Below, one piece after another: positions 1 to 64,000 of a stretch of 64,000 nt of DNA. The number at the start of each line of letters is the position of its first letter. The stretch's first letter is position 1. A program made the position numbers and the translations under genes. The DNA lies in assembly GCA_944326525.1 (NCBI GenBank), contig CALVEG010000001.1, positions 186,001-250,000 of the forward strand, read 5' to 3'. Source of the stretch: Candidatus Gastranaerophilales bacterium. Its GTDB lineage: Bacteria > Cyanobacteriota > Vampirovibrionia > Gastranaerophilales > Gastranaerophilaceae. A model generated the notes under the pieces. It had not been told where the DNA came from. It did no database searches and saw only the letters and a program-made list of their open reading frames with translations.

Positions 1-188
1 ATACTTAACATTGTATAATGTATAACTATTAAAAGAAGAGTTATAGCAAGACATTCCAGTAGGAAAATTTTTAAATGTATAAATTTTCGCTCTTTTTCGT
101 ATTTTTCCATAATGGGGGCTATTTTTTCATAATAAATTCTATGAAATTCCCTTCTCATATCGGATGTGTCAAGTTCTGTTTTCGGCAT
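1..188 (-). CDS. Partial membrane protein, DUF3137-like N-terminus
   Basis: The first 62 codons of a minus-strand gene that runs off the window edge. The ATG at 188 is preceded by a strong ribosome binding site (AAAGGAGAG). The visible protein starts MPKTELDTSDMRREFHRIYY, continues as a charged amphipathic stretch (IMEKYEKERK) and enters a hydrophobic segment at about residues 41-58, probably the first membrane helix. The pattern of a short soluble head with an 'F..(I/V)Y.EKI.P...' motif before a membrane helix resembles DUF3137 proteins, whose function is unknown. It lies downstream of rpoC2 but beyond a terminator, so it is probably transcribed separately. The gene is real on start and codon grounds; the family call is tentative because most of it is outside the window. 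Confidence 0.6.
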   Translation of the reverse strand, partial: MPKTELDTSDMRREFHRIYYEKIAPIMEKYEKERKFIHLKIFLLECLAITLLLIVIHYTMLS

Positions 189-262
189 TTATCTTTCTCT
201 CCTTTATTAATTCCAACAGTATAGCAGGTCTTTAAAATTTAAACATAATCCGAAAAATGTAA

Positions 263-298
263 AAAAAGAGGAAACTTTTTAAAAAGTTTCCTCTTTTT
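263..298 (-). terminator. Rho-independent terminator after rpoC2
   Basis: A perfect 36-base palindrome with arms AAAAAGAGGAAACTTTTT and its reverse complement, ending in a T run when read on the minus strand. It lies 17 bases beyond the rpoC2 stop codon and should end the rpoB-rpoC1-rpoC2 transcript. Confidence 0.85.
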
Positions 299-314
299 AT
301 TATGTTGAAGTTAA

Positions 315-3300
315 TTATTCTTCTTCATTATCGTGCTCGTCTTCAATTTGAAAATCCGGAGCTCCAAACATTCCTTCAATTTCTTCCAAAATTGCAGAAG
401 GTTTTCTTGCTTGGTTTCTTTGAGCTACTGCACGTTTTCTTGCTTCACGTTCTTTTTCTTCATTTGCGTTTGTAAGGTGATGGAAGCCTGTACCTGCTGG
501 TATTAAACGTCCGATAATAACGTTTTCTTTCAAGCCTCTAAGCATATCCTTCTTACCTTCAACTGCAGCTTCTGTAAGAATTCTTGTTGTTTCTTGGAAT
601 GATGCTGCTGAAATGAAGCTTTCTGTGTTCAATGAAGCTTTTGTAATACCTAACAACATATATTCACAAGTTGCTGGAGTTTTTCCTTCTTCTTCAGCTT
701 GTTTGTTAATGTTTTCAAAGTGCTGAATTTCAACCAACTCACCTGGAAGAAGAGTTGTATCTCCTGCATCGACAACCTTAACTTTTTTCGTCATCTGGCG
801 AACAATAATTTCAACGTGTTTATCAGCAATTTCAACGCCCTGTGAACGATATACACGCTGAACTTCATCTACCAAATATTGTTGTGCAGCTTCCGGCCCG
901 CATAGTCTGATTACATCATGCGGGTTTAGAGGACCGCTTGTTAATGGTTGACCTTTTGTGATTTTTTGTTTGTCTTGAACGATTATATTTGCATCAATTG
1001 CATATTTGATTTCTGTTCTGCCGTTTTCTGTTGCTAAGTATAGTCTTGGCAGATCATCTTCTGTTTCAATTTCTGCAACACCGTCTGTTTCTGCAAGAAT
1101 TGCACAATCTTTCGGTTTACGACCTTCAAGAAGTTCTTCAACCCTAGGAAGACCTTGTACGATATCACCTGTTTTCTGTCTTTCAAATACTAATGTCGCT
1201 ATGATATCACCACGTAGAACAAGTGCTCCTGATTCTACTTGAAGCATTGTTCCTGGGCTGATTAAGTATGGACGTCCGTTTCTGATTTTTACTGTATCTT
1301 TATTTACAGAAACTATTTGACCTGAAATCGGTGATTTATCTCTGTTGTCAGAAAGAATTCCGTCTAATTTGATGAAATCTCCTTTCTTAACACTTGCTTT
1401 ACCGCTAATTTTAATGTCTGTTTCGTAGCTGTCGCAGATAATCAGCAATCTTCTTGCTTCTTCATTGTCATGTTTAATTGATGCTGTACCATCATTAATT
1501 GCAAGAACTTGTGTTTTTGCAACAGGTGTTTTGGGATCAATTACCTGACCGTCTTTTACTAACAATTCGGTCTGAAGTGATGACATTAGTTTAGAATTAC
1601 CTTCAAACTCACGACGTACGATTAGGTTTTCCAAAACGACGATTCTTAAATTGTTGTTTTCATCAAGTTCTACCATACCTTTAAGGTGTGACAAATATCC
1701 TTGCATTTGAAGAACAAGACTTGTTCTTGTAATTGTTGAACCGTCTAAGTTTCTAACTCTTGCGCCGTCTTTATATTGAAGTTGTGTTACAGGTACAATG
1801 TCAATCAAATCATCTGTTGTGTTAAATTTGATTGAAACATCTTTCTGTTGAACTTCAAGCACCTGAACAGGTCTTATAAGAATTTGTACTGGTTGATTTG
1901 CTATATTGTCTTCGTCAAGTGACAATGTTGTATCAAGTTCTTCATCCAAATCATCAATATCGATGTCATCATTTGAAGAATCCATAATAGTGATGATTGA
2001 ATTTTCTTTTGCCTTGATTCCGTCTGCAATAACAGTACCTTTCTTAACAACTTCACCTTCGTCAACTTTTAATTCTGAAATGCTTGAAAGTTGATGTACT
2101 TCGCCAGGTCTTATTGTAATCTCGTGTATAATATCATTGAATTCTTTGAATTCAACAATACCATCAATGTGGCAGTATACATCTTTTACAACTTCTGTAC
2201 CTGCGGTTACGAAAGTTCCGTTTTCAACCATCTTCAATGAACTGTCTTTTGAAATTTGGTGAATTTCTTCCGGTATGAATACTACAGATCCTGCTTTTGT
2301 TATGATTTGGTTTTCGTCAACTTCTACATCAACATATCTGATTTCACCTGAAGATGTTACAGCGCAATCATCATTAAGAAGTTCTGCTATAATCATTCCG
2401 TTTTCTACAGGTGTATCAACAGGAGCTTTAACGATGTATTTTTCGCCGGTTTTGTCTACTGTCCAAAGTTGTTCTTTCTTAGTTTGTTCGAATGTTGCAT
2501 TCTCAGGCTGTAAAGATGCTATAACGATTGTTAATTCTTTACCTTGTACAATCTTTTTGATGTTTTTGCCTTCAAATTTAACATCTTCAATAACTAAATC
2601 TTCTCCGAAACGAACTTCACCGCCGTGTTCAGATAGCATTAATGTTTCTGCTAGTTTTTCACCTTCTGAAACTTTTTGCTCATCTTTTACAAGTACTTTA
2701 GATCCGCCAGGAAGGTTGTATACATCCCCGCCTAATACCCAAATAATACCTTGTTTATTGGTTGTTCTGGAAATGTTACCTTGACGGTCTTTCTTTTCAT
2801 CTGCGATAAAGTCTTCATAAAGTACTTCACCTGAAAGATCTGATGTAATATCTTTTGTTGCTTTTTCTGTCAAACGTGAACCGTCTCCTGATGATACTGG
2901 TTCGTATGTTGCAAGTTTAAAGCCTTTTTCTACTTGCATTCCGTTTTCAAAGAATACGGTTGATCCTGCAGGTATATGGTATTTATCAGTGCGTTTTGCA
3001 CCTTTTATTTCGATATCGGCTTCATAATTTGCAACTTTTACAACATCCCCGTGACGTGTTCTTACTTCACGAGTTCTTACATTAGAAACAATTTCACCTG
3101 CTGATTTTGCTTCTATTGATTTCATTGCACCGGCACCTTTAAATACACCACCGGTGTGGAATGTTCTCATTGTAAGCTGTGTTCCAGGTTCACCGATTGA
3201 TTGTGCTGCTATAATACCGATTGCTTCTCCGATATCAACAAGTTTTTGAGTTGTCATTGCCCAACCGTAACATTTCTGGCAAATACCGTATTCTAGTCCG

Positions 3301-4181
3301 CAGGTTAAACCTGAACGAACTTTTAGCTGTTGTAGGTTCAAATGTGCTACTTTTCTGATATCGTCACGATTCATTGTAGTTCCTGATTTTACAAGAACTG
3401 TTCCATCTGTGTCTACGATATCTTCTGCGATTGTTCTGCCTAAAAGTCTGTCAATTAATGGCACAATTACGGCATCGCCATTTGTAATCGGTTTCATATT
3501 GATTGATTTTGTTGTGTGGCAGTCATCTGCTCTAATAATTACGTCTTGCGCAACGTCTACTAGACGTCTTGTTAAGTATCCTGAGTCAGCTGTTTTTAAT
3601 GCCGTATCTACAAGACCTTTACGTGCACCGTATGATGAAATGATGTATTCTGTAACGGATAAGCCTTCTTTAAAGTTTGCTTTAATCGGAAGGTCGATAA
3701 TCTGACCTTGTGCGTCTGCCATCAATCCTCTCATTCCGACTAGCTGTGATACCTGTGATAAGTTACCTCTCGCTCCGGAGAATGCCATCATATATACAGG
3801 GTTTAATTTATCAAAGTTCTCAACTACCTGCGCTGTTAACTTCTCTGTCGTTTCTGACCAAGTGTCAATAACCTTTGTATATCTTTCAACTTCGGTGATT
3901 TCACCCTTTAAATATCTGTTTGTTGATTTTTCAATTTCTTTTTCTGCTTCCTGTAAAAGTTCTTTCTTTACTGAAGGAACCTGCAAGTCTGAAATTGATA
4001 TTGTTGTACCTGATTTTGTTGCATATTTGTATCCTAAATTCTTCAGGCTGTTTGCAAGTTCTGCGGTTTTTGCTCCGCCAAACTCAAGATAAATTTGCGA
4101 CAGAAGGTTGTTTAATCCTTTTTTATCCATCTGTTTGTTAATATATTCAAGAGTTTTCTTTGAATTTGTGTATGTTTCCAT
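315..4181 (-). CDS. rpoC2: DNA-directed RNA polymerase subunit beta-prime, C-terminal part (RpoC2)
   Basis: C-terminal half of the split beta-prime subunit, 1288 residues. It starts with the region that follows the cyanobacterial split point ([20 protein letters not shown]). A zinc site is formed by C221, C294, C301 and C304. The bridge-helix region ([10 protein letters not shown], about 131-140) and the trigger-loop first helix ([13 protein letters not shown], 333-345) are intact. The polymerase core resumes only at [20 protein letters not shown] (about 1004-1023), so roughly 650 residues of beta-rich sandwich-barrel repeats interrupt the trigger loop. This is the giant SI3 insertion known from Cyanobacteria; the E. 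coli insert is about 190 residues. The ATG has an upstream AAAAAGGA. It lies 50 bases after rpoC1 in the same operon. The protein ends in an acidic tail. Confidence 0.98.
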
Positions 4182-4231
4182 TCTATATTTCCTTTTTCTT
4201 AATATAGTTTACATGTAATTTCGGGTTTGAA

Positions 4232-5941
4232 TTAAGCAAGTGCTTTTCTTACCGCTTCATTGAAGATTATTCTTCCTGCTGTTGTTTCTATTCTTCCGCC
4301 GTGTTCGTCACGAACTACGATTTTGTCGTGAAGTTCTATTACGCCAACTTCCAACGCTGATATTGCATCCTGGAAGTTATAGAAGTATCCTTTCGGATCT
4401 GATTCCGGATTCTTCAGGATTGTTAGATAATACATACCCAAGACCATATCCTGTGTCGGTGTAATTATCGGTTTACCTGTTGCAGGGGCTAGGATGTTAT
4501 TTGTTGCAAGCATTAACATTCTTGCTTCTGTTTGTGCTTCAATTGAAAGCGGTACGTGTACAGCCATCTGGTCACCGTCGAAGTCTGCGTTGAACGCTGT
4601 ACATACCAACGGGTGAAGCTGTATTGCACGACCTTCTACCAATTTCGGTTCAAATGCCTGAATACCTAATCTGTGAAGGGTTGGGGCACGGTTTAATAAT
4701 ACCGGATGTCCGTCAATTACTTCTTCTAAGATATCCCAAACAATTGCTTCTGAACGCTCAATTTTCTTTTTAGCTGATTTGATGTTTTGAACATATCCGC
4801 GTTCAATTAGTTTATTTACAACAAACGGTTTGAACAATTCGATTGCCATTTCTTTCGGTAAACCGCACTGATTTAAGCTCAATTGCGGACCTACTACGAT
4901 AACTGAACGGCCTGAGTAGTCAACACGTTTACCTAACAAGTTCTGACGGAAACGACCTTGTTTACCTTCAATGATGTTAGATAGTGATTTTAATGCTCTG
5001 TTGTTTGGACCAACAACAGTTCTTCCTCGTCTGCCGTTATCAATTAATGCGTCAACAGCTTCCTGAAGCATACGTTTTTCGTTTCTTACAATGATTTCAG
5101 GTGCGCCCATTTCCAACAATCTTTGCAAACGGTTGTTTCTGTTGATTACACGTCTGTATAAGTCGTTTAAATCTGATGTTGCAAAACGTCCGCCGTCTAA
5201 CTGTACCATCGGTCTTAAATCCGGCGGAGTTACTGGAAGTACATCCATTATCATCCAAGTCGGATCTGTTTCTGATGATATTAAACTATCTAATAATCTT
5301 AGACGTTTGATCAATTTGCTTTTCTTTTGTACTGAATTTACAGAACCAGCTAATTCTGTTCTGATTTCTTCTGCCAAATCTTTGGTGTTAATTTCTGACA
5401 AAAGTTCTTTTATTGCTTCGGCGCCAATTCCGACTTTTAATGTCGAATCTTCGTTTTCTGCCATATAATCTTCATATTCTTCTTCACCTAAAAGCTGAAG
5501 TTTTTTGAATTGGCTGTCACCCGGATCTAAAACTACATAATTGTTGAAGTAAATTACCTGTTCAAGATCTTTTAAAGTCATATCAAGAAGTAAACCTAAA
5601 TATGAAGGAATTCCTTTTAAAAACCAAATGTGAGAAACTGGTGCTGCTAATTTGATATGCCCCATTCTCTGACGTCTTACTTTTGAATCCGTAACTTCAA
5701 CACCGCAGCGTTCGCAGATAATACCTTTATGGCGTACTCTTTTGTACTTACCGCAATAGCATTCCCAGTCCTTTGATGGTCCAAAAATCCTTTCGCAGAA
5801 CAGACCGTCACGTTCAGGTTTTAATGTACGGTAGTTGATTGTTTCCGGTTTTGTAACTTCACCGTAGGACCATTTAAGAATCCTTTCCGGCGACGCTATA
5901 CTGATTCGTATATAGTCAAAATAATCAATACTTGTTGACAT
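4232..5941 (-). CDS. rpoC1: DNA-directed RNA polymerase subunit beta-prime, N-terminal part (RpoC1/gamma)
   Basis: N-terminal half of beta-prime, 569 residues. It carries the N-terminal zinc finger (C61, C63, C76, C79), the clamp and lid regions, and the universal catalytic motif NADFDGD at 451-457, whose three aspartates hold the active-site magnesium. The protein ends [17 protein letters not shown], which closely matches the C-terminal end of cyanobacterial RpoC1 (gamma subunit). The break from rpoC2 is therefore the ancestral cyanobacterial split and not a local frameshift. A separate stop codon, a 50-base spacer and a ribosome binding site for rpoC2 support two independent polypeptides. 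It lies about 90 bases downstream of rpoB. Confidence 0.98.
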
Positions 5942-6029
5942 TTTATATTATTCTCCTTTTTTATTGAGTAAAGAGTGATTATCGATGGGTGAAGGGTATT
6001 AAGTCCCTTCACTCATCTTTTACTCTTAA

Positions 6030-9000
6030 TTATAAATCTCCAAATGTTGTCGGTGTTTCAAAAAAGTTGATGTTCAGTAATTCTGAATCTATATCAGACA
6101 GTGTTCTTTTTGGAGCTGATTTTCTCAAATCATCCATATCTGTCATCAAATCAACTTCAGCACCATCCTTTTTGGCTACCGTAATATCAAGGCCGATTGA
6201 CTGTAATTCACGAACCAATACCTTGAATGATTCTGGAATACCCGGTCTTGGAATATTGTCACCCTTAACGATTGCTTCGTAAGCTCTGTTTCTACCATTT
6301 ACATCATCGGATTTGATTGTTAACATTTCCTGCAATGTATAAGCAGCACCATAAGCTTCCAGTGCCCAAACTTCCATTTCTCCGAATCTCTGTCCGCCGA
6401 ATTGTGCTTTACCACCTAATGGCTGCTGAGTTACGAGTGAGTATGGACCTGTTGAACGTGCGTGGATTTTATCATCAACAAGGTGAACTAATTTTAGAAT
6501 GTATGAAAGTCCGACGGCTACAGGTTCGTCAAATGGTTCACCTGTTCTTCCGTCGATTAATCTTACTTTTCCGTCTTCTGTTACCCAATCACAACCTGAT
6601 TCTTTTATACCTTTTAAAAGTTCTTGTTTTGTTGTGATTTCTGACTTGTTGTCGCCGTACATTTCATCGAACGAAGGTGCTTCGTAATAATTTCCTGTTA
6701 AATATGCGGCTAAGCCTAACAACAATTCATAAGTCTGACCTACGTTCATACGAGATGGTACACCAAGTGGGTTCAATACTATATCTACCGGTGTTCCGTC
6801 AGGCATAAACGGCATATCTTCTTTCGGTAATATTCTTGATACAATACCTTTGTTTCCGTGACGGCCTGAAAGTTTGTCACCGACTGATACTTTACGTTTT
6901 TGAGCTATATAAACTCTGATTACTGTATTTGCGCCAGGCGGTAATTCGTCGCCTTTTTCTCTGTCAAATACCTTAACGTCAAGTACTCTACCGCCTTCTC
7001 CGTGAGGAACTCTTAATGAGTTATCTTTTACGTCACGTGCTTTTTCTGCAAATATTGCTCGTAAAAGTTTTTCTTCAGGCGGATGTTCTGATTCGCCTTT
7101 CGGGGTTACTTTACCTACCAAGATGTCGTCTGCGTAAACTCTTGCACCGATACGAACAATTCCGCGTTCATCCAAGTGTCTTAATGCTTCTTCTGAAACA
7201 TTCGGAATCTCACGGGTTATTTCTTCCGGTCCGAGTTTTGTCTGACGTGCGTCTATTTCTAACTTTTCAATGTGTACTGATGTAAAGATATCATCGTGTA
7301 CGCATCTTTCTGAAAGCAAAATCGCGTCTTCATAGTTATAACCTTCCCAAGGCATATACGCTACTATTACGTTTTTACCTAAAGAAAGTTCTCCGAAGTT
7401 TGTTGAAGCACCGTCTGCTATTACGTCACCCGCTTTAACCTTGTCGCCTTCGTGAACGATTGGTTTTTGGTTAATGCAGGTATCCTGGTTGCTTCTTAAA
7501 TATTTCATTAACTGGTAAACGTGAGGTTTGTTATTCTTATCTCTGATGATAATTTCTTCACCAACTACACGCTCAACCGTTCCGTCAACTTCTGATACTA
7601 CAACCATACCTGAATCTTTTGCGGCTCTTGCTTCTAAGCCTGTTCCGACTACCGGTCTTTGAGTAATCAAAAGCGGTACTGCCTGACGTTGCATGTTTGA
7701 TCCCATCAATGCTCGGTTAGCGTCGTCGTGTTCGATAAACGGAATTAATGATGTCGCAACTGAGATTACCTGAATCGGTGATACACCGACGTAGTCAACT
7801 TTCTTAGATTCACCCATTGTGAATTCTGATCTGTAACGTACCGGTACATATTCAGCTTTAATGCTTCTGTCAGGGTTCAACTGAATGTCTGCAGGTGCTA
7901 CACGGAAGTTTTCATCTTCATCCGCTGTCAAGTAGTGAACTTCGTCTGTTACAACACCGTCTTTTACTACAAAGAATGGTGTTTCAACAAAACCATAGTC
8001 GTTTACTTTTGCGTGAGTTGCCAATGATCCGATCAAACCTGCGTTCGGTCCTTCCGGTGTTTCTATCGGACAAATACGTCCATAGTGTGATGGGTGAATG
8101 TCACGAACAGCAAATCCTGCACGTTCTCTCATTAAACCACCAGGTCCTAATGCTGAAATACGTCTTTTGTGTGTCAATTCAGCCAATGGGTTTGTCTGAT
8201 CCATAAACTGTGATAACTGTGAACTTCCGAAGAATTCTTTTAATGAAGCTACCAAAGGTTTTGTATTCAACAAGTTCAATGGTGTTAAAGTTTCAGAATC
8301 TTGAAGAGTCATTCTTTCTTTAACGATTCTTTCAATTCTTGAAAGACCTACTCTGAACTGGTTTTGAAGAAGTTCGCCTACTGAACGGATTCTTCTGTTA
8401 CCCAAGTGGTCGATATCATCAACTGTTCCTTCATCGTATGTTAAGTTAATCAAGTATTCGATTGATGCTACAATATCTTGAACAGTTAATGTTCTTTGGT
8501 TCTTCGGTATGTTCAAGTTTAATTTTTTGTTTAATTTATAACGACCTACACGACCGATATCGTATTTCTTTTCATCAAAGAAACGAGCTTCCAAAATTTG
8601 GCGGCCGCCCTGTGGAGATGCAGGATCCCCCGGTCTTAGCTTTTTATAAACTTCGATTAAAGCGTCATCTGTTGTCTCAGCTGTATCTTTATCTAATGTT
8701 TTCTTTAAGAATTCAAAGTGAGTGAACAATGATTCCATTTCAGAAACAGTGATACCCATAGCTTTCAACAATGTTGTAGCTAAGATTTTTCTGTTTTTGT
8801 CGATTTTTACGTAAATTAAATCGTTAGAATCTGTTTCTATTTTTAACCAAGCACCGCGGTTTGGTATCATTGTTGCATTATATAAACGTTTTCCGGCTGG
8901 TGAAATTTCTCGTTTGAAGTATACGCCAGGTGAACGGACAATCTGTGAAACGATTACACGCTCAGCTCCGTTTACAATAAAGGTACCTTTATCGGTCATT

Positions 9001-9347
9001 GTCGGAATGTCGCCAATATATACTTCCTGTTCTTTAATTTCACCGCTGTCACGGTTTACAAGTCTTATCATCACGCGTAGTTGTTTTGCATATGTTGCGT
9101 CATGAATTCTTGCTTCTTCAACTGTGTATTTTGCATTGTCGAACGTATAGTTCGGTAAAAAGTGCAGTTCTAATCTGCCTGTGTAGTCTTTAATCGGAGA
9201 AAATGAAAGTAATTCTTCTTTCAATCCTTCTTTTAAAAACCATTCAAAAGATTTTTTTTGCACTTCAATAAGATCCGGTAAATCATCCAAACGGGTATGA
9301 GGAATACCCATCGGTGTTACTCTTTCTACATATTTTGTCTTAGACAT
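6030..9347 (-). CDS. rpoB: DNA-directed RNA polymerase subunit beta (RpoB)
   Basis: About 1105 residues, beginning [14 protein letters not shown]. It forms the second half of the polymerase active centre and the rifampicin pocket ([20 protein letters not shown] and the nearby [10 protein letters not shown] are wild type). The conserved [10 protein letters not shown] and C-terminal [20 protein letters not shown] motifs are present. The ATG at 9347 is preferred over the in-frame TTG at 9350 because the GAGGTG ribosome binding site is correctly spaced only for the ATG. The length, much shorter than the 1342 residues of E. coli, is typical of Cyanobacteria, which lack the large proteobacterial inserts. 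It is first in the rpoB-rpoC1-rpoC2 operon. No rplJ/rplL genes lie upstream, so the operon must have its own promoter. Confidence 0.98.
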
Positions 9348-9696
9348 CAATTCACCTCATTAATAATGGTGTACGTACTACAAAAAATATTTTAACTATC
9401 TAACTTAAGGCTGTAAACCTTTTATCTGTCTGCTTTTTGGACGGATAAACTTTTATATGTAATTCGGTGAGTTTTCGTTTGGGCACAACTCTCCCGACTT
9501 TAATTTTTCATGTTACTTAATCGTAATACATCAATTTTTTTAGTCAAGAAATTTTCTGCCCTTTTTAAATTTCATCTTAAATTTTCTTTACATTGTGTTA
9601 TAAATTTTGCTTCTTTGGGCATAAAACTTTCTTTATTATTGCGTTTAAGCTTGGTTGATACTATCGGTTTTAAAATTTTTATTGATTCCCCAAAAC
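9348..9696. other. Divergent intergenic region upstream of rpoB
   Basis: About 350 bases between rpoB (minus) and the first secreted-protein gene (plus). It must carry the rpoB promoter and 5' leader. I see several AT-rich candidates but no clear -35/-10 pair, and no tRNA or ribosomal protein gene. A plus-strand reading frame is open from 9510 but has no ribosome binding site, its translation is low-complexity, and the credible start lies at 9732. A short palindrome GTACGTAC sits near 9372-9379. Confidence 0.5.
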
Positions 9697-9725
9697 TTGC
9701 TTATTGCAAAACTTTCTGCTATATT
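9697..9725 (+). promoter_or_regulatory. Promoter of the secreted repeat-protein cassette
   Basis: TTGCTT at 9697-9702 and TATATT at 9720-9725 are separated by exactly 17 bases. The predicted first transcribed base (seven after the -10 box) is 9732, which is the A of the ATG of the downstream gene. The transcript is therefore predicted to be leaderless. No ribosome binding site is visible before that ATG, which fits. Confidence 0.5.
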
Positions 9726-9731
9726 ATTGAA

Positions 9732-10337
9732 ATGAAAAAGATTTTAAAAAAAATACTTTTATTTTTTGTATTTTGGGGTGTTTTTGCGGCAGGAATTTTA
9801 CCTGTTTTTTGTTCTGAGTTGTGGAGTGAGCTTACGCAAAAAGGACGTATGGAATATATAGATTCTTGTTTAGAAAAAATGGAATCAATTAAAATTCCAA
9901 GCATTTCAAAAACTCTACTTGAAGATGAATTTGGACTTTCAACAAATAGAGACCCGAATTATAAAATTCATAGTCAAGGGGTAACTAATATTAAAGGCGC
10001 AAATGCCATCAAAACTTTTACCACTTATCAACCTCAAGGTTATTACATTACAGGTTCTCAAAGCAGAAGGTTTGATGTTCAAGTCGGGTATGTTATTAAT
10101 AAAGATAATTATAAGCTTGAATTTAATAAAAACGGTAGTTTACAGAGTGTAACCGTAAAATCTGAAAAAACTTCTGAGGGTGTTTATTTTGAGCAAATAT
10201 ACAGTAAAAATTTGAATCTTAAATCTACTGTATATTATGATAATCCTTATCAAGTTGTATTTGATAACAACAAAGAGGTTGAAAAAATATTTGAATACGG
10301 TAAGGCATATAATATCAGGGGCAAACAAATAAAATAG
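9732..10337 (+). CDS. Secreted repeat protein, cassette member 1
   Basis: A 201-residue protein of unknown function. The start at 9732 gives a textbook signal peptide (MKKILKKILLFFVFWGVFAA, cleavage near VFCSE). The reading frame stays open upstream, but that part has no start signal. The C-terminal half contains repeats of the form (Y/F)-x-(Y/F)-x3-(G/N)-x-(L/V)-x2-(V/I), seen as KLEFNKNGSLQSV and QVVFDNNKEVEKI, followed by a closing GKAYNIRGK. The same architecture occurs in the next three genes, so this is the most divergent member of a four-gene tandem family. The repeats recall YD or MORN-type motifs but match neither exactly. Location is probably periplasmic or outer-surface. The predicted mRNA starts at the ATG. 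Confidence 0.75.
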   Translation: MKKILKKILLFFVFWGVFAAGILPVFCSELWSELTQKGRMEYIDSCLEKMESIKIPSISKTLLEDEFGLSTNRDPNYKIHSQGVTNIKGANAIKTFTTYQPQGYYITGSQSRRFDVQVGYVINKDNYKLEFNKNGSLQSVTVKSEKTSEGVYFEQIYSKNLNLKSTVYYDNPYQVVFDNNKEVEKIFEYGKAYNIRGKQIK

Positions 10338-10353
10338 AATTAAAGGGATAAGT

Positions 10354-10974
10354 ATGAAAAGATTTTTGGTTTTGTTTTTTATAATTTTGGGTTTTTGTAC
10401 AGGTCAGGTTTTCGCAGAGGAAACCTCTGAGGATAATATTGTTTTAAAAGGGGAGGCTGTTTTTAATTGGCTTGATATGTCGCAGATTGAGCGGGATACG
10501 ATTATCCAGAATTATAAAAATATAATTTTTGACGATGATACCGTCTACAAATATAAACGTAAAGAATTTAAAAAAATGCACGATGGGTTTGTCAAAGATG
10601 AAGATGTTAAATACCATTATATAGAAGCGAAAAACGGAATTACGGAAACTCCTTTGTATAGATTAAGCGCATTTTTTAAAGGCAAAATTTTAATTAGTTA
10701 CGCAATTCAATACAAAAATAATCCAAGAACTGTTTATTATTATGATGCAATCGGGCATTTACAGTATGTTGATATGATATCTGAAAATTACCCGAATTTC
10801 CCATACTGGTCAAAGCAGTATCGGGTAAACGGCAAAATGGTCAGCGCTATTTATTTTGTGTCGCACGATATGCAGTATATGTACGAACCCGATGGCGAAT
10901 TTCAGGGCGTTTGGTTTATGGATAAAATGTATGACAGAAACGCTAAACAAACTCTTACAAGGTCTAACTGGTAA
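10354..10974 (+). CDS. Secreted repeat protein, cassette member 2
   Basis: 206 residues with signal peptide MKRFLVLFFIILGFCTGQVF (cleavage near FAEE) and an AAAGGGA ribosome binding site. After an N-terminal helical, lysine-rich stretch it carries YAIQYKNNP, then YYYDAIGHLQYV, KQYRVNGKMVSAI and MYEPDGEFQGVWF, and ends with a DKMYDRNA motif. These are three copies of an aromatic-x-aromatic-x3-G-x-(L/M/F) repeat plus a terminal cap, shared with the flanking genes. It begins 16 bases after member 1 and ends 6 bases before member 3, so all belong to one transcript. No catalytic motif is recognisable. Function unknown; secretion is inferred from the signal peptide. Confidence 0.8.
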   Translation: MKRFLVLFFIILGFCTGQVFAEETSEDNIVLKGEAVFNWLDMSQIERDTIIQNYKNIIFDDDTVYKYKRKEFKKMHDGFVKDEDVKYHYIEAKNGITETPLYRLSAFFKGKILISYAIQYKNNPRTVYYYDAIGHLQYVDMISENYPNFPYWSKQYRVNGKMVSAIYFVSHDMQYMYEPDGEFQGVWFMDKMYDRNAKQTLTRSNW

Positions 10975-10980
10975 AATTTT

Positions 10981-11595
10981 ATGAGAAAGTTTTTGATAAT
11001 TTTTGCTGTTTTATTTGCCGTAATTTCTCAAGTTTTTAATTGTGAAATTTCTTATGCTTATGGTGTGAGAGTTCAGAAGGATTACAGGTTTACGACTCAG
11101 CAGGACAGAAACAAAAGAATAAAAGCTTATCAGGAATATCTTGAAAATGAAGGGATTTTTGACGAAGATCATTACGCAAGAAAAGAAGCTTATAAAAAGT
11201 ACCGTAAAGATGAAGATTCCAGAGCAAATCTTAATCATATAAAACACGGCAAACCCTTGCCCAAGAAAGGTTACACAGTTAAGGGCAACTACTATAAGAT
11301 GGCTGATAAAATTCTTTCAGGATATTCAATAATTTATGACGATAATCCTTATGTTGAATACGTTTATAATACTTTGGGAGATTTGTATGAGGTGATTGTT
11401 TTGAAGGGAGAAGAACATATTCTGCCTCATTACAAAATAGTTTACGCTTTTAACGGGTATCTTCAAAGGGTTATTTTTACAGCTATTGACGGGTACGATT
11501 ATATTTTTCTGCCGACAGGAAAATTACAAGGGGTTGTTGTGGACGGCAAATTGTACAATAAAGTCGGACGGCCTGTTAAAGTTTGGCTTTTATAG
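10981..11595 (+). CDS. Secreted repeat protein, cassette member 3
   Basis: 204 residues, signal peptide MRKFLIIFAVLFAVISQVFN. It is a clear paralogue of members 2 and 4: YSIIYDDNPYVEYVYNTLGD, then IVYAFNGYLQRVIF, then YIFLPTGKLQGVVV and a DGKLYNKVGRP cap. The N-terminal part is basic and helical (YARKEAYKKYRKDEDSR). It begins six bases after the member 2 stop with no strong ribosome binding site, suggesting translational coupling. There is no domain I can name. Neighbouring paralogues suggest duplication in place. Confidence 0.8.
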   Translation: MRKFLIIFAVLFAVISQVFNCEISYAYGVRVQKDYRFTTQQDRNKRIKAYQEYLENEGIFDEDHYARKEAYKKYRKDEDSRANLNHIKHGKPLPKKGYTVKGNYYKMADKILSGYSIIYDDNPYVEYVYNTLGDLYEVIVLKGEEHILPHYKIVYAFNGYLQRVIFTAIDGYDYIFLPTGKLQGVVVDGKLYNKVGRPVKVWLL

Positions 11596-11639
11596 TTCTG
11601 AGGCTTAGGAAATTTTTAAATTAATATAAGGGAATTTCA

Positions 11640-12230
11640 GTGAAAAAATTTTTAAATCTTTTAGTATTTTTATCTTTTATTTTTGCGGGCGGAAATTCTG
11701 CTGCAATCGCCGAAGAAAGCAAAGTTCAGCCTCCAGTTATTACGAATGAAAAACTTAGAGAGTATAAAGATTTTATATCGGAATTTGAAATTAAGGAAAA
11801 GGAAATTCCTGACTTAAAATCAGAAATTGCTGCTCATCAAAAAGATATTAATTATGAGGAAAATGTTCAAAGGGCTTTGAAAGAAAAAACAGAGTCGGAA
11901 AAAGGTTATAAAGTTAGGGCAAATTGCGGGCGCAAAAATGAGATAAAAATTCTTTTAAATTATTCCGTAATTTATGATACAAAACCTAATAGAGAATATA
12001 TTTATAACGTTTCAGGAAGTTTATATCAAATAGCCTATATTTATGAAAAATATAAGGCAATTTATTCAAATACGGGGAGATTGGCACAGATAATTATTCC
12101 GATAGATAAAAATTTTTCTTGTGCATTTAGCGGCAAAGGCGCATTCCAGGGGGTTGTGGATACGGAAGGGAATCTCTATAACAGAAGCGGAAGTCGACCA
12201 AATTTTGAAGATGTAGAAGATGAAAACTAA
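11640..12230 (+). CDS. Secreted repeat protein, cassette member 4
   Basis: 196 residues, starting with GTG at 11640 behind AAGGGA. Signal peptide MKKFLNLLVFLSFIFAGGNS, cleavage near AIAEE. A charged helical middle section (about residues 35-95) precedes the repeat region: YSVIYDTKPNREYIYNVSGS, YKAIYSNTGRLAQII, CAFSGKGAFQGVV, and the cap EGNLYNRSG. The arrangement of three repeats and cap matches members 2 and 3. It is the last gene of the cassette; the next gene is convergent. Function unknown. Confidence 0.8.
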   Translation: MKKFLNLLVFLSFIFAGGNSAAIAEESKVQPPVITNEKLREYKDFISEFEIKEKEIPDLKSEIAAHQKDINYEENVQRALKEKTESEKGYKVRANCGRKNEIKILLNYSVIYDTKPNREYIYNVSGSLYQIAYIYEKYKAIYSNTGRLAQIIIPIDKNFSCAFSGKGAFQGVVDTEGNLYNRSGSRPNFEDVEDEN

Positions 12231-12250
12231 ACAAATTTTTTATTAAATAT

Positions 12251-12958
12251 TTACCATCGGATTTTACGCGGATAATTTTTGGGAACTTTCCAACCGTTGC
12301 GTGCAATTATTGCTGTGCAGTAGTTAGGGTTGTTTCCATCACAAGAATAGGTGCTTCCTGTATATAATGATTCATCTTTACCGTCCCAAGCGTGCATATA
12401 TGGTTCTACTCCTTTATTGTACAAATATTTCCAAAGGTCAGTATTTTCTATCGGGTAAAATTGAAATGCAAATGCGCATAAGCCAAAACTTTCTTTTTTG
12501 GGTAATTTTAGGCATTTTTCCGCATTGCTTGGAAAAAATATTATCTCGCGATTTTCATGAGCCTGAAAAGCAAACGCACTCCCGTCTGTTAATTCGTATA
12601 AATAACGTTTTTGTCCATTTCCGTCTGTAAATTCTTTTTTATACAGAATATTTAAATACGGTGCTAAATATAATTGGAAAGCTTGGTCTGTAGAATCAGC
12701 TTTGTTTATATAGTTTCCATCCTCATCTTTTTCTTCTTTTATCCAGTATGTCCAGCCTTCAAAATCTCCGTTTACATTTTTTGATAGTAATACTGCTTGA
12801 TTTATTATTGAGTAGAATTTTTTTAATCTGGTTTCTACAACGTGTGTTTGATATTTCTGAACTAAGGTTGGCAAGGTCATGGAAGCCACAAGACCTATAA
12901 TCCCTATAGTTATGAGAACTTCTGCCATAGTAAATCCGAAGGTGCTATTTCTGTTCAT
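12251..12958 (-). CDS. Type II/IV pseudopilin with prepilin cleavage motif
   Basis: 235 residues. The N-terminus has a class III (prepilin peptidase) signal: G8 followed by FTMAEVLITIGIIGLVASMT, with the conserved glutamate at +5 (E13) and a hydrophobic helix forming the pilin stalk. The C-terminal domain carries several cysteines and aromatic residues (CLKLPKKESFGLCAFAF). An AAGAGGAAG ribosome binding site precedes the ATG. Such proteins with a 'GFTMAEVLITIGIIG' start are processed by a PilD-type peptidase and assembled into pili or a type II secretion pseudopilus; neither peptidase nor assembly genes lie in this window. It converges on the secreted repeat cassette and diverges from the small XRE regulator. 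Confidence 0.9.
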   Translation of the reverse strand: MNRNSTFGFTMAEVLITIGIIGLVASMTLPTLVQKYQTHVVETRLKKFYSIINQAVLLSKNVNGDFEGWTYWIKEEKDEDGNYINKADSTDQAFQLYLAPYLNILYKKEFTDGNGQKRYLYELTDGSAFAFQAHENREIIFFPSNAEKCLKLPKKESFGLCAFAFQFYPIENTDLWKYLYNKGVEPYMHAWDGKDESLYTGSTYSCDGNNPNYCTAIIARNGWKVPKNYPRKIRW

Positions 12959-12971
12959 ATCTTCCTCTTTT

Positions 12972-12997
12972 AAATATTATAATATATTATAATATTT
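12972..12997. promoter_or_regulatory. 26-bp perfect AT palindrome, candidate operator
   Basis: AAATATTATAATA followed by its exact reverse complement lies between the divergent pseudopilin gene (start 12958) and the XRE regulator gene (start 13050). It contains TATAAT-like boxes in both directions. Position and symmetry fit an operator or overlapping divergent promoters, with the adjacent XRE protein as the obvious candidate binder. AT-rich sequence can be palindromic by chance, so confidence is moderate. Confidence 0.4.
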
Positions 12998-13049
12998 ATT
13001 ATAACATAGTGTAATTTAATTAGCAATATATGATTGTTAATATTTCATT

Positions 13050-13271
13050 ATGTTAGAAGATGAATTTTTAAAAGAGTTTGGTTTCAAGTTGAAACTTTAC
13101 AGATTAAAAAGAAATTATACACAGGCTCAATTAGGGGAAATGGTTGATATATCTGAGCATAGAATAAGTCAGATTGAAAACGGTAAATGTAATTTGACGC
13201 TAAAAACGGTTAATAAGATTGCAAATGCTCTTGATATAAGCAGTGCGAAATTATTTATGTTTGATGAGTAA
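13050..13271 (+). CDS. Small XRE-family helix-turn-helix regulator
   Basis: 73 residues, essentially only the DNA-binding domain. The Cro/C1-type helix-turn-helix is clear: YTQAQLGEMVDISEHRISQI followed by ENGKCNLTLKTVNKIANALD. No sensor or dimerisation domain is present. No clear ribosome binding site precedes the ATG. It is divergent from the pseudopilin gene and lies next to the 26-bp palindrome, so a role in regulating itself and the pseudopilin is possible but inferred from position only. Confidence 0.85.
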   Translation: MLEDEFLKEFGFKLKLYRLKRNYTQAQLGEMVDISEHRISQIENGKCNLTLKTVNKIANALDISSAKLFMFDE

Positions 13272-13279
13272 TAAAATAA

Positions 13280-13303
13280 AAAGCCTCAGATTATTGAGGC
13301 TTT
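13280..13303. terminator. Bidirectional terminator overlapping the M16 peptidase stop
   Basis: AAAGCCTCA, a short loop, then TGAGGCTTT, with A/T-rich flanks on both sides. It serves the XRE gene (plus) and the convergent M16 peptidase gene (minus). The peptidase stop codon (13291-13293) lies inside the hairpin. Confidence 0.75.
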
Positions 13304-15888
13304 ACTATTGATATTACGTAATTGTTATTGAAATATTTATTGGCGGCTTCGATTATGTCCGATTCGGTTACGGAATTTATGAGTTTTATGTATTCATCGT
13401 CAAACTCGTATCCTCTGCCTGAAATTTCGTACCAGCCAAGACTTGACGCTTTTTCAAGATTGGTTTCTCTTGCTATTATGTAATTTCCGATAAGTTTGTC
13501 TTTCGCTTCTTTAAGTTCTTTTGTGCCGACAAACTCTTTTTTAAGCCTGAAAACTTCTTTTAATAAAAGGTCTTTAGCTTTATCTAGGTTTTGTGGATTT
13601 GTGCCTATGTAGACAATAAAAGAACCTTTCAGAACATTCGGAATATATCCGGAACCCAGTTGATATGCAAGACCTTCTTGATCTCTTAGGTTTTTGAATA
13701 ACCTAGAACTCATTCCGGAACCAAGTAAAGAATCTATAACTTGTAAGGCTGCATAATCTTTTTTGCCGTCAACTCCGCAGGTTTGCCAAGCAATAAATAT
13801 CCAGTCTGTTTGAGTTTGCGGCATTATTTTTATGGATTCTTTTTTAGAAGTCAGACGTCCCAATGTTTGTGTGTAAGTTTTGTAGTCAAACTTTTCGCCT
13901 TCTTTTCTGTTGTCGAAAATTTTTGTAAAATCTTCTATTGCTTTTTGGCTGTCAACGTCACCGTTTATTGAAATTACGACGTTTTCGGGATAGAAAATTT
14001 TGTTGTAATAATTCACGATTTCCTCGTGGTCTATTTGCGGGTATGTTTTTTCAAAAATCTTGCTGGTGTAAGAATATGGTGTTCCTTCAAAAATAAGATT
14101 TTTATAATTTTCAATTGCAACTTGAAGCGGAATATCACGGTTTTGCTTTATTTTGTTTAATTTTTCAGTTCTTGTTTTTTCAATTTCGTAATCATCAAAA
14201 GTTGCATTATTAATAACTTCATTCAGAAGTTCAATTGTTGTTTCGTATTGGGGTTTTGTTGTTAGGACGTTTACCTGAAATGCATCAGCTTTTACTGAAG
14301 GTGATATTTTAATACCGTTGTCTTCTAAAATTTGCGCAAATTCTGTCGGAGAATATTTGCGGGTTCCTCTCATCATAACATCTGCTGTCATTGTTGAGGT
14401 TCCGGGAATTTTGTCAAGGAAGGTTCCGCCTTTTGCCTGAATGCTGATTGCGATTATTTCATTCACGTCATTCGGGGTAAGGATTAGTTCTGCACCGTTT
14501 GAAAGTTTGTGTTTTTTTGTTTCGTCGTTTTCGCTTAAAAGTGTTGCCGGAGTTACTTCTTTTGTCGGAGTTTTAGATGAAATTCCGACTTCTTTAATGT
14601 CTTCGGGAAGAACTATTGAAATTGCGGATTTGTCAACTCCTAAATATTTGTTTGCAACGCGTTTAACGTCTGCGGGTGTTACTTTTTTTATGTTTTCAAG
14701 ATAATTTTCGTAATATTTTATATCTCCTGTTACAACGTATAAGTAACCTATTTCCTGCGCAATATTTGAAACTGATTCTCTTGAATAATAAGTGTCCCTT
14801 TCGATAATGTTTTTTGCAAGTTCAACCTGTTTTTCTGTAACCCCTTCTTTTTGTAGGTTTGTAATTTCTTCAAAAATTGCATTCTGAAGTTTTTCGAGGT
14901 TTTGCGGAACAAAGTTTGCTGAGATATAGAAAATTCCGTCATCTCTGAATCCTGCATTGGATGCGCTAATCGAATAAGCAAGTTGTTTTGAATCTTTTAT
15001 GTTTTTGTAAAATACGCTTGAACGTCCATCGCCAAGAATTGTCGATAATACATCAAGAGCATATCCGTCTTTGTCGTCGGCTTTTACTCCTCTAAAACCG
15101 ATAAGCATATATCCGGATTGAGTTTGAAGGTATTCGGTTTTAGTTTTTTGTTGAGTGAGTGGTTTTTCTTGCGGAAAGTTCAATGTCGGAGCTTTTCTTC
15201 CGTCGGATGTAAAATATTTGTTTATAAGCGCAATTGTTTTTTCTGAATCGACATCCCCTGAAATAATTGTGATCATATTAGAAGGAGTGTAAAATTTGTT
15301 ATAATAATTTAAAATTTCTTCTCTTTGAATTGTGCTTATGATGTCACGAGTCCCTATAACTTGTCGTTTGTATGGGTGTGTGGTGTATAACATTTCCATT
15401 AAATTATCATAAACAACACTTTGAGGTTCAGTTTCGTCTTTTGCAATTTCCTCTATGACAACTTTTCTTTCTTTTTCAAGTTCTTTTCTTGGAATAAGTG
15501 GGTGTAGAAGCATATCAGCGTGCAATTCAAGAGCAAGATCAAAGTAATTAGACGGAATTGTTATGTAATAATGTGTAAAATCTTTGCTTGTGGCAGCGTT
15601 TGTGATTGCACCTTTCGATTCCAAAATATTATCAAATTCTCCTGTCGGATGGTTTGTAGAACCTTTGAAGAACAGGTGTTCTAAAAAATGAGAAACTCCG
15701 TTATTGGAATCATCTTCGTTAATTGAACCTGTTTTAATCCAAGTATCGATTGTGACAATAGGGTTTGTGTGCACTTCTTTAATAACAACAGTTTGACCGT
15801 TATCAAGGTTGTATACTGTAGCTTCAGAAGCAAAAACTAAATTCCCTGCTGCAAGAATTGCAATTATAAATAAAACTCTTTTTATCAT
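13291..15888 (-). CDS. Two-domain M16 (pitrilysin-type) zinc peptidase, exported
   Basis: 865 residues from the ATG at 15888, chosen because AGAGGGGAT sits just upstream; a longer in-frame start at 15912 would place that site inside the gene. The N-terminus is a signal peptide (MIKRVLFIIAILAAGNLVFA). The first half carries the inverted zinc motif HFLEH (H67, E70, H71) with the third ligand in the downstream ERKVVIEEIAKDE segment. The second half is a homologous M16 domain in which the HxxEH motif is absent (GTSTMTADVMMRGT), as expected for the inactive partner domain. It is probably a periplasmic oligopeptidase resembling processing-peptidase pairs fused into one chain. It stands alone, convergent to the XRE gene. 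Confidence 0.93.
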   Translation of the reverse strand: MIKRVLFIIAILAAGNLVFASEATVYNLDNGQTVVIKEVHTNPIVTIDTWIKTGSINEDDSNNGVSHFLEHLFFKGSTNHPTGEFDNILESKGAITNAATSKDFTHYYITIPSNYFDLALELHADMLLHPLIPRKELEKERKVVIEEIAKDETEPQSVVYDNLMEMLYTTHPYKRQVIGTRDIISTIQREEILNYYNKFYTPSNMITIISGDVDSEKTIALINKYFTSDGRKAPTLNFPQEKPLTQQKTKTEYLQTQSGYMLIGFRGVKADDKDGYALDVLSTILGDGRSSVFYKNIKDSKQLAYSISASNAGFRDDGIFYISANFVPQNLEKLQNAIFEEITNLQKEGVTEKQVELAKNIIERDTYYSRESVSNIAQEIGYLYVVTGDIKYYENYLENIKKVTPADVKRVANKYLGVDKSAISIVLPEDIKEVGISSKTPTKEVTPATLLSENDETKKHKLSNGAELILTPNDVNEIIAISIQAKGGTFLDKIPGTSTMTADVMMRGTRKYSPTEFAQILEDNGIKISPSVKADAFQVNVLTTKPQYETTIELLNEVINNATFDDYEIEKTRTEKLNKIKQNRDIPLQVAIENYKNLIFEGTPYSYTSKIFEKTYPQIDHEEIVNYYNKIFYPENVVISINGDVDSQKAIEDFTKIFDNRKEGEKFDYKTYTQTLGRLTSKKESIKIMPQTQTDWIFIAWQTCGVDGKKDYAALQVIDSLLGSGMSSRLFKNLRDQEGLAYQLGSGYIPNVLKGSFIVYIGTNPQNLDKAKDLLLKEVFRLKKEFVGTKELKEAKDKLIGNYIIARETNLEKASSLGWYEISGRGYEFDDEYIKLINSVTESDIIEAANKYFNNNYVISIVKPQ

Positions 15889-15969
15889 ATCCCCTCTCTT
15901 TTTATTTTTCAAAGTTATTATAACATAATTTTTTTAACATCTAAAATAAGACACCAGACTTAAAAATAA

Positions 15970-16251
15970 TTACCATTTTAAAGCTTTTTTGAATACTAAC
16001 CATCCTCCACCTGCCGCAGCTGCAATAAGGGTTAACATTACGGAAAGCGGGGTTTTTCTTTTCTTTTCAAATTTTTGAGAATTTTCTTTTTGATAAATGT
16101 CTTTTGCAATCTGTTTAAATTGATAGTCGGCCTCTTTGTCGTTATACAAGACAGGTTTATGCAGGGCGTTTGGCGGGGAAAGAATACCCACATTCAAAGG
16201 CTTTTGCACTTGATTATTTACAATATTATTCACTGCTACACTATCTGCCAT
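15970..16251 (-). CDS. Small C-terminally anchored protein, unknown function
   Basis: 93 residues. A hydrophilic N-terminal part (MADSVAVNNIVNNQVQKPLN...) is followed by a basic patch (KFEKKRK) and one C-terminal membrane helix with a glycine-rich core (MLTLIAAAAGGGWLVFKKAL). Its layout resembles the other unknown proteins at 45.3 and 60.1 kb, with Asn/Gln/Thr-rich starts and glycine-rich helices, though I see no clear sequence identity. No ribosome binding site is evident. It diverges from perR. Function unknown. Confidence 0.6.
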   Translation of the reverse strand: MADSVAVNNIVNNQVQKPLNVGILSPPNALHKPVLYNDKEADYQFKQIAKDIYQKENSQKFEKKRKTPLSVMLTLIAAAAGGGWLVFKKALKW

Positions 16252-16323
16252 ACTTATATAAAAACATAAATCATAAAAAAATTGCCTTTTTGTAAAGTTT
16301 TAAAAATTAAAAAACTATTAGCC

Positions 16324-16352
16324 TTGACAAGGTGGAGTAAATAATTTAAAAT
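16324..16352 (+). promoter_or_regulatory. perR operon promoter
   Basis: TTGACA at 16324-16329, a 17-base spacer and TAAAAT at 16347-16352: a near-consensus sigma-70 promoter. The predicted transcription start is about 16359, giving a leader of about 23 bases to the preferred perR ATG. It is overlapped downstream by a Fur/PerR-type box. Confidence 0.75.
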
Positions 16353-16366
16353 GAGAATTGTTATCA
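16352..16366 (+). promoter_or_regulatory. Fur/PerR-type operator box
   Basis: TGAGAATTGTTATCA fits the 7-1-7 Fur-superfamily box (TGATAAT-N-ATTATCA) at 12 of 14 positions. It begins at the last base of the -10 box and covers the predicted transcription start, the position expected for repression. The first gene of the operon encodes a Fur-family repressor, so autoregulation by peroxide- or metal-sensing is likely. Confidence 0.65.
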
Positions 16367-16381
16367 CTTATGGTGAAGATG

Positions 16382-16768
16382 ATGAATTATTCAAGGCAAA
16401 GAGAAGTTATATTAAATACATTAAAAGAATACGTTGTACATCCTACGGCTGAAAGTTTGTATGAAAAAGTACGCGAAAAAGATTCTAAGATTAGTCTTGC
16501 GACATTATACAGAAACTTAAATCAGCTTGTGGAAAACGGGATTATAAAAAAGATAGACGGATTTTATGATTCAGCGCATTTTGATCATAATACGCACGAG
16601 CATTATCATTTTATGTGCAGGAATTGTAAAAGAGTTTTTGATATACCTTCAAATGTTGCCCCCGACTTAATCCATAAGACGGAGGAAACGACAGGATTTT
16701 TAATAGAAAATCATGATATAATATTTTCCGGCATCTGCAAAGATTGCCGTAATGATATGAGTAATTAA
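16382..16768 (+). CDS. perR: Fur-family repressor, PerR type
   Basis: 128 residues from the ATG at 16382. Upstream ATG/TTG codons lie at or before the predicted transcription start or are poorly spaced from GGTGA. The N-terminal winged helix ([27 protein letters not shown]) is followed by the metal-binding domain with [16 protein letters not shown] and a C-terminal CKDC. The two CxxC pairs form the structural zinc site; the His/Asp-rich segment is the regulatory metal site. Fur, PerR and Zur cannot be separated with certainty by eye, but the peroxide-defence genes that follow point to PerR. In this family peroxide oxidises the metal site and releases the DNA. Confidence 0.88.
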
Positions 16769-16785
16769 CAGTAAAGGAGAAAGTA

Positions 16786-16923
16786 ATGGACAAATTTGTA
16801 TGTACAGTATGTGGTTATGTTTACGATCCGGCAGAAAATGATAACGTAGAATTTGAAAATTTACCGGATGATTATGCTTGCCCGCTTTGCGGAGTTGGTA
16901 AGGATATGTTTGAAAAACAATAA
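16786..16923 (+). CDS. Rubredoxin
   Basis: A 45-residue electron carrier with one iron held by four cysteines, short enough to be missed by length filters. The two canonical loops are [10 protein letters not shown] (C6, C9) and [10 protein letters not shown] (C32, C35). It has a perfect AAAGGAGA ribosome binding site 17 bases after perR. It is slightly shorter than the usual 52-54 residues, with a trimmed middle loop. It lies between perR and rubrerythrin and probably passes electrons from an NAD(P)H:rubredoxin reductase, not in this window, to the rubrerythrins and the flavodiiron protein encoded downstream. Confidence 0.95.
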
Positions 16924-16952
16924 GCGCAGGTATAAAAAGAACAGGAGTTAAG

Positions 16953-17492
16953 ATGGAATTAAAAGGAAGCAAAACCGAAAAGAATTTGCAGGCTGCTTTT
17001 GCCGGAGAATCAGAAGCAAGAAATAAATATACTTACTACGCTTCACAAGCAAAGAAGGAAGGGTATGTTCAGATAAGCAGAATTTTTGAAGAAACGGCAA
17101 ATAATGAAAAAGAGCACGCTAAACTTTGGTTTAAAGCACTTCATGGAGATAAAATTGCCGATACCTTAACAAATCTTGAAGATGCAGCAAGCGGAGAAAA
17201 TTACGAGTGGACGGATATGTATGCTCGATTTGCTCGTGAAGCGAAAGAAGAAGGCTTTGAAACTATTGCTGCATTGTTCGAAATGGTCGGCAGAATTGAA
17301 AAAGAACATGAAGAAAGATACAGAGCACTTCTAAATTCAGTAAAAGAAGGAACTGTATTTAAAAAATCCGAAAAAGTTCTTTGGGAATGCGGAAATTGCG
17401 GGCATGTGTTTGAGGGAGAATCGGCACCTCAAGTCTGTCCGGTATGCAAGCATCCTCAAGCTTATTTCTTTATGAAAGCTAAAAATTACTAA
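16953..17492 (+). CDS. rbr: Rubrerythrin
   Basis: 179 residues. A ferritin-like four-helix domain holds the di-iron site: E19 (AGESEAR), E52 and H55 (EKEH), E82/E85 (GENYEW) and E116/H119 (IEKEH). A C-terminal rubredoxin domain follows ([10 protein letters not shown]...CPVCKHP). It reduces hydrogen peroxide to water in anaerobes with electrons from rubredoxin. All family ligands are present, so it should be active. It begins 29 bases after rubredoxin and is followed by a terminator-like hairpin, so the downstream rubrerythrin and flavodiiron genes may be transcribed at a reduced level or separately. Confidence 0.96.
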
Positions 17493-17500
17493 ATAGAATT

Positions 17501-17531
17501 AAAAGACTTTGTATTTTGCAAAGTCTTTTTT
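17501..17531 (+). terminator. Hairpin with T run after rubrerythrin
   Basis: AAAAGACTTTG, an 7-base loop and CAAAGTCTTTT followed by further T residues. It looks like an intrinsic terminator inside the operon, between the two rubrerythrin genes, and may set a stepped expression level. Confidence 0.7.
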
Positions 17532-17581
17532 AATGTGGTATTATCTAATTGTGTTTAGATAAATCGGAAGGGATTGAGAAA

Positions 17582-18118
17582 TTGGATATAAAAGATTCGG
17601 AAACAAGCAAAAATTTACAGCAAGCTTTTGATTTTGTAACTAGAAGAAGAACAGAATATGAAATATATGCTCTTATTGCGGAACGCCAAGGAAATAGTGA
17701 TTTAAGCAGATTATTAACAATGTTTGCTGAAATGGAGAAAGAGCATTCTAAATTGTGGTATAAATGGCTGAATGATGGAGCAGTTCCTGATTTGACAAGC
17801 TGTCTTGAAAAGGCATTGGAACAAGAAAAAGAAGAAATTGAAGGCGAGTATGAGGCTGCCGCTAAAAAAGCTCAAGAAGAAGGATTTGAACATATAGCCG
17901 GATTGTTTAAGAACATAGCAAACATAGAAAGAGTTCACTTGGAAAGATTAAAAAAAGCTATATGGAAGCTTAAAGATGATGTTGAGCCGAATTATGATGG
18001 TACATACAATTGGGCTTGTTCTGTCTGCGGAGCGATATTTAGACAAGTTGATGAGCCGAATTACTGTCCGCTTTGCGTTAAGGAGAATGTTTTCTTTTAT
18101 AAAAAGCCGAATGATTAA
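17582..18118 (+). CDS. Divergent rubrerythrin with an altered iron site
   Basis: 178 residues from the TTG at 17582. This start is chosen because GGAAGGG lies nine bases upstream and the resulting N-terminus (MDIKDSETSKNLQQAF) aligns residue for residue with the upstream rubrerythrin ([16 protein letters not shown]). The C-terminal rubredoxin domain is intact (CSVCGAIF...CPLC), as are E52/H55 (EKEH), the paired central glutamates and the second ExxH (IERVH). The first ligand glutamate, E19 in the neighbour, is valine here (FDFVTRRR). The di-iron site should therefore be altered or may use a nearby residue such as E25. It could be a specialised peroxidase, a sensor or a weakly active paralogue. 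Confidence 0.88.
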   Translation: MDIKDSETSKNLQQAFDFVTRRRTEYEIYALIAERQGNSDLSRLLTMFAEMEKEHSKLWYKWLNDGAVPDLTSCLEKALEQEKEEIEGEYEAAAKKAQEEGFEHIAGLFKNIANIERVHLERLKKAIWKLKDDVEPNYDGTYNWACSVCGAIFRQVDEPNYCPLCVKENVFFYKKPND

Positions 18119-18145
18119 AATATAAATAGTAAAGGAGAAATAGAA

Positions 18146-19330
18146 ATGAAATTCCAAGAAATCAAAAACAATATTTTTTATTGTGGATTAAATGATTGTG
18201 ACAGAAGAATTTTTGATGAGCTTATTCCTTTGGAACACGGAACAAGTTATAATTCATACCTAGTAAAAGGAAGTGAAAAAACAGCAATTATAGATACAAT
18301 GTATCCGCCTAAAACAGTTGAGTATTTAAAAAGATTTGCAGAAAATCAACTTGGAAAGGTTGACTATATAATTGCAAACCACGGAGAGCAGGACCATTCA
18401 GGATCAATTCCAGCACTTTTGGAAAAATTCCCGAATGCTATAGTTTTAACTAATCCAAAATGCGCAGAAAATATTAAAAATATGCTTCATGTTCCGTCTG
18501 AAAAAATAAGAGAAATTGCGGATGGTGAAGAAGTTTCACTAGGTGATAAGACTTTAAAATTTATTTTTGCACCAGGGGTTCATTGGCCAGATACAATGTT
18601 TACTTACATAAAAGAAGATAATGTAATATGTACTTGTGATTTTTTAGGAGCACATTATACATTTTCTGATGTTTTTGCGCAAGAAAGCAAAGAGCTGGAA
18701 AAAAGTGCAAAGAGATATTATGCGGAAATTATGATGCCGTTTAGAATGATGTGCAAAAAATATACTCAAATGATTAAAGATATGAATGTCGATATGATTT
18801 TGCCAAGCCACGGGCCGGTTTACAAAAATCCGTCATTTATACTTGATCTTTATGCCGATTGGACATCGGATTCTCCTAAAAATTTGGTAGTACTTCCTTA
18901 TGTCTCAATGTACAATAGCACAAAAGAAATGATAGACAGATTGGCTGCAAAATTGGATGCTGAAGGTATTGAAACATTCAAATTTGATATAGTAGATGAT
19001 GATTTGGGTGATCTTGCGATGGCATTAGTTGATGCAGCGACAATAGTTATGGGAACCTCAATGGTACTTGCCGGTCCTCACCCGATGGCAGTTAATGTTG
19101 CTTATCTTGCGTCTGTTTTAAGACCAAAAGCAAAATTTGCTTCTCTTATAGGTTCTTACGGATGGGGAGGAAAGCTTTTTGATATAATTGTTAATCTTCT
19201 TGCGCCATTAAAGCTTGATTTGATAGAACCGATTCAAATAAAAGGTAAACCATTGGAAGCTGATTTTCAAAAAGTTGATGAAATGGCAAAAGCAATCCTT
19301 GAAAAACATAAATCAATAGGAATTGCATAA
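18146..19330 (+). CDS. fprA: Flavodiiron protein (oxygen/NO reductase)
   Basis: 394 residues, the usual two-domain class A enzyme. The N-terminal metallo-beta-lactamase-like domain has the di-iron ligands H79, E81, D83 (NHGEQDH), H146 (GVHWPDT), D165 and H222 (SHGP). The C-terminal flavodoxin domain (from about 250, SMYNSTKEM loop) binds FMN. It reduces oxygen to water, or nitric oxide to nitrous oxide, with electrons from rubredoxin, which is encoded in the same operon. A strong AAAGGAG ribosome binding site lies 28 bases after the second rubrerythrin. It completes a perR-controlled oxygen and peroxide scavenging set for an anaerobe. Confidence 0.95.
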   Translation: MKFQEIKNNIFYCGLNDCDRRIFDELIPLEHGTSYNSYLVKGSEKTAIIDTMYPPKTVEYLKRFAENQLGKVDYIIANHGEQDHSGSIPALLEKFPNAIVLTNPKCAENIKNMLHVPSEKIREIADGEEVSLGDKTLKFIFAPGVHWPDTMFTYIKEDNVICTCDFLGAHYTFSDVFAQESKELEKSAKRYYAEIMMPFRMMCKKYTQMIKDMNVDMILPSHGPVYKNPSFILDLYADWTSDSPKNLVVLPYVSMYNSTKEMIDRLAAKLDAEGIETFKFDIVDDDLGDLAMALVDAATIVMGTSMVLAGPHPMAVNVAYLASVLRPKAKFASLIGSYGWGGKLFDIIVNLLAPLKLDLIEPIQIKGKPLEADFQKVDEMAKAILEKHKSIGIA

Positions 19331-19339
19331 ATAAAATTA

Positions 19340-19368
19340 AAACGGGTTTAAAAGCCCGTTTTTTTTGA
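19340..19368 (+). terminator. Terminator of the peroxide/oxygen defence operon
   Basis: AAACGGG, loop, CCCGTTTTTTTT immediately after the flavodiiron protein gene; a compact hairpin with a long T run. Confidence 0.85.
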
Positions 19369-19385
19369 TTATGATTTTTGAAATA

Positions 19386-19420
19386 AAAAAGGGCGGCAGG
19401 ATTTTTTAAATCCTGCCGCC
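19386..19420 (-). terminator. Terminator of pepA
   Basis: GGCGGCAGGATTT and its inverted copy AATCCTGCCGCC form a strong stem; read on the minus strand it is followed by a T run (the plus-strand AAAAAA at 19385-19390). It lies 17 bases beyond the pepA stop. Confidence 0.88.
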
Positions 19421-19437
19421 TCAATATTAAAAAGTTT

Positions 19438-20838
19438 CTAAATATTTTTCAGATAATTTAAGAATGTTCTTACGCCAGCACCTGTTGCACCTGCAATAAA
19501 TTCTTTTTGCGGTTTTTCGAGGAATGCTGTTCCTGCGATATCAATGTGGCACCATTTCGGTCCTGAAACAAATTCTTTAAGGAATATTCCGGCGATTGAT
19601 GCGCCTCCTTGACGAGAACCTGTATTTTTCATATCTGCTATGTCAGATTTAAGGCTGTCTTTATATTCAGGAAACATCGGGAGTTCCCAATAAGTTTCAC
19701 CGCTGGATTTTGCAGTATCAATAATGCGGTTAATCATATCTTCGTCATTACCCATAATTCCTGAAGCTACTGTACCAAGAGCAACCATACAAGCACCCGT
19801 AAGAGTTGCGATATCTATAACTTCATCAACACCAAGTTCGCAAGCATAGCAAAGGGCATCAGCTAAAGTCAGACGACCTTCTGCATCGGTGTTGTCAACT
19901 TCAATAGTTTTACCGTTTTTGGCTGTTAGAATATCTCCCGGTTTGTAAGAGCTTCCTGACGGCATATTTTCGCAAGCAGCGATAATTCCGTGAACTTCAA
20001 CATCAGGTTCAAGGTATTTTAGTGCGCTCATAACCCCTAAAATACAAGCAGCTCCTGACATATCATCTCTCATTGTAAGCATTGATGAAGCTGGTTTAAT
20101 ATCAAGACCGCCTGAGTCAAAGCAAATTCCCTTTCCGATAAGAGCGATTTTTCTCTTTACGTTTTTACCTGTGTATTTCATATGGATAAATTTTGGCGGA
20201 TTAACGCTTCCCTGTCCAACGGCAAGAAAGGCGCCCATACCCATTCTTTCAATTTCGTCTTTATCATAAATTTGTGTTGTAATACCTTCAAGATTTTTAG
20301 CGACTTCAGCAAGTTTTGATGGTGTAACAATTTGAGCAGATTCGTTAGCCAGATCTCTTGTAAGCTTCATTGCATTTGCAAAAATTACGCCTTCTTTAAC
20401 TTCTTTTTCGCTGAATTTTGCAAATGTAATTTCATCAACTCTATCAGCTTTTTTATTTTTGTATTTGTCAAAAGCGTAATCAGCTATCAAAGCTCCAATT
20501 GCTGCAGATTTGCCGTAATCAGCATTAATATCAAAATCGAAGCAAGCATTTTTAGCTTTAATTTGCTGCAATTTTTTAACTGATTTAGCAACAGCTTGGC
20601 GCATTTTGTTTGCATCAAATTCTTCTTTTTTACCAAGTCCGATAATGAGAATTTTGTCTGCAGGAATTTGTCCTAAAGTGTGCATCAAATATGTTTCGCA
20701 AAACTTGCCTTCAAAATGGTCTTTATCAACCGCGTATTTGTTTGCAAGTTCTACGGTCGTTTTTTCACCCTCAAATTTGCCAGTAACAAGGACTTCGCAA
20801 GGGGTGGAATTTACGTTTTCAGATACTTTAATTTCCAT
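19438..20838 (-). CDS. pepA: Leucyl (cytosol) aminopeptidase, M17 family
   Basis: 466 residues from the ATG at 20838, which has AAAGGAGAG directly upstream; an upstream in-frame start at 20871 would place the promoter inside the gene. The C-terminal catalytic domain carries the family signature NTDAEGRLTLADAL, and GKGICFDSGGLDIKP supplies active-site lysine and aspartate metal ligands. The enzyme removes N-terminal amino acids from peptides in the cytoplasm, normally as a hexamer with two metal ions per active site. It is a single-gene unit with its own promoter and terminator. Confidence 0.95.
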   Translation of the reverse strand: MEIKVSENVNSTPCEVLVTGKFEGEKTTVELANKYAVDKDHFEGKFCETYLMHTLGQIPADKILIIGLGKKEEFDANKMRQAVAKSVKKLQQIKAKNACFDFDINADYGKSAAIGALIADYAFDKYKNKKADRVDEITFAKFSEKEVKEGVIFANAMKLTRDLANESAQIVTPSKLAEVAKNLEGITTQIYDKDEIERMGMGAFLAVGQGSVNPPKFIHMKYTGKNVKRKIALIGKGICFDSGGLDIKPASSMLTMRDDMSGAACILGVMSALKYLEPDVEVHGIIAACENMPSGSSYKPGDILTAKNGKTIEVDNTDAEGRLTLADALCYACELGVDEVIDIATLTGACMVALGTVASGIMGNDEDMINRIIDTAKSSGETYWELPMFPEYKDSLKSDIADMKNTGSRQGGASIAGIFLKEFVSGPKWCHIDIAGTAFLEKPQKEFIAGATGAGVRTFLNYLKNI

Positions 20839-20862
20839 AGTTCTCTCCTTTTTAACGACTTT

Positions 20863-20891
20863 ATTATACACAGATTTTGAAGAAATGTAAA
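20863..20891 (-). promoter_or_regulatory. pepA promoter
   Basis: On the minus strand TTTACA (20886-20891), a 17-base spacer and a perfect TATAAT (20863-20868) lie 25 bases before the pepA ATG. Confidence 0.75.
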
Positions 20892-20959
20892 TTTATTTTT
20901 AACGTTAGCAAAATAAAATATTTATAAGTTTTAAGTCTAAGGCAAAAGGAGATTAAAAA

Positions 20960-21532
20960 ATGGATATAAGAGTTACCCCAAAAATTGGTACAAATTGCAG
21001 CAGCAATCAAAAGAGTATGCCGAACTTTACTGCAATGTTAAAAGGATCTGCTGTTAGAAGTGCAATACAATTTTCAAAAGATACATTTCAATTAAGCGAA
21101 GTTAGCGAGATTATCGATAATGTTGCAAAAATAGGTGATAGAATAACAATAATAGATTGTTCATATGATGGTATGGTACGAGTTTCAAATTCTAAATTGG
21201 GAAAAACAGTTTATCAGTCAAAATTGAAAAAAAATGAAACATCAAGTAATCCATATTTGGAAATGCTTCGCGTTTTTAATAGCAAAAGTGGTATAAACAA
21301 ATATGAAGAAGGTCTTTTAAACAGGGTATTTTCTCATAGCAAAAGAAAGCAAGATTTGTATAATATGCTTCGAACATACAACTTTGCGCCTACAACCAAA
21401 TTTTTATTTGAGTATGAGGCCTCAAAGTATCCGGAAATAGTCAAACCAACAGATGTAGAGATAATATTTAAGAAAAATGCTTTAGAAGAAATGAAAGCAA
21501 CAATGCTAAAAAGATTAAGTTCTCATTTTTAA
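20960..21532 (+). CDS. Hypothetical cytoplasmic protein
   Basis: 190 residues with no signal peptide or membrane helix. The start (MDIRVTPKIGTNCSSNQ...PNFTAMLKG) is followed by a mostly alpha/beta region including RITIIDCSYDGMVRVSNSKL, then a basic C-terminal half (FSHSKRKQDLYNMLRTYN). The ATG has AAAAGGAG upstream. It lies between divergent pepA and rny. I do not recognise a family. The N-terminal pattern of a short polar start leading to 'P.F.A/G' may be a lineage-specific tag, but this is an impression only. Confidence 0.7.
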   Translation: MDIRVTPKIGTNCSSNQKSMPNFTAMLKGSAVRSAIQFSKDTFQLSEVSEIIDNVAKIGDRITIIDCSYDGMVRVSNSKLGKTVYQSKLKKNETSSNPYLEMLRVFNSKSGINKYEEGLLNRVFSHSKRKQDLYNMLRTYNFAPTTKFLFEYEASKYPEIVKPTDVEIIFKKNALEEMKATMLKRLSSHF

Positions 21533-21550
21533 AACTCAATGTATAAAAAA

Positions 21551-21690
21551 GTAAATACCTACTATACAAATGAGTATTTACATGATATGATATTGACAGA
21601 TGTAGTAGGTAAATATTTTTGGATATATATGCAATGAAATTCATTTAAATATTAATTAGGTGAAAGCTCGATAGGATATATGTATCGAGC
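21551..21690 (+). promoter_or_regulatory. Structured leader region upstream of rny
   Basis: The 205-base gap before rny contains three inverted repeats. GTAAATAC/GTATTTAC (21551-21581) overlaps CCTACTA/TAGTAGG (21558-21609), so the two hairpins exclude each other. GCTCGATA, a 9-base loop and TATCGAGC (21666-21690) form a third hairpin without a T run. A TTGACA lies at 21593-21598 but has no good -10 at normal spacing. The region may be a cis-regulatory leader or processing site; it matches no RNA family I know. Confidence 0.35.
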
Positions 21691-21737
21691 ATTGCGTGTA
21701 TTATTAAAAAATAGAAAAGGATAAGGTAAAAAACTTC

Positions 21738-23258
21738 ATGGATTTTTTATTGATTATCGCGATTATTGTGGTAATAGCATTAGTCGCTGTGCTGATAATT
21801 CAGCAAAACAAGGTTAAGTCCGTATTAAATGACATTGAGAAAGACAGAAATGCACTAGAAGAGAAAGAAAAATTGCTTTTAAAAGAAGCGAAAATTAAAG
21901 CAATAGAAGAACTTCAAAATGATAGGGACAAATTAAACGAAGAAGAAAGAGAACGCAGACAAGAAATTGCTCGAATAGAAACAAAGTTGGCTAAAAGAGA
22001 AGATGTTCTTGAGGATAAGATTCAGGAATATACAGAAAAAGAAATTCAAGTTCAAAAGAAATTGGATGAACTTTTGGATAAAGAGGATTATCTTGCAGAA
22101 ATAGTTCAGAAGCAGACAACCGAGTTGGAAAGAATTGCAGGCATGAGTGCAGAGGAAGCTAAAAATATGCTTCTGGATCAGCTGAAGCATGATTTGGCTC
22201 AGGAGCAAATGCAATTAATAAGAGAAAATGAAGCAAAAATAAAAGAATCTGCTCTTGAAAAATCAAAAGAGATCTTATCAACAACGATGCAAAGATGTAT
22301 GATAGAGCAGGTTGTAGAAACAACAGTATCAGTAGTAGCGTTGCCGAATGACGAAATGAAAGGTCGCATAATAGGTCGTGAAGGTCGTAATATTAGAGCT
22401 TTAGAAACCTTGACAGGTGTTGATTTAATAATTGATGATACTCCGGAAGCTGTAGTATTATCAAGTTTTGATCCTGTAAGAAGGGAAATTGCAAAACTTG
22501 CTTTGGAAAAGCTGATAGTAGACGGCAGAATACACCCTGTTCGAATAGAAGAAATGGTCGAAAAAGCACGCGATGAGATAGAAAAGAAAATTTGGACAGA
22601 AGGTGAAAATGCAGCTTTAGAAATGGGCGTTATGGGGTTAAATAAAGAGCTTATAAAAACCTTGGGACGCTTGTATTACAGAACAAGTTACGGGCAGAAT
22701 GTATTAAAGCACTCACTTGAAGTTGGTCATATTGCAGGAATGTTGGCAGCAGAGCTTGGTGCAAATGAGATTATAGCTAAACGAGCAGGTTTGTTGCACG
22801 ATATCGGAAAAGCCGTAGACCAGACACAAGAAGGTACGCATATTCAGCTTGGTGTGGAACTTGCAGCACGCTATGGCGAACGTCCTGAAGTAATTCATGC
22901 AATTGAAGCTCATCACGATGATGTTGTAGCAAATACGATTGAAGCGGTGTTGGTGAAAGTAGCAGATGCAATTTCGGCTGGTCGCCCTGGAGCAAGACGT
23001 GATACTTTGGAAATTTATATTAAACGTCTTCAAAAAATTGAAGAAATCGTAAACAGTTACGATGGCATAAAACAATCATTTGCAGTTCAAGCAGGTAGAG
23101 AAGTTAGAATAATCGTAGAGGCTGAAAAATTTGATGATTTAGCTTCCCAAAAGCTTGCTCGAGATGTAGCGAAACGAATTGAGGATGAGCTTGATTATCC
23201 TGGACAAATCAGAGTAACGGTAGTTAGAGAATTCAGAACAACAGAGATTGCAAAATAA
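21738..23258 (+). CDS. rny: Ribonuclease Y
   Basis: 506 residues. An N-terminal membrane helix ([19 protein letters not shown]) is followed by a long coiled coil (about 25-190), a KH RNA-binding domain with [10 protein letters not shown] at 209-218, and an HD phosphohydrolase domain with the HD pair at 354-355 ([10 protein letters not shown]). RNase Y is a membrane-bound endoribonuclease that starts mRNA decay. Length and domain order are standard. The following gene, ymdB, is the same neighbour as in Bacillus, although a terminator-like hairpin separates them. Confidence 0.97.
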
Positions 23259-23273
23259 TCAGAGAATATCGAG

Positions 23274-23305
23274 AAAACTTTCGTGATAAAAAGCGAAAGT
23301 TTTTT
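23274..23305 (+). terminator. Hairpin with T run between rny and ymdB
   Basis: AAAACTTTCG, 10-base loop, CGAAAGTTTT followed by T residues. It is probably a partial terminator, since ymdB follows only 25 bases later on the same strand. Confidence 0.65.
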
Positions 23306-23330
23306 CGAAATACAATAAAAAGGGAAATTA

Positions 23331-24158
23331 ATGTCAGGTGATGATAAAAGGATAAAAATAATATTTTTCGGTGATATTGTCGGCAAACCCGGCAGAGTTG
23401 CCGTAAAAACATATCTCGAAAATCTTTCAGAAAATGAAAGATATGATTTTGTGATAGCAAATGTCGAAAATGCATCTCATGGGTTTGGATTGACAGAGAA
23501 AAATTATAATGAATTATCCTCTTATGGAATTGATTGTATGACATCCGGTAATCATATTTGGGATAAAAAAGATGTTTTTAACTACATAGATAATGCAGAC
23601 AAACTTTTGCGTCCTATGAATTATCCGGAAGGTGTTCAAGGGTTTGGAAGCAGAATTTTTGATTGCGGAGAGTTTAAAATCGGTGTTATAAATCTCTTGG
23701 GCAGAGTTTTTATGAATCTTGTAGATGATCCGTTTAAAATAGTCGAAAGAGAAATTAAAAGAATAAAAGAGATTACTCCGATAGTAATAATTGATTTTCA
23801 TGCAGAAGCAACTGCAGAAAAAATCTGTCTTGCAAAATATTGTTCAGAATTAGGAGCAAGTGTGTTTTTTGGAACTCATACACATGTGCAGACAGCAGAT
23901 GAGAAGATTTTAAATGATAAAACGGGATATATAACAGATGCCGGATTTTGCGGCACGATAGATTCAGTGATAGGAATGGAATATCAAACATCATTGAATC
24001 GGTTTTTAAAAGGGATTCCCGAGCGATATGACATAGCAGAAGGCGAAATTATGCAAATAAATGCCGTAGAGGCTGAAATTAATCTGAATACGGGTTATAC
24101 TTCTGCTATAAAAAGGATTTTTTGTAGCATAGATAAAGTAGAAAAGGATGAAAGTTAA
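23331..24158 (+). CDS. ymdB: YmdB-family metallophosphoesterase
   Basis: 275 residues. The family motifs are in order: IIFFGDIVGKPGR, ANVENASHGFGLTE, TSGNHIWDKKD, DFHAEATAEK and GTHTHVQTADE, giving the Asp, Glu, Asn and His ligands of the di-metal site. In Bacillus YmdB acts on 2',3'-cyclic nucleotides and affects RNA decay and biofilm choice together with RNase Y; the rny-ymdB neighbourhood is conserved here. The ATG has AAAAGGG upstream. The stop overlaps the start of the next gene (TAATG), indicating coupled translation. Confidence 0.95.
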   Translation: MSGDDKRIKIIFFGDIVGKPGRVAVKTYLENLSENERYDFVIANVENASHGFGLTEKNYNELSSYGIDCMTSGNHIWDKKDVFNYIDNADKLLRPMNYPEGVQGFGSRIFDCGEFKIGVINLLGRVFMNLVDDPFKIVEREIKRIKEITPIVIIDFHAEATAEKICLAKYCSELGASVFFGTHTHVQTADEKILNDKTGYITDAGFCGTIDSVIGMEYQTSLNRFLKGIPERYDIAEGEIMQINAVEAEINLNTGYTSAIKRIFCSIDKVEKDES

Positions 24159-25012
24159 TGAAGAGCGATTTGCATATTCATACATATTATTCGGACGGAG
24201 TTTTCAGTCCTGAAAAAATTGTTGACACAGCGCTTGACGTAGGGCTTGAAGTTATAGCCTTAACTGATCATGACAATGTGCTTTCTTATGATGTCGCAAA
24301 AAATCATTTGAAAGAAGTTGGCGCGGAGGATAAACTTGAAATTATACAGGGTGTTGAAATTAATACTCTTTATAAAAATTATGAAGTACATATTTTAGGT
24401 TACTTTTTTGACTCAACGAACAGTGATTTTAAAAAGTTGTTAAAGACTCAACAAGATGCACGTGTTGAGCAGACAAATGAAATAATTTCGTTGTTAGCTA
24501 AAAAAGAAGGAATAAAAATAAAATTTGATGATATAGTAAAACAGGTTGCAGAAGGAGGAAGTATAGGGCGTCCTCATATAGCAAAGGCGATAACAAATGC
24601 CGGCGGAACTTCAAGTGTTATGGAAGCTTATGCAAAATATATACACGATGATAGTCCGGTTTATGTCCCGAGAAAAACGGTATCTCCTCATGATGCTGTA
24701 GAGATAATTTATGATGCAGGCGGAATCCCGGTAATTGCGCATCCGCATGATATTGACATAGCAGAAACCTTGATAAAAGAGCTTATGAATTATGGCTTAA
24801 GAGGCATTGAAGCTTATCATAGAAAACATTCTCCTGCTTGTGTTGAATATTTTTCATCAATGGCAGAAAGCTTAGGTTTAATTGTTACGGGCGGATCTGA
24901 TTTTCACGCTCCGAACCTTGTAAACGGACAGATAATCTTAGGCAAACATTTTGTTCCGGAATGGGTTTATGACAAACTTATTAAGGAAAAGAAATTAATG
25001 GATATGGCATAG
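24158..25012 (+). CDS. PHP-domain phosphoesterase (TrpH/YciV type)
   Basis: 284 residues. PHP metal-binding motifs are present: HIHTYYSDGVFSP near the N-terminus, LTDHDN, the EIN segment after GVE, IAHPHD and a C-terminal GSDFHAP. Relatives include the E. coli 3',5'-bisphosphate nucleotidase/5'-3' exonuclease RNase AM (YciV). This fits the RNA-turnover genes upstream. The start codon overlaps the ymdB stop by one base. The exact substrate cannot be read from sequence. Confidence 0.9.
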   Translation: MKSDLHIHTYYSDGVFSPEKIVDTALDVGLEVIALTDHDNVLSYDVAKNHLKEVGAEDKLEIIQGVEINTLYKNYEVHILGYFFDSTNSDFKKLLKTQQDARVEQTNEIISLLAKKEGIKIKFDDIVKQVAEGGSIGRPHIAKAITNAGGTSSVMEAYAKYIHDDSPVYVPRKTVSPHDAVEIIYDAGGIPVIAHPHDIDIAETLIKELMNYGLRGIEAYHRKHSPACVEYFSSMAESLGLIVTGGSDFHAPNLVNGQIILGKHFVPEWVYDKLIKEKKLMDMA

Positions 25013-25013
25013 A

Positions 25014-25649
25014 ATGGCGAAAAGAAAACTTTTAAAACTTGAATATATGATAACTATATTTGTTATCATTGCGGTTATTCTTATAATAATACCGATTGAT
25101 ATTGAAAGTACCGTACAGGCAAACTTTATTTCAAGGTGGAATGATAAATTTTCCAAGCTTGAATATATGTTTGAGGTAATTTCGACACATGAGAAAGATG
25201 AAATTTTAAAAAGTTTTAAAAGAGCTCAGACTTCAGAAGAGCGGGAAACCATTTTAATGAATTTAATAAAGCCTTATTTTAGACTTCGTAAAGAGAAATT
25301 GCCCAAACGGTATACAGTAAGATTTTTAAATAATAATAAAGTTCCAATAACCGACAAATATTATTTTGAGGATTTATATTTGGGCGAAAATGGACTAATT
25401 GTTGGGATAAAAGATATAGACCGTAAAAATTCGGACGAATTAGCATTTATGATGATGTTTGATATAAATGGAATATTGCCACCGAATATGTGGGGAAAAG
25501 ATATTTATGGAGTTGATATCAAGAAAGATTCAATCAAGCCGTTTGGAGCCGACCTATCAATGGAGAGATTGCAGCAGGATTGTTCAGCAACTGGAAGTGG
25601 TGTAGGATGCTCATATTATTACAATATAGGTGGTGGATTTAATGATTAA
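25014..25649 (+). CDS. Degenerate pseudopilin-like membrane protein
   Basis: 211 residues. One N-terminal membrane helix (YMITIFVIIAVILIIIPIDI, about 11-30) is followed by an amphipathic helix and a C-terminal domain containing FMMMFDINGILPPNMWGKDI, a pattern close to the 'D-x-NG-x3-PN-x2-G-x-D' C-terminal block found in pseudopilins of this type. The prepilin cleavage motif (G, then F/M-T-x-x-E) is missing: the segment before the helix is LLKLEYM, with a glutamate but no glycine. It therefore may sit in the membrane uncleaved. It is embedded between the PHP gene (2-base gap) and the LOG gene (8-base overlap). Confidence 0.6.
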   Translation: MAKRKLLKLEYMITIFVIIAVILIIIPIDIESTVQANFISRWNDKFSKLEYMFEVISTHEKDEILKSFKRAQTSEERETILMNLIKPYFRLRKEKLPKRYTVRFLNNNKVPITDKYYFEDLYLGENGLIVGIKDIDRKNSDELAFMMMFDINGILPPNMWGKDIYGVDIKKDSIKPFGADLSMERLQQDCSATGSGVGCSYYYNIGGGFND

Positions 25650-26229
25650 AAAGGTATGTGTATTTGCAAGTTCAAGTTCAAAAATAGATAAATGTTATTA
25701 TGAAGCTTCAGAAAAATTAGGATATCTTTTGGCGGATAGCGGATTTGATATTGTATATGGCGGAAGTTCATTAGGCTTAATGTGGGCTTGTGCTGGGACT
25801 GCTTACAAACACGGTGCAAATGTATACGGAGTAATGCCGGAAAGACTTTATAATATGGGAGTTGCAACGGATAGCGGGGTTGAATTGACTGTAACAGAAT
25901 GTATGCGAACTCGAAAAGCTGAGATGGACAAAATGTCCGATGCTGTTGTTGCTCTTCCTGGAGGTTTTGGCACATTAGAAGAATTGTCTGAAATGATTGT
26001 GCAAAAGCAGCTTGGGTATAATAGTAAGCCTGTGGTTATATTAAATACGAACGGTTTTTATAATAAGCTTGTAGAATTTTTTGATACAATTATTTCTCAG
26101 AATTTTGGAAAAGGTGGAGTACGAGAAATATATTATATAGCAGAAACTCCGGAAGATGTGATTGATTATTTAAAAAATTACAAGGCAGATTTTAAACCGA
26201 TTACAAAAGAAGACATATACGTTAAATAA
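25642..26229 (+). CDS. LOG-family (TIGR00730) nucleotide phosphoribohydrolase-like protein
   Basis: 195 residues from the ATG at 25642, preceded by GGTGG. The Rossmann-like fold shows VYGGSSLGLMWACAG and the catalytic signatures MRTRKAEMDK and LPGGFGTLEELSE. Characterised relatives cleave nucleoside monophosphates to release the base (cytokinin-activating LOG enzymes and bacterial PpnN-like proteins). Here a role in nucleotide salvage is plausible. The start overlaps the preceding gene by eight bases. Confidence 0.92.
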   Translation: MIKKVCVFASSSSKIDKCYYEASEKLGYLLADSGFDIVYGGSSLGLMWACAGTAYKHGANVYGVMPERLYNMGVATDSGVELTVTECMRTRKAEMDKMSDAVVALPGGFGTLEELSEMIVQKQLGYNSKPVVILNTNGFYNKLVEFFDTIISQNFGKGGVREIYYIAETPEDVIDYLKNYKADFKPITKEDIYVK

Positions 26230-26238
26230 GGCAAAGAT

Positions 26239-26898
26239 ATGCAATATGTTTCAATAAAAAAAGTTATAAAAGACGGTAGAGAAGTTTTTCAGGTTCCGGC
26301 ACTAAATTTGAAGAATTCTCAAGGTACTACAAAACAGAGAATAGCTCATCCTTTAGGTGATGATTGTTTGGAATTTGATATTCTTGAAGATGCGATAAGA
26401 GCTGCAGAGCTTTCTGGGTTCAAGTATATTCTTCCTGATGGAACAAAGCCTTTAGAGTTAAAAAAAGAACCGCAGATAAACAATAATATTGACGATATGG
26501 TTTATAAAACTTTGATGAAACAGGTTCGAGATATAAATCCGTCTGTTGTTGCAGTATCAATTACAGCACTTGGGGAATTGAGAGATATAAAGTTAATCGA
26601 CCTATTTATAGAAAAAATGGGTGAAGATAATGATAATGTAAGAACTTGTGCTATTAATTCAATTTTAAATTTTGGCGAAGTGGCCATAGAAAAGCTTCTC
26701 CAAGCTTTAAGAGATGAAAATTGGGTTAGAAGAAATTCTGCATTAATCACTCTTTCACGAATGATTGATAGTGAAATGATTAATCCTGAAAAAATTTTGC
26801 CACCGTTAATTGAAATGACAGAAGATAAAAACACAATTGTGAAAACTTCTGCCATTCAAACGCTTGGAAAAGCTTATAAATTATACAAGAAAGATTAA
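26239..26898 (+). CDS. HEAT-repeat protein
   Basis: 219 residues, cytoplasmic. The N-terminal 75 residues form a separate unknown region (VSIKKVIKDGREVFQVPALN). The rest consists of HEAT/PBS-lyase-like helical repeats, for example DINPSVVAVSITALGELRDI, DNDNVRTCAINSILNFGE, DENWVRRNSALITLSRM and KNTIVKTSAIQTLGKAY. Such repeats usually bind proteins. It is the last gene of the run that starts with ymdB and is 9 bases after the LOG gene. No partner can be named. Confidence 0.85.
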   Translation: MQYVSIKKVIKDGREVFQVPALNLKNSQGTTKQRIAHPLGDDCLEFDILEDAIRAAELSGFKYILPDGTKPLELKKEPQINNNIDDMVYKTLMKQVRDINPSVVAVSITALGELRDIKLIDLFIEKMGEDNDNVRTCAINSILNFGEVAIEKLLQALRDENWVRRNSALITLSRMIDSEMINPEKILPPLIEMTEDKNTIVKTSAIQTLGKAYKLYKKD

Positions 26899-26916
26899 TT
26901 CAATAAACTGCTGGGA

Positions 26917-27450
26917 TTAATATTTAAGCATAGAAACAACATTTCCGCAGTCTTTAAGTTTTTCTCTTCCTTGCAAAGCTTCAAGTTCAATTAAAAAAGC
27001 AATTCCTACAAGATTAGCGCCTGTCTTTTTGACAAGTTTGCAAGCAGCTTCGGCAGTTCCGCCTGTTGCAAGCAGGTCATCAACTATCAAAACATTTGCA
27101 CCCTCAGGAAGTGCATCTTTATGAATTTCAATTTTATCAGTACCGTATTCAAGAGCATATTCCTGTGAGTAAGTTTCAGCAGGAAGCTTATTCGGTTTTC
27201 TTATCGGTACAAAACCTGCGTTCATTTTATATGCCATAGGCATTCCAAATATGAATCCTCTAGATTCAATTCCTGCAACATAATCAATTTTTATATCTTT
27301 AAACTGATCACAAAGATAATCAATCATTATTCTTAAGGTTTCAGGTTCCTTAAGCGCAGTTGTAATATCTCTAAAGATAATTCCTTCTTTTGGAAAATTT
27401 TCAACATTTCTTATTTTATTTTTAACTTCTTGGATTGTCATTGTTGTCAT
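26917..27450 (-). CDS. apt: Adenine phosphoribosyltransferase
   Basis: 177 residues. The PRPP-binding motif VDDLLATGGTAEA and the purine-binding N-terminal region (FPKEGIIFRDITT) are clear. It converts adenine and PRPP to AMP. A ribosome binding site (AAAGGAG) lies 12 bases before the ATG. It is 18 bases downstream of the glycosyltransferase on the same strand and convergent with the HEAT gene. The neighbouring LOG protein also acts in base salvage, but it is on the opposite strand. Confidence 0.96.
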   Translation of the reverse strand: MTTMTIQEVKNKIRNVENFPKEGIIFRDITTALKEPETLRIMIDYLCDQFKDIKIDYVAGIESRGFIFGMPMAYKMNAGFVPIRKPNKLPAETYSQEYALEYGTDKIEIHKDALPEGANVLIVDDLLATGGTAEAACKLVKKTGANLVGIAFLIELEALQGREKLKDCGNVVSMLKY

Positions 27451-27468
27451 TTTAATTGTAATCTCCTT

Positions 27469-28806
27469 TTATATTTTAGTTAATTTTTCTTCGTCAATAT
27501 TAGCCTGTTCTTCCATAACAAGTCCGTGAGCTGTTTTACCCCATTCCATGTCTTTTTTGAAAAATAGGATTTTAAAAGTTATGAATAATACCAGCGGGAA
27601 CCATATTATGAAAAGGTAAACAGATGTTTGCAAAGCTTCAAACATTGCATCCAGTCTTGGTAAGTTGTCATAACGTCTTAGAGCATAACGTGCGGCAAGA
27701 AAGAAGCCCAGCCCGATTATGCAGCCTAAAACTATTGATGAATAAAGCGTCTGTGTAGGGGCATCTTTGGCTAAAATTTTGAAAAGTCTTATTAGAATTT
27801 CTAATATGAACCACCCCGGCATGATAAATTCTGATACATATGCTGTCATATCCAAACTTGCTCTTAATGACATTTTTCTTGAGAAAAGCACTTGATCAAA
27901 ATATTCAAGATATCTTCGAATAGTTCCTTCAAGCCATCTTCTTCTTTGTCTGAAAAGCGGCCAAATGTATATAATTCCTTCTTCATAAACAATAGCATCA
28001 GCGCAAAATCTTATATCCCAGCCTTTGATATGAAGCCTTGTTGACATATCAAGGTCATCTGTAATTGTATAATTATTCCATCCGCCGATGTCATCCAATG
28101 CGTCTCTTTTAATAAGTTCACCGTTTCCTCTTAATTCAACGGCTCCTTTTACGCAATCTCGAGTAACTTGAAAATGTGTATCCATTGTATATTCATTGTT
28201 TTGACATCTTGTGAGCAGGTTGTAATTTTTGTTTTTTATAACCTTTCTTGCCTGAACAGCTCCTACATCTTTCGGTTCAAGTTCTGCGACAAGCTTGGAG
28301 AGAAAATCCGGCTCAACTGTGGCGTCAGCGTCGAAAACGAGAATTGCATCGCCTTTTGCAATTTTATAAGCATCGTTTAAAACAGCTGATTTGCCGGGAA
28401 ATGCATTCTTTTCTCTTACAAGTGCCGTTATAGGAGTAAATCTTTCAGCAAGCTTTTGAATAACTGCAGCAGTATTATCTGAACTTCTATCGTCAATCAG
28501 AATGATCTCAAAATTCGGATAATTTAAGTTCATAATATTGGCAGCTGTATGTTCAATAACTGATTCCTCATTATGACACGGTACCAGAATACTTACAAAC
28601 GGTTTGTAATCAGGGTTGATAACTTTAGGATGTTTTTGCAGGTGTCTTTTTTTTAATTTGTAAGCAAGGTTCATGAAAAGGACGTAAAGAGCCATCGCTG
28701 AACACAAAAATGCAAGTCCCCATAGTGTGTTAAAGTAACTTTGGAATATATAAATAAATATCCCCATGCCGAAAACTATTATAAATAAAACAATCCGTTC
28801 CTTCAT
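27469..28806 (-). CDS. Processive family 2 glycosyltransferase, membrane-bound
   Basis: 445 residues. Two N-terminal membrane helices (about 5-42), a cytoplasmic GT2 domain with VSILVPCHNEE, LIDDRSSD, the DxD motif VFDADAT, the TDD acid and the QRRRW product-binding motif, then three or four C-terminal helices. This set of D, DxD, TxD and QxxRW motifs defines processive polysaccharide synthases such as PgaC/IcaA (poly-N-acetylglucosamine), hyaluronan or cellulose synthases. No accessory exopolysaccharide genes are adjacent, so the product is undetermined. The ATG is preceded by CAGAGGATGTT. Confidence 0.92.
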   Translation of the reverse strand: MKERIVLFIIVFGMGIFIYIFQSYFNTLWGLAFLCSAMALYVLFMNLAYKLKKRHLQKHPKVINPDYKPFVSILVPCHNEESVIEHTAANIMNLNYPNFEIILIDDRSSDNTAAVIQKLAERFTPITALVREKNAFPGKSAVLNDAYKIAKGDAILVFDADATVEPDFLSKLVAELEPKDVGAVQARKVIKNKNYNLLTRCQNNEYTMDTHFQVTRDCVKGAVELRGNGELIKRDALDDIGGWNNYTITDDLDMSTRLHIKGWDIRFCADAIVYEEGIIYIWPLFRQRRRWLEGTIRRYLEYFDQVLFSRKMSLRASLDMTAYVSEFIMPGWFILEILIRLFKILAKDAPTQTLYSSIVLGCIIGLGFFLAARYALRRYDNLPRLDAMFEALQTSVYLFIIWFPLVLFITFKILFFKKDMEWGKTAHGLVMEEQANIDEEKLTKI

Positions 28807-28937
28807 AACATCCTCTGAATTAAGCTAAAATTCTTAAATTCCTCTCCCTAATCTTGTAACATCAATAAATATTGTACCAAAAAAACAGAAAAAATGGCAT
28901 AAAATCGCATGAATAATGTAAAAATTCCTTAAAATAC

Positions 28938-28965
28938 TTGCATATATTTGAGTTTTGGCTATAAT
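28938..28965 (+). promoter_or_regulatory. HU gene promoter
   Basis: TTGCAT (28938-28943), a 16-base spacer and a perfect TATAAT (28960-28965). The predicted start gives a leader of about 25 bases to the HU ATG. Confidence 0.7.
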
Positions 28966-28997
28966 AGAGCATGTACATAAAGTAAAGGAGTTTGATT

Positions 28998-29276
28998 ATG
29001 AACAAAGAAGAGTTAGTACAAGAAGTTGCAAAAAAAGCTAATGTTACTCAAAAAGAAGCTGCAGAAGTAATTTCAGCTTGGGTTGATACAATCCAAAAAA
29101 CAGTTGCTAAAGGCAAAAAAGTAACTTTAGTAGGCTTTGGAACTTTTGAAGCACGTAAAAGAGCTGCTAGAACTGGTAGAAACCCACAAACTGGCAAGGA
29201 ATTAAAAATCCCTGCAAAAACAGTTCCTGCATTTTCTGCTGGTAAAAAATTCAAAACTGTTGTTAACGGAAAATAG
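28998..29276 (+). CDS. hup: HU-family DNA-binding protein
   Basis: 92 residues from the ATG at 28998, which is correctly spaced from AAAGGAG; an in-frame TTG at 28992 lies too close. The protein has the dimerisation helices and the beta arm with GFGTFEARKRAARTGRNPQT and a proline-containing tip (KIPAKTVPAF). It bends and packages DNA as a homodimer. It has its own promoter and terminator and is encoded with A-rich, highly expressed-type codons (many AAA, GCT). Confidence 0.97.
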   Translation: MNKEELVQEVAKKANVTQKEAAEVISAWVDTIQKTVAKGKKVTLVGFGTFEARKRAARTGRNPQTGKELKIPAKTVPAFSAGKKFKTVVNGK

Positions 29277-29301
29277 TTTGAGATTTTTGAAAGAAAGTTT
29301 T

Positions 29302-29329
29302 GGCGCCAAGCATTTGCTTGGCGCCTTTT
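29302..29329 (+). terminator. Terminator of the HU gene
   Basis: GGCGCCAAGC, ATTT loop, GCTTGGCGCC, then TTTT. A strong GC-rich stem in AT-rich surroundings. Confidence 0.9.
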
Positions 29330-29371
29330 ATATTTCTTAAATTAGTTAGTAATTGTATAAAAAGATTGTTT

Positions 29372-30211
29372 TTAGAGGTTTTCAAGAGCTGCGATTTTCA
29401 TTGCGTTAAAATCGGGAGTTTGTCCAAACCAGATTTCTTGTGCGCTTATTGCCTGATAAATCAGCATATCAAGCCCGTTAATTGTTCTTAATCCTAATTC
29501 TTCAGCTGTTTTAAGAAGAATTGTTTTTTTAGGGTTGTAAATTACATCGTAGACAATTCCGTTTCCTTTCATTGTTTCTAAAACCGGTTTTTCAATCGGT
29601 GTCATATCGGCAGAACGCCCTTGCATTCCAATAGGGGTCGTATTTACCAGCATATCGTATTTTGACAAATCTCTTACTTGATCAATTTGGTATGCATCAA
29701 ATGTAATTTGAGGAAATTTTCTTCTCATATAAGCCATATAATCCATGGCATTGGGGATATTTCTTGTGTAAACCCCTATATAACTTACGCCGCATTCTGA
29801 TAAAGCAAGAACTGCCGCCCTGCTGGCTCCTCCTGTGCCAAGCAAGGCAACGGAAGAATTCTGCAAATTAATATCTTTAGGAATAGCTTTCTTAAACCCA
29901 GAAGCATCAGTGTTGTAGCCTTTAAATGTTTTATCGGAGCTTATTTTTACGGTGTTAATAGCGCCTGCAATATCTGCGTATTTGTCAACGCTATCGACAA
30001 ATAGTGAAATCGGAAGCTTAAGCGGAATTGTAACGTTAAAACCTGAATAATTTTCACGCTTGAAAAATTTAACTCTATCAACCAAATCTTCCGGATCTGT
30101 TTCTAAAATTTGATAATCGGCCTTTATTCCGAGGCTTTCAAATCCGGCTTTATGAATATATGCAGAAACCGAATGTCCCAAGGGAAATCCTATAAGTCCG
30201 AATTTTTCCAT
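29372..30211 (-). CDS. aroE: Shikimate dehydrogenase
   Basis: 279 residues. Motifs: shikimate-binding FPLGHSVSAYIH, catalytic lysine in NVTIPLK, GAINTVK, GYNTDASGF, the NADP-binding loop LGTGGASRA and the C-terminal NGLDMLIYQAISAQEIWFG. It reduces 3-dehydroshikimate to shikimate in aromatic amino acid synthesis. The residue before the catalytic lysine is leucine instead of the common histidine, a minor variation. It lies 27 bases after topA on the same strand. Confidence 0.95.
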   Translation of the reverse strand: MEKFGLIGFPLGHSVSAYIHKAGFESLGIKADYQILETDPEDLVDRVKFFKRENYSGFNVTIPLKLPISLFVDSVDKYADIAGAINTVKISSDKTFKGYNTDASGFKKAIPKDINLQNSSVALLGTGGASRAAVLALSECGVSYIGVYTRNIPNAMDYMAYMRRKFPQITFDAYQIDQVRDLSKYDMLVNTTPIGMQGRSADMTPIEKPVLETMKGNGIVYDVIYNPKKTILLKTAEELGLRTINGLDMLIYQAISAQEIWFGQTPDFNAMKIAALENL

Positions 30212-30238
30212 ATTACCTCCTTTATTTTTGCAGAAATA

Positions 30239-32611
30239 TTAATTTTCTTCTGTTAAGTCGCTTGTGTCGGAAGATTGTTCTTCTACCGTTTTGTATCCGC
30301 ATGAGCGGTTTGAACATTCTATTGTAGTCCCTTTTTTAAGAACCTTTTTGACTAGTAATGCGCCACAATCCGGGCAAGTTTGGCCTGTAGGTTCATTCCA
30401 TAATACAAAATCGCATTCAGGGTATTTGTCACATCCAAAAAATACTGTTCCTCGTTTTGACTTTCTTTCTACAATTAAGCCTTTACCGCACTTTGGACAG
30501 GTCACACCGGTTGAGCGTCGGTATGGTTTGCGAAATTTACAGTTCTCATTGGTGCATTCAAGATATTTGCCGTATGGGCCTTGTTTGAACACCATATCTG
30601 AACCGCATTTTTCACATTTTTCTTCGCATTTGGGTTCTTCTGAAGGTTCATCTTCCATATTCTCGGTAAGTGCATTCATTGACATTACTGTTTTACACTC
30701 CGGATAACCTGAGCAGCCCAAAAATTGTTGACCTTTTTTGCTTGTTTTTACTAACATAGGACGTCCGCAATTCGGGCATTTGATGTTGCTTTCTATTTTT
30801 ACGCGTTCGGTATTGCCTAAGGCTTTATTTACCTCTGCAATAAACGGTTCATAAAATTTTTCAAGAACTTCATTCCAAATAGCTTTCTTTTCTGCAATTT
30901 CGTCAAGTTTACTTTCCATTCCTGCTGTAAACTTGTAATCCATAATATCTGCAAATTGGTTTACTAATTGTTTTGAAACTGTTCTGCCTAATAGTGTCGG
31001 GTGCAAAGCCTTATCACGTTTTTCTACGTATTTTCGAGTTTGAATTACCGTGATAATTGTCGCATAAGTTGACGGACGACCGATGCCGTGTTCTTCCAGT
31101 GCTTTTACAAGGGAAGCTTCGTTGTATCTTGGGGGCGGTTGTGTAAAGTGTTGTTTAGGATTTATTTTCTTACAAACCACTTTGTCACCTTTTTCAAGGT
31201 CAGGAATTTTGCTGTCTGCCTCTTTTTCATCTTCTTCGGCATCGTTATAGAGTTTTAGAAAACCGTCAAATGTTACTTTTGATGTACCGGCTTTTAGTAT
31301 GCAATCGCCTGCTTTTATTTCTATTGATTTGTTGGCAATTTCTGCATTTGCCATCTGGGAGGACATAAATTTGTTCCAGATGAGCTTGTAAAGTTTAAAT
31401 TGATCGCTGTCAAGATACTGTTTTATGCTTTCGGGGGTGCGCTCCGGGTAAGAAGGGCGAATCGCTTCGTGAGCATCCTGAACGTTTTGTTTGCCTTTTG
31501 TATAGATGTTTGGTGTTTCTGGATAATATTTTTCTCCGTAATTGTTTAAAATAAAATCCTTTGCCATTCCTTGTGCATCATCTGATACTCTGACACTATC
31601 CGTTCTCATATAAGTGATTAAACCGACAGGGGTTCCGTCTATTTCTATACCTTCATAAAGCTTTTGCGCTACTTGCATCGTTTTCTGTACGCCAAAACCA
31701 AGTTTTGAGCTTGCGGCTCTTTGTAGAGTTGAAGTTATAAAAGGTGCGGTCGGTTTGCGTTTTAGCGTTTTTTTCGTAACCTTATCAACTTCAAATTCAC
31801 GATCGGGGCTTTGAAGATAATCAACTATTTTTTGTGCTTCTTCTTGATTTTTAATTGTTTTTTCTATTGCTTTGTTTTTATATTTCGAAAGTTCTGCTTC
31901 AAATGTTTTGCCGTCTTTATCAAGGTCTGTATGAATTGACCAGTATTCCTGCGGTACAAATGCTTCTATTTCATCTTCTCTTTCGCAAATCATTCTAAGT
32001 GCAACCGACTGAACTCGGCCTGCGGACAGATTTCTGTTTCCTATTTGTTTCCATAGTACAGGACTTAATTTGTAACCCACAAGTTTGTCCAAGATCTGTC
32101 TGGTTTGCTGGGCTTTTACCATGTCCATATCAATGCTTCTGGGGTTTTCCACAGAATATTTTACCGCTTTTGGTGTAATTTCGTTGAATACAATTCTTGC
32201 TATCTTTTCGTCAGGAACTTTTAAAAGCTGGCGAACATGCCATGCTATCGCTTCTCCTTCACGGTCAGGGTCGGATGCAAGATATATTTTATCGGCTTTT
32301 TGCGCTAAGTCGTTCAATTTCTTTACAACGGCTTGTTTGCCGGGGATAATTTCAAATTTTGGTTTGAAGTGATCTTTTATATCAAATCCAAGATTCTCTG
32401 TCGAGGGGTCTTTTGTCGGAAGATTTCTTACATGACCAAAGCTTGCCTCTATTGCAAAGCTGTCCCCTAAAATCTTTCTAATCGTCTTTGATTTTGCAGG
32501 TGACTCGACTATTACAAGTGCTTTTTCTTTTTTAGATTTTGTCTTCGATTTTGATGAACCTGCTGTTTCTGCGGCTTCGTCCGTTTTTTTTGCCGTTGCT
32601 GCTTTTGCCAT
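30239..32611 (-). CDS. topA: DNA topoisomerase I
   Basis: 790 residues. A lysine- and alanine-rich N-terminal extension (about 30 residues, KSKTKSKKEK) precedes the TOPRIM domain (ALVIVESPAKSKTIRKILG, DPDREGEAIAWH). The catalytic tyrosine is in ITYMRTDSVRVS. The C-terminus has four zinc ribbons beginning at about residue 622 (CPNCGRPM, CEKCGSDM, CPKCGKGL, CPDCGALL), each with a second cysteine pair or single-stranded-DNA-binding equivalent. It relaxes negative supercoils. The topA start lies seven bases after the dprA stop, the same dprA-topA pairing seen in many bacteria. Confidence 0.97.
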   Translation of the reverse strand: MAKAATAKKTDEAAETAGSSKSKTKSKKEKALVIVESPAKSKTIRKILGDSFAIEASFGHVRNLPTKDPSTENLGFDIKDHFKPKFEIIPGKQAVVKKLNDLAQKADKIYLASDPDREGEAIAWHVRQLLKVPDEKIARIVFNEITPKAVKYSVENPRSIDMDMVKAQQTRQILDKLVGYKLSPVLWKQIGNRNLSAGRVQSVALRMICEREDEIEAFVPQEYWSIHTDLDKDGKTFEAELSKYKNKAIEKTIKNQEEAQKIVDYLQSPDREFEVDKVTKKTLKRKPTAPFITSTLQRAASSKLGFGVQKTMQVAQKLYEGIEIDGTPVGLITYMRTDSVRVSDDAQGMAKDFILNNYGEKYYPETPNIYTKGKQNVQDAHEAIRPSYPERTPESIKQYLDSDQFKLYKLIWNKFMSSQMANAEIANKSIEIKAGDCILKAGTSKVTFDGFLKLYNDAEEDEKEADSKIPDLEKGDKVVCKKINPKQHFTQPPPRYNEASLVKALEEHGIGRPSTYATIITVIQTRKYVEKRDKALHPTLLGRTVSKQLVNQFADIMDYKFTAGMESKLDEIAEKKAIWNEVLEKFYEPFIAEVNKALGNTERVKIESNIKCPNCGRPMLVKTSKKGQQFLGCSGYPECKTVMSMNALTENMEDEPSEEPKCEEKCEKCGSDMVFKQGPYGKYLECTNENCKFRKPYRRSTGVTCPKCGKGLIVERKSKRGTVFFGCDKYPECDFVLWNEPTGQTCPDCGALLVKKVLKKGTTIECSNRSCGYKTVEEQSSDTSDLTEEN

Positions 32612-32618
32612 TTATACT

Positions 32619-33707
32619 TTATCCTACCCTCTTATATCTGTCGCCGTTGACTTGTTCTATTATGCCTTTAAGCTCCATGGTTGTCAAGTTGATTAATAGC
32701 GTATCAAAATCAATTCCGGTTTCTGACATAATTTCATCAACGCCTTTTTCTTCTATTTCTATTGATTTTAAAATCTTTTCTTCCGTTTCGTTTATATCGG
32801 TCAAATTTATTTTAAGCTGTTCTGTTGTTTTAATTTCCCAATTTAAAGCTTCCAGAATATCGGATGCTGATGTGACAAGTGTTGCTCCATTTTTTAGAAG
32901 TTTATAAATCCCTTCTGTATTTGGGTTTGTGATAAGCCCCGGTATACACATCAATTCTCTTCCCTGCTCTAAGGTTAGGTTTGCCGTTATTAAAGCACCG
33001 CTTTTTATTGAAGCTTCTGCAACCAAAGTTCCGTATGAAAGCCCCGATACTATCCTGTTTCTTTGCGGAAATCTGAATTTCAAAGGTTCAAATGTTGGGT
33101 AATATTCAGTAAAAATTACCCCGCTTCCGTTTTCGATTTTACGGTACAAATCTGCATTTGCAGTCGGGTAAACAAAGTCAAAGCCGCTTGCGATTACTCC
33201 AATTGTTTTTAATCCATTCTCAATTGCTGCGGTATGAGCTGATGTATCTATTCCGGAGGCAAGTCCTGAAACTATACATATATCTGTGTTTGCAAGTTGT
33301 GAAATTATAAGATTTACGGCATCTTTTGCGTATTTACTGGTCCTTCTTGAACCGACTACTGCTAAAGTTTTTTCAAAATTTATGCTCTCTAAATCTCCTT
33401 TGTAATAAAGAATTGATGGCGGATTATCAATGTTTTTAAGCATGTAAGGATATCTTTCATCATCAAATGTCAGATATTTTATCCCACGGTTTGTGACTTC
33501 AGACAAAGCTTTTTCAGGATTAACTTTGTCACGTAGCTTTAGAAAATTTTCAGCTTTTTTAACACTTAAGCCTTCAATATTTTTTAAATCATTTGAAGAA
33601 GCATTGAATGCTTTTTCAATATCTTTAAAATGGTCAAAAAGCTTTAATGTAAAAGAACTGTCAATTTGTTCTATTGATGAAAATGCTACCCAATATTTAC
33701 TTGTCAT
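32619..33707 (-). CDS. dprA: DNA-processing protein DprA (Smf)
   Basis: 362 residues. An N-terminal helix-hairpin-helix/SAM-like region (LKNIEGLSVKKAENFLKL) precedes the Rossmann domain with VGSRRTSKYA, VSGLASGIDTSAH, ASGFDFVYP, FPQRNRIVSGLS and a C-terminal winged-helix domain (about 300-360). DprA loads RecA on incoming single-stranded DNA during natural transformation. Its presence, along with pilin-like proteins in the window, is consistent with DNA uptake, but no com genes are visible here. It overlaps the TPR gene by 11 bases. Confidence 0.95.
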   Translation of the reverse strand: MTSKYWVAFSSIEQIDSSFTLKLFDHFKDIEKAFNASSNDLKNIEGLSVKKAENFLKLRDKVNPEKALSEVTNRGIKYLTFDDERYPYMLKNIDNPPSILYYKGDLESINFEKTLAVVGSRRTSKYAKDAVNLIISQLANTDICIVSGLASGIDTSAHTAAIENGLKTIGVIASGFDFVYPTANADLYRKIENGSGVIFTEYYPTFEPLKFRFPQRNRIVSGLSYGTLVAEASIKSGALITANLTLEQGRELMCIPGLITNPNTEGIYKLLKNGATLVTSASDILEALNWEIKTTEQLKINLTDINETEEKILKSIEIEEKGVDEIMSETGIDFDTLLINLTTMELKGIIEQVNGDRYKRVG

Positions 33708-34473
33708 TTGCCTGTTTCTTCTTGATTCTTTCCATTAAATTTTTTACAGAAGTTTTTTCTTCTTCCGGAATATTCATTTCGCAATAAGATTCAAAATATT
33801 CAATTGCATCATCATAATCACCTCTTGCCAAAAATAGAATTGCGGCTTTTTTGTATGCCGGACTGCATGCATCATTTACTGCAATTGCTTTTAAAAAGTT
33901 TGATAATGCTTTATCAATTTCATCATTTGCTTCGTAGGCTTCGCCAAGATAAAAGTAAATCCATTCGTTATTATCTTTGTATTCAAGTACGTTTTCAAAA
34001 TTTTCTGCGGCTATAGCGTAATTGCCGAGTTCAAAATGTACTTTGCCAAGGTCATAATAAGCGTCATAATTTTCAGGCTGTTTTTCAAGAATTTTTTCTA
34101 ATTCGTCAATAGCAAGATCAAGTCTTGCATCTTCCATATAAAACCTTGCAAGGTAATGTGCAATTGTCATTTCTTCGGGCATTTCGTAAACCCCTTGAGA
34201 TAGCAATTGTATTCCGCTGTCAAAATCGTGTGCTTTATAATATACGTCGGCAAGGTTTATGTATATTTGCGGAAGTTTCGGGTTTAGTTTTATTGCTTTT
34301 AGAAAATTATCTTCGGCCTTTTCCATGTTGCCTAAATTGTAATAGCAAAGTCCGATGTTATTTCTTATTTCAGCCGTGTCTTGGCCTTTCTCTATTACAG
34401 AAGAAAATACATCCAATGCTGTTTTATAATCTCGTTTTTTAAATGCTTCTAAGGCTTGTTCTGTTTGTGTCAT
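33697..34473 (-). CDS. Tetratricopeptide-repeat protein
   Basis: 258 residues, no signal peptide. Six to seven TPR motifs run through the protein, for example AEIRNNIGLCYYNLGNMEKA, LPQIYINLADVYYKAHDFDS, YDAYYDLGKVHFELGNYAIA and EWIYFYLGEAYEANDEIDKA. TPRs form protein-binding superhelices. A TAGGAGAAAAA ribosome binding site precedes the ATG. Its position between lptA and dprA does not identify a partner. Confidence 0.9.
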   Translation of the reverse strand: MTQTEQALEAFKKRDYKTALDVFSSVIEKGQDTAEIRNNIGLCYYNLGNMEKAEDNFLKAIKLNPKLPQIYINLADVYYKAHDFDSGIQLLSQGVYEMPEEMTIAHYLARFYMEDARLDLAIDELEKILEKQPENYDAYYDLGKVHFELGNYAIAAENFENVLEYKDNNEWIYFYLGEAYEANDEIDKALSNFLKAIAVNDACSPAYKKAAILFLARGDYDDAIEYFESYCEMNIPEEEKTSVKNLMERIKKKQANDK

Positions 34474-34481
34474 TTTTTCTC

Positions 34482-35459
34482 CTATAATCCAAGTTGCATA
34501 TCGTCATTATTCCCGCTGTCACCAATGTTTTTGATTACTGTTCTGGTATTTCCTTCAGCGTGGAAATCTTTCGGATTAATTATCATTCTTATTTTGTCTG
34601 CATAAATTGTTCTTGGACCTTGGGTTATGCTTGAGCGGCCAACAAAATATACTTCATTCGGCTTTTTGGTTACTTTGTCAGGATATACCGCAATCTTTGG
34701 TCCGTGTGCAAAGTAGTCTTGATACCATATCCTAACATCTCCGCTTGCATTAAAGGTGTTTGTGTCTTGTGAATATTCTTGCATTTTTGCTTTCAATGTC
34801 AATGTTTCTCCATTATCCATTGTTGCGTTAGAAGTGGTATTTCCTGTCGCGGTCAAAACTTTAGTTGAAGCATCATAGAAGAACTTATCCGCAAAAGATT
34901 CGTTTTCTTCTCTTTTTACCCGAGCATTTCCGATAAGTTCAAGATTTTGTAAATCTCCGTTTTTTGTCGTTTTTATTACGGCTTTATTTGAGAAGGTTTC
35001 TATCTCCTTGTACAAAATCGTAACAGCTCCTGTTGCTGTCATAATACCTGTTTTGGTGTCGTATTCCTGAACGTCCGCGTTAATTACAACCACAGGTTTT
35101 TTGCCTTCAAATACGATCGATTGTGAATCACCTTCTGCTCTTACAACTTTTGTGATAAGTGAAAGTTTTAAAATGTTTGCTTTAACTTCTCTTTTTTTGT
35201 TTTTGGTTATCTGATATGCGTATGGCTTGTCGTAAAACGTTGCAGTGTCAAGTTTTTGGTCTTTTGTTACTCCAACATCTGCCTTTTGTCCTTCTACTCT
35301 TATATCACCTACAGTTACTTTTACGTCACCGTTAAATTTTATCTTGCTGTCTTCTTCGTTATATGTTTGCGTTTTTGATTCTATAACAAGATCTGCTGCT
35401 TGCGTTGCTGCTCCGCAGATTAACAGTATTAACATAAGAGATATTAAAACTCGCTTCAT
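34482..35459 (-). CDS. lptA: LptA/OstA-family lipopolysaccharide transport protein
   Basis: 325 residues with a signal peptide (MKRVLISLMLILLICGAATQ, cleavage near AADL). The mature protein is built of beta-jellyroll OstA repeats (YNEEDSKIKFNGDVKVTVGD, VQEYDTKTGIMTATGAVTIL, KMQEYSQDTNTFNASGDVRI). LptA bridges the periplasm and carries LPS from the inner-membrane complex to LptD. It is longer than the E. coli protein (about 185 residues), so it may form a longer bridge alone. It overlaps lptC by four bases (ATGA), showing coupled translation. Its presence means a diderm envelope. Confidence 0.88.
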   Translation of the reverse strand: MKRVLISLMLILLICGAATQAADLVIESKTQTYNEEDSKIKFNGDVKVTVGDIRVEGQKADVGVTKDQKLDTATFYDKPYAYQITKNKKREVKANILKLSLITKVVRAEGDSQSIVFEGKKPVVVINADVQEYDTKTGIMTATGAVTILYKEIETFSNKAVIKTTKNGDLQNLELIGNARVKREENESFADKFFYDASTKVLTATGNTTSNATMDNGETLTLKAKMQEYSQDTNTFNASGDVRIWYQDYFAHGPKIAVYPDKVTKKPNEVYFVGRSSITQGPRTIYADKIRMIINPKDFHAEGNTRTVIKNIGDSGNNDDMQLGL

Positions 35460-36049
35460 TTATTCTCCTTTTTATCATAAAGTTCAGAGCGGGCATGCCC
35501 TGTTATTTTAAATCTTTCATAATTCGGAGCAATTTCGCCTTCCTCTGCGTGTGCGTAAAATTCTCCGTTTTTAATTATTCTTACGTTTCCTCGAATTTTT
35601 ACTGGTTTGTCGGAACCTGACCAAGTGAGTCGGTCTGTCAAAAGCATTGTTCCGTCTTTTATTACAATTCTTGTTCCTTCATATAGAATAATTTCGTTTT
35701 TCTTTGAATTGTATGTTCCGTGTGAAGATTCAAAACTCATTGAAACCTCACCGTGTTCGTCATAAAAATTCCCTATAACATTGTTCATCAAAGCTATTTC
35801 GTTTGTGCTGTTATAGGTGCCTGTTTCTCCGTAAATCTCCCAGAATTTTACGGCATCTTTGGTTTCTGTTAAAATAAGCCCGTTAATTAAAGCTTCTTGT
35901 TTATCTTCCTGTGTTTGAAGCTGGCTTCTGTTAAAATTGTGCGTGATAACCCCCGCAGATATAAACGCCCAGGCAAGTACACCTATAAGTGTTAATGCTG
36001 CAAGTATATAAGCCTTCTTCTTTCTGTCTAATTTTTTCCACCAGTCCAT
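35456..36049 (-). CDS. lptC: LptC-like LPS export component
   Basis: 197 residues. One N-terminal membrane helix (AYILAALTLIGVLAWAFISA, about 13-32) with a lysine-rich cytoplasmic start anchors a periplasmic beta-jellyroll domain (LILTETKDAVKFWEIYGETG, GTYNSKKNEIILYEGTRIVI). This is the LptC architecture: it links the LptBFG transporter to LptA, encoded next with a four-base overlap. The lptB, lptF and lptG genes are not in the window. Confidence 0.88.
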   Translation of the reverse strand: MDWWKKLDRKKKAYILAALTLIGVLAWAFISAGVITHNFNRSQLQTQEDKQEALINGLILTETKDAVKFWEIYGETGTYNSTNEIALMNNVIGNFYDEHGEVSMSFESSHGTYNSKKNEIILYEGTRIVIKDGTMLLTDRLTWSGSDKPVKIRGNVRIIKNGEFYAHAEEGEIAPNYERFKITGHARSELYDKKENK

Positions 36050-36123
36050 ATCAAAAATGTTATCACAAACTTTAAAATTTAGACAAAGTCAGATTAAATA
36101 TCTTAATATTTCAAAAAGATTTT

Positions 36124-36153
36124 TTGCCATATAAATTTCTTTTGTAATATAAT
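36124..36153 (+). promoter_or_regulatory. dapA promoter
   Basis: TTGCCA (36124-36129), 18-base spacer, TATAAT (36148-36153). It sits in the divergent gap between lptC and dapA, about 40 bases before the dapA ATG. Confidence 0.65.
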
Positions 36154-36194
36154 TAGCCTATAAAGGGATATTGTGAAAAGAAAAGAGGTTTTAT

Positions 36195-37097
36195 ATGGCA
36201 TTAAGATATGACGCCGGCGAAGTTGTTACAGCTATGGTTACGCCTATGAATGCGAACAGAGAAGTCGATTATAATAAGGCTGAGGAACTGACCAAGTATC
36301 TCGCAAATAATGGCAGTGAAGCTCTTCTTGTCGCAGGAACTACCGGAGAAAGTCCGACTTTAACCCATGAAGAAGAACTGGAACTCTTAAGTACAATTAA
36401 ACGTGCTGCTGCTGGCAAAGCTAAAGTTATTTTCGGTGCCGGTTCAAATTCTACAGAAACTGCAGTTAAAATGACAAAGCTTGCTTATAAAGAAGGTGTT
36501 GACGCGATTCTGTCGGTTGTGCCTTATTACAATAAACCATCGCAAAAAGGGATGATTGAACATTTTTCTGCTGTTGCAAAAGCTGCTGATTTGCCAATAA
36601 TTTTATATAATATTCCATCCCGTACGGGGGTTAATATGTCGCCTGAAACTGTGGCAATCCTTGCTGAAAAATTTCCGAATATAGTTGCGCTTAAACAAAG
36701 TTCTCCTGATATGGATTTGATTTCGGAATTGAAATTGCGTTGTCCGTCAGATTTTGCAATTTATTCAGGAGATGACAGTCTTACTCTTCCGATGCTTTCG
36801 CTTGGGGCGCACGGTGTAATTTCTGTCGCTTCTCACTTGTTCGGGTCTGAAATTAAATCTATGATCAGAAACTTTAAGACAGGTGATGTGCTTGCTTCAA
36901 GAAATATGCACAAAACTTTGTTCGGAATATTTAAAAAGCTCTTTATGGCGCCTAATCCTGTTCCAATTAAGGCTGCTTTAAAGCATAAAGGTTTAATCGA
37001 AGAATATCTAAGACGTCCGCTTGTTGAGCTTGATGAAGATCAGAAAGCAGAATTGTTTACTGTTCTTGATAGAACTAAGGCAGAATTAGCCGAGTAG
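36195..37097 (+). CDS. dapA: 4-hydroxy-tetrahydrodipicolinate synthase
   Basis: 300 residues of TIM-barrel fold. Motifs: GTTGESPTLTHEE (substrate loop), VVPYYNKPSQKG with the proton-relay tyrosine, LYNIPSRTG with Y138, and Schiff-base lysine K167 in VALKQSS. It condenses pyruvate and aspartate semialdehyde in the lysine/diaminopimelate pathway needed for peptidoglycan. RBS AAAGAGG. secD follows 69 bases later and may be co-transcribed. Confidence 0.95.
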   Translation: MALRYDAGEVVTAMVTPMNANREVDYNKAEELTKYLANNGSEALLVAGTTGESPTLTHEEELELLSTIKRAAAGKAKVIFGAGSNSTETAVKMTKLAYKEGVDAILSVVPYYNKPSQKGMIEHFSAVAKAADLPIILYNIPSRTGVNMSPETVAILAEKFPNIVALKQSSPDMDLISELKLRCPSDFAIYSGDDSLTLPMLSLGAHGVISVASHLFGSEIKSMIRNFKTGDVLASRNMHKTLFGIFKKLFMAPNPVPIKAALKHKGLIEEYLRRPLVELDEDQKAELFTVLDRTKAELAE

Positions 37098-37166
37098 GGT
37101 TGTGGATAAGTTCTTAGGTTTTAAATAAAATTACAATTAAAAATACATTAAAAGAGGAATAAAAAA

Positions 37167-38474
37167 GTGAAAAACAAAATTATTATGTTCTGGGTAATTA
37201 TAGCAATTGTAGTAACAGCAATTGCCGTAATCTTGATGAAGCCCACAAAGTTAGGACTTGATTTGGTCGGCGGTTCAAGACTTGTGTTGGAAGCTCAGCC
37301 TACCGAACAGGTTAAGGAAATTACACCTGAAACTTTAAGCCATTTACAGTTTGCAATTGAACAGAGAGTTAACAAACTTGGGGTTGCTGAAACTGTTGTT
37401 CAACAGGTCGGGGATAAAAGACTGCTTGTTGAAATTCCTGCCGTTACCGATTTAAAAGAAGCTAAAGCTTTTATCGGTGAAACTGCTCAATTAGAATTTA
37501 AAAAACCGGGTAAAGCAGAAAATGGTGTTGTAACCTGGGAATCAACAGGTCTTACAGGTAAAGATCTTTCAAAATCACAACTTACAACTGATTCAACTGG
37601 ACAGTGGGTTGTATCTTTAGAATTTAACGCAGAAGGGGCAAAGAAATTTGCTGAACTTACAGAGGCTCTTGTAAACCAACAGATGGCAATTTTCTTTGAC
37701 GGAGAACTTCAGTCCGCACCTGTTATCAGAGAACCGATTTACGGCGGAAACGCACAAATTTCAGGCGGAGACAGCGGATTTTCTTACGAAGAAGCACAGA
37801 GAATGGTTGACCTGCTGAATGCAGGTGCGCTTCCGGTTCCTGCTGAAATCGTTGAAGAAAACACCGTAGGCCCGACTTTAGGGGCTGACAGTATCGCCGC
37901 TTCTAAAAAAGCCGGTATTATCGGACTTTCTGCGGTTATGCTGTTTATGATAGCATTCTACCATGTTCCGGGTTTGATTGCAGATATCGCACTTATTATA
38001 TATAGTTTGATATTGTTTGCTTTGTTTAAAACAATTCCGGTTACATTGACCTTAGCCGGTATTGCAGGTTTCATCCTGTCTATCGGTATGGCTGTTGATG
38101 CTAACATCCTTATTTTTGAAAGAACTAAAGAAGAATTGAGAGCCGGAAGAAACCTTTTCACCGCTATCAATTCCGGTTTTGACAGAGCTTTCACAAGTAT
38201 TTTCGATTCCAATATGACAACAATAATCACCTGTGTAATCCTTTATCTTCTCGGAACAAGTGTTGTTAAAGGATTTGCGCTTACACTTGCATTAGGTGTT
38301 ATGGTATCAATGTTTACGGCAATTACAGTTACCAAAAACTTCATGCACTTAATCTTTGGTACCGGAGAACTCAAACATCCGGGATTATTCGGGCTTAAGA
38401 AGGACGAAATCGGCGCCGCTTATCAGGCTGCTGAAACCCAGAGAGAAAAAGCCCGTTTCGGAATATTGGATTAG
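37167..38474 (+). CDS. secD: Protein translocase subunit SecD
   Basis: 435 residues, GTG start with AAGAGGAA upstream. The first membrane helix (about 5-24) is followed by the periplasmic P1 region (LGLDLVGGSRLVLEAQP, VNKLGVAETVVQQVG) and five C-terminal helices containing the conserved GMAVDANILIFERTKEELR. SecD works with SecF to pull proteins through SecYEG using the proton gradient. It is shorter than E. coli SecD (615 residues) because the periplasmic head is reduced, as in many non-proteobacteria. It is 27 bases upstream of secF. Confidence 0.97.
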   Translation: MKNKIIMFWVIIAIVVTAIAVILMKPTKLGLDLVGGSRLVLEAQPTEQVKEITPETLSHLQFAIEQRVNKLGVAETVVQQVGDKRLLVEIPAVTDLKEAKAFIGETAQLEFKKPGKAENGVVTWESTGLTGKDLSKSQLTTDSTGQWVVSLEFNAEGAKKFAELTEALVNQQMAIFFDGELQSAPVIREPIYGGNAQISGGDSGFSYEEAQRMVDLLNAGALPVPAEIVEENTVGPTLGADSIAASKKAGIIGLSAVMLFMIAFYHVPGLIADIALIIYSLILFALFKTIPVTLTLAGIAGFILSIGMAVDANILIFERTKEELRAGRNLFTAINSGFDRAFTSIFDSNMTTIITCVILYLLGTSVVKGFALTLALGVMVSMFTAITVTKNFMHLIFGTGELKHPGLFGLKKDEIGAAYQAAETQREKARFGILD

Positions 38475-38501
38475 TCAGGTTAAATTAGAAAGGTAAAAAA
38501 A

Positions 38502-39488
38502 ATGTTTAATATAGGCAGAAAACACTTGGTACATATTGTAAAATACAGATGGTGGTGGATGGCGCTTACCACTCTGCTTCTGGTGCCGGGAATTGTTGCA
38601 ATGATTTATTCATCAATAACTTACCCGAACCATGCTCCGCTAAAAGTCGGTATTGATTATACCGGCGGTACAATTCTTCAGTATGGAGTTGAAGAAAAAA
38701 TTACAAATAAAGAGCTTGCTCAGACTCGTGCTAATCTTGAAGAAAAAGGTATTGAAAATCCTTATCTTCAAATCTTAAACGTAAACAGTGATCAGCAAAA
38801 AAATACAAAATCTGAAATTCAATCAATTATTTCAGTCAGAACAAAATTTATTGACAAAGATTCCCATGACACTGAAACAATTACGGGTGTCTTAAATGAA
38901 CAATATTCAAATCCTGAATTGATGTCAGTAAGTTCAGTCGGACCTACAATGGGTAAAGAATTATTTAAAAATTCTTTCATAGCCGTAGCGTTAGCGTTCC
39001 TTGGAATTGTTGCATATCTTTCATTCCGATTCCGGTTTGACTATGCTCTGGCCGCAATCTTAGGTGTATTGCACGACGTTTTGTTTGTTGTCGGAATGTT
39101 CTCAATACTTGGACTTTTGTATGATGTTCAGATTGACGGATTGTTTATCACGGCGGTTTTGACAGTAATCGGTTTTTCGGTTCACGATACAATCGTTGTT
39201 TTTGACAGAATTAGAGAAAATTTGAGATATTATTCTAAGAAAATGTCTTTCGGTGAAATTGTTGACGCTTCTGTTAACCAGACTTTGACAAGAAGTATTA
39301 ACACTTCTCTTACAACATTAATTACACTTCTTGCTCTTTATTTCTGGGGCGGAGTTACAACAAAAGACTTTGTCTTTGCAATGATTCTTGGTATTATTAT
39401 CGGAACTTATTCTTCAATTTTCTTCTGCTCTATGCTTGTTGACTTCTGGAATGACAAACAGCAAAAAGCAAGAGAAATTGCAGTTTAA
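38502..39488 (+). CDS. secF: Protein translocase subunit SecF
   Basis: 328 residues, six membrane helices. Motifs: KVGIDYTGGTILQYG after the first helix, the YLSFRFRFDYALAAI helix and GFSVHDTIVVFDRIRENL, the SecF signature. It forms the RND-like auxiliary complex with SecD. A good AGAAAGG ribosome binding site precedes the ATG. The strong terminator that follows ends the dapA-secD-secF unit. Confidence 0.97.
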   Translation: MFNIGRKHLVHIVKYRWWWMALTTLLLVPGIVAMIYSSITYPNHAPLKVGIDYTGGTILQYGVEEKITNKELAQTRANLEEKGIENPYLQILNVNSDQQKNTKSEIQSIISVRTKFIDKDSHDTETITGVLNEQYSNPELMSVSSVGPTMGKELFKNSFIAVALAFLGIVAYLSFRFRFDYALAAILGVLHDVLFVVGMFSILGLLYDVQIDGLFITAVLTVIGFSVHDTIVVFDRIRENLRYYSKKMSFGEIVDASVNQTLTRSINTSLTTLITLLALYFWGGVTTKDFVFAMILGIIIGTYSSIFFCSMLVDFWNDKQQKAREIAV

Positions 39489-39501
39489 TAGTAAAAATAA
39501 T

Positions 39502-39539
39502 AAAAAAAAAGACCGTTTTTTATAACGGTCTTTTTTTTT
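39502..39539. terminator. Bidirectional terminator between secF and pdxA
   Basis: AAAAAAAAGACCGTT, loop, AACGGTCTTTTTTTTT. The A run and T run make it work for secF (plus) and for the convergent pdxA (minus). Confidence 0.9.
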
Positions 39540-39556
39540 GAGAAAAAGATAATTTT

Positions 39557-40471
39557 TTAAAGTGCCGCATTAATAGCTGCAACCATTCCATCTTCACGAG
39601 CAATATTTTTCCCTGCAATGTCGAAAGCTGTTCCATGACCTGGGGATGTTCTTAAGATATTAAGCCCTATTGTCATATTAACGGTGCTGTCACCAGCTAC
39701 AGTTTTTATCGGAATTAATCCTTGGTCGTGATAGTTTGCAATATAGCAGTCGTATGGAAGTTTTTTGCCTTCTCTGTAATTTTTGCCGGCCTCTACAAAG
39801 AGTGTGTCTGCCGGAAGCGGGTAAGTTATATTTATTCCTTTTTTTAAAAGAGCTTTCACGGCTGGATTTAATATCTCTAGTTCTTCTTTACCAAGAATTC
39901 CGTCTTCGCCGGAATGCGGGTTGAATGCGCATAGTGCAAACTTAGGGGCGACAATGCCTAGATGTGACCTGAAAAAGTCTTGTAAATTCTTAATCTTTTC
40001 TGTAACAAGTTCTTTTGTTACTTTAACTCTTTTTAATGCACAGTGGCGTGTAAGAAGTAAAACTCTGAAATCTTTTGCGACAAAAAGCATTTCAGCTTTT
40101 TGATTTTCTTGTGCAAGATACTTTTGTAGAATTTCAGTTTGTCCTTTAAACTTGTGCCCAGCAAGGTATAGTGCATTTTTAGCAACAGGTGCTGTTACTA
40201 TTGCATCAGGTTTTATTTCGCAGGCTTTTTTGAGTGCTTGAAATGAAAATTCTCCTGCTTCTGTAAGAATTTTGCCCGGTAAAACTTGCGCATCGTATGG
40301 AATTTCAATTATTTCATAATCAGTGTCAAGTTTGCCGTAATAGTCCAAAATTCTTTTATTTGATATAAGAATAATATTTTCTTTTGGTAATTGAAGCTTA
40401 TTTAATGCTTTTATTGTAATTTCAGCGCCTATACCGTTTGGATCGCCTGTTGTAACGGCAATTTTTTTCAT
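39557..40471 (-). CDS. pdxA: PdxA-family 4-phospho-hydroxyacid dehydrogenase
   Basis: 304 residues from the ATG at 40471, which follows GGGAGGGG; an in-frame TTG at 40486 lies inside that site. Motifs: TTGDPNGIGAEI, TAPVAKNALYLAGHKFKGQT, the metal-binding FNPHSGEDG and NYHDQGLIPIKT, and the C-terminal SPGHGTAFDIAG. PdxA proper oxidises 4-phosphohydroxy-L-threonine in vitamin B6 synthesis. Next to a DUF1537 kinase, however, PdxA homologues (PdxA2) are known to oxidise 4-phospho-D-threonate or -erythronate in sugar-acid catabolism. The operon context here favours that second role. Confidence 0.9.
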   Translation of the reverse strand: MKKIAVTTGDPNGIGAEITIKALNKLQLPKENIILISNKRILDYYGKLDTDYEIIEIPYDAQVLPGKILTEAGEFSFQALKKACEIKPDAIVTAPVAKNALYLAGHKFKGQTEILQKYLAQENQKAEMLFVAKDFRVLLLTRHCALKRVKVTKELVTEKIKNLQDFFRSHLGIVAPKFALCAFNPHSGEDGILGKEELEILNPAVKALLKKGINITYPLPADTLFVEAGKNYREGKKLPYDCYIANYHDQGLIPIKTVAGDSTVNMTIGLNILRTSPGHGTAFDIAGKNIAREDGMVAAINAAL

Positions 40472-40545
40472 AATAACCCCTCCCAAAATTTAAAAAGCAC
40501 TTCTTTCTATTTTACCCGTTTAAAGGATATTTTAAACATTAAATT

Positions 40546-41853
40546 CTATTCGTGATGTTCGCAATATTTTAAAATATCTATTAAAGTATTAAGTCCGCCA
40601 AGATTTCCTGATTTTGTAATAATCCATTGAGCGTTGTGATCAAGCGAAAGTGCAATGGCTGGAGCGACCTCATCAACAAGTTGAAGTTGGGTTGCACCAA
40701 TGGCTTGACAGCATTTATAAGAAGTTTCTCCGCCCAGGGTTATTAGGATAAAATCTTTTTCGGCAGCTGCTTTTTTGGTAAGTTCTGCAAGATAGTCGGT
40801 TATAAGACAAGCTAAACTTGATTTGGTTAAATCTGCCTCTAAAAGTTCTTCGCTAAATCCGTCAAAATCTGTTATTATATCTGAAGTGTGAACCACGACG
40901 GTATGATTTTGTTTGAGGTTATTTACAACTCTTTCTGCCAAATCTCCAAAATTCCAGCTTATGATATCTTTAAGATCCGGTTCTATAAAAAGAGTATTTT
41001 CAAATTCATCACATTCTTCAAGTCGTTTAATTTGTTTGGCTGTTATTTCTGTTGCACTGCCAGAAATAACAAGTTTTGGAAGTTCAGGAATTGTTTTATT
41101 TATGTCGTGAGGCTTTAAGTCTGAATACCATAAGTCACCTAAAACCTGTGCGGCTGCAGCTGTTCCTGTTGGAAGAATATTAAAATCAGATTTTGTTATT
41201 GCCAGCATAACCTGCTCAATATCTGTTGTAGAAACAGAATCGGCAATAATTAATTTTTTACCTTCTCTAATTAAATCATTTAGACATTTTAAAATGGGTC
41301 CTGCACCCTTCATTACGGTTTTTAATTCAATTAACCCGACAAGATGCTCATAACTTTCATCAAGCTGGCTTTTTAAAAGTGTCGGAAGATGAGATTCTCT
41401 AATTGGAGAATGTGGATCTCTTGCCATTTCAGTTCTTTCTATTGGAATCCCCTTCAAAAGATGATAACCACCAATTGTAACTCTGCCTTCAGATGGAAAT
41501 GCTGGAATTATTACTGCCGCATCCCAGTTTAAAACTTCCAGCATCGCAAGAACTTCTATTGCGATATTACCTCTTACTGTAGAGTCGATTTTTTTATAAA
41601 AATAATCAGGATTGATTTTATCAATTAGAAATTTAGTTGCGTCTTTTACTGAATGGTAAGCAGTTTCAGGATCTTCGTTTCTAGTTTCTGTTGAAAGAAC
41701 CCAAGTTTGGGTTCCTTTCATATTAAGAGGTTCTGCATCATAATTCAAAAGAATTTGAGTGTTTGCGCCTTTAAGATGAAATTGAAGACCTGTGTCATTT
41801 GCTCCGGTTAGATCATCTGCTATAATTCCTGTAATATTAGAACTGATTATCAT
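40546..41853 (-). CDS. Four-carbon acid sugar kinase (DUF1537 family)
   Basis: 435 residues. The N-terminal domain begins with the signature GIIADDLTGANDTG and contains YKKIDSTVRGN (substrate binding) and IIPAFPSEGR. The C-terminal nucleotide-binding domain includes ITLGGETSYKC and TKSGNLGGLNTL. Characterised members (DtnK, OtnK) phosphorylate D-threonate, D-erythronate or 3-oxo-tetronate. The next gene is a PdxA-type dehydrogenase, the classic functional partner. No aldolase or decarboxylase for the product is visible nearby. The start overlaps the ssb gene by 17 bases, an unusual pairing. Confidence 0.92.
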   Translation of the reverse strand: MIISSNITGIIADDLTGANDTGLQFHLKGANTQILLNYDAEPLNMKGTQTWVLSTETRNEDPETAYHSVKDATKFLIDKINPDYFYKKIDSTVRGNIAIEVLAMLEVLNWDAAVIIPAFPSEGRVTIGGYHLLKGIPIERTEMARDPHSPIRESHLPTLLKSQLDESYEHLVGLIELKTVMKGAGPILKCLNDLIREGKKLIIADSVSTTDIEQVMLAITKSDFNILPTGTAAAAQVLGDLWYSDLKPHDINKTIPELPKLVISGSATEITAKQIKRLEECDEFENTLFIEPDLKDIISWNFGDLAERVVNNLKQNHTVVVHTSDIITDFDGFSEELLEADLTKSSLACLITDYLAELTKKAAAEKDFILITLGGETSYKCCQAIGATQLQLVDEVAPAIALSLDHNAQWIITKSGNLGGLNTLIDILKYCEHHE

Positions 41854-42181
41854 TTTCCAAATCTCTTTTTGAACCGAGAAGTCTTATATTATTTGCAATA
41901 ATAAAGAAAGATTCTCTTTCATTACCTGTCGCTTTATCGGTCCATTTGTTAGTGCTTATGCGTCCGTCTACTACAACTTGCATGCCTTTTTTAATGTATT
42001 CGCCAGCAAATTCTGCAAGTTTATCCCAAACATCAATTGTGAACCAATCTGCTACTTCTGATTTCGTTTTTGAATCCCAGCGGTTTACAGCCATTGAAAA
42101 CTGTGCTTTTACTTTACCTGATTCAAAATATCTGATTTCAGCATCTCTGCCTACTCTGCCTACAACTGTTGCTGTGTTCAT
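41837..42181 (-). CDS. ssb: Single-stranded DNA-binding protein, short form
   Basis: 114 residues. An OB fold with NTATVVGRVGRDAEIRYFES, FSMAVNRWDSKTK, DWFTIDVWDKLAEF and KKGMQVVVDGRISTNKW. It lacks the flexible linker and most of the acidic tail of typical SSB (about 150-180 residues), ending in KRDLENDNQF; the final DNQF may be a remnant of the usual DDDIPF-type tip. It could be a secondary SSB, for example linked to transformation, or the only one with reduced partner binding. It has its own promoter and leads an operon with sugar-acid catabolic genes. Confidence 0.93.
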   Translation of the reverse strand: MNTATVVGRVGRDAEIRYFESGKVKAQFSMAVNRWDSKTKSEVADWFTIDVWDKLAEFAGEYIKKGMQVVVDGRISTNKWTDKATGNERESFFIIANNIRLLGSKRDLENDNQF

Positions 42182-42224
42182 TCAAACCTCTTTTCAAAAT
42201 CCCTTAATCTGAATTACATTCCGT

Positions 42225-42253
42225 ATTCTACTATAAAAATAAAAACTTCTCAA
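42225..42253 (-). promoter_or_regulatory. ssb operon promoter
   Basis: On the minus strand TTGAGA (42248-42253), 17-base spacer and TAGAAT (42225-42230), about 43 bases before the ssb ATG. Confidence 0.6.
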
Positions 42254-42334
42254 ATTCTCATTACTTTTTGTAAAAATTTGAGATATTTTTAATGTTTAGT
42301 ATGGATTTTTTAAATTTACATAATAGAATTATTT

Positions 42335-42363
42335 TTGTTAATAAAGCAAGGTAGATTTAAATT
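42335..42363 (+). promoter_or_regulatory. Promoter of the GT8 gene
   Basis: TTGTTA (42335-42340), 17-base spacer, TAAATT (42358-42363), 17 bases before the ATG. The upstream 70 bases are AT-rich without other structure. Confidence 0.45.
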
Positions 42364-42380
42364 TTATAAAGGATTAATTT

Positions 42381-43307
42381 ATGGCGGTTTTGGCAGGCGA
42401 AAGCTTAAAAAATAAAGATGTGATTAATGTATGTTTTTCAAGTGATGATAATTTTGCAAAGTTTTTAACTTTGTCTATAGCAACTATTCTTGATTCAAAA
42501 AATGATGATGATAATCTTCATTTTTATATTTTAGATGGCGGTATTTCGGATGTTGCAAAGCAAAAACTTTTGAATTTGAAAAAGATAGCTGATTTTGATA
42601 TTGATTTTATAAGTGTAGATGAAGAAAAATTTAATGATTGTCCGCTTGTGAAAGGTGAAAGACTTACAAGGGCTACTTATTTTAGGTTATTAATTCCTGA
42701 TTTAATTCCTGATGTAGATAAAATATTATATATGGATTGTGATATACAAGTGAAAACGTCTTTAGAGGAGTTGTTTTCTTACGATATTGAAGACTGTTAT
42801 TTAGCTGCTGTTGAAGATGTTGATGCCGAAAAAAATTGTAAGCGTTTAAATCTGAAAAAATATTTTAATGCTGGTGTTTTACTTTTAAACTTAGCTAAAT
42901 TCAGAGAAATTAATTTTACTTCAAAAATTTTTGACTGGATTGCTTTACATAAAGATCAAATTGTATTTCATGATCAAGATGTTTTGAATTTGTATTTTGC
43001 TGATAATGTTAAATTTCTTGATAAAAAGTGGAATTTGCAGGGTATTTTAAAGAGTATAAAATTTAGAAAAGAATATAAAGAAGGAAATTTAATTCATTTT
43101 ATTGTAAGAGGAAAAAGTGACTTTGTTTTTATGGCATTTCCTATAGCTATGAAAACAGATTATAAAATAGAGTTTTTACGTTTATTTTTGAGCAGCTTGT
43201 CAAGTATAATAGGACGAAATATCTTCAATGTCAGAAATGAAGATGATTATAAAAAAGTAATAACTTTATTAGGTATTCAGATTATAATACCCAGAAAAAA
43301 GAAATAG
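42381..43307 (+). CDS. Family 8 glycosyltransferase
   Basis: 308 residues. GT8 motifs: INVCFSSDDNFAKFLTLSIA at the N-terminus, RATYFRLLIPDLIP, the metal-binding DxD in LYMDCDIQVK, YFNAGVLLLNLAKFR and HDQDVLNLYF. The family transfers sugars (often glucose or galactose) with retention, commonly for LPS core or capsule. The usual late HxxGxxKPW motif is degenerate here (HFIVRGKSDFVF), so substrate handling may be changed. The codon use is more AT-rich than in flanking thrS, hinting at a different history. It stands alone between ssb (divergent) and thrS. Confidence 0.88.
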   Translation: MAVLAGESLKNKDVINVCFSSDDNFAKFLTLSIATILDSKNDDDNLHFYILDGGISDVAKQKLLNLKKIADFDIDFISVDEEKFNDCPLVKGERLTRATYFRLLIPDLIPDVDKILYMDCDIQVKTSLEELFSYDIEDCYLAAVEDVDAEKNCKRLNLKKYFNAGVLLLNLAKFREINFTSKIFDWIALHKDQIVFHDQDVLNLYFADNVKFLDKKWNLQGILKSIKFRKEYKEGNLIHFIVRGKSDFVFMAFPIAMKTDYKIEFLRLFLSSLSSIIGRNIFNVRNEDDYKKVITLLGIQIIIPRKKK

Positions 43308-43423
43308 AGATTTTCTTGTAATATTTTTGTGCTGGTGTTAAACTTTTGTTTGTAGTTAGTTAGGGGGATCCGCCCCGTATTTAGGTCTTTTGAATGTTAT
43401 CAACTGACCGGAAAGGATAAAAA

Positions 43424-45229
43424 ATGGAAAAAAACAACGAAACTTTACACACTTTGAGGCACTCTTGCTCTCACATCATGGCGCAGGCTGTTCAAAAGCT
43501 GTTTCCGTCTGCAAAGTTAGCAATCGGACCTGCTGTTGAAAACGGCTTTTATTATGATTTCGATTTGACCGACGGGCATGCTTTTACGCAGGATGATTTG
43601 GGCAAAATCGAAGAAGAAATGAAAAATATTATTAAACAAAATTTAACGTTTGAAAAATATGTTATTCCTGATGTTGAAAAGCAGATTAAAGAATTCAAAG
43701 AAGAAGGCGAAATTTACAAGGCTGAACTTCTTGAAGAACACAAAAACGACAATCCGACTTTGTATTTAACTAAAGATAAAGACGGAAATGTTTTATTTAA
43801 TGATCTTTGTGCAGGTCCTCATATTCCGAACACATCGTTTATTAAAGCAAATGCAATTAAGTTATTAAAAGTTGCCGGCGCTTACTGGAGAGGTAATGAA
43901 AAAAATAAAATGCTTCAGAGAATTTATGCAACGGCATTTTGGAATAAAGAAGATTTGCAAGATTACCTGACATTCCTTGAAGAAGCAGAAAAGCGTGATC
44001 ACAGAAAACTTGGAGCAAAGCTTGATTTGTTCTCAACAAGGGATGAACTTGGAGGAGGTCTTGTATTGTGGCATCCTAACCTTGCAATCGTCAGAGAAGA
44101 AATTGAAAACTACTGGAGAACAGAACATAGAAAACGTGGTTACGTTATCGTAAATACTCCGCATATTGCAAAATCAAAACTCTGGGAAATTTCAGGTCAT
44201 ATGGGACACTATAAAGAGAATATGTTCTTTATTCAAAAAGATGAAGATTCTGAAGAACAGTTTGTCTTGAAACCTATGAACTGTCCTTTCCATATTTTGA
44301 TTTATCAGGCAAACAGATATTCATACAGATCATTGCCTTTGAGAATGGCAGAGCTGGGAACTGTTTACAGAAAAGAAAAATCAGGTGCTCTTTCAGGTTT
44401 AACTCGTGTTCAAGGCTTTACGCAGGATGATGCGCATATCTTCTGTACACCGGAGCAATTAGTTGATGAAATTAATGAAATTATCGACTTTGTAGCCGAT
44501 ACTATGGCATTATTTAATATGTCGTTTGAAGTTGAGCTATCTACACGTCCTGAAAGCTACGTAGGTGACATCGAAAACTGGAACAGAGCTGAAGCCGGCT
44601 TGAAAGAAGCTATGGACAGACGCGGTATGAAATATGACATTAACGAAGGTGACGGCGCATTTTACGGGCCGAAAATTGACTTCAAAGTTAAGGATGCTAT
44701 CGGCAGAACTTGGCAGTGCGCTACAATTCAGTTGGATTTCAACCTTCCTGAAAGATTTGATATCAAATATCAGGATAAAGATGGCTCAATGAAGACACCT
44801 GTAATGCTTCACCGAGTAATCTTTGGTTCAATGGAACGTTTCCATGGTATTTTAATTGAACACTTTGCAGGTGCATTCCCGACTTGGCTTGCGCCGACTC
44901 AGGTGGCAATTGTTCCGATTTCAAATGAAAAACACGCTGATTTTGCAGAAGAAGTTTACAAGAAAATGCGTGCAGCTGGAATAAGAGCAAAGCTTGACGA
45001 CAGATCTGAAAGTATGAATTACAAGATTCGTGAAAGCCTTCAGGATAAGAAAATTCCGTACGTAGTAGTTGTCGGTGACAAGGAAATGGAATCGGAAACT
45101 TTAGCTGTTAGAGCAAGAGGTATCGGTCAAGTTGGCACATTCAAAGTTGATGATTTTATCTCAAAAGTAGAAGAAGAAATCAAATCAAGAAGAATTGATT
45201 CTTTTGCTAAAGATCTTGTAAAAGCATAA
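43424..45229 (+). CDS. thrS: Threonine-tRNA ligase lacking the TGS domain
   Basis: 601 residues. It begins directly at the editing (N2) domain with LRHSCSHIMAQAV (the HxxxH metal/editing motif), so the N-terminal TGS (N1) domain of about 60 residues is absent. The class II catalytic core has motif 2 (ELGTVYRKEKSGALSGLTRV), zinc ligands from MNCPFHI onward and motif 3 (MERFHGILIEHFAGAFPTWL), followed by the anticodon-binding domain. TGS-less ThrRS is common in Cyanobacteria. A GGAAAGGA ribosome binding site precedes the ATG. Confidence 0.97.
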   Translation: MEKNNETLHTLRHSCSHIMAQAVQKLFPSAKLAIGPAVENGFYYDFDLTDGHAFTQDDLGKIEEEMKNIIKQNLTFEKYVIPDVEKQIKEFKEEGEIYKAELLEEHKNDNPTLYLTKDKDGNVLFNDLCAGPHIPNTSFIKANAIKLLKVAGAYWRGNEKNKMLQRIYATAFWNKEDLQDYLTFLEEAEKRDHRKLGAKLDLFSTRDELGGGLVLWHPNLAIVREEIENYWRTEHRKRGYVIVNTPHIAKSKLWEISGHMGHYKENMFFIQKDEDSEEQFVLKPMNCPFHILIYQANRYSYRSLPLRMAELGTVYRKEKSGALSGLTRVQGFTQDDAHIFCTPEQLVDEINEIIDFVADTMALFNMSFEVELSTRPESYVGDIENWNRAEAGLKEAMDRRGMKYDINEGDGAFYGPKIDFKVKDAIGRTWQCATIQLDFNLPERFDIKYQDKDGSMKTPVMLHRVIFGSMERFHGILIEHFAGAFPTWLAPTQVAIVPISNEKHADFAEEVYKKMRAAGIRAKLDDRSESMNYKIRESLQDKKIPYVVVVGDKEMESETLAVRARGIGQVGTFKVDDFISKVEEEIKSRRIDSFAKDLVKA

Positions 45230-45250
45230 AAATAAAGCTTTCTCAATCTT

Positions 45251-45281
45251 AAAAAGGCAGGTTTTAAAACCTGCCTTTTTT
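45251..45281. terminator. Terminator after thrS
   Basis: AAAAAGGCAGGTTTT and its exact reverse complement, 30 bases, ending in a T run; symmetric, so it can also serve the convergent gene at 45311. Confidence 0.9.
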
Positions 45282-45310
45282 ATAAAAATTAAATTATCTG
45301 TAATAGATAT

Positions 45311-45994
45311 TTAAGCCTTTTGGTCAGGATTGATTGCGGATGATTTTGAATTTGCCAAAAAACTTGCGCCAAGCCCTGCAATACCTAGGATTGCTGCACC
45401 TATTCCGCCCCATTTTAAGGCGTTTTTCTTATCAAGATTACTCATTATTTCTTTTACGGCCGTATGTAAATTCAAATCGTCTAAATCTGCATTTTTATCA
45501 AGCGGTTTTAATTTCTTATTTTTTATGTCAAACAAGTTTTTAATTCTTTCTTTTTGTTCAGACATATCTTCAGGAGAAAATTTCACCGTTTCTCTATATT
45601 TGTCAAACTTTCCGTCAAGAATTCCATCGCCAAATTCTTCTTTTAAAGAGTCTAACAATTCATTACTCAGATGTTTGTTTTCGTCAGGTGTCAATAAATC
45701 CTCAAAATAAACTTTTGTCGAATCTTGTGTATTTTCAAGTGAACCTGAAGATGCAATTTTTTTAAGATCATCTATAAAAACTTTAAAATCATCTTCATTT
45801 AATTTTAATTCTTTTTCGGTCACATTTTTGATAAAAGTATCCGAAAGTTCTCCGTTTTTAATCCAAGGTTTTTGATAATAACCGAAAGTCCCGCCGGCAA
45901 TTGCACCTGTTCCAAGACTTGCAGCTGTATAAATTGCAGTTTGGGTATTGTTAGTCTTATTTTGTTGTGTGATGTTTACTTTTTCTATTGGCAT
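45311..45994 (-). CDS. Lineage-type membrane protein of unknown function
   Basis: 227 residues. A polar N-terminus (MPIEKVNITQQNKTNNTQ) is followed by a glycine-rich hydrophobic helix (AIYTAASLGTGAIAGGTFGY, about 20-39), a large acidic and helical soluble domain (45-200), and a second glycine-rich helix near the C-terminus (WGGIGAAILGIAGLGASFLA). The start style (MPIxxV.I...) and glycine-zipper helices are shared with the proteins at 16.0 and 60.1 kb. There is no recognised domain. It stands alone between thrS and the amidase. Confidence 0.65.
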   Translation of the reverse strand: MPIEKVNITQQNKTNNTQTAIYTAASLGTGAIAGGTFGYYQKPWIKNGELSDTFIKNVTEKELKLNEDDFKVFIDDLKKIASSGSLENTQDSTKVYFEDLLTPDENKHLSNELLDSLKEEFGDGILDGKFDKYRETVKFSPEDMSEQKERIKNLFDIKNKKLKPLDKNADLDDLNLHTAVKEIMSNLDKKNALKWGGIGAAILGIAGLGASFLANSKSSAINPDQKA

Positions 45995-46096
45995 AATTAC
46001 ACTTCCTTTTTTTAGCTTAACGATTGTGAACTTGAAAAATTGTTATTTTATATAAAAAAAAACTTATATTGTAAACATTCTTAATATTCACAATCA

Positions 46097-47464
46097 TTAA
46101 ATTGAATCTTTTTGCACAAAAAAGTTCTCAATTCCGTCTGCAATTGCTTTTCCTGTATTTTGTTGGATTTCAGGATTAATCAAAAAGGCGTTGTCAGATG
46201 GGTTAATCAAATATCCGACTTCAATTAATACGCTGATTGCTTGGGTGTTTCTGACAACCGCAAAACTCCCTTGTCTTACCTGATCATCAGCAAACGGAAG
46301 CTGTGAGGTCATTGATTTTAAGATGCTTTCAGCCATGGGCTTTGCCTGCGGATAGTAGTAAAAAACACTTGTTCCGGAGTGTTCATTCGGATCCATATTA
46401 TCAGGAAGTGCATTTCCGTGAATGCTTATGAAAATTTGTGCTTGATTAGCGTTTGTTTTCTTTACTCTGTCAGCTAATCCGACATTTTCGTCCCCTTGTC
46501 TTGTCATGATAACATTTGCTCCGCGCAGTTTTAATTCTGTCGCAAGCATTTGTGCAATTGCAAGATTTATGTCTTTTTCGTTGTTCCGTAAACATCCGAT
46601 TGCGCCAATTTCATCTCCGCCGTGACCTGCATCAATTACTATTTTTATATTTTTAAGCGGGCGTTTTTCGTTGATTTTAGGGAATTTTCTTACTTTTAAA
46701 ATGAAGCTGTTCCCTTCAAACTCTCCACTGTATCCGATAAGTTTTTGTTTCAGCGGGAACGTGAAAGCAAATGTGTTATCGGGGTAGCCTTCAATGTTAT
46801 AGAATTTTACAACAAAAGGGTGTTTCCCTTCTATTACATAAGGAACTTTTTTATCAAAATCAATTTTAAAAATATAATAGTCTTTATCTTCTATAACACT
46901 TCTTTTAAGGAGTTTTGCCGGGGTAAAAACATCTGCTGAGGCAACATCATTTATAGAAATCCAAGCCGATTGGTTTTCATTTAATTTAACTTTATAGAAT
47001 CCGCTTTTTTCACCAATGATTAGTAAAGGGATACCTTGCTGAAAATGTTCAAGACGGTTAATTCCGCTATCGACAGGCGTAGAGCGAAGCGGTGTATTGT
47101 CTTTGAGGGTTACAAAGGATTGAGCTGATTCATAAGGAAGTTCTGTGTTTCTTGTTGTATAACCTGAACTTGCAGGTTTTGGTCTTGTAATATTAAAAAT
47201 TTCTTTTTCTTCTCCTGCTTCAATTACAAATTGGTTTTTGCCCGTATTTAATTTTACAGCATAAGCAAACCCGCCTGACGGGTGAATCGGAATTTCCAGC
47301 CCATTTATTTTTAACGGAATTTCAGGGGACGAATTCCCAATAAAAAAAGTCGAGGGCGAATTTATCGTAACGTTATTTTGTTTCGGATAAACAACGTCAA
47401 GCGCAAAAACGCTTTGAATACTTAAACCTAATAACAATGTTAAAATAAACAACCTGAATTTCAT
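46097..47464 (-). CDS. N-acetylmuramoyl-L-alanine amidase (AmiC type)
   Basis: 455 residues with a signal peptide (MKFRLFILTLLLGLSIQSVF, cleavage near FALD). An N-terminal beta domain (about 25-95), an SH3-like domain (about 115-175), an AMIN-like beta region (about 195-260) and a C-terminal Amidase_3 catalytic domain with zinc ligands H281 (DAGHGG), E296 (NEKDIN), H349 (SIHGNA) and catalytic E415 (LIEVGYL). It cuts the peptide stem from glycan strands in the periplasm during cell separation. Single gene, no clear operon. Confidence 0.94.
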   Translation of the reverse strand: MKFRLFILTLLLGLSIQSVFALDVVYPKQNNVTINSPSTFFIGNSSPEIPLKINGLEIPIHPSGGFAYAVKLNTGKNQFVIEAGEEKEIFNITRPKPASSGYTTRNTELPYESAQSFVTLKDNTPLRSTPVDSGINRLEHFQQGIPLLIIGEKSGFYKVKLNENQSAWISINDVASADVFTPAKLLKRSVIEDKDYYIFKIDFDKKVPYVIEGKHPFVVKFYNIEGYPDNTFAFTFPLKQKLIGYSGEFEGNSFILKVRKFPKINEKRPLKNIKIVIDAGHGGDEIGAIGCLRNNEKDINLAIAQMLATELKLRGANVIMTRQGDENVGLADRVKKTNANQAQIFISIHGNALPDNMDPNEHSGTSVFYYYPQAKPMAESILKSMTSQLPFADDQVRQGSFAVVRNTQAISVLIEVGYLINPSDNAFLINPEIQQNTGKAIADGIENFFVQKDSI

Positions 47465-47521
47465 TCCACGATTATAACCCTTAAAATTTTAAAATACAAT
47501 TATGTTAATTTATGGAGAAGA

Positions 47522-49150
47522 TTATTTTTTCTTTTTGTTTTTTACGATTTGTTTAAGGGAAGTTTTTGCGTATTCTATCGCTTTAATCTCGTCATAAAAA
47601 ACATTTTCTTCTCCCGTTTGGCTGATAATAGAGTGTTTAGAGAGCTGGTTTAAAACCTGTTCGTTTTTGATTACGAGAAGAATTTTGATATGCTGAGATT
47701 TAAGCCTTATAATAATATCTTCCAGAGCAAAGATTGCCGAAATGTCAAGAAGATCATCGGCTTCATAGTTTATAATAATGCATTTAGTGCCTAGAACATC
47801 CTCAAATTTTGATATCATCTGTGTTGCCGAGCCGAAGAAAAACTGCCCTGTGATGTGAACGACACGGATTTTATGTTTGTAATCAGTTTCAAGGATTTTT
47901 TCAAGCTTCATAATATCTCTGTCGTAGACGGATTTTTGAATAATATTCGCTTTATCAGCGACACGTTTTGCGTATAAAAGTGCCGCAAGTGTAATTCCTG
48001 CCCCGACTGCAAAAATAAGATTGTAGAAAACAGTCAGCAAAAATACAAGAATTAAAACGTATAAATCATCTTTCGGAGCGAATTTTACGACTTTTAAAAG
48101 CTTGACGTCAATAATATCAAATCCGATTTTAATAAGGATTCCTGCAAGTACGGCAAGCGGAATTTCAGCAACAAATCCTGAAAATTTAAACATTAATATT
48201 GCAAGAATAACAGGATTTATAACAGCTGCAAATTTTGTAGTTGCGCCTGTATTTAAGGCAGCAACAGTTCTCATAGTAGCGGCAGTTCCGCAAAGAGAAC
48301 CGGTTAGGGCACAGGCAACGTTACCCAAACCTTGAGAGAATAAAAGAGTTTTGGGATTATGTCTGCTTTTTGTCAAACTGTCAGCGACAAGCCCTGTGAG
48401 CATACTTTCTGCAGAAAGCACAATTGCAAGAGTAAGCGCAAAAGGCAAGTATTCTGCAAGTTTTGATATCTCAAACACAGGAATTGTAATCTTAGGAAAT
48501 CCGACTGTAATTTCTGAAATTTTCGGAACATCAAGTCCGAGTTTTATTGAAATTAATGTGCATAAAATAAGCGCGATTATTTGTGATGGAACATATTTGT
48601 TTAATTTTTTAGGGATTCCGAAAACTATTAAAAGAGTAAGCATTCCAAGCCCTAAAGCCGGCATGTTTGGGGTTTGAAGGTTAAGAATAAAGCTTTTTAT
48701 ACCTTCAAAAGTATTGGAAACTGAAGAATATCCGATTAAAGGGTTAAGTTGCAGCAGAATAATAATAATACCGACACCGTTCATAAACCCTGAAATAACA
48801 GGATAAGGAACGTATTTAACAATATCAGAAATACTTGTTAATGAAAAGATAAGCTGCAAGATTGCGGCAAACATAATTACAACGATTACAGCGGAAAGAT
48901 CGTATCCTAAAGCTGCAGCAACCGAAGCCACAACAATTGTCATAGGTCCTGTCGGGCCTGAAATCATCGGGATTTTAGAGCCAAAAATTCCTGCAACAAG
49001 ACATAAAACAATAGCTCCCCAAATTCCGGCAGAAGCGCCAAATCCTGTAGCAACACCAAATGCAAGAGCTTGTGGCAGTGCAACAATGGCCGAATTTATT
49101 CCGCCGAAAATATCCCCCGTTAAAATCTGAACTTTAGATTTGATATCCAT
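47522..49150 (-). CDS. SulP-family anion transporter with STAS domain
   Basis: About 542 residues from the ATG at 49150. An in-frame TTG at 49186 is possible, but neither has a good ribosome binding site. Ten or more membrane helices include the SulP signature region AIVALPQALAFGVATGFGAS and GPTGPMTIVVAS. A C-terminal STAS domain (about 425-525, IRVVHITGQFFFGSATQM) follows. SulP proteins carry sulfate, bicarbonate or other anions; the substrate cannot be fixed here. In Cyanobacteria the family includes the bicarbonate transporter BicA, but a sulfate role is equally possible. Confidence 0.92.
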   Translation of the reverse strand: MDIKSKVQILTGDIFGGINSAIVALPQALAFGVATGFGASAGIWGAIVLCLVAGIFGSKIPMISGPTGPMTIVVASVAAALGYDLSAVIVVIMFAAILQLIFSLTSISDIVKYVPYPVISGFMNGVGIIIILLQLNPLIGYSSVSNTFEGIKSFILNLQTPNMPALGLGMLTLLIVFGIPKKLNKYVPSQIIALILCTLISIKLGLDVPKISEITVGFPKITIPVFEISKLAEYLPFALTLAIVLSAESMLTGLVADSLTKSRHNPKTLLFSQGLGNVACALTGSLCGTAATMRTVAALNTGATTKFAAVINPVILAILMFKFSGFVAEIPLAVLAGILIKIGFDIIDVKLLKVVKFAPKDDLYVLILVFLLTVFYNLIFAVGAGITLAALLYAKRVADKANIIQKSVYDRDIMKLEKILETDYKHKIRVVHITGQFFFGSATQMISKFEDVLGTKCIIINYEADDLLDISAIFALEDIIIRLKSQHIKILLVIKNEQVLNQLSKHSIISQTGEENVFYDEIKAIEYAKTSLKQIVKNKKKK

Positions 49151-49206
49151 TACGGGCAGTTTAACAAAAACAAAACCCCAGTGCAATTATTTTAATATTT
49201 TAATAT

Positions 49207-50031
49207 TTATTCCTTAACTCCACCCTGCATAATATCGTTGATAAAATACTTTTTACCGGCAAGAAAAACCCCGATAACAGGAATTGTGCAGATTACAGAG
49301 CAAGCCAATAGTTCTCCCCAAAGTGTAACTTCTCTGAAACTTCCTTTAAAAATCGCTAATCCTACGGGCAAAGTCCTCATACTTTCGGTGTTTGTTACAA
49401 TCAAAGGCCACATAAAACTGTTCCATGTTGTGACAAACGTGAATATTGCAAGGGTTGCGACAGTCGGCAATGCAAGCGGAAGCGCAATTTTGAAGAAAGT
49501 TTCAAATAAATTGCACCCGTCAATTCTTGCGGATTCTTCCAGATCTTTTGGAAATCCAAGAAAATATTGCCTCATCAAAAATATTCCAAATCCCCCGAAA
49601 ATTCCAGGTAAAATCAATGCTGCATAAGAATTTATCAGATGTAATTCCCTCATCAAAAAGAAAAGCGGAATAATGTTCACCTGCGGCGGAATCAGCATTG
49701 TTATAAGGATTGTAAGAAATAAAACATTCTTATATTTAAAATTCAATCTTGCAAAAGCATATCCTGCAAATGCCGCAAAAATTACCGTAAAAAATGTAGT
49801 GACAGATGCAACAACCAAGCTGTTGAAGAAGTATCTTGCAAGCGGAATTTGTGCAAAGACATTTTGGTAATTTTCAAGAGTAAGATTCCCGTAAAATAAT
49901 TTTGAAGTTTGAGAAAATATTGCGCTATCATCAGCAAAAGACAGGTTTACCATCGCAAAAAACGGGTAGAGCATACTTATTGCAATACCTATTAAAAGTA
50001 CATAACCCGAAAAAATTCTATAATTTCTCAT
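49207..50031 (-). CDS. Sugar-type ABC transporter permease (MalG/CUT1 family), orphan
   Basis: 274 residues, six membrane helices. The cytoplasmic EAA loop that contacts the ATPase is at about 165-190 (EESARIDGCNLFETFFKIAL). Length and topology match MalG-type permeases. The usual partners, a MalF-type permease, a substrate-binding protein and an ATPase, are not adjacent: the gene is flanked by SulP and a small membrane protein. It may pair with subunits encoded elsewhere. Confidence 0.92.
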   Translation of the reverse strand: MRNYRIFSGYVLLIGIAISMLYPFFAMVNLSFADDSAIFSQTSKLFYGNLTLENYQNVFAQIPLARYFFNSLVVASVTTFFTVIFAAFAGYAFARLNFKYKNVLFLTILITMLIPPQVNIIPLFFLMRELHLINSYAALILPGIFGGFGIFLMRQYFLGFPKDLEESARIDGCNLFETFFKIALPLALPTVATLAIFTFVTTWNSFMWPLIVTNTESMRTLPVGLAIFKGSFREVTLWGELLACSVICTIPVIGVFLAGKKYFINDIMQGGVKE

Positions 50032-50113
50032 AAATGAATTATATCATATAAATTAAATGAAGTGCTAACGATAAAAGTCGATATAATTCTGTTAAAAATA
50101 GATGTTTAAGTTT

Positions 50114-50248
50114 TTAAACAATGAAAAACAACAATGCAAACATAAAGCAAAGTGATACGGAACTTAATAAAAACCAAGTATGCATTACAGGATGTTGATA
50201 TTGCCAGATTTCTTTAATTGTGGATGCTGCATTTTCTATTGTCTGCAT
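50114..50248 (-). CDS. Small single-helix membrane protein (44 residues)
   Basis: A short reading frame in the gap between the ABC permease and the U32 gene. The ATG at 50248 has CGGAGATTAAATT upstream, a good ribosome binding site. The protein has a helical, polar N-terminus (MQTIENAASTIKEIWQYQHP) and a C-terminal membrane helix (TWFLLSSVSLCFMFALLFFI). It lies upstream of the permease gene on the same strand with a gap of about 80 bases, so it could belong to the same unit. No family recognised. The ribosome binding site and coherent hydrophobic helix argue that it is real. Confidence 0.55.
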   Translation of the reverse strand: MQTIENAASTIKEIWQYQHPVMHTWFLLSSVSLCFMFALLFFIV

Positions 50249-50358
50249 AATTTAATCTCCGAAAACTCTCTTCTTACATTATCTATTTTCTACATATTTC
50301 AAAAAATATCATCACCTAATCGGTTGATTATTTTAGACCTTTAGGGTATTATCCGGTT

Positions 50359-51618
50359 ATGGGACAGATTGAACTTTTAATGCCTGCGGGCAATATGGAA
50401 AAACTTGAATATGCAGTACGTTACGGGGCGGATGCCGTTTATCTCGGGGTGGTTGATTTCAGCCTTAGAGCAATGAGAAAAGGCAGCTTGATTACTCTTG
50501 AAAATTTAAAAGATGCGGTTGATTTAGCTCATAAGCTTGGGGCAAAGGCCTATGTAACGTTGAATATATTTGCGTTTAATAGTGATATAAAACTTTTGGA
50601 AGAGTGTGTGGACAAGTTTAAGGAAGCTGAGCCTGACGCTTTTATAGTAAGCGATTTCGGGATTTTTAACTTGCTAAGAAAAACAGCACCGAATGTTCCG
50701 ATTCACGTAAGCACGCAAACTAATACACTGAATTACGAAAGCGTAAAGTTTTGGAAAGATTTAGGTGCGACAAGGGTTATCCTCGCTCGTGAGCTTCCAA
50801 TAAAAGACATTGCTGAAATAAGGAAAAATGTTCCAGACATTGAGCTTGAATGTTTTGTTCACGGTTCGCAGTGTGTATCATTTTCAGGAAGATGTTTGTT
50901 AAGTGATTACTTTACAAAAGGTGAGCGAAAGGCAAATCACGGAAATTGTTCGCAGCCTTGCAGATGGAGTTACAAGCTTGTTGAAAGTACCAGACCTGAT
51001 GAATATTATGAAATTAATCAGGATGAAAGAGGTTCTCATATTTTAAGTCCAAAGGATCTTTGCCTTGTGGAGCATTTGCGTGAAATGATTGATGCAGGGG
51101 TAGATTCATTAAAGGTAGAAGGTCGTACAAAAAGTCTTTACTATGTTTCAGCCGTTGCAAAAACATACAGGGCTGCAATTGATGAAGTGTTGAAAAATCC
51201 TGATGCAGATATGAAAAAGTATTTTATAGAACTTCAAAAAGTCGGAAACAGAGGTTATACAACAGGGTTTGCGCTTGGTAATAATGATAGTGAAAGTTAT
51301 AGCTACGATATCTCAAAAGGGCTTGCTGGCGCTGATTTCCTTTGTGAGTTTAAAGGTGATATGGAGCCTTTGAAGTTGAATGAAGGCGTTTTTTATCCTG
51401 TAAAAATTAAAAATAAAATGCTTATAGGTGATGAAGTTGAAGTAATAACGCCCAATGAGCAGTTCAGAACCAAGTTGCAGGCAGTAAAAGATGAAAATGG
51501 AATAGATTTAGGGCTTGCAAACACAAATGACGATGTTTATTTGTTGTTTGATAAAGCGCCGGAAGATTATAAATATGCACTTGTGAGGACAATTGGAGTA
51601 AAATCAAATGTTTCTTAA
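50359..51618 (+). CDS. trhP: U32-family protein (TrhP/YegQ-like tRNA hydroxylation)
   Basis: 419 residues. The N-terminal TIM-barrel-like region begins IELLMPAGNMEKLEYAVRYG. The family signature is ECFVHGSQCVSFSGRCLLSD, followed by GNCSQPCRW; these cysteines bind a cluster or metal. A C-terminal beta-barrel domain follows (about 340-415). Members annotated as collagenase-like peptidases are now known to take part in prephenate-dependent hydroxylation of tRNA U34 (TrhP) or of 23S rRNA (RlhA). Length and C-terminal domain favour TrhP, which is inference. It overlaps yqeG by 11 bases. Confidence 0.88.
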   Translation: MGQIELLMPAGNMEKLEYAVRYGADAVYLGVVDFSLRAMRKGSLITLENLKDAVDLAHKLGAKAYVTLNIFAFNSDIKLLEECVDKFKEAEPDAFIVSDFGIFNLLRKTAPNVPIHVSTQTNTLNYESVKFWKDLGATRVILARELPIKDIAEIRKNVPDIELECFVHGSQCVSFSGRCLLSDYFTKGERKANHGNCSQPCRWSYKLVESTRPDEYYEINQDERGSHILSPKDLCLVEHLREMIDAGVDSLKVEGRTKSLYYVSAVAKTYRAAIDEVLKNPDADMKKYFIELQKVGNRGYTTGFALGNNDSESYSYDISKGLAGADFLCEFKGDMEPLKLNEGVFYPVKIKNKMLIGDEVEVITPNEQFRTKLQAVKDENGIDLGLANTNDDVYLLFDKAPEDYKYALVRTIGVKSNVS

Positions 51619-52087
51619 GCCTGATTATAATTTGAAAAGTATTTATGATATAGATTTGGAAGAGTTAAAGCAACAAGGCATAAAAGCTATGTTGTTTGAT
51701 TTAGACAGTACTTTAATGGCTTCAAAGTCAGGAAAATACAGTGAAAAGACACTTGCTTGGCTTGAAAATGTACGTAAAGATTTTTATGTAGCAGTGATTT
51801 CGAATAATAAAAATCTGGAATATATAGAAAAAGTAAAAGCAGTGACGGATTTTCCGATATTATTTGACGCTGGAAAACCTCGTGCAAATTCAGGTTATAA
51901 ATTTTTGAAAAGCGAAGGAATAGAGCCATCAAAGTCAGTAATGATAGGTGATAGACCATTAACAGATATATTGTTTGGTAAAAGGCTTGGTTGTAAAACC
52001 ATTTTGGTTGATTCAATAACTGCAGACACAGAAAAGAGGATTGTACGTTTTGTAAGAGGGCTAGAAAGGTTATGTATAAGACGTTAA
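51608..52087 (+). CDS. yqeG: YqeG-family HAD phosphatase (subfamily IIIA)
   Basis: 159 residues. HAD motifs: catalytic LFDLDSTLM (nucleophile and acid/base aspartates), VISNNK (motif II), a lysine in FDAGKPRA and MIGDRPLTDILFGKRLG (motif III/IV). The family is common in Firmicutes and Cyanobacteria; substrates include phospholipid or nucleotide phosphates. It starts inside the end of the U32 gene, so the two are translationally coupled. Confidence 0.93.
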   Translation: MFLKPDYNLKSIYDIDLEELKQQGIKAMLFDLDSTLMASKSGKYSEKTLAWLENVRKDFYVAVISNNKNLEYIEKVKAVTDFPILFDAGKPRANSGYKFLKSEGIEPSKSVMIGDRPLTDILFGKRLGCKTILVDSITADTEKRIVRFVRGLERLCIRR

Positions 52088-52105
52088 CGGTTGCCGGATG
52101 CAGGG

Positions 52106-52134
52106 TTGAATTATTTTGGATAAAGTGTTATAAT
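52106..52134 (+). promoter_or_regulatory. Promoter of the glycine-rich pseudopilin cassette
   Basis: TTGAAT (52106-52111), a 17-base spacer and a perfect TATAAT (52129-52134). The first gene starts at 52170, giving a leader of about 29 bases with a GAGGA ribosome binding site. Confidence 0.7.
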
Positions 52135-52169
52135 AAAATATAAACAAATTTATATGAGGATTTAAGAGA

Positions 52170-53249
52170 ATGCGTCAAGGCGGTTCACCCGAAAGAATCA
52201 GACTTGGGAGTTTAATAGCAATACGTGAAGCAAAAATTGCCGGGTTTTCAATAGCAGAAATGTTGGTCGTTATGCTAATAATGTCATTTATTGTAATAGG
52301 CGTACCGGCAATACACTTCAAAAAAAACGAAGTAAAGACAAAACGCAGTTTGCATGGGCGTTTTGAGTGTTATTATAATGGCAATACGCTTATGTCGTAT
52401 TATGTAAATGAAGAAGGAGCAAGTGAGACGCCAGCCGTAGGCGGAGAAGGGTGTAAATTTACTCCACCCAAGAATGCAGTGTATTTATTGATACACGCTG
52501 TTGGCGGCGGTGGTGGTGGCTCCACTTTTACAGGCAGTAAAACAGTTAGCCCTAAAACCGAAAATAATACATACACCACAGCAAACGATTTTCCAGAATG
52601 GATGCGTGAGGTGCAAGGTTTTGGAAAATTGCCGCTTCCAACAACAATGCCTCCTAGTTATGTAGGTAAAAGGCAAGGAAGTTATGCAACAATCAGGTAT
52701 GGTCTTGCGGGTAAAGCAGGTCAAACGCAATCAATATTTTTCCCGAAATTAACAAACGTAGAAATAACGATGCAACCCGGAAAGGGTGGCGGTCTAGGCC
52801 AGCCGGGCGAGGCAACAATTGTAAAATTTAATGGAGAAGATGTCCCGATACTTAAGGCTGAAGGTGGAGCTGGAGGTACCGGTTCTGGAGATTATCCAAT
52901 GTGGCTTGATGGAAGAGGATCAATTTGTCAGGTTAAAGAGTTGGAAGGTCGAAAACAAAATTTGTCAGATTTCACAGATAGTATTGAGATGGATGAAAAT
53001 ACCGATATGGTATCACGAATAACCGATATACAAGCTGGAAGCGGTGGAGCAGGCGGATACGGTAATATAACAACAGATTATAATGTAACATATACAATAA
53101 GAGCGGGAGGTACTGGTACGGATGTTGATGTAAGTAATTACGTCAACAAAATTACTTGTGATGATCCTTCTCGTTGTGAGGATGGAACGCAGTCAGATAC
53201 ATGTGCAGCGCAAGCTGGTAAAAATGGAGCAGTGGTAATATTATGGTAA
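52170..53249 (+). CDS. Glycine-rich pseudopilin-like protein 1
   Basis: 359 residues. It has an unusually long 25-residue basic leader before a class III prepilin motif: G25 then FSIAEMLVVMLIMSFIVIG, with the conserved glutamate at +5 (E30). After the helix comes the shared block HGRFECYY, CKFTPPKNAVYLLIHAVGGG and then long glycine-rich stretches (GKGGGLGQPGE, EGGAGGTGSGD, GSGGAGGYG, GGTGTD). The end is KNGAVVILW. Glycine-rich loops ending in 'G-(A/V)-V-x-I-x-W' are familiar from tail-fibre and adhesin domains. A pilin-type stalk is thus joined to a glycine-rich, probably beta-helical or polyglycine II head. It overlaps the next gene by seven bases. Confidence 0.85.
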   Translation: MRQGGSPERIRLGSLIAIREAKIAGFSIAEMLVVMLIMSFIVIGVPAIHFKKNEVKTKRSLHGRFECYYNGNTLMSYYVNEEGASETPAVGGEGCKFTPPKNAVYLLIHAVGGGGGGSTFTGSKTVSPKTENNTYTTANDFPEWMREVQGFGKLPLPTTMPPSYVGKRQGSYATIRYGLAGKAGQTQSIFFPKLTNVEITMQPGKGGGLGQPGEATIVKFNGEDVPILKAEGGAGGTGSGDYPMWLDGRGSICQVKELEGRKQNLSDFTDSIEMDENTDMVSRITDIQAGSGGAGGYGNITTDYNVTYTIRAGGTGTDVDVSNYVNKITCDDPSRCEDGTQSDTCAAQAGKNGAVVILW

Positions 53250-54118
53250 AAAAGAATTTAAAGCCTGGTTTTTCATTGTTTGAAGCCTGTGTTGTAATGT
53301 TAATTGTCGGGATATTTGTAGCATTATGTGCGAATGCATACTCTAAAAGACATATTACATATCAAGAATCAGATGGTCACGGCCGATATGAATGTTATAA
53401 AAACGCTGCAGGAACTTTGATGCAGCGATATGTAGAAAATAACAACCCAAGAAATGTAACAGGTACTACTTGCGTATTTCGACCACCAAGATATGCAAAA
53501 TATCTTTTGTTAAATGCAATAGGTGGAGGATCAGCAGGGGATGCAGGCGAATTTAAGTCAGTATTTTACAGCTCATTGGATAAACCTATTACGGTAGAAC
53601 CGGGAAATGTGAATGGTGCAACAACAATAAAAATAGATGGAAGTATTATTTTGTCAGCAGAAGCAGGACGTGGCAGTATGAATGCAGCCAGTGTCGGAGC
53701 GGATGTAATTTCACAATGCAATTTTACATATAACAAGTTCAATTGTGGAACTCCAAGATGTGAACAAGATGGATTAAATTTATCAATTGCATTTTGTAAT
53801 GATAGTGGTTTTGTGACGAATAAAATACCGATTACGGACATAAAAAAATATAGAACATCTTATTCAGGTAATAAGCTTGTATATAGAGATTTATCAGATT
53901 TTACGGGACATGGAATCGCACCACAGGATGCTTTAGCATTACTGGATATTGCTGGTTCTTATGATTCTTTTTACACAATAGAGGTTACGTTTGATACTAC
54001 GTTGTCAAGTGTATCTCAAATGGAAAGTTATCTGGATTCCTTAGGAATTGTAGATGGCATAGCATCTGCACAACCGGGCAGACCAGGAAAGCCTGGTGCA
54101 GTTGTAATTATCTGGTAG
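53243..54118 (+). CDS. Glycine-rich pseudopilin-like protein 2
   Basis: 291 residues. Prepilin motif G9 then FSLFEACVVMLIVGIFVAL with glutamate at +5 (E14). It shares with its neighbours the post-helix block HGRYECYK, a cysteine and CVFRPPRYAKYLLLNAIGGG, and the C-terminal PGAVVIIW. The glycine-rich middle is much reduced compared with proteins 1 and 3; several cysteines (CNFTYNKFNCGTPRC) could form disulfides. The ATG lies in the stop region of gene 1 (ATGGTAA), so the two are co-translated. Confidence 0.85.
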   Translation: MVKKNLKPGFSLFEACVVMLIVGIFVALCANAYSKRHITYQESDGHGRYECYKNAAGTLMQRYVENNNPRNVTGTTCVFRPPRYAKYLLLNAIGGGSAGDAGEFKSVFYSSLDKPITVEPGNVNGATTIKIDGSIILSAEAGRGSMNAASVGADVISQCNFTYNKFNCGTPRCEQDGLNLSIAFCNDSGFVTNKIPITDIKKYRTSYSGNKLVYRDLSDFTGHGIAPQDALALLDIAGSYDSFYTIEVTFDTTLSSVSQMESYLDSLGIVDGIASAQPGRPGKPGAVVIIW

Positions 54119-54245
54119 TGCCGGATAATTTAATAATATAAAAATAAATACAATGTAATTTCCCAAAAAACGGATGTTAAAAATAACAAATGTTTTGAAT
54201 AGCTAAACAGGTAATAAGAACAATTATATATAAGGTGAACAGAGT

Positions 54246-57215
54246 ATGAATAAAAAAACTAGAATTTATCGCGGTTTTTCAATGGTTGAAATGATGTTAT
54301 TGCTGGTAATAGTGTCATTAATGCTGGCATCAGGGGTAACAGTAATTTCAAAGAAACACGTAAAAGTCCCACGTTTGGCATCTCACGGTGCATATATATG
54401 TTATATAAATAAGGCCGGCAATCTTCACCAAGAGAAATATCTTGGTATAGGTCTTGAAAATAAGATTATGGATGAAGATACAGACCAGTGCGTATTCGTA
54501 CCACCGGCAAGAGCTGCTTATTTACATATTCAAGCAACCGGCGGTGGCGGTGGCGGTGGTGCTTCCGGATATAAAGGTGGAACTCTGTTCAGATACCAAT
54601 CCAAAACGGAAGTTATTTCACCATTTGGTTGGACGGATGATATCCTAAAATTAAAGGGTATGACGTTAAATGAACTTCAAACCTATGGTGGAAAAGTATG
54701 GGCATATGCTGATGGTACCGGCGATTTTGGTGATGGCGGCGACGGCGGTGATGTTTATTACATCAAGCAGGATTGTGCAAACGGTGCCTGCCTTGTATAT
54801 AGAACTTGGATAAACAACGGTAACAAAGAAAGAATCTGTGATTGTGATTCACATACAGAGTATTCGAATGTAGTAAGAAAAACTTATCAATATTACTCAA
54901 CGAGATATAGCAGTAGTACATATACTTGTCGTAATAATAGGTACAGTCATGATTACTACTGTATAACTGATGAGACAGAATCATCTTATAAAAGTTATAG
55001 TAGTTCAGCCCCATCAGGCAGTGGTTGGTATTGTGACTCAACTAGTAATACATATTGTTATTCAAAATCAAGTTGTTCAAGTTATGCAAGTTATGGAAGT
55101 GATCCAAACAAATCTTTTACTTGTCTAACGACAAATAGTGATGGTGACTGTACTTATGGAAGATTAAATTATTGTAGTCGATATGAAAGAAAAACAGGTG
55201 AATGCGCATATTGTCGCTACGATGTAGTAAATACTAGTACATGTGAAAATGAAACACATGTTCCAGTTGATGCAACTTGTTCAGAATCGAACTATCAAAT
55301 GATTTCGGTAGATGCAACAATTACAGAGGCTCAGGAAGTTGCCCAAGATTCTCACTATAGAATAGAAACAACTACAGGACCATATTGGCAAGATGGCGAT
55401 GATGTCGAAGAAAGAGAAGTCTTAAGAGATACTGGTACTGCTCAAACTGTATGTAACTACGGTAGTAACCAAATATATACAGGAACAGGTATTTTTGGAT
55501 CATTTATGGCCGGAGAAATACCAGGTGTAACTTGTGACAATTCATCATTGAGTGCTGCATTTGGTGAACAAATGGTTAGTATGGGTACAAATACAACTTC
55601 TGTTCATTCAACAAAAACAGGTAAAGTATCTGAATTTTATGATGTGGAAGCCGGTGGAACAGATGAAAAATTCCCGATGTTTCTAAAAACAGAAAAGTTA
55701 GGTGGCAATTTATCTACAGCATTTGGTGATTCATGTGTGAATACATATAATGGTACTTGTGAAAGTAATTCTTATCATGGAGACTTTACAGATCCTTTTG
55801 GTGATAAGTATAAAGCGCAAGAGAATTTACCTACAAGTTGCAATATGAAAAGTAGTGTAACATACAAGGATGGTGATCAAGAGTGTGATGATGCTCAAAA
55901 TGATTCAGATTTCATCAAGTTTACATCAAGTACGTCATATTCTAGACCTTATTATAATACTGTTTATAAATGTCAATGTGTTGTAAATCATTCAGTAGGG
56001 GATGGTTGTGTATACGACTACACTAAAGTTACCGAAAAGAGTGATCCTCAAAAAGAATTTACTTGCTCGTATATACCGGATGTAGTAAGCGGAGGTACAG
56101 GCGGTAAAGGTAAGTTCTGTGCATTAAATGATATTACAGTAACCACCGGTTTGAACTACAAAGGTGAGTCAAGTATTATTGCAGGTATAAGAGGAAGTGA
56201 CAGGCTTTTAACTGGAGCTGGTTACAAACCTTTATATACAAAAAATGAGTGGGAACATCAAGATGCTGGTTATGCAGAAAATGGAACACCATCACAAGGT
56301 TTTGCAGAAATCAGAATCACTGGTGGTGGTGGCGATTCTTGGTGTGAACTGCATAAAGAGAAAGTTCCAGGTAGAGGTCAAGGTGCCAGAAGAGAAACTA
56401 CAGGTTCTGCTATTCCGGTTGAAGGTAAAGATGCTCCGTATGCCGGTGGTAATGAAGCTACTGTAGGAAGTATTAATGGTGCTGGGTATTCTGAAAATGC
56501 AGGCAAAAAATGCGGAGATAATCACGTTGGTTTTTGTTTGAAAGCTTCTGGTAATAGCAATGCAATAAGAGAAAACGGTAAATATACATACAATTACACT
56601 TGGAATACAAACTATCTTCAGTATGGAGAAGGCGGAGATGCCGGTGAATATAGAGTTAAAATTATAAGAGCCTTCAAAGATAAGGATATTGAAATAACTT
56701 TAGGTCGAGGCGGAGCCGCAGGTTCTCATCCTCCGGATGGTTCAACAGACCGTACAATTTGTAACGGACAAGATGGCGGTGATACAATTGTTGGCGATAT
56801 TCTAACCGCAAAAGGCGGTAAAGGTGGCGAAGGTTGTATTCCGACAGTTACCGAACAGTTACCTTATTGGTATGAGGGTGGAGTATTCCGCGCTGAACAG
56901 CCAGGTACGAACGGTAAACTTGCAAGTGTTACAAATTATAAGTCAAATATTCTAAACCTTGTTTTGCCGGTTGATAATACTGTATTAGGAGCTTGGATTG
57001 CAGCATCAGGTGCCGGTGGTAACGGTGGCGGCTCTTTCAATAATTGCTGGGCGAGTGAATGGGTTCGTACATTCGAAGGTAAGCCAATTACAGAAAGATA
57101 CGGTCCACTTGATGCTAATCAGCTTGAAACACAAGGCTGCAGACAAGGCACTTACTGGGGACATACTCCGGATCCTGAAGCTGGAACTTCCGGTGTAGTA
57201 CTTATAAAATGGTAA
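54246..57215 (+). CDS. Giant cysteine- and glycine-rich pseudopilin-like protein 3
   Basis: 989 residues, far larger than any normal pilin. Prepilin motif G10 then FSMVEMMLLLVIVSLMLASG, glutamate at +5 (E15). The family block follows: HGAYICYI, CVFVPPARAAYLHIQATGGG. Residues 176-344 are a Tyr/Ser/Cys-rich region with 16 cysteines (for example GWYCDSTSNTYCYSKSSC); the whole protein has 36. Further glycine-rich segments (TGGGGDSWC, YGEGGDAGEY, LGRGGAAGSHPPDG, AKGGKGGEG, GAGGNGGG) lead to the terminal GVVLIKW. It is probably an exported, disulfide-stabilised adhesin or pilus-tip protein. The ribosome binding site is AAGGTGA. It is third in the cassette, 127 bases after gene 2. Confidence 0.85.
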   Translation: MNKKTRIYRGFSMVEMMLLLVIVSLMLASGVTVISKKHVKVPRLASHGAYICYINKAGNLHQEKYLGIGLENKIMDEDTDQCVFVPPARAAYLHIQATGGGGGGGASGYKGGTLFRYQSKTEVISPFGWTDDILKLKGMTLNELQTYGGKVWAYADGTGDFGDGGDGGDVYYIKQDCANGACLVYRTWINNGNKERICDCDSHTEYSNVVRKTYQYYSTRYSSSTYTCRNNRYSHDYYCITDETESSYKSYSSSAPSGSGWYCDSTSNTYCYSKSSCSSYASYGSDPNKSFTCLTTNSDGDCTYGRLNYCSRYERKTGECAYCRYDVVNTSTCENETHVPVDATCSESNYQMISVDATITEAQEVAQDSHYRIETTTGPYWQDGDDVEEREVLRDTGTAQTVCNYGSNQIYTGTGIFGSFMAGEIPGVTCDNSSLSAAFGEQMVSMGTNTTSVHSTKTGKVSEFYDVEAGGTDEKFPMFLKTEKLGGNLSTAFGDSCVNTYNGTCESNSYHGDFTDPFGDKYKAQENLPTSCNMKSSVTYKDGDQECDDAQNDSDFIKFTSSTSYSRPYYNTVYKCQCVVNHSVGDGCVYDYTKVTEKSDPQKEFTCSYIPDVVSGGTGGKGKFCALNDITVTTGLNYKGESSIIAGIRGSDRLLTGAGYKPLYTKNEWEHQDAGYAENGTPSQGFAEIRITGGGGDSWCELHKEKVPGRGQGARRETTGSAIPVEGKDAPYAGGNEATVGSINGAGYSENAGKKCGDNHVGFCLKASGNSNAIRENGKYTYNYTWNTNYLQYGEGGDAGEYRVKIIRAFKDKDIEITLGRGGAAGSHPPDGSTDRTICNGQDGGDTIVGDILTAKGGKGGEGCIPTVTEQLPYWYEGGVFRAEQPGTNGKLASVTNYKSNILNLVLPVDNTVLGAWIAASGAGGNGGGSFNNCWASEWVRTFEGKPITERYGPLDANQLETQGCRQGTYWGHTPDPEAGTSGVVLIKW

Positions 57216-57276
57216 ATTTGCAGACCGGCTTTATGCCGGTTCTGTTTATATAAAAGGCTATATTGAGCAAAAGCGG

Positions 57277-57313
57277 GCTTCTCCTGTAAATATATGGAGA
57301 AGCTTGTTTTTTG
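57277..57313 (+). terminator. Terminator of the pseudopilin cassette
   Basis: GCTTCTCC, 11-base loop, GGAGAAGC followed by TTGTTTTTTG. A smaller stem ACCGGC/GCCGGT lies just upstream near 57225-57241. Confidence 0.7.
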
Positions 57314-57333
57314 TATGCTCAAAGGTTAAAAAT

Positions 57334-57364
57334 AAAAAGTCCCTTTAATTAATTGGGACTTTTT
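57334..57364 (-). terminator. Terminator of gdhA
   Basis: AAAAAGTCCC and GGGACTTTTT form a perfect 10-bp stem with an 11-base loop, 24 bases beyond the gdhA stop; symmetric, so it can act from both sides. Confidence 0.8.
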
Positions 57365-57388
57365 AAATAGATTAGTTTTATTTTTAAA

Positions 57389-58741
57389 TTAGTTTATACC
57401 TTGTGCTATCATAGCTTTCGCAAGTTTATTGAATGCTGCGATATTTGCTCCTGCAACATAATTTGTTCCTAAATTATATGTGGCACAAGCTTCGCAAGAA
57501 GAATTAAAGATGTTTATCATTATAGCTTCAAGCATTTTGTCAACTTGCTCAAATGATAAGTAATATCTCATAGAGTTTTGGCTCATTTCTATTGCAGAAG
57601 TTGCAACTCCTCCTGCATTTGCAGCTTTTGCAGGGGCAACAAGAACATTGTGTTCCAAGAAGTAATCAGTCGCTTCTTTTTCACAAGGCATATTAGCTCC
57701 TTCTCCTATCGCTATAACCCCATTTGCTACAAGTTTTTTAGCTGAGTTCAATGTAACTTCATTTTGTGTAGCGCAAGGAAGGGCTATATCTGTTTTAATT
57801 TCCCAAATCGGAGAATCTTCATTTTTTCTTTCAAAGTATTCAGCCTCAGGGTGAGTTTTTAAATAATCCTTGATTCTTCCTCTTTCAACTTCTTTAATTC
57901 GTTTTACAGTGTCAAGGTCAATGCCGTTTTTGTCATAAATGCATCCGGCACTGTCACTCATTGCTACAACTTTTGCACCAAGCATTTGTGCTTTTTCGCA
58001 AGCATAAATCGCAACATTTCCTGAACCTGAAATGGTTACGGTTTTTCCTTCAAATATAAGTCCGCCATTTGCTTGAAGCATTTCCTTCATAAAATATATA
58101 AGCCCGTATCCTGTAGCTTCTGTTCTTGCAAGAGATCCGCCATATTCTAAACCTTTGCCTGTTATAACTCCGCCGTCATAACGATCTCTTATTCGTCTAT
58201 ATTGTCCATATAAATATCCGATTTCTCTTGCTCCAACACCTATATCTCCCGCCGGAACATCAATATCAGGACCTATATGTCTTTGAAGTTCTGTCATAAA
58301 GCTCTGACAAAATCTCATAATCTCCATATCAGATTTCCCTTTGGGGTCAAAATCACTTCCGCCCTTTGCTCCGCCTATAGGAAGCCCTGTTAATGCATTT
58401 TTGAATATTTGTTCAAATCCTAAAAATTTCATTATGGATTGGTTTACGCTTTTGTCAAATCTTAAACCACCTTTGTAGGGCCCTATTAAACCGTTATATT
58501 GAACTCTGAAACCTCTGTTTACTTGAACTTTACCTTGGTCATCCACCCAGGTTACACGAAAAGTTATTATTCTTTCAGGTTCTGTCATTCTTTCCAAAAT
58601 CCCTAATTCTTTATATTCCGGATGCTTTTCCAATACCGGTTTTATAGTTGTTAAAACTTCATCTACAGCTTGTAAATACTCAGGTTCATTTGGGTTTTTT
58701 GCTTTTACTTTTTCTAATACTTCACTAACATAATCACTCAT
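57389..58741 (-). CDS. gdhA: Glutamate dehydrogenase
   Basis: 450 residues. Hexameric GDH motifs: GPYKGGLRF, the catalytic PIGGAKGGSDFDPKGKSD with the active-site lysine, DVPAGDIGVGAREIGY with the essential aspartate, and a Rossmann domain (TVTISGSGNVAIYACEKAQM). The length and 'GGAKGGSDFDPKGKSD' form match NADP-dependent biosynthetic enzymes of anaerobes. It interconverts 2-oxoglutarate plus ammonia and glutamate. A TATAAT box is seen upstream at 58771-58776 (minus strand). Single gene. Confidence 0.96.
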   Translation of the reverse strand: MSDYVSEVLEKVKAKNPNEPEYLQAVDEVLTTIKPVLEKHPEYKELGILERMTEPERIITFRVTWVDDQGKVQVNRGFRVQYNGLIGPYKGGLRFDKSVNQSIMKFLGFEQIFKNALTGLPIGGAKGGSDFDPKGKSDMEIMRFCQSFMTELQRHIGPDIDVPAGDIGVGAREIGYLYGQYRRIRDRYDGGVITGKGLEYGGSLARTEATGYGLIYFMKEMLQANGGLIFEGKTVTISGSGNVAIYACEKAQMLGAKVVAMSDSAGCIYDKNGIDLDTVKRIKEVERGRIKDYLKTHPEAEYFERKNEDSPIWEIKTDIALPCATQNEVTLNSAKKLVANGVIAIGEGANMPCEKEATDYFLEHNVLVAPAKAANAGGVATSAIEMSQNSMRYYLSFEQVDKMLEAIMINIFNSSCEACATYNLGTNYVAGANIAAFNKLAKAMIAQGIN

Positions 58742-58901
58742 ATTTCTACTCCTTACAATAAGCTAATTTGATTATACATTTACTTTTAAAATTGTTCTAC
58801 TACTTCACAAATCTATATAAAAATTTCTTAAAATTAAGTTTGTTTTTGATATTTGTGTTATTATATCAGGTATGGTTATTTGAGTAAGAAGGAGTAATCA
58901 T

Positions 58902-59627
58902 ATGTTTGAAAAATTAGAAAAATTGCAAGTCGTAACATTAGCTATAATTTTAGCATTTGGTATTGTTGCAGCTGCTAAAATTATTACAGGTACATTTTCA
59001 AAGGATACAATTACGGTTACAGGCTCCGCATTTCAAGTAGTTAAATCAGACAGCGCAAGATTAGAATTTGAGATTACTGCAAAAAAACCGGAAAGACTTT
59101 CAGCATACAACGAAGCACAAAAACAGATTCCAATTGTTATGAAGTATTTGGAAGAAAAAGGTATTGCCAAGGAAAATATTGAACTTGGAGCATCAAGAGG
59201 ATATTATAACTATAAAAGAACCGCAAACGGTTATATGACAAATGAGGTTGAAAATTATGTTCATTCTCAACCTATTATAATTACTTCTAAAGATGTTGAC
59301 AAAATTAAAGAACTTTCTACTAGTTTGGATAGTTTAATTTCACAAGGTATTGATGTAAATGTTTCATTACCGTTATATTTTTATTCAGGAATTTCTGATT
59401 TGAAAGTGAAATTACTGGAAGATGCAACCGTTGATGCTAAAGAAAGAGCTTCAGCTATGCTAAAGGCAACGAATAATAAAGTTGGTAAGATTCAATCTGT
59501 TAGAATGGGAGTTTTCCAAATAACTCCGGTTGATTCTACTAATGTTTCTGATTATGGAATTAACGATACTTCTACAATTGATAAAAAAGTAACTTCTGTT
59601 GCGAATGTCGTATTCAGAGTTAAGTAG
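58902..59627 (+). CDS. SIMPL-domain (DUF541) exported protein
   Basis: 241 residues. An N-terminal hydrophobic segment (VVTLAIILAFGIVAAAKIIT, about 10-29) acts as a membrane anchor or signal. The rest is the SIMPL domain: ITVTGSAFQVVKSDSARLEF, GIAKENIELGAS, KIKELSTSLDSLISQGIDVN and a C-terminal ATVDAKERASAML block. The family, with BP26-type relatives, forms oligomeric channels or rings in the periplasm, with no assigned function. An AAGGAG ribosome binding site is present. The gene behind it begins 11 bases later. Confidence 0.9.
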   Translation: MFEKLEKLQVVTLAIILAFGIVAAAKIITGTFSKDTITVTGSAFQVVKSDSARLEFEITAKKPERLSAYNEAQKQIPIVMKYLEEKGIAKENIELGASRGYYNYKRTANGYMTNEVENYVHSQPIIITSKDVDKIKELSTSLDSLISQGIDVNVSLPLYFYSGISDLKVKLLEDATVDAKERASAMLKATNNKVGKIQSVRMGVFQITPVDSTNVSDYGINDTSTIDKKVTSVANVVFRVK

Positions 59628-59638
59628 GGAGATTGAGT

Positions 59639-59986
59639 ATGAGAAAGATAAGTTTAGCGGTTTTTATGGTTTTATTAACTTTGAACGGTGCTTCTGTCTC
59701 TGCCAACCCTGGAATGGATGCCGGCGGTATGATCAATATGATAAATTCGCCAATGGGAATTGGCGGAAATCAAGTCCATGATATGAAAATGATTGATGAT
59801 ATGAAATTCAGGTATCGTGAATATAATGATTATAAGGATGTCCAAGAGAACAAGCAGGAAAAAGCCGCTAAGGAATTTAAGTTGACAGAGCCTGCTATGC
59901 AGAAAATATATAACAGCAGACCGCAACAGCAAAATGTTCAATTCGTTGAACAAAATGGGGAGATTAAAATTCAAAGTATTCAATAA
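59639..59986 (+). CDS. Small secreted protein, unknown
   Basis: 115 residues from the ATG at 59639; an in-frame TTG at 59633 is too close to the AGGGAG site. Signal peptide MRKISLAVFMVLLTLNGASVS, cleavage near SANP. The mature part is rich in Met, Asn and Gly at first (GMDAGGMINMINSPMGIGG) and then charged and helical (YNDYKDVQENKQEKAAKEF). It lies 11 bases after the SIMPL gene and is probably co-transcribed. No domain recognised. Confidence 0.75.
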   Translation: MRKISLAVFMVLLTLNGASVSANPGMDAGGMINMINSPMGIGGNQVHDMKMIDDMKFRYREYNDYKDVQENKQEKAAKEFKLTEPAMQKIYNSRPQQQNVQFVEQNGEIKIQSIQ

Positions 59987-60014
59987 TTTTTAAGAATTTT
60001 TGATTATTAATATA

Positions 60015-60057
60015 AATAAGCCTTTTGAATTAAATTTCGAAAGGCTTATTTTTTGTA
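60015..60057. terminator. Bidirectional terminator
   Basis: AATAAGCCTTT, loop, AAAGGCTTATT then TTTTT. It ends the SIMPL operon and, from the other side, the convergent gene at 60071. Confidence 0.85.
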
Positions 60058-60070
60058 TGAAAATATAAAC

Positions 60071-60781
60071 TTAGTTGCTTTGTCCAGCTCTATATCCGCA
60101 CCATACAAAGATAAAAGGTAATATCTTTTCTAATTGTGATACTACTGGAATTTTCGCAACAGCAAAAGCCCCGACTGCATCATCAATATTTGCAACAGAA
60201 TCGATAAGAGTAAGTTTTCTATCAGGAACTTTGTCTTTTGGGTCATTAATTTTGTTTGAGATAGCTGCTGCTAATTTCATTCCTGCCAGTAAAGCAGCTA
60301 GTATTGCCCCTACTCGAATCGGAAGATTGTTTTTATATTTTGAATTATCAATAAATTTTGTAACCGGATGGACAGCTAAAAGAGGAACTGTCGCATTCAT
60401 AAATTGAAAAACTCCTTCATCAATTTTTTCTTTTTTCTTTTTTGCACCAATCAAACCGCCTAAAACTCCTCCAATTATCCCAAGCCCGCTTATTGCCATC
60501 ATTTCGGGAATTCTGTATTTTAATTTGAAAATGTTTATAGGATTTTTTAGTGGTAATTTTTGTTTTTTTGCTATAATGCCGGTCGATAATCCTACTCCCA
60601 TTAAAGCTCCAATAAGTGATTTTATTTTTGTATGAGTTTCAACAGGTTCAGTTGTATGGTTTCTGTAGCTCCTTTTTGTTGTTGTTGCATAAGTGAAATT
60701 TGTCTTTTTGGCATAATTAACACTTTTAAAAGAACTGAAGGGCTTTTTATTTGGTGGGGTTATAGTAATTTGAGTTGACAT
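60071..60781 (-). CDS. Lineage-type membrane protein of unknown function
   Basis: 236 residues from the ATG at 60781, behind GTGGAG. The longer in-frame extension upstream runs over the end of emrB and has no start signal. A polar, Thr/Lys-rich N-terminus (MSTQITITPPNKKPFSSFKS) is followed by three or four glycine-rich hydrophobic helices (LIGALMGVGLSTGIIA, MMAISGLGIIGGVLGGLIGA, VGAILAALLAGMKLAAAI). The overall look matches the proteins at 16.0 and 45.3 kb. It sits 86 bases after emrB on the same strand. Function unknown. Confidence 0.65.
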   Translation of the reverse strand: MSTQITITPPNKKPFSSFKSVNYAKKTNFTYATTTKRSYRNHTTEPVETHTKIKSLIGALMGVGLSTGIIAKKQKLPLKNPINIFKLKYRIPEMMAISGLGIIGGVLGGLIGAKKKKEKIDEGVFQFMNATVPLLAVHPVTKFIDNSKYKNNLPIRVGAILAALLAGMKLAAAISNKINDPKDKVPDRKLTLIDSVANIDDAVGAFAVAKIPVVSQLEKILPFIFVWCGYRAGQSN

Positions 60782-60867
60782 AGTAACTGTATTCTCCACT
60801 ACAATTATAATAGAAAAATAAGAAAAATTTTGTCTAATATATAGATTAATATTTACAATTAGAAATA

Positions 60868-62424
60868 TTATACTGCTTTTTGCTCTTTGTTTCGGCGTTT
60901 TGTTTTTAAAATTAGTACAAGCGGGATTACTAACACACACATTACAGCAAGAACGTGAAACGCATCATAAAATGAACATAATTTTGCTTGGACAAGCATT
61001 TGATTGTACAAGCTTCCGGCTGCTTTTCTTGCAGCTGTGTAGTGATTAAAAAAGTGTGCAAATTTTGTTTGTGCAGCCATAAGTCTGTAATGAAACATTG
61101 GGTTTTCACCTGAAAGATTTTGGACAAGATAATTTTGATGCACTTGGGAAACTCTCGCAATAAATGTTGCAGATACAGATGTTGCAATTGCGGTTATTAT
61201 GTTTTTGAACATAGCGTGAAGTGCCGCAGCATCATCATTTCTTTTAGGATCTAAAGTTTGAAAAGCTAGGGCTGTCATAGGAATAAATGCTGCCGGAACA
61301 CCTATACAAAGAAGAATATTTGGTATAATTACGCTTTCCATAGATGCTGTTAAGTTTAAATTGCTGAGCCAGAATACGGATACCCCCATTATTAAAAGCC
61401 CAATGATTGCAAGAGTCTTTGCTTTTATAAATCTTGAAATCTCTCCCATTACCAAAAGTCCTATAAAACAGATGATAGCTCTTGGAAACATTGTTAAACC
61501 TGACATTGACGGGCTGTATCCCAATAAGCTTTGTACAAACATAGGAACAAGAAGTAATGTAGAATATAGCATTATATTTATAAATGAACACGCTATTGTG
61601 CCAAATAAAAAGTTTCTGTCTTTAAATACTCTTATATCTATTATTGGATATTTATATTCAAGTTCCCATACGTAAAATAAAACAAATGAAAATATACAGA
61701 TCCCTGTCAACCAGCATATCCAGGTTGTGTCAAACCAATTATACTGCTGCCCTTTATCTAAAATTACTTGCATACATCCCATTGCGATAACAACAGATGT
61801 AAAGCCTACTATATCAAATTTCTTTTGGTATTTTTGTTTTTTAGGTCTATCACTTTTTACAAATAATTTTATAAGTAAAAACGAAAGCATACACAAAGGA
61901 ATATTAACTATAAAAACCCATTGCCAGCTGTAATTGTCTGTTAAATATCCTCCAAGAAACGGACCTGCAAGAGGAGAGAACATTGCGGCAACCCCAAACA
62001 ATCCCATTGCGACTCCTCGTTGTTCAATCGGAAATACCTCAAGTAAGACTGCTTGGCAGAGGGGTAATATACAACCGCTTCCGATACCTTGTATGATTCT
62101 TGCTAAAATAAGCATTTGTAAATTTGGGGCTAGAATACACATAATTGCACCGATGCAAAATCCCCAGATGCTATAATAAAATAAAAGTTTTTTCCCAATT
62201 AATCTTACTAAGTAACCGGTAATAGGAAGCATTATACCACCAGAAATTATGTATGATGTAATAACTGTATTTGCTTCGTATTGTGTTGCACCATAATATC
62301 CGGCAATGTTCGGCTGACATACGTTAGTTGCTGAGGATGCTGCAAGCGCCATAAATGACGGCAGTAAAACAGCAATAGCTACTATATAGGGGTTTATTTG
62401 TTTTTCTTTTATTTCTTCTGACAT
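60868..62424 (-). CDS. emrB: DHA2-family multidrug efflux permease (EmrB type)
   Basis: 518 residues with 14 predicted membrane helices, the DHA2 topology. MFS motifs: GYLVRLIGKKLLF (motif A), [17 protein letters not shown] (motif C-like) and SPLAGPFLGGYLTDNYSWQW. EmrB proteins use the proton gradient to export hydrophobic drugs or toxins through EmrA and TolC. emrA precedes it and a TolC-like gene diverges, so the full tripartite pump is encoded here. The start has no good ribosome binding site and follows a hairpin. Confidence 0.94.
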   Translation of the reverse strand: MSEEIKEKQINPYIVAIAVLLPSFMALAASSATNVCQPNIAGYYGATQYEANTVITSYIISGGIMLPITGYLVRLIGKKLLFYYSIWGFCIGAIMCILAPNLQMLILARIIQGIGSGCILPLCQAVLLEVFPIEQRGVAMGLFGVAAMFSPLAGPFLGGYLTDNYSWQWVFIVNIPLCMLSFLLIKLFVKSDRPKKQKYQKKFDIVGFTSVVIAMGCMQVILDKGQQYNWFDTTWICWLTGICIFSFVLFYVWELEYKYPIIDIRVFKDRNFLFGTIACSFINIMLYSTLLLVPMFVQSLLGYSPSMSGLTMFPRAIICFIGLLVMGEISRFIKAKTLAIIGLLIMGVSVFWLSNLNLTASMESVIIPNILLCIGVPAAFIPMTALAFQTLDPKRNDDAAALHAMFKNIITAIATSVSATFIARVSQVHQNYLVQNLSGENPMFHYRLMAAQTKFAHFFNHYTAARKAAGSLYNQMLVQAKLCSFYDAFHVLAVMCVLVIPLVLILKTKRRNKEQKAV

Positions 62425-62441
62425 AATTTTTATCTTTTAAA

Positions 62442-62466
62442 AAGGCTTTACTAAATGTAAAGCCTT
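62442..62466 (-). promoter_or_regulatory. Intercistronic hairpin between emrA and emrB
   Basis: AAGGCTTTAC, TAAAT loop, GTAAAGCCTT; read on the minus strand it is followed by TTTTT. It lies between the emrA stop and the emrB start and looks like a weak terminator or mRNA-stabilising element that lowers permease expression relative to the adaptor. Confidence 0.6.
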
Positions 62467-62473
62467 ATCATAT

Positions 62474-63604
62474 CTATTTAACTTTTACTTTCGGTACAAC
62501 TGACATACCTGGAACTATATTATAACCTTCAAGGTTTTCATCAAATAATATTTTTACAGGAACTCTTTGTACGATTTTTACGTAACTTCCAACAGCATTT
62601 TCCGGTGGAAACAATGATGATTTTGCACCGGTTGATCTTTGTATACTGTCTACGTGTCCTTTGAATTTTTTGTGAGGATATGTATCAACTTTAATCCATA
62701 CAGGCTGACCTTTTTTCATGTTTGTAAGTTGTATTTCTTTAAAGTTTGCGACAACCCAAACCCTTTGTGGAACTATTGAAAACATTGGCTGTGCTATTTG
62801 AATATAGTTTCCCTTTTCAACTGTTCTTGCTGAAATCATGCCATCTTCAGGTGCATAAATTTTTGTGTAGGATAAGTTGATTTTTGCTTGATTAACTTCA
62901 GCTTCAAGCCTTTTAATTTCTGCTTGTTGAGAAACTACTTGAGCCTTATATGCTTCCAAAGAAGCTTTTACTGCTTTGTTGTTCTCGTCTGCGGCTTTTT
63001 GATTTGCCTGTGCTACAGTTAAAGCATTTAGGCTCTTATCATAATCTTGTTTTGATACAATTCCTTCTTTATACATTGCGGCATATCTTGTGTAGTCTTT
63101 TTCCGCAAAATCCAGTTTTGATGATGCTGAATTTAATTCTTGAATTGTAAGCCCAACTTTAGATGTGTTTTCGTCAACCTGACGTTCGATTACTCCAAGT
63201 TTTGCCTGTGCTTCAGATAATTTTGCTTCAGCTTGATCCAGTTTTACCTGATAATCGGTTGGATCTATTTCTACTAAAAGTTCATTTTGTTTTACTTCTT
63301 GGTTATCATCTACGTATAGATTAATTACTTGACCTGCAACTTTTGGAGAAATTTGAATTATATGACCTTCTACAAATGCATCATCTGTTGATTGGTAAAA
63401 TGTTGCTTCTATTGCCATAAAAATCCCGATAAATACAAGGATAATTGCGCAAATTGACGGAATAATCACTCTTTTTTTCTTATATTCGGGGCGCTTGTTT
63501 TTGGATTTCTTTTTCACATTTTTCTCAAGTTCTTCAGTATCAGTGTGTTTTATTTCGTTGCTATCTTCATTCTCAAAAGGTTGGTTAGTGTTTTGTTCGT
63601 CCAT
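62474..63604 (-). CDS. emrA: Membrane-fusion (HlyD/EmrA) efflux adaptor
   Basis: 376 residues from the ATG at 63604, behind AGAGAGG. An acidic cytoplasmic N-terminus (about 1-40), one membrane helix (VIIPSICAIILVFIGIFMAI), the lipoyl half-motif (AFVEGHIIQISPKVAGQVIN), a long alpha-helical hairpin (about 100-215) and the second lipoyl half plus beta-barrel (LSYTKIYAPEDGMISARTVE, QPVWIKVDTYPHKKF). It connects EmrB with the outer-membrane channel. First gene of the emrAB unit. Confidence 0.94.
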   Translation of the reverse strand: MDEQNTNQPFENEDSNEIKHTDTEELEKNVKKKSKNKRPEYKKKRVIIPSICAIILVFIGIFMAIEATFYQSTDDAFVEGHIIQISPKVAGQVINLYVDDNQEVKQNELLVEIDPTDYQVKLDQAEAKLSEAQAKLGVIERQVDENTSKVGLTIQELNSASSKLDFAEKDYTRYAAMYKEGIVSKQDYDKSLNALTVAQANQKAADENNKAVKASLEAYKAQVVSQQAEIKRLEAEVNQAKINLSYTKIYAPEDGMISARTVEKGNYIQIAQPMFSIVPQRVWVVANFKEIQLTNMKKGQPVWIKVDTYPHKKFKGHVDSIQRSTGAKSSLFPPENAVGSYVKIVQRVPVKILFDENLEGYNIVPGMSVVPKVKVK

Positions 63605-63868
63605 AAAAACCTCTCTAAATATAATAAAATTGTCATTCAAAAAATTATCTTCTAAATCTATACTAGCACAAAATAAAAAAACACAAGTGTTTGCCTGAAA
63701 GTATTGTAATTATGGCCTTTATGACTGATTTTGTGTCGTCTGAATTTGCATTGAAAAAATAAAAAATTAAATGAGTCTAATTAGATTTTATTACTAAACC
63801 TCTTGTCACCCCCCTTGTCAAAAAAAAATTTTTTATGTTAAGTTAATTTTGGAAGGAATTTAATTGTT
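63605..63868. promoter_or_regulatory. Divergent control region of the efflux genes
   Basis: 264 bases between emrA and the TolC-like gene. On the minus strand TTGTGT, an 18-base spacer and TATAGA are a candidate emrA promoter. Symmetric elements are AAACACAAGTGTTT (63679-63692), a perfect TCTAATTAGA (63776-63785), and a direct repeat of CTTGTCA (63802-63808 and 63814-63820). A TTGTCA with TTAAGT 17 bases on could serve the TolC-like gene. These are plausible operators for a drug-responsive regulator, but no regulator gene is adjacent. A 16-codon ORF at 63713 has no ribosome binding site. Confidence 0.4.
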
Positions 63869-64000
63869 ATGAAATTTTATAAAATACTTTTTATCCTAAT
63901 TTTGTTGTGCAATTTTTCTTCTGTATATGCTAAAGAGGCAGTAATGTCTGATGATTACAGATTAGATTACGTTAATATAAGCTGGTGGAAAAATTACAAA
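63869..64000 (+). CDS. TolC/NodT-like outer-membrane efflux protein (partial)
   Basis: The first 44 codons of a gene that leaves the window. GGAAGGA precedes the ATG. A signal peptide (MKFYKILFILILLCNFSSVY, cleavage near YAKEA) is followed by DYRLDYVNISWWKNYK. The 'WW-x2-(F/Y)' motif soon after the signal peptide is typical of outer-membrane factors of efflux pumps ('WWxxFxDPxL'). Its divergence from emrA-emrB supports this: the three genes would form an inner-membrane, adaptor and outer-membrane pump. The call rests on a short N-terminus. Confidence 0.75.
   Translation, partial: MKFYKILFILILLCNFSSVYAKEAVMSDDYRLDYVNISWWKNYK

Follow-up and report, generated by a model that had tools for sequence, protein, structure and literature searches.

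What are three adjacent genes that each begin like a pilin gene and encode proteins of 359, 291 and 989 residues? The genes, here called A (52170..53249), B (53243..54118) and C (54246..57215), lie on the + strand of the window, the whole stretch of 64,000 nucleotides that was analysed, in a Candidatus Gastranaerophilales genome of 1.95 Mb in 27 contigs; most of the near relatives that carry a name are Gastranaerophilales MAGs. A sequence-only reading of this DNA had described them as tandem genes that share a prepilin N-terminus and a two-cysteine block, and open reading frames (ORFs), pairwise BLASTP and invariant motifs agree with that description. As also stated there, genes A and B overlap by seven bases (ATGGTAA), and the identical overlap recurs in many relatives. 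The 'clear' promoter and the terminator of that reading fare less well. A promoter-like site (TTGAAT-17-TATAAT, 52106..52134, + strand), which matches 10 of 12 consensus positions and has TG ahead of the second hexamer, precedes gene A, and a terminator-like hairpin (57223..57241, + strand) follows directly after the stop of gene C; however, such sites are about equally common in shuffled sequence (27 promoter-like sites observed in the region against 19.6 expected, and 2 hairpins against 3.3), so that position is their main support.

Two other regions of the window are recorded here. A further pilin of ordinary size (235 aa, GFTMAEVL) is encoded at 12251-12958 on the - strand. Also on the - strand, an ORF of 1288 aa (318-4181) matches only the C-terminal domains among those of RNA polymerase beta' and additionally has a Peptidase_M23 match; it adjoins a 569-aa ORF (4232-5941), and the pair (318-5941) looks like the cyanobacterial two-gene split of beta'.

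The first 90 or so residues of A, B and C are homologous (34-40% identity, E 4e-9 to 1e-16 in pairwise BLASTP) and share the invariant elements GFSxxE, HG, CY, CxFxPP, A, YL and GGG. In gene A this conserved block (52242..52520) comprises G25, the predicted -1 residue of cleavage, followed by GFSxxE, the helix, HG, CY, CxFxPP and GGGG; the corresponding blocks of B and C lie at 53267..53539 and 54273..54557. Of 101 relatives, 100 have the prepilin motif with Glu5; the one left over is an ORF call without its N-terminus. Those 100 have G or A at -1, an aromatic residue at +1, a hydrophobic stretch and leaders that are mostly positively charged. The N_methyl model is sub-threshold by hmmscan, A scores slightly above its cut-off in the genome scan, and every scanned A and B orthologue matches it.

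Beyond the block lies a core segment, identified by core comparison, at 52698..52883 in A, 53525..53677 in B, where it adjoins the N-terminal block, and 56622..56834 in C. A Gly-rich core segment after the block was found in 86 of 101 relatives and in none of the reversed controls, and across the family the core is mostly followed by another 115-190 residues. The common C-terminus GxVxIxW noted earlier holds up well: the terminal strand is GAVVILW in A (53226..53246) and GVVLIKW in C (57192..57212), and the terminal W occurs in 98 of 101 relatives, more than chance would give. A glycine-rich body had been ascribed to all three proteins. The label suits A (14.8% glycine over the whole protein) and parts of C (12.8%) but hardly B (10.0%), and C owes its length to an internal insertion instead.

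The giant size of C is, from the core comparison, attributable to one insertion at a site common to all three cores. Block and core are separated by about 0 residues in B, by 59 in A (insertion at 52521..52697) and by 688 in C (54558..56621), and the family medians are 1, 65 and 562 residues, respectively. The insertion carries 30 of the 36 cysteines of C, and it has no Pfam match. It is also the fast-evolving part of the protein. When C is compared with the nearest relative, identity is 96.4% over the core (residues 1-105 and 788-989), with a dN of 0.023 and a dS of 0.78. The fastest part of the insertion (residues 175-620, 54768..56105) is 50% identical, with a dN of 0.49 and a dS of 1.2, values to be read with an uncertain alignment and a dS near saturation. 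In 60-residue windows, identity falls to 29-38% over residues 181-360 and 541-600 and reaches 93% over residues 421-480. As dS is similar in core and insertion, the insertion is unlikely to have been replaced recently by sequence of distant origin. Given the uncertain alignment and the near-saturated dS, acceleration is claimed here and positive selection is not proven; with dN/dS below 1 over the insertion, the fast change may reflect relaxed constraint. The genome holds no second copy of the insertion DNA of the kind expected for a diversity-generating retroelement or a silent cassette, in a search that a short or very diverged template would escape.

The A-B-C family is real, conserved and restricted to one lineage. 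It is present in 14 of 14 genomes of the same genus. The profile of the N-terminal block (A2) matches in 183 of 286 genomes of the order Gastranaerophilales, a tally in which matches near 1e-5 may reflect the pilin helix alone, so that reliance is placed on those of about 1e-12 or better. These strong matches span 13 genera, all from one Gastranaerophilales family among the genomes sampled. A single genome of another family matches at 6.5e-10, and in a phylum-wide sample of 292 genomes all matches fall inside the same one family. The uncharacterised family of pilin-type proteins with non-pilin heads that had been proposed is supported, and the profile searches show it to be lineage-restricted, with the reservation that the weak matches may be due to the helix; the family is not described in any paper found by a literature search.

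Across 38 loci, 28 triads in the fixed order A-B-C were counted. On a tree of the N-terminal block, the labels A, B and C require 5, 5 and 6 changes, where shuffles require about 25, which indicates that the three are old paralogues whose order was kept across seven genera; the A genes of one genus and the irregular locus L118 depart from this. These triads and the three old paralogous lineages make the minor-pilin complex raised as a possibility in the sequence-only reading likely. Some variation surrounds this pattern. Several genomes of the same genus have C at another location or duplicated, and locus L114 has two triads back to back, from a genus in which B is only 159-164 aa long (L114:4386-4865 and L114:8618-9112) and retains the block and the terminal W. 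Single-gene relatives also occur outside triads (L111:4922-6613, L112:3617-5254 and L113:4603-6354). An extra pilin gene lies near 19 of the 38 loci, in several of them less than 50 bases from C, which it follows directly in other genera. Its orthologue in this genome (L129:3356-3961, equivalent to G000:C1:251355-251960) is on the - strand, beyond the end of the window and about 8 kb downstream.

The head has known relatives, namely Gly_rich_2 (PF21722) and Gly-rich proteins of phages and giant viruses. Residues 174-316 of A match Gly_rich_2 below threshold (21.6 bits against a cut-off of 24.3); a six-frame search of the genome at E 0.01 gave no match, consistent with that score. Relatives exceed the cut-off, with up to 48.8 bits, and several C orthologues match, one of them at 2.5e-9; no match was found among the scanned B orthologues. 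In the single-gene relatives L111-L113 the Gly_rich_2 domain is above threshold and nearly complete. The core of C differs from PF21722 in being interrupted by the insertion of about 690 residues. Of 9 C orthologues, 8 match the tail-fibre family phrog_863, the best of them at 8e-15, and the match in C itself covers residues 788-866.

Structure prediction was informative for A alone. Its AlphaFold model, built with eight orthologues, has a mean pLDDT of 79.8; the head lies mostly at 76-96, and the N-terminus is poor except for a helix at residues 28-47; C, predicted from nine sequences, reached a pLDDT of 39, and that model was used in no search. With the A model, Foldseek returned 57 viral model matches at E<=1e-3 with probability near 1 but low TM-scores, 0.18-0.32 by query length in the top 50; most of them are proteins annotated as Gly-rich domain, minor tail or tail fibre. 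No solved structure matched the A model at E<=1e-3, and searches of solved structures with C and with profiles of A and C gave nothing or chance matches. As predicted, then, the head of A would resemble viral Gly-rich and phage tail proteins.

The genome encodes one PilB-type ATPase, two PilT-type ATPases, one secretin near PilB and one prepilin peptidase. It has 14 N_methyl matches, A, B and C included, and ten other pilins that were scanned all fall short of the GspH-K and ComG cut-offs. No match to the PilY1/PilC tip adhesin model PF05567 was obtained in this genome, a model that gave no match in the control genomes either. Given the two PilT-type ATPases and the secretin beside PilB, the 'pseudopilin' first suggested is not favoured over 'pilin'.

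A, B and C are probably modular minor type IV pilins that form a tip complex displaying an adhesin, with cleavage, tip location and binding all inferred. The prepilin peptidase would cut before the F of GFS, and the subunits would then join the type IV pilus of this genome through their helices. Heads so large would hardly pack along the shaft, which suggests placement at the tip. The Gly-rich core could serve as a stem like that of phage tail-fibre tips, and C may expose its variable insertion as a ligand-binding head; PilT retraction would then pull on the bound target. A narrower version of this proposal is plausible but tentative: the tip would be specific to Gastranaerophilales and made of three pilins homologous to one another, whose Gly-rich stems resemble those of phage fibres and which stand in for the minor pilins usual at a tip. 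Inserted in the stem of C would be a cysteine-rich head that binds receptors and diversifies rapidly.

The strongest rival is that A, B and C are minor pilins of a DNA-uptake pilus, which start the filament and capture DNA for ComEC, the C insertion binding DNA or a partner rather than a surface. ComEC is encoded, and the genome has a single PilB-type system and a single secretin; ComEC, however, is uninformative on A-B-C. The three proteins do match ComG models, as they do models of H, I, J and K, but at the level of the helix and far below cut-off, and DNA binding would not require an insertion that varies fast. This reading is judged rather unlikely. Lower still is the probability that they are pseudopilins resembling those of type II secretion (T2SS), forming a complex that recognises exoproteins for secretion with the large C head as substrate receptor. 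The known HIJK complex does recognise secreted effectors (PMC10191384), and GspK owes its larger size to an inserted domain (PMC8179133), but the two PilT-type ATPases and the secretin beside PilB point to retractable pili, and none of the three proteins matches GspH-K above cut-off.

Equally improbable is the view that the pilin-like helix is only a signal and that the proteins form no filament, being surface proteins that are either anchored in the inner membrane or set free, with a C insertion that drifts under relaxed constraint. The very large heads, the Glu5 kept by all three proteins, the lack of a recognisable cap and the dN/dS below 1 of the insertion all count in its favour. Yet conservation of Glu5 and of the signal in all but one of the relatives is what assembly would predict, and the fixed gene order and the old three-way split suggest a complex. 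A prophage or phage-derived tail module with acquired pilin signals is very improbable. The heads do match Gly-rich phage tail families best, but the neighbours are chromosomal housekeeping genes and the pattern across genera is vertical; such an origin is largely refuted, as A and C have no match in phages (tblastn) or viral contigs.

For A, B and C as tip-forming minor pilins, the closest precedents are known modular pilins, for which a count made in 2021 gave 264 architectures (PMC8179133); the three proteins are best classed as a novel form of modular pilin. PilB and PilC of Streptococcus sanguinis likewise join a prepilin N-terminus to a large non-pilin module and are co-encoded as minor pilins (PMC8179133, PMC9934059), and a published model has PilA/B/C form a tip complex that bears adhesive modules (PMC9934059), the same role as is proposed for A-B-C. 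Unlike the S. sanguinis proteins, A, B and C have a homologous Gly-rich core in common, and what C has in addition lies inside that core instead of being joined by a linker after the pilin. The HIJK tip complex (GspH/I/J/K, PilHIJK) is similar in being a small set of minor pilins with one enlarged member, the inserted domain of GspK being the counterpart. Known tip complexes are capped by a subunit without Glu5 (PMC10191384), and PilA of S. sanguinis also lacks this residue. The presence of Glu5 in all three proteins departs from these caps; the neighbouring pilin keeps Glu5 as well, and no subunit without it was found in the family or in that pilin among the 101 relatives.

On the phage side, the Gly-rich domain of the Pam3 tail fibre consists of a conserved stem and a variable receptor-binding tip (PMC9608196), and S16 gp38 is similar (PMC6851490). 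By description, Pam3 gp24 and S16 gp38 resemble A-B-C in having a beta domain, Gly-rich stretches and a stem with variable tips. The Gly-rich domain of Pam3 gp24 contains 39% Gly, in contrast to 10-15% overall in A-B-C, which are moreover carried on a pilin helix.

For the mode of attachment of these uncultured gut relatives of cyanobacteria, the papers located note only the presence of pilus genes (PMC5877343). A-B-C offers a specific candidate for the part that adheres: its scaffold is stable, there is a single insertion site and the head changes fast. The family suggests that one kind of Gly-rich stem may serve both bacterial pili and phage tail fibres, and this three-subunit set bears on how a tip complex may form without a cap that lacks Glu5.
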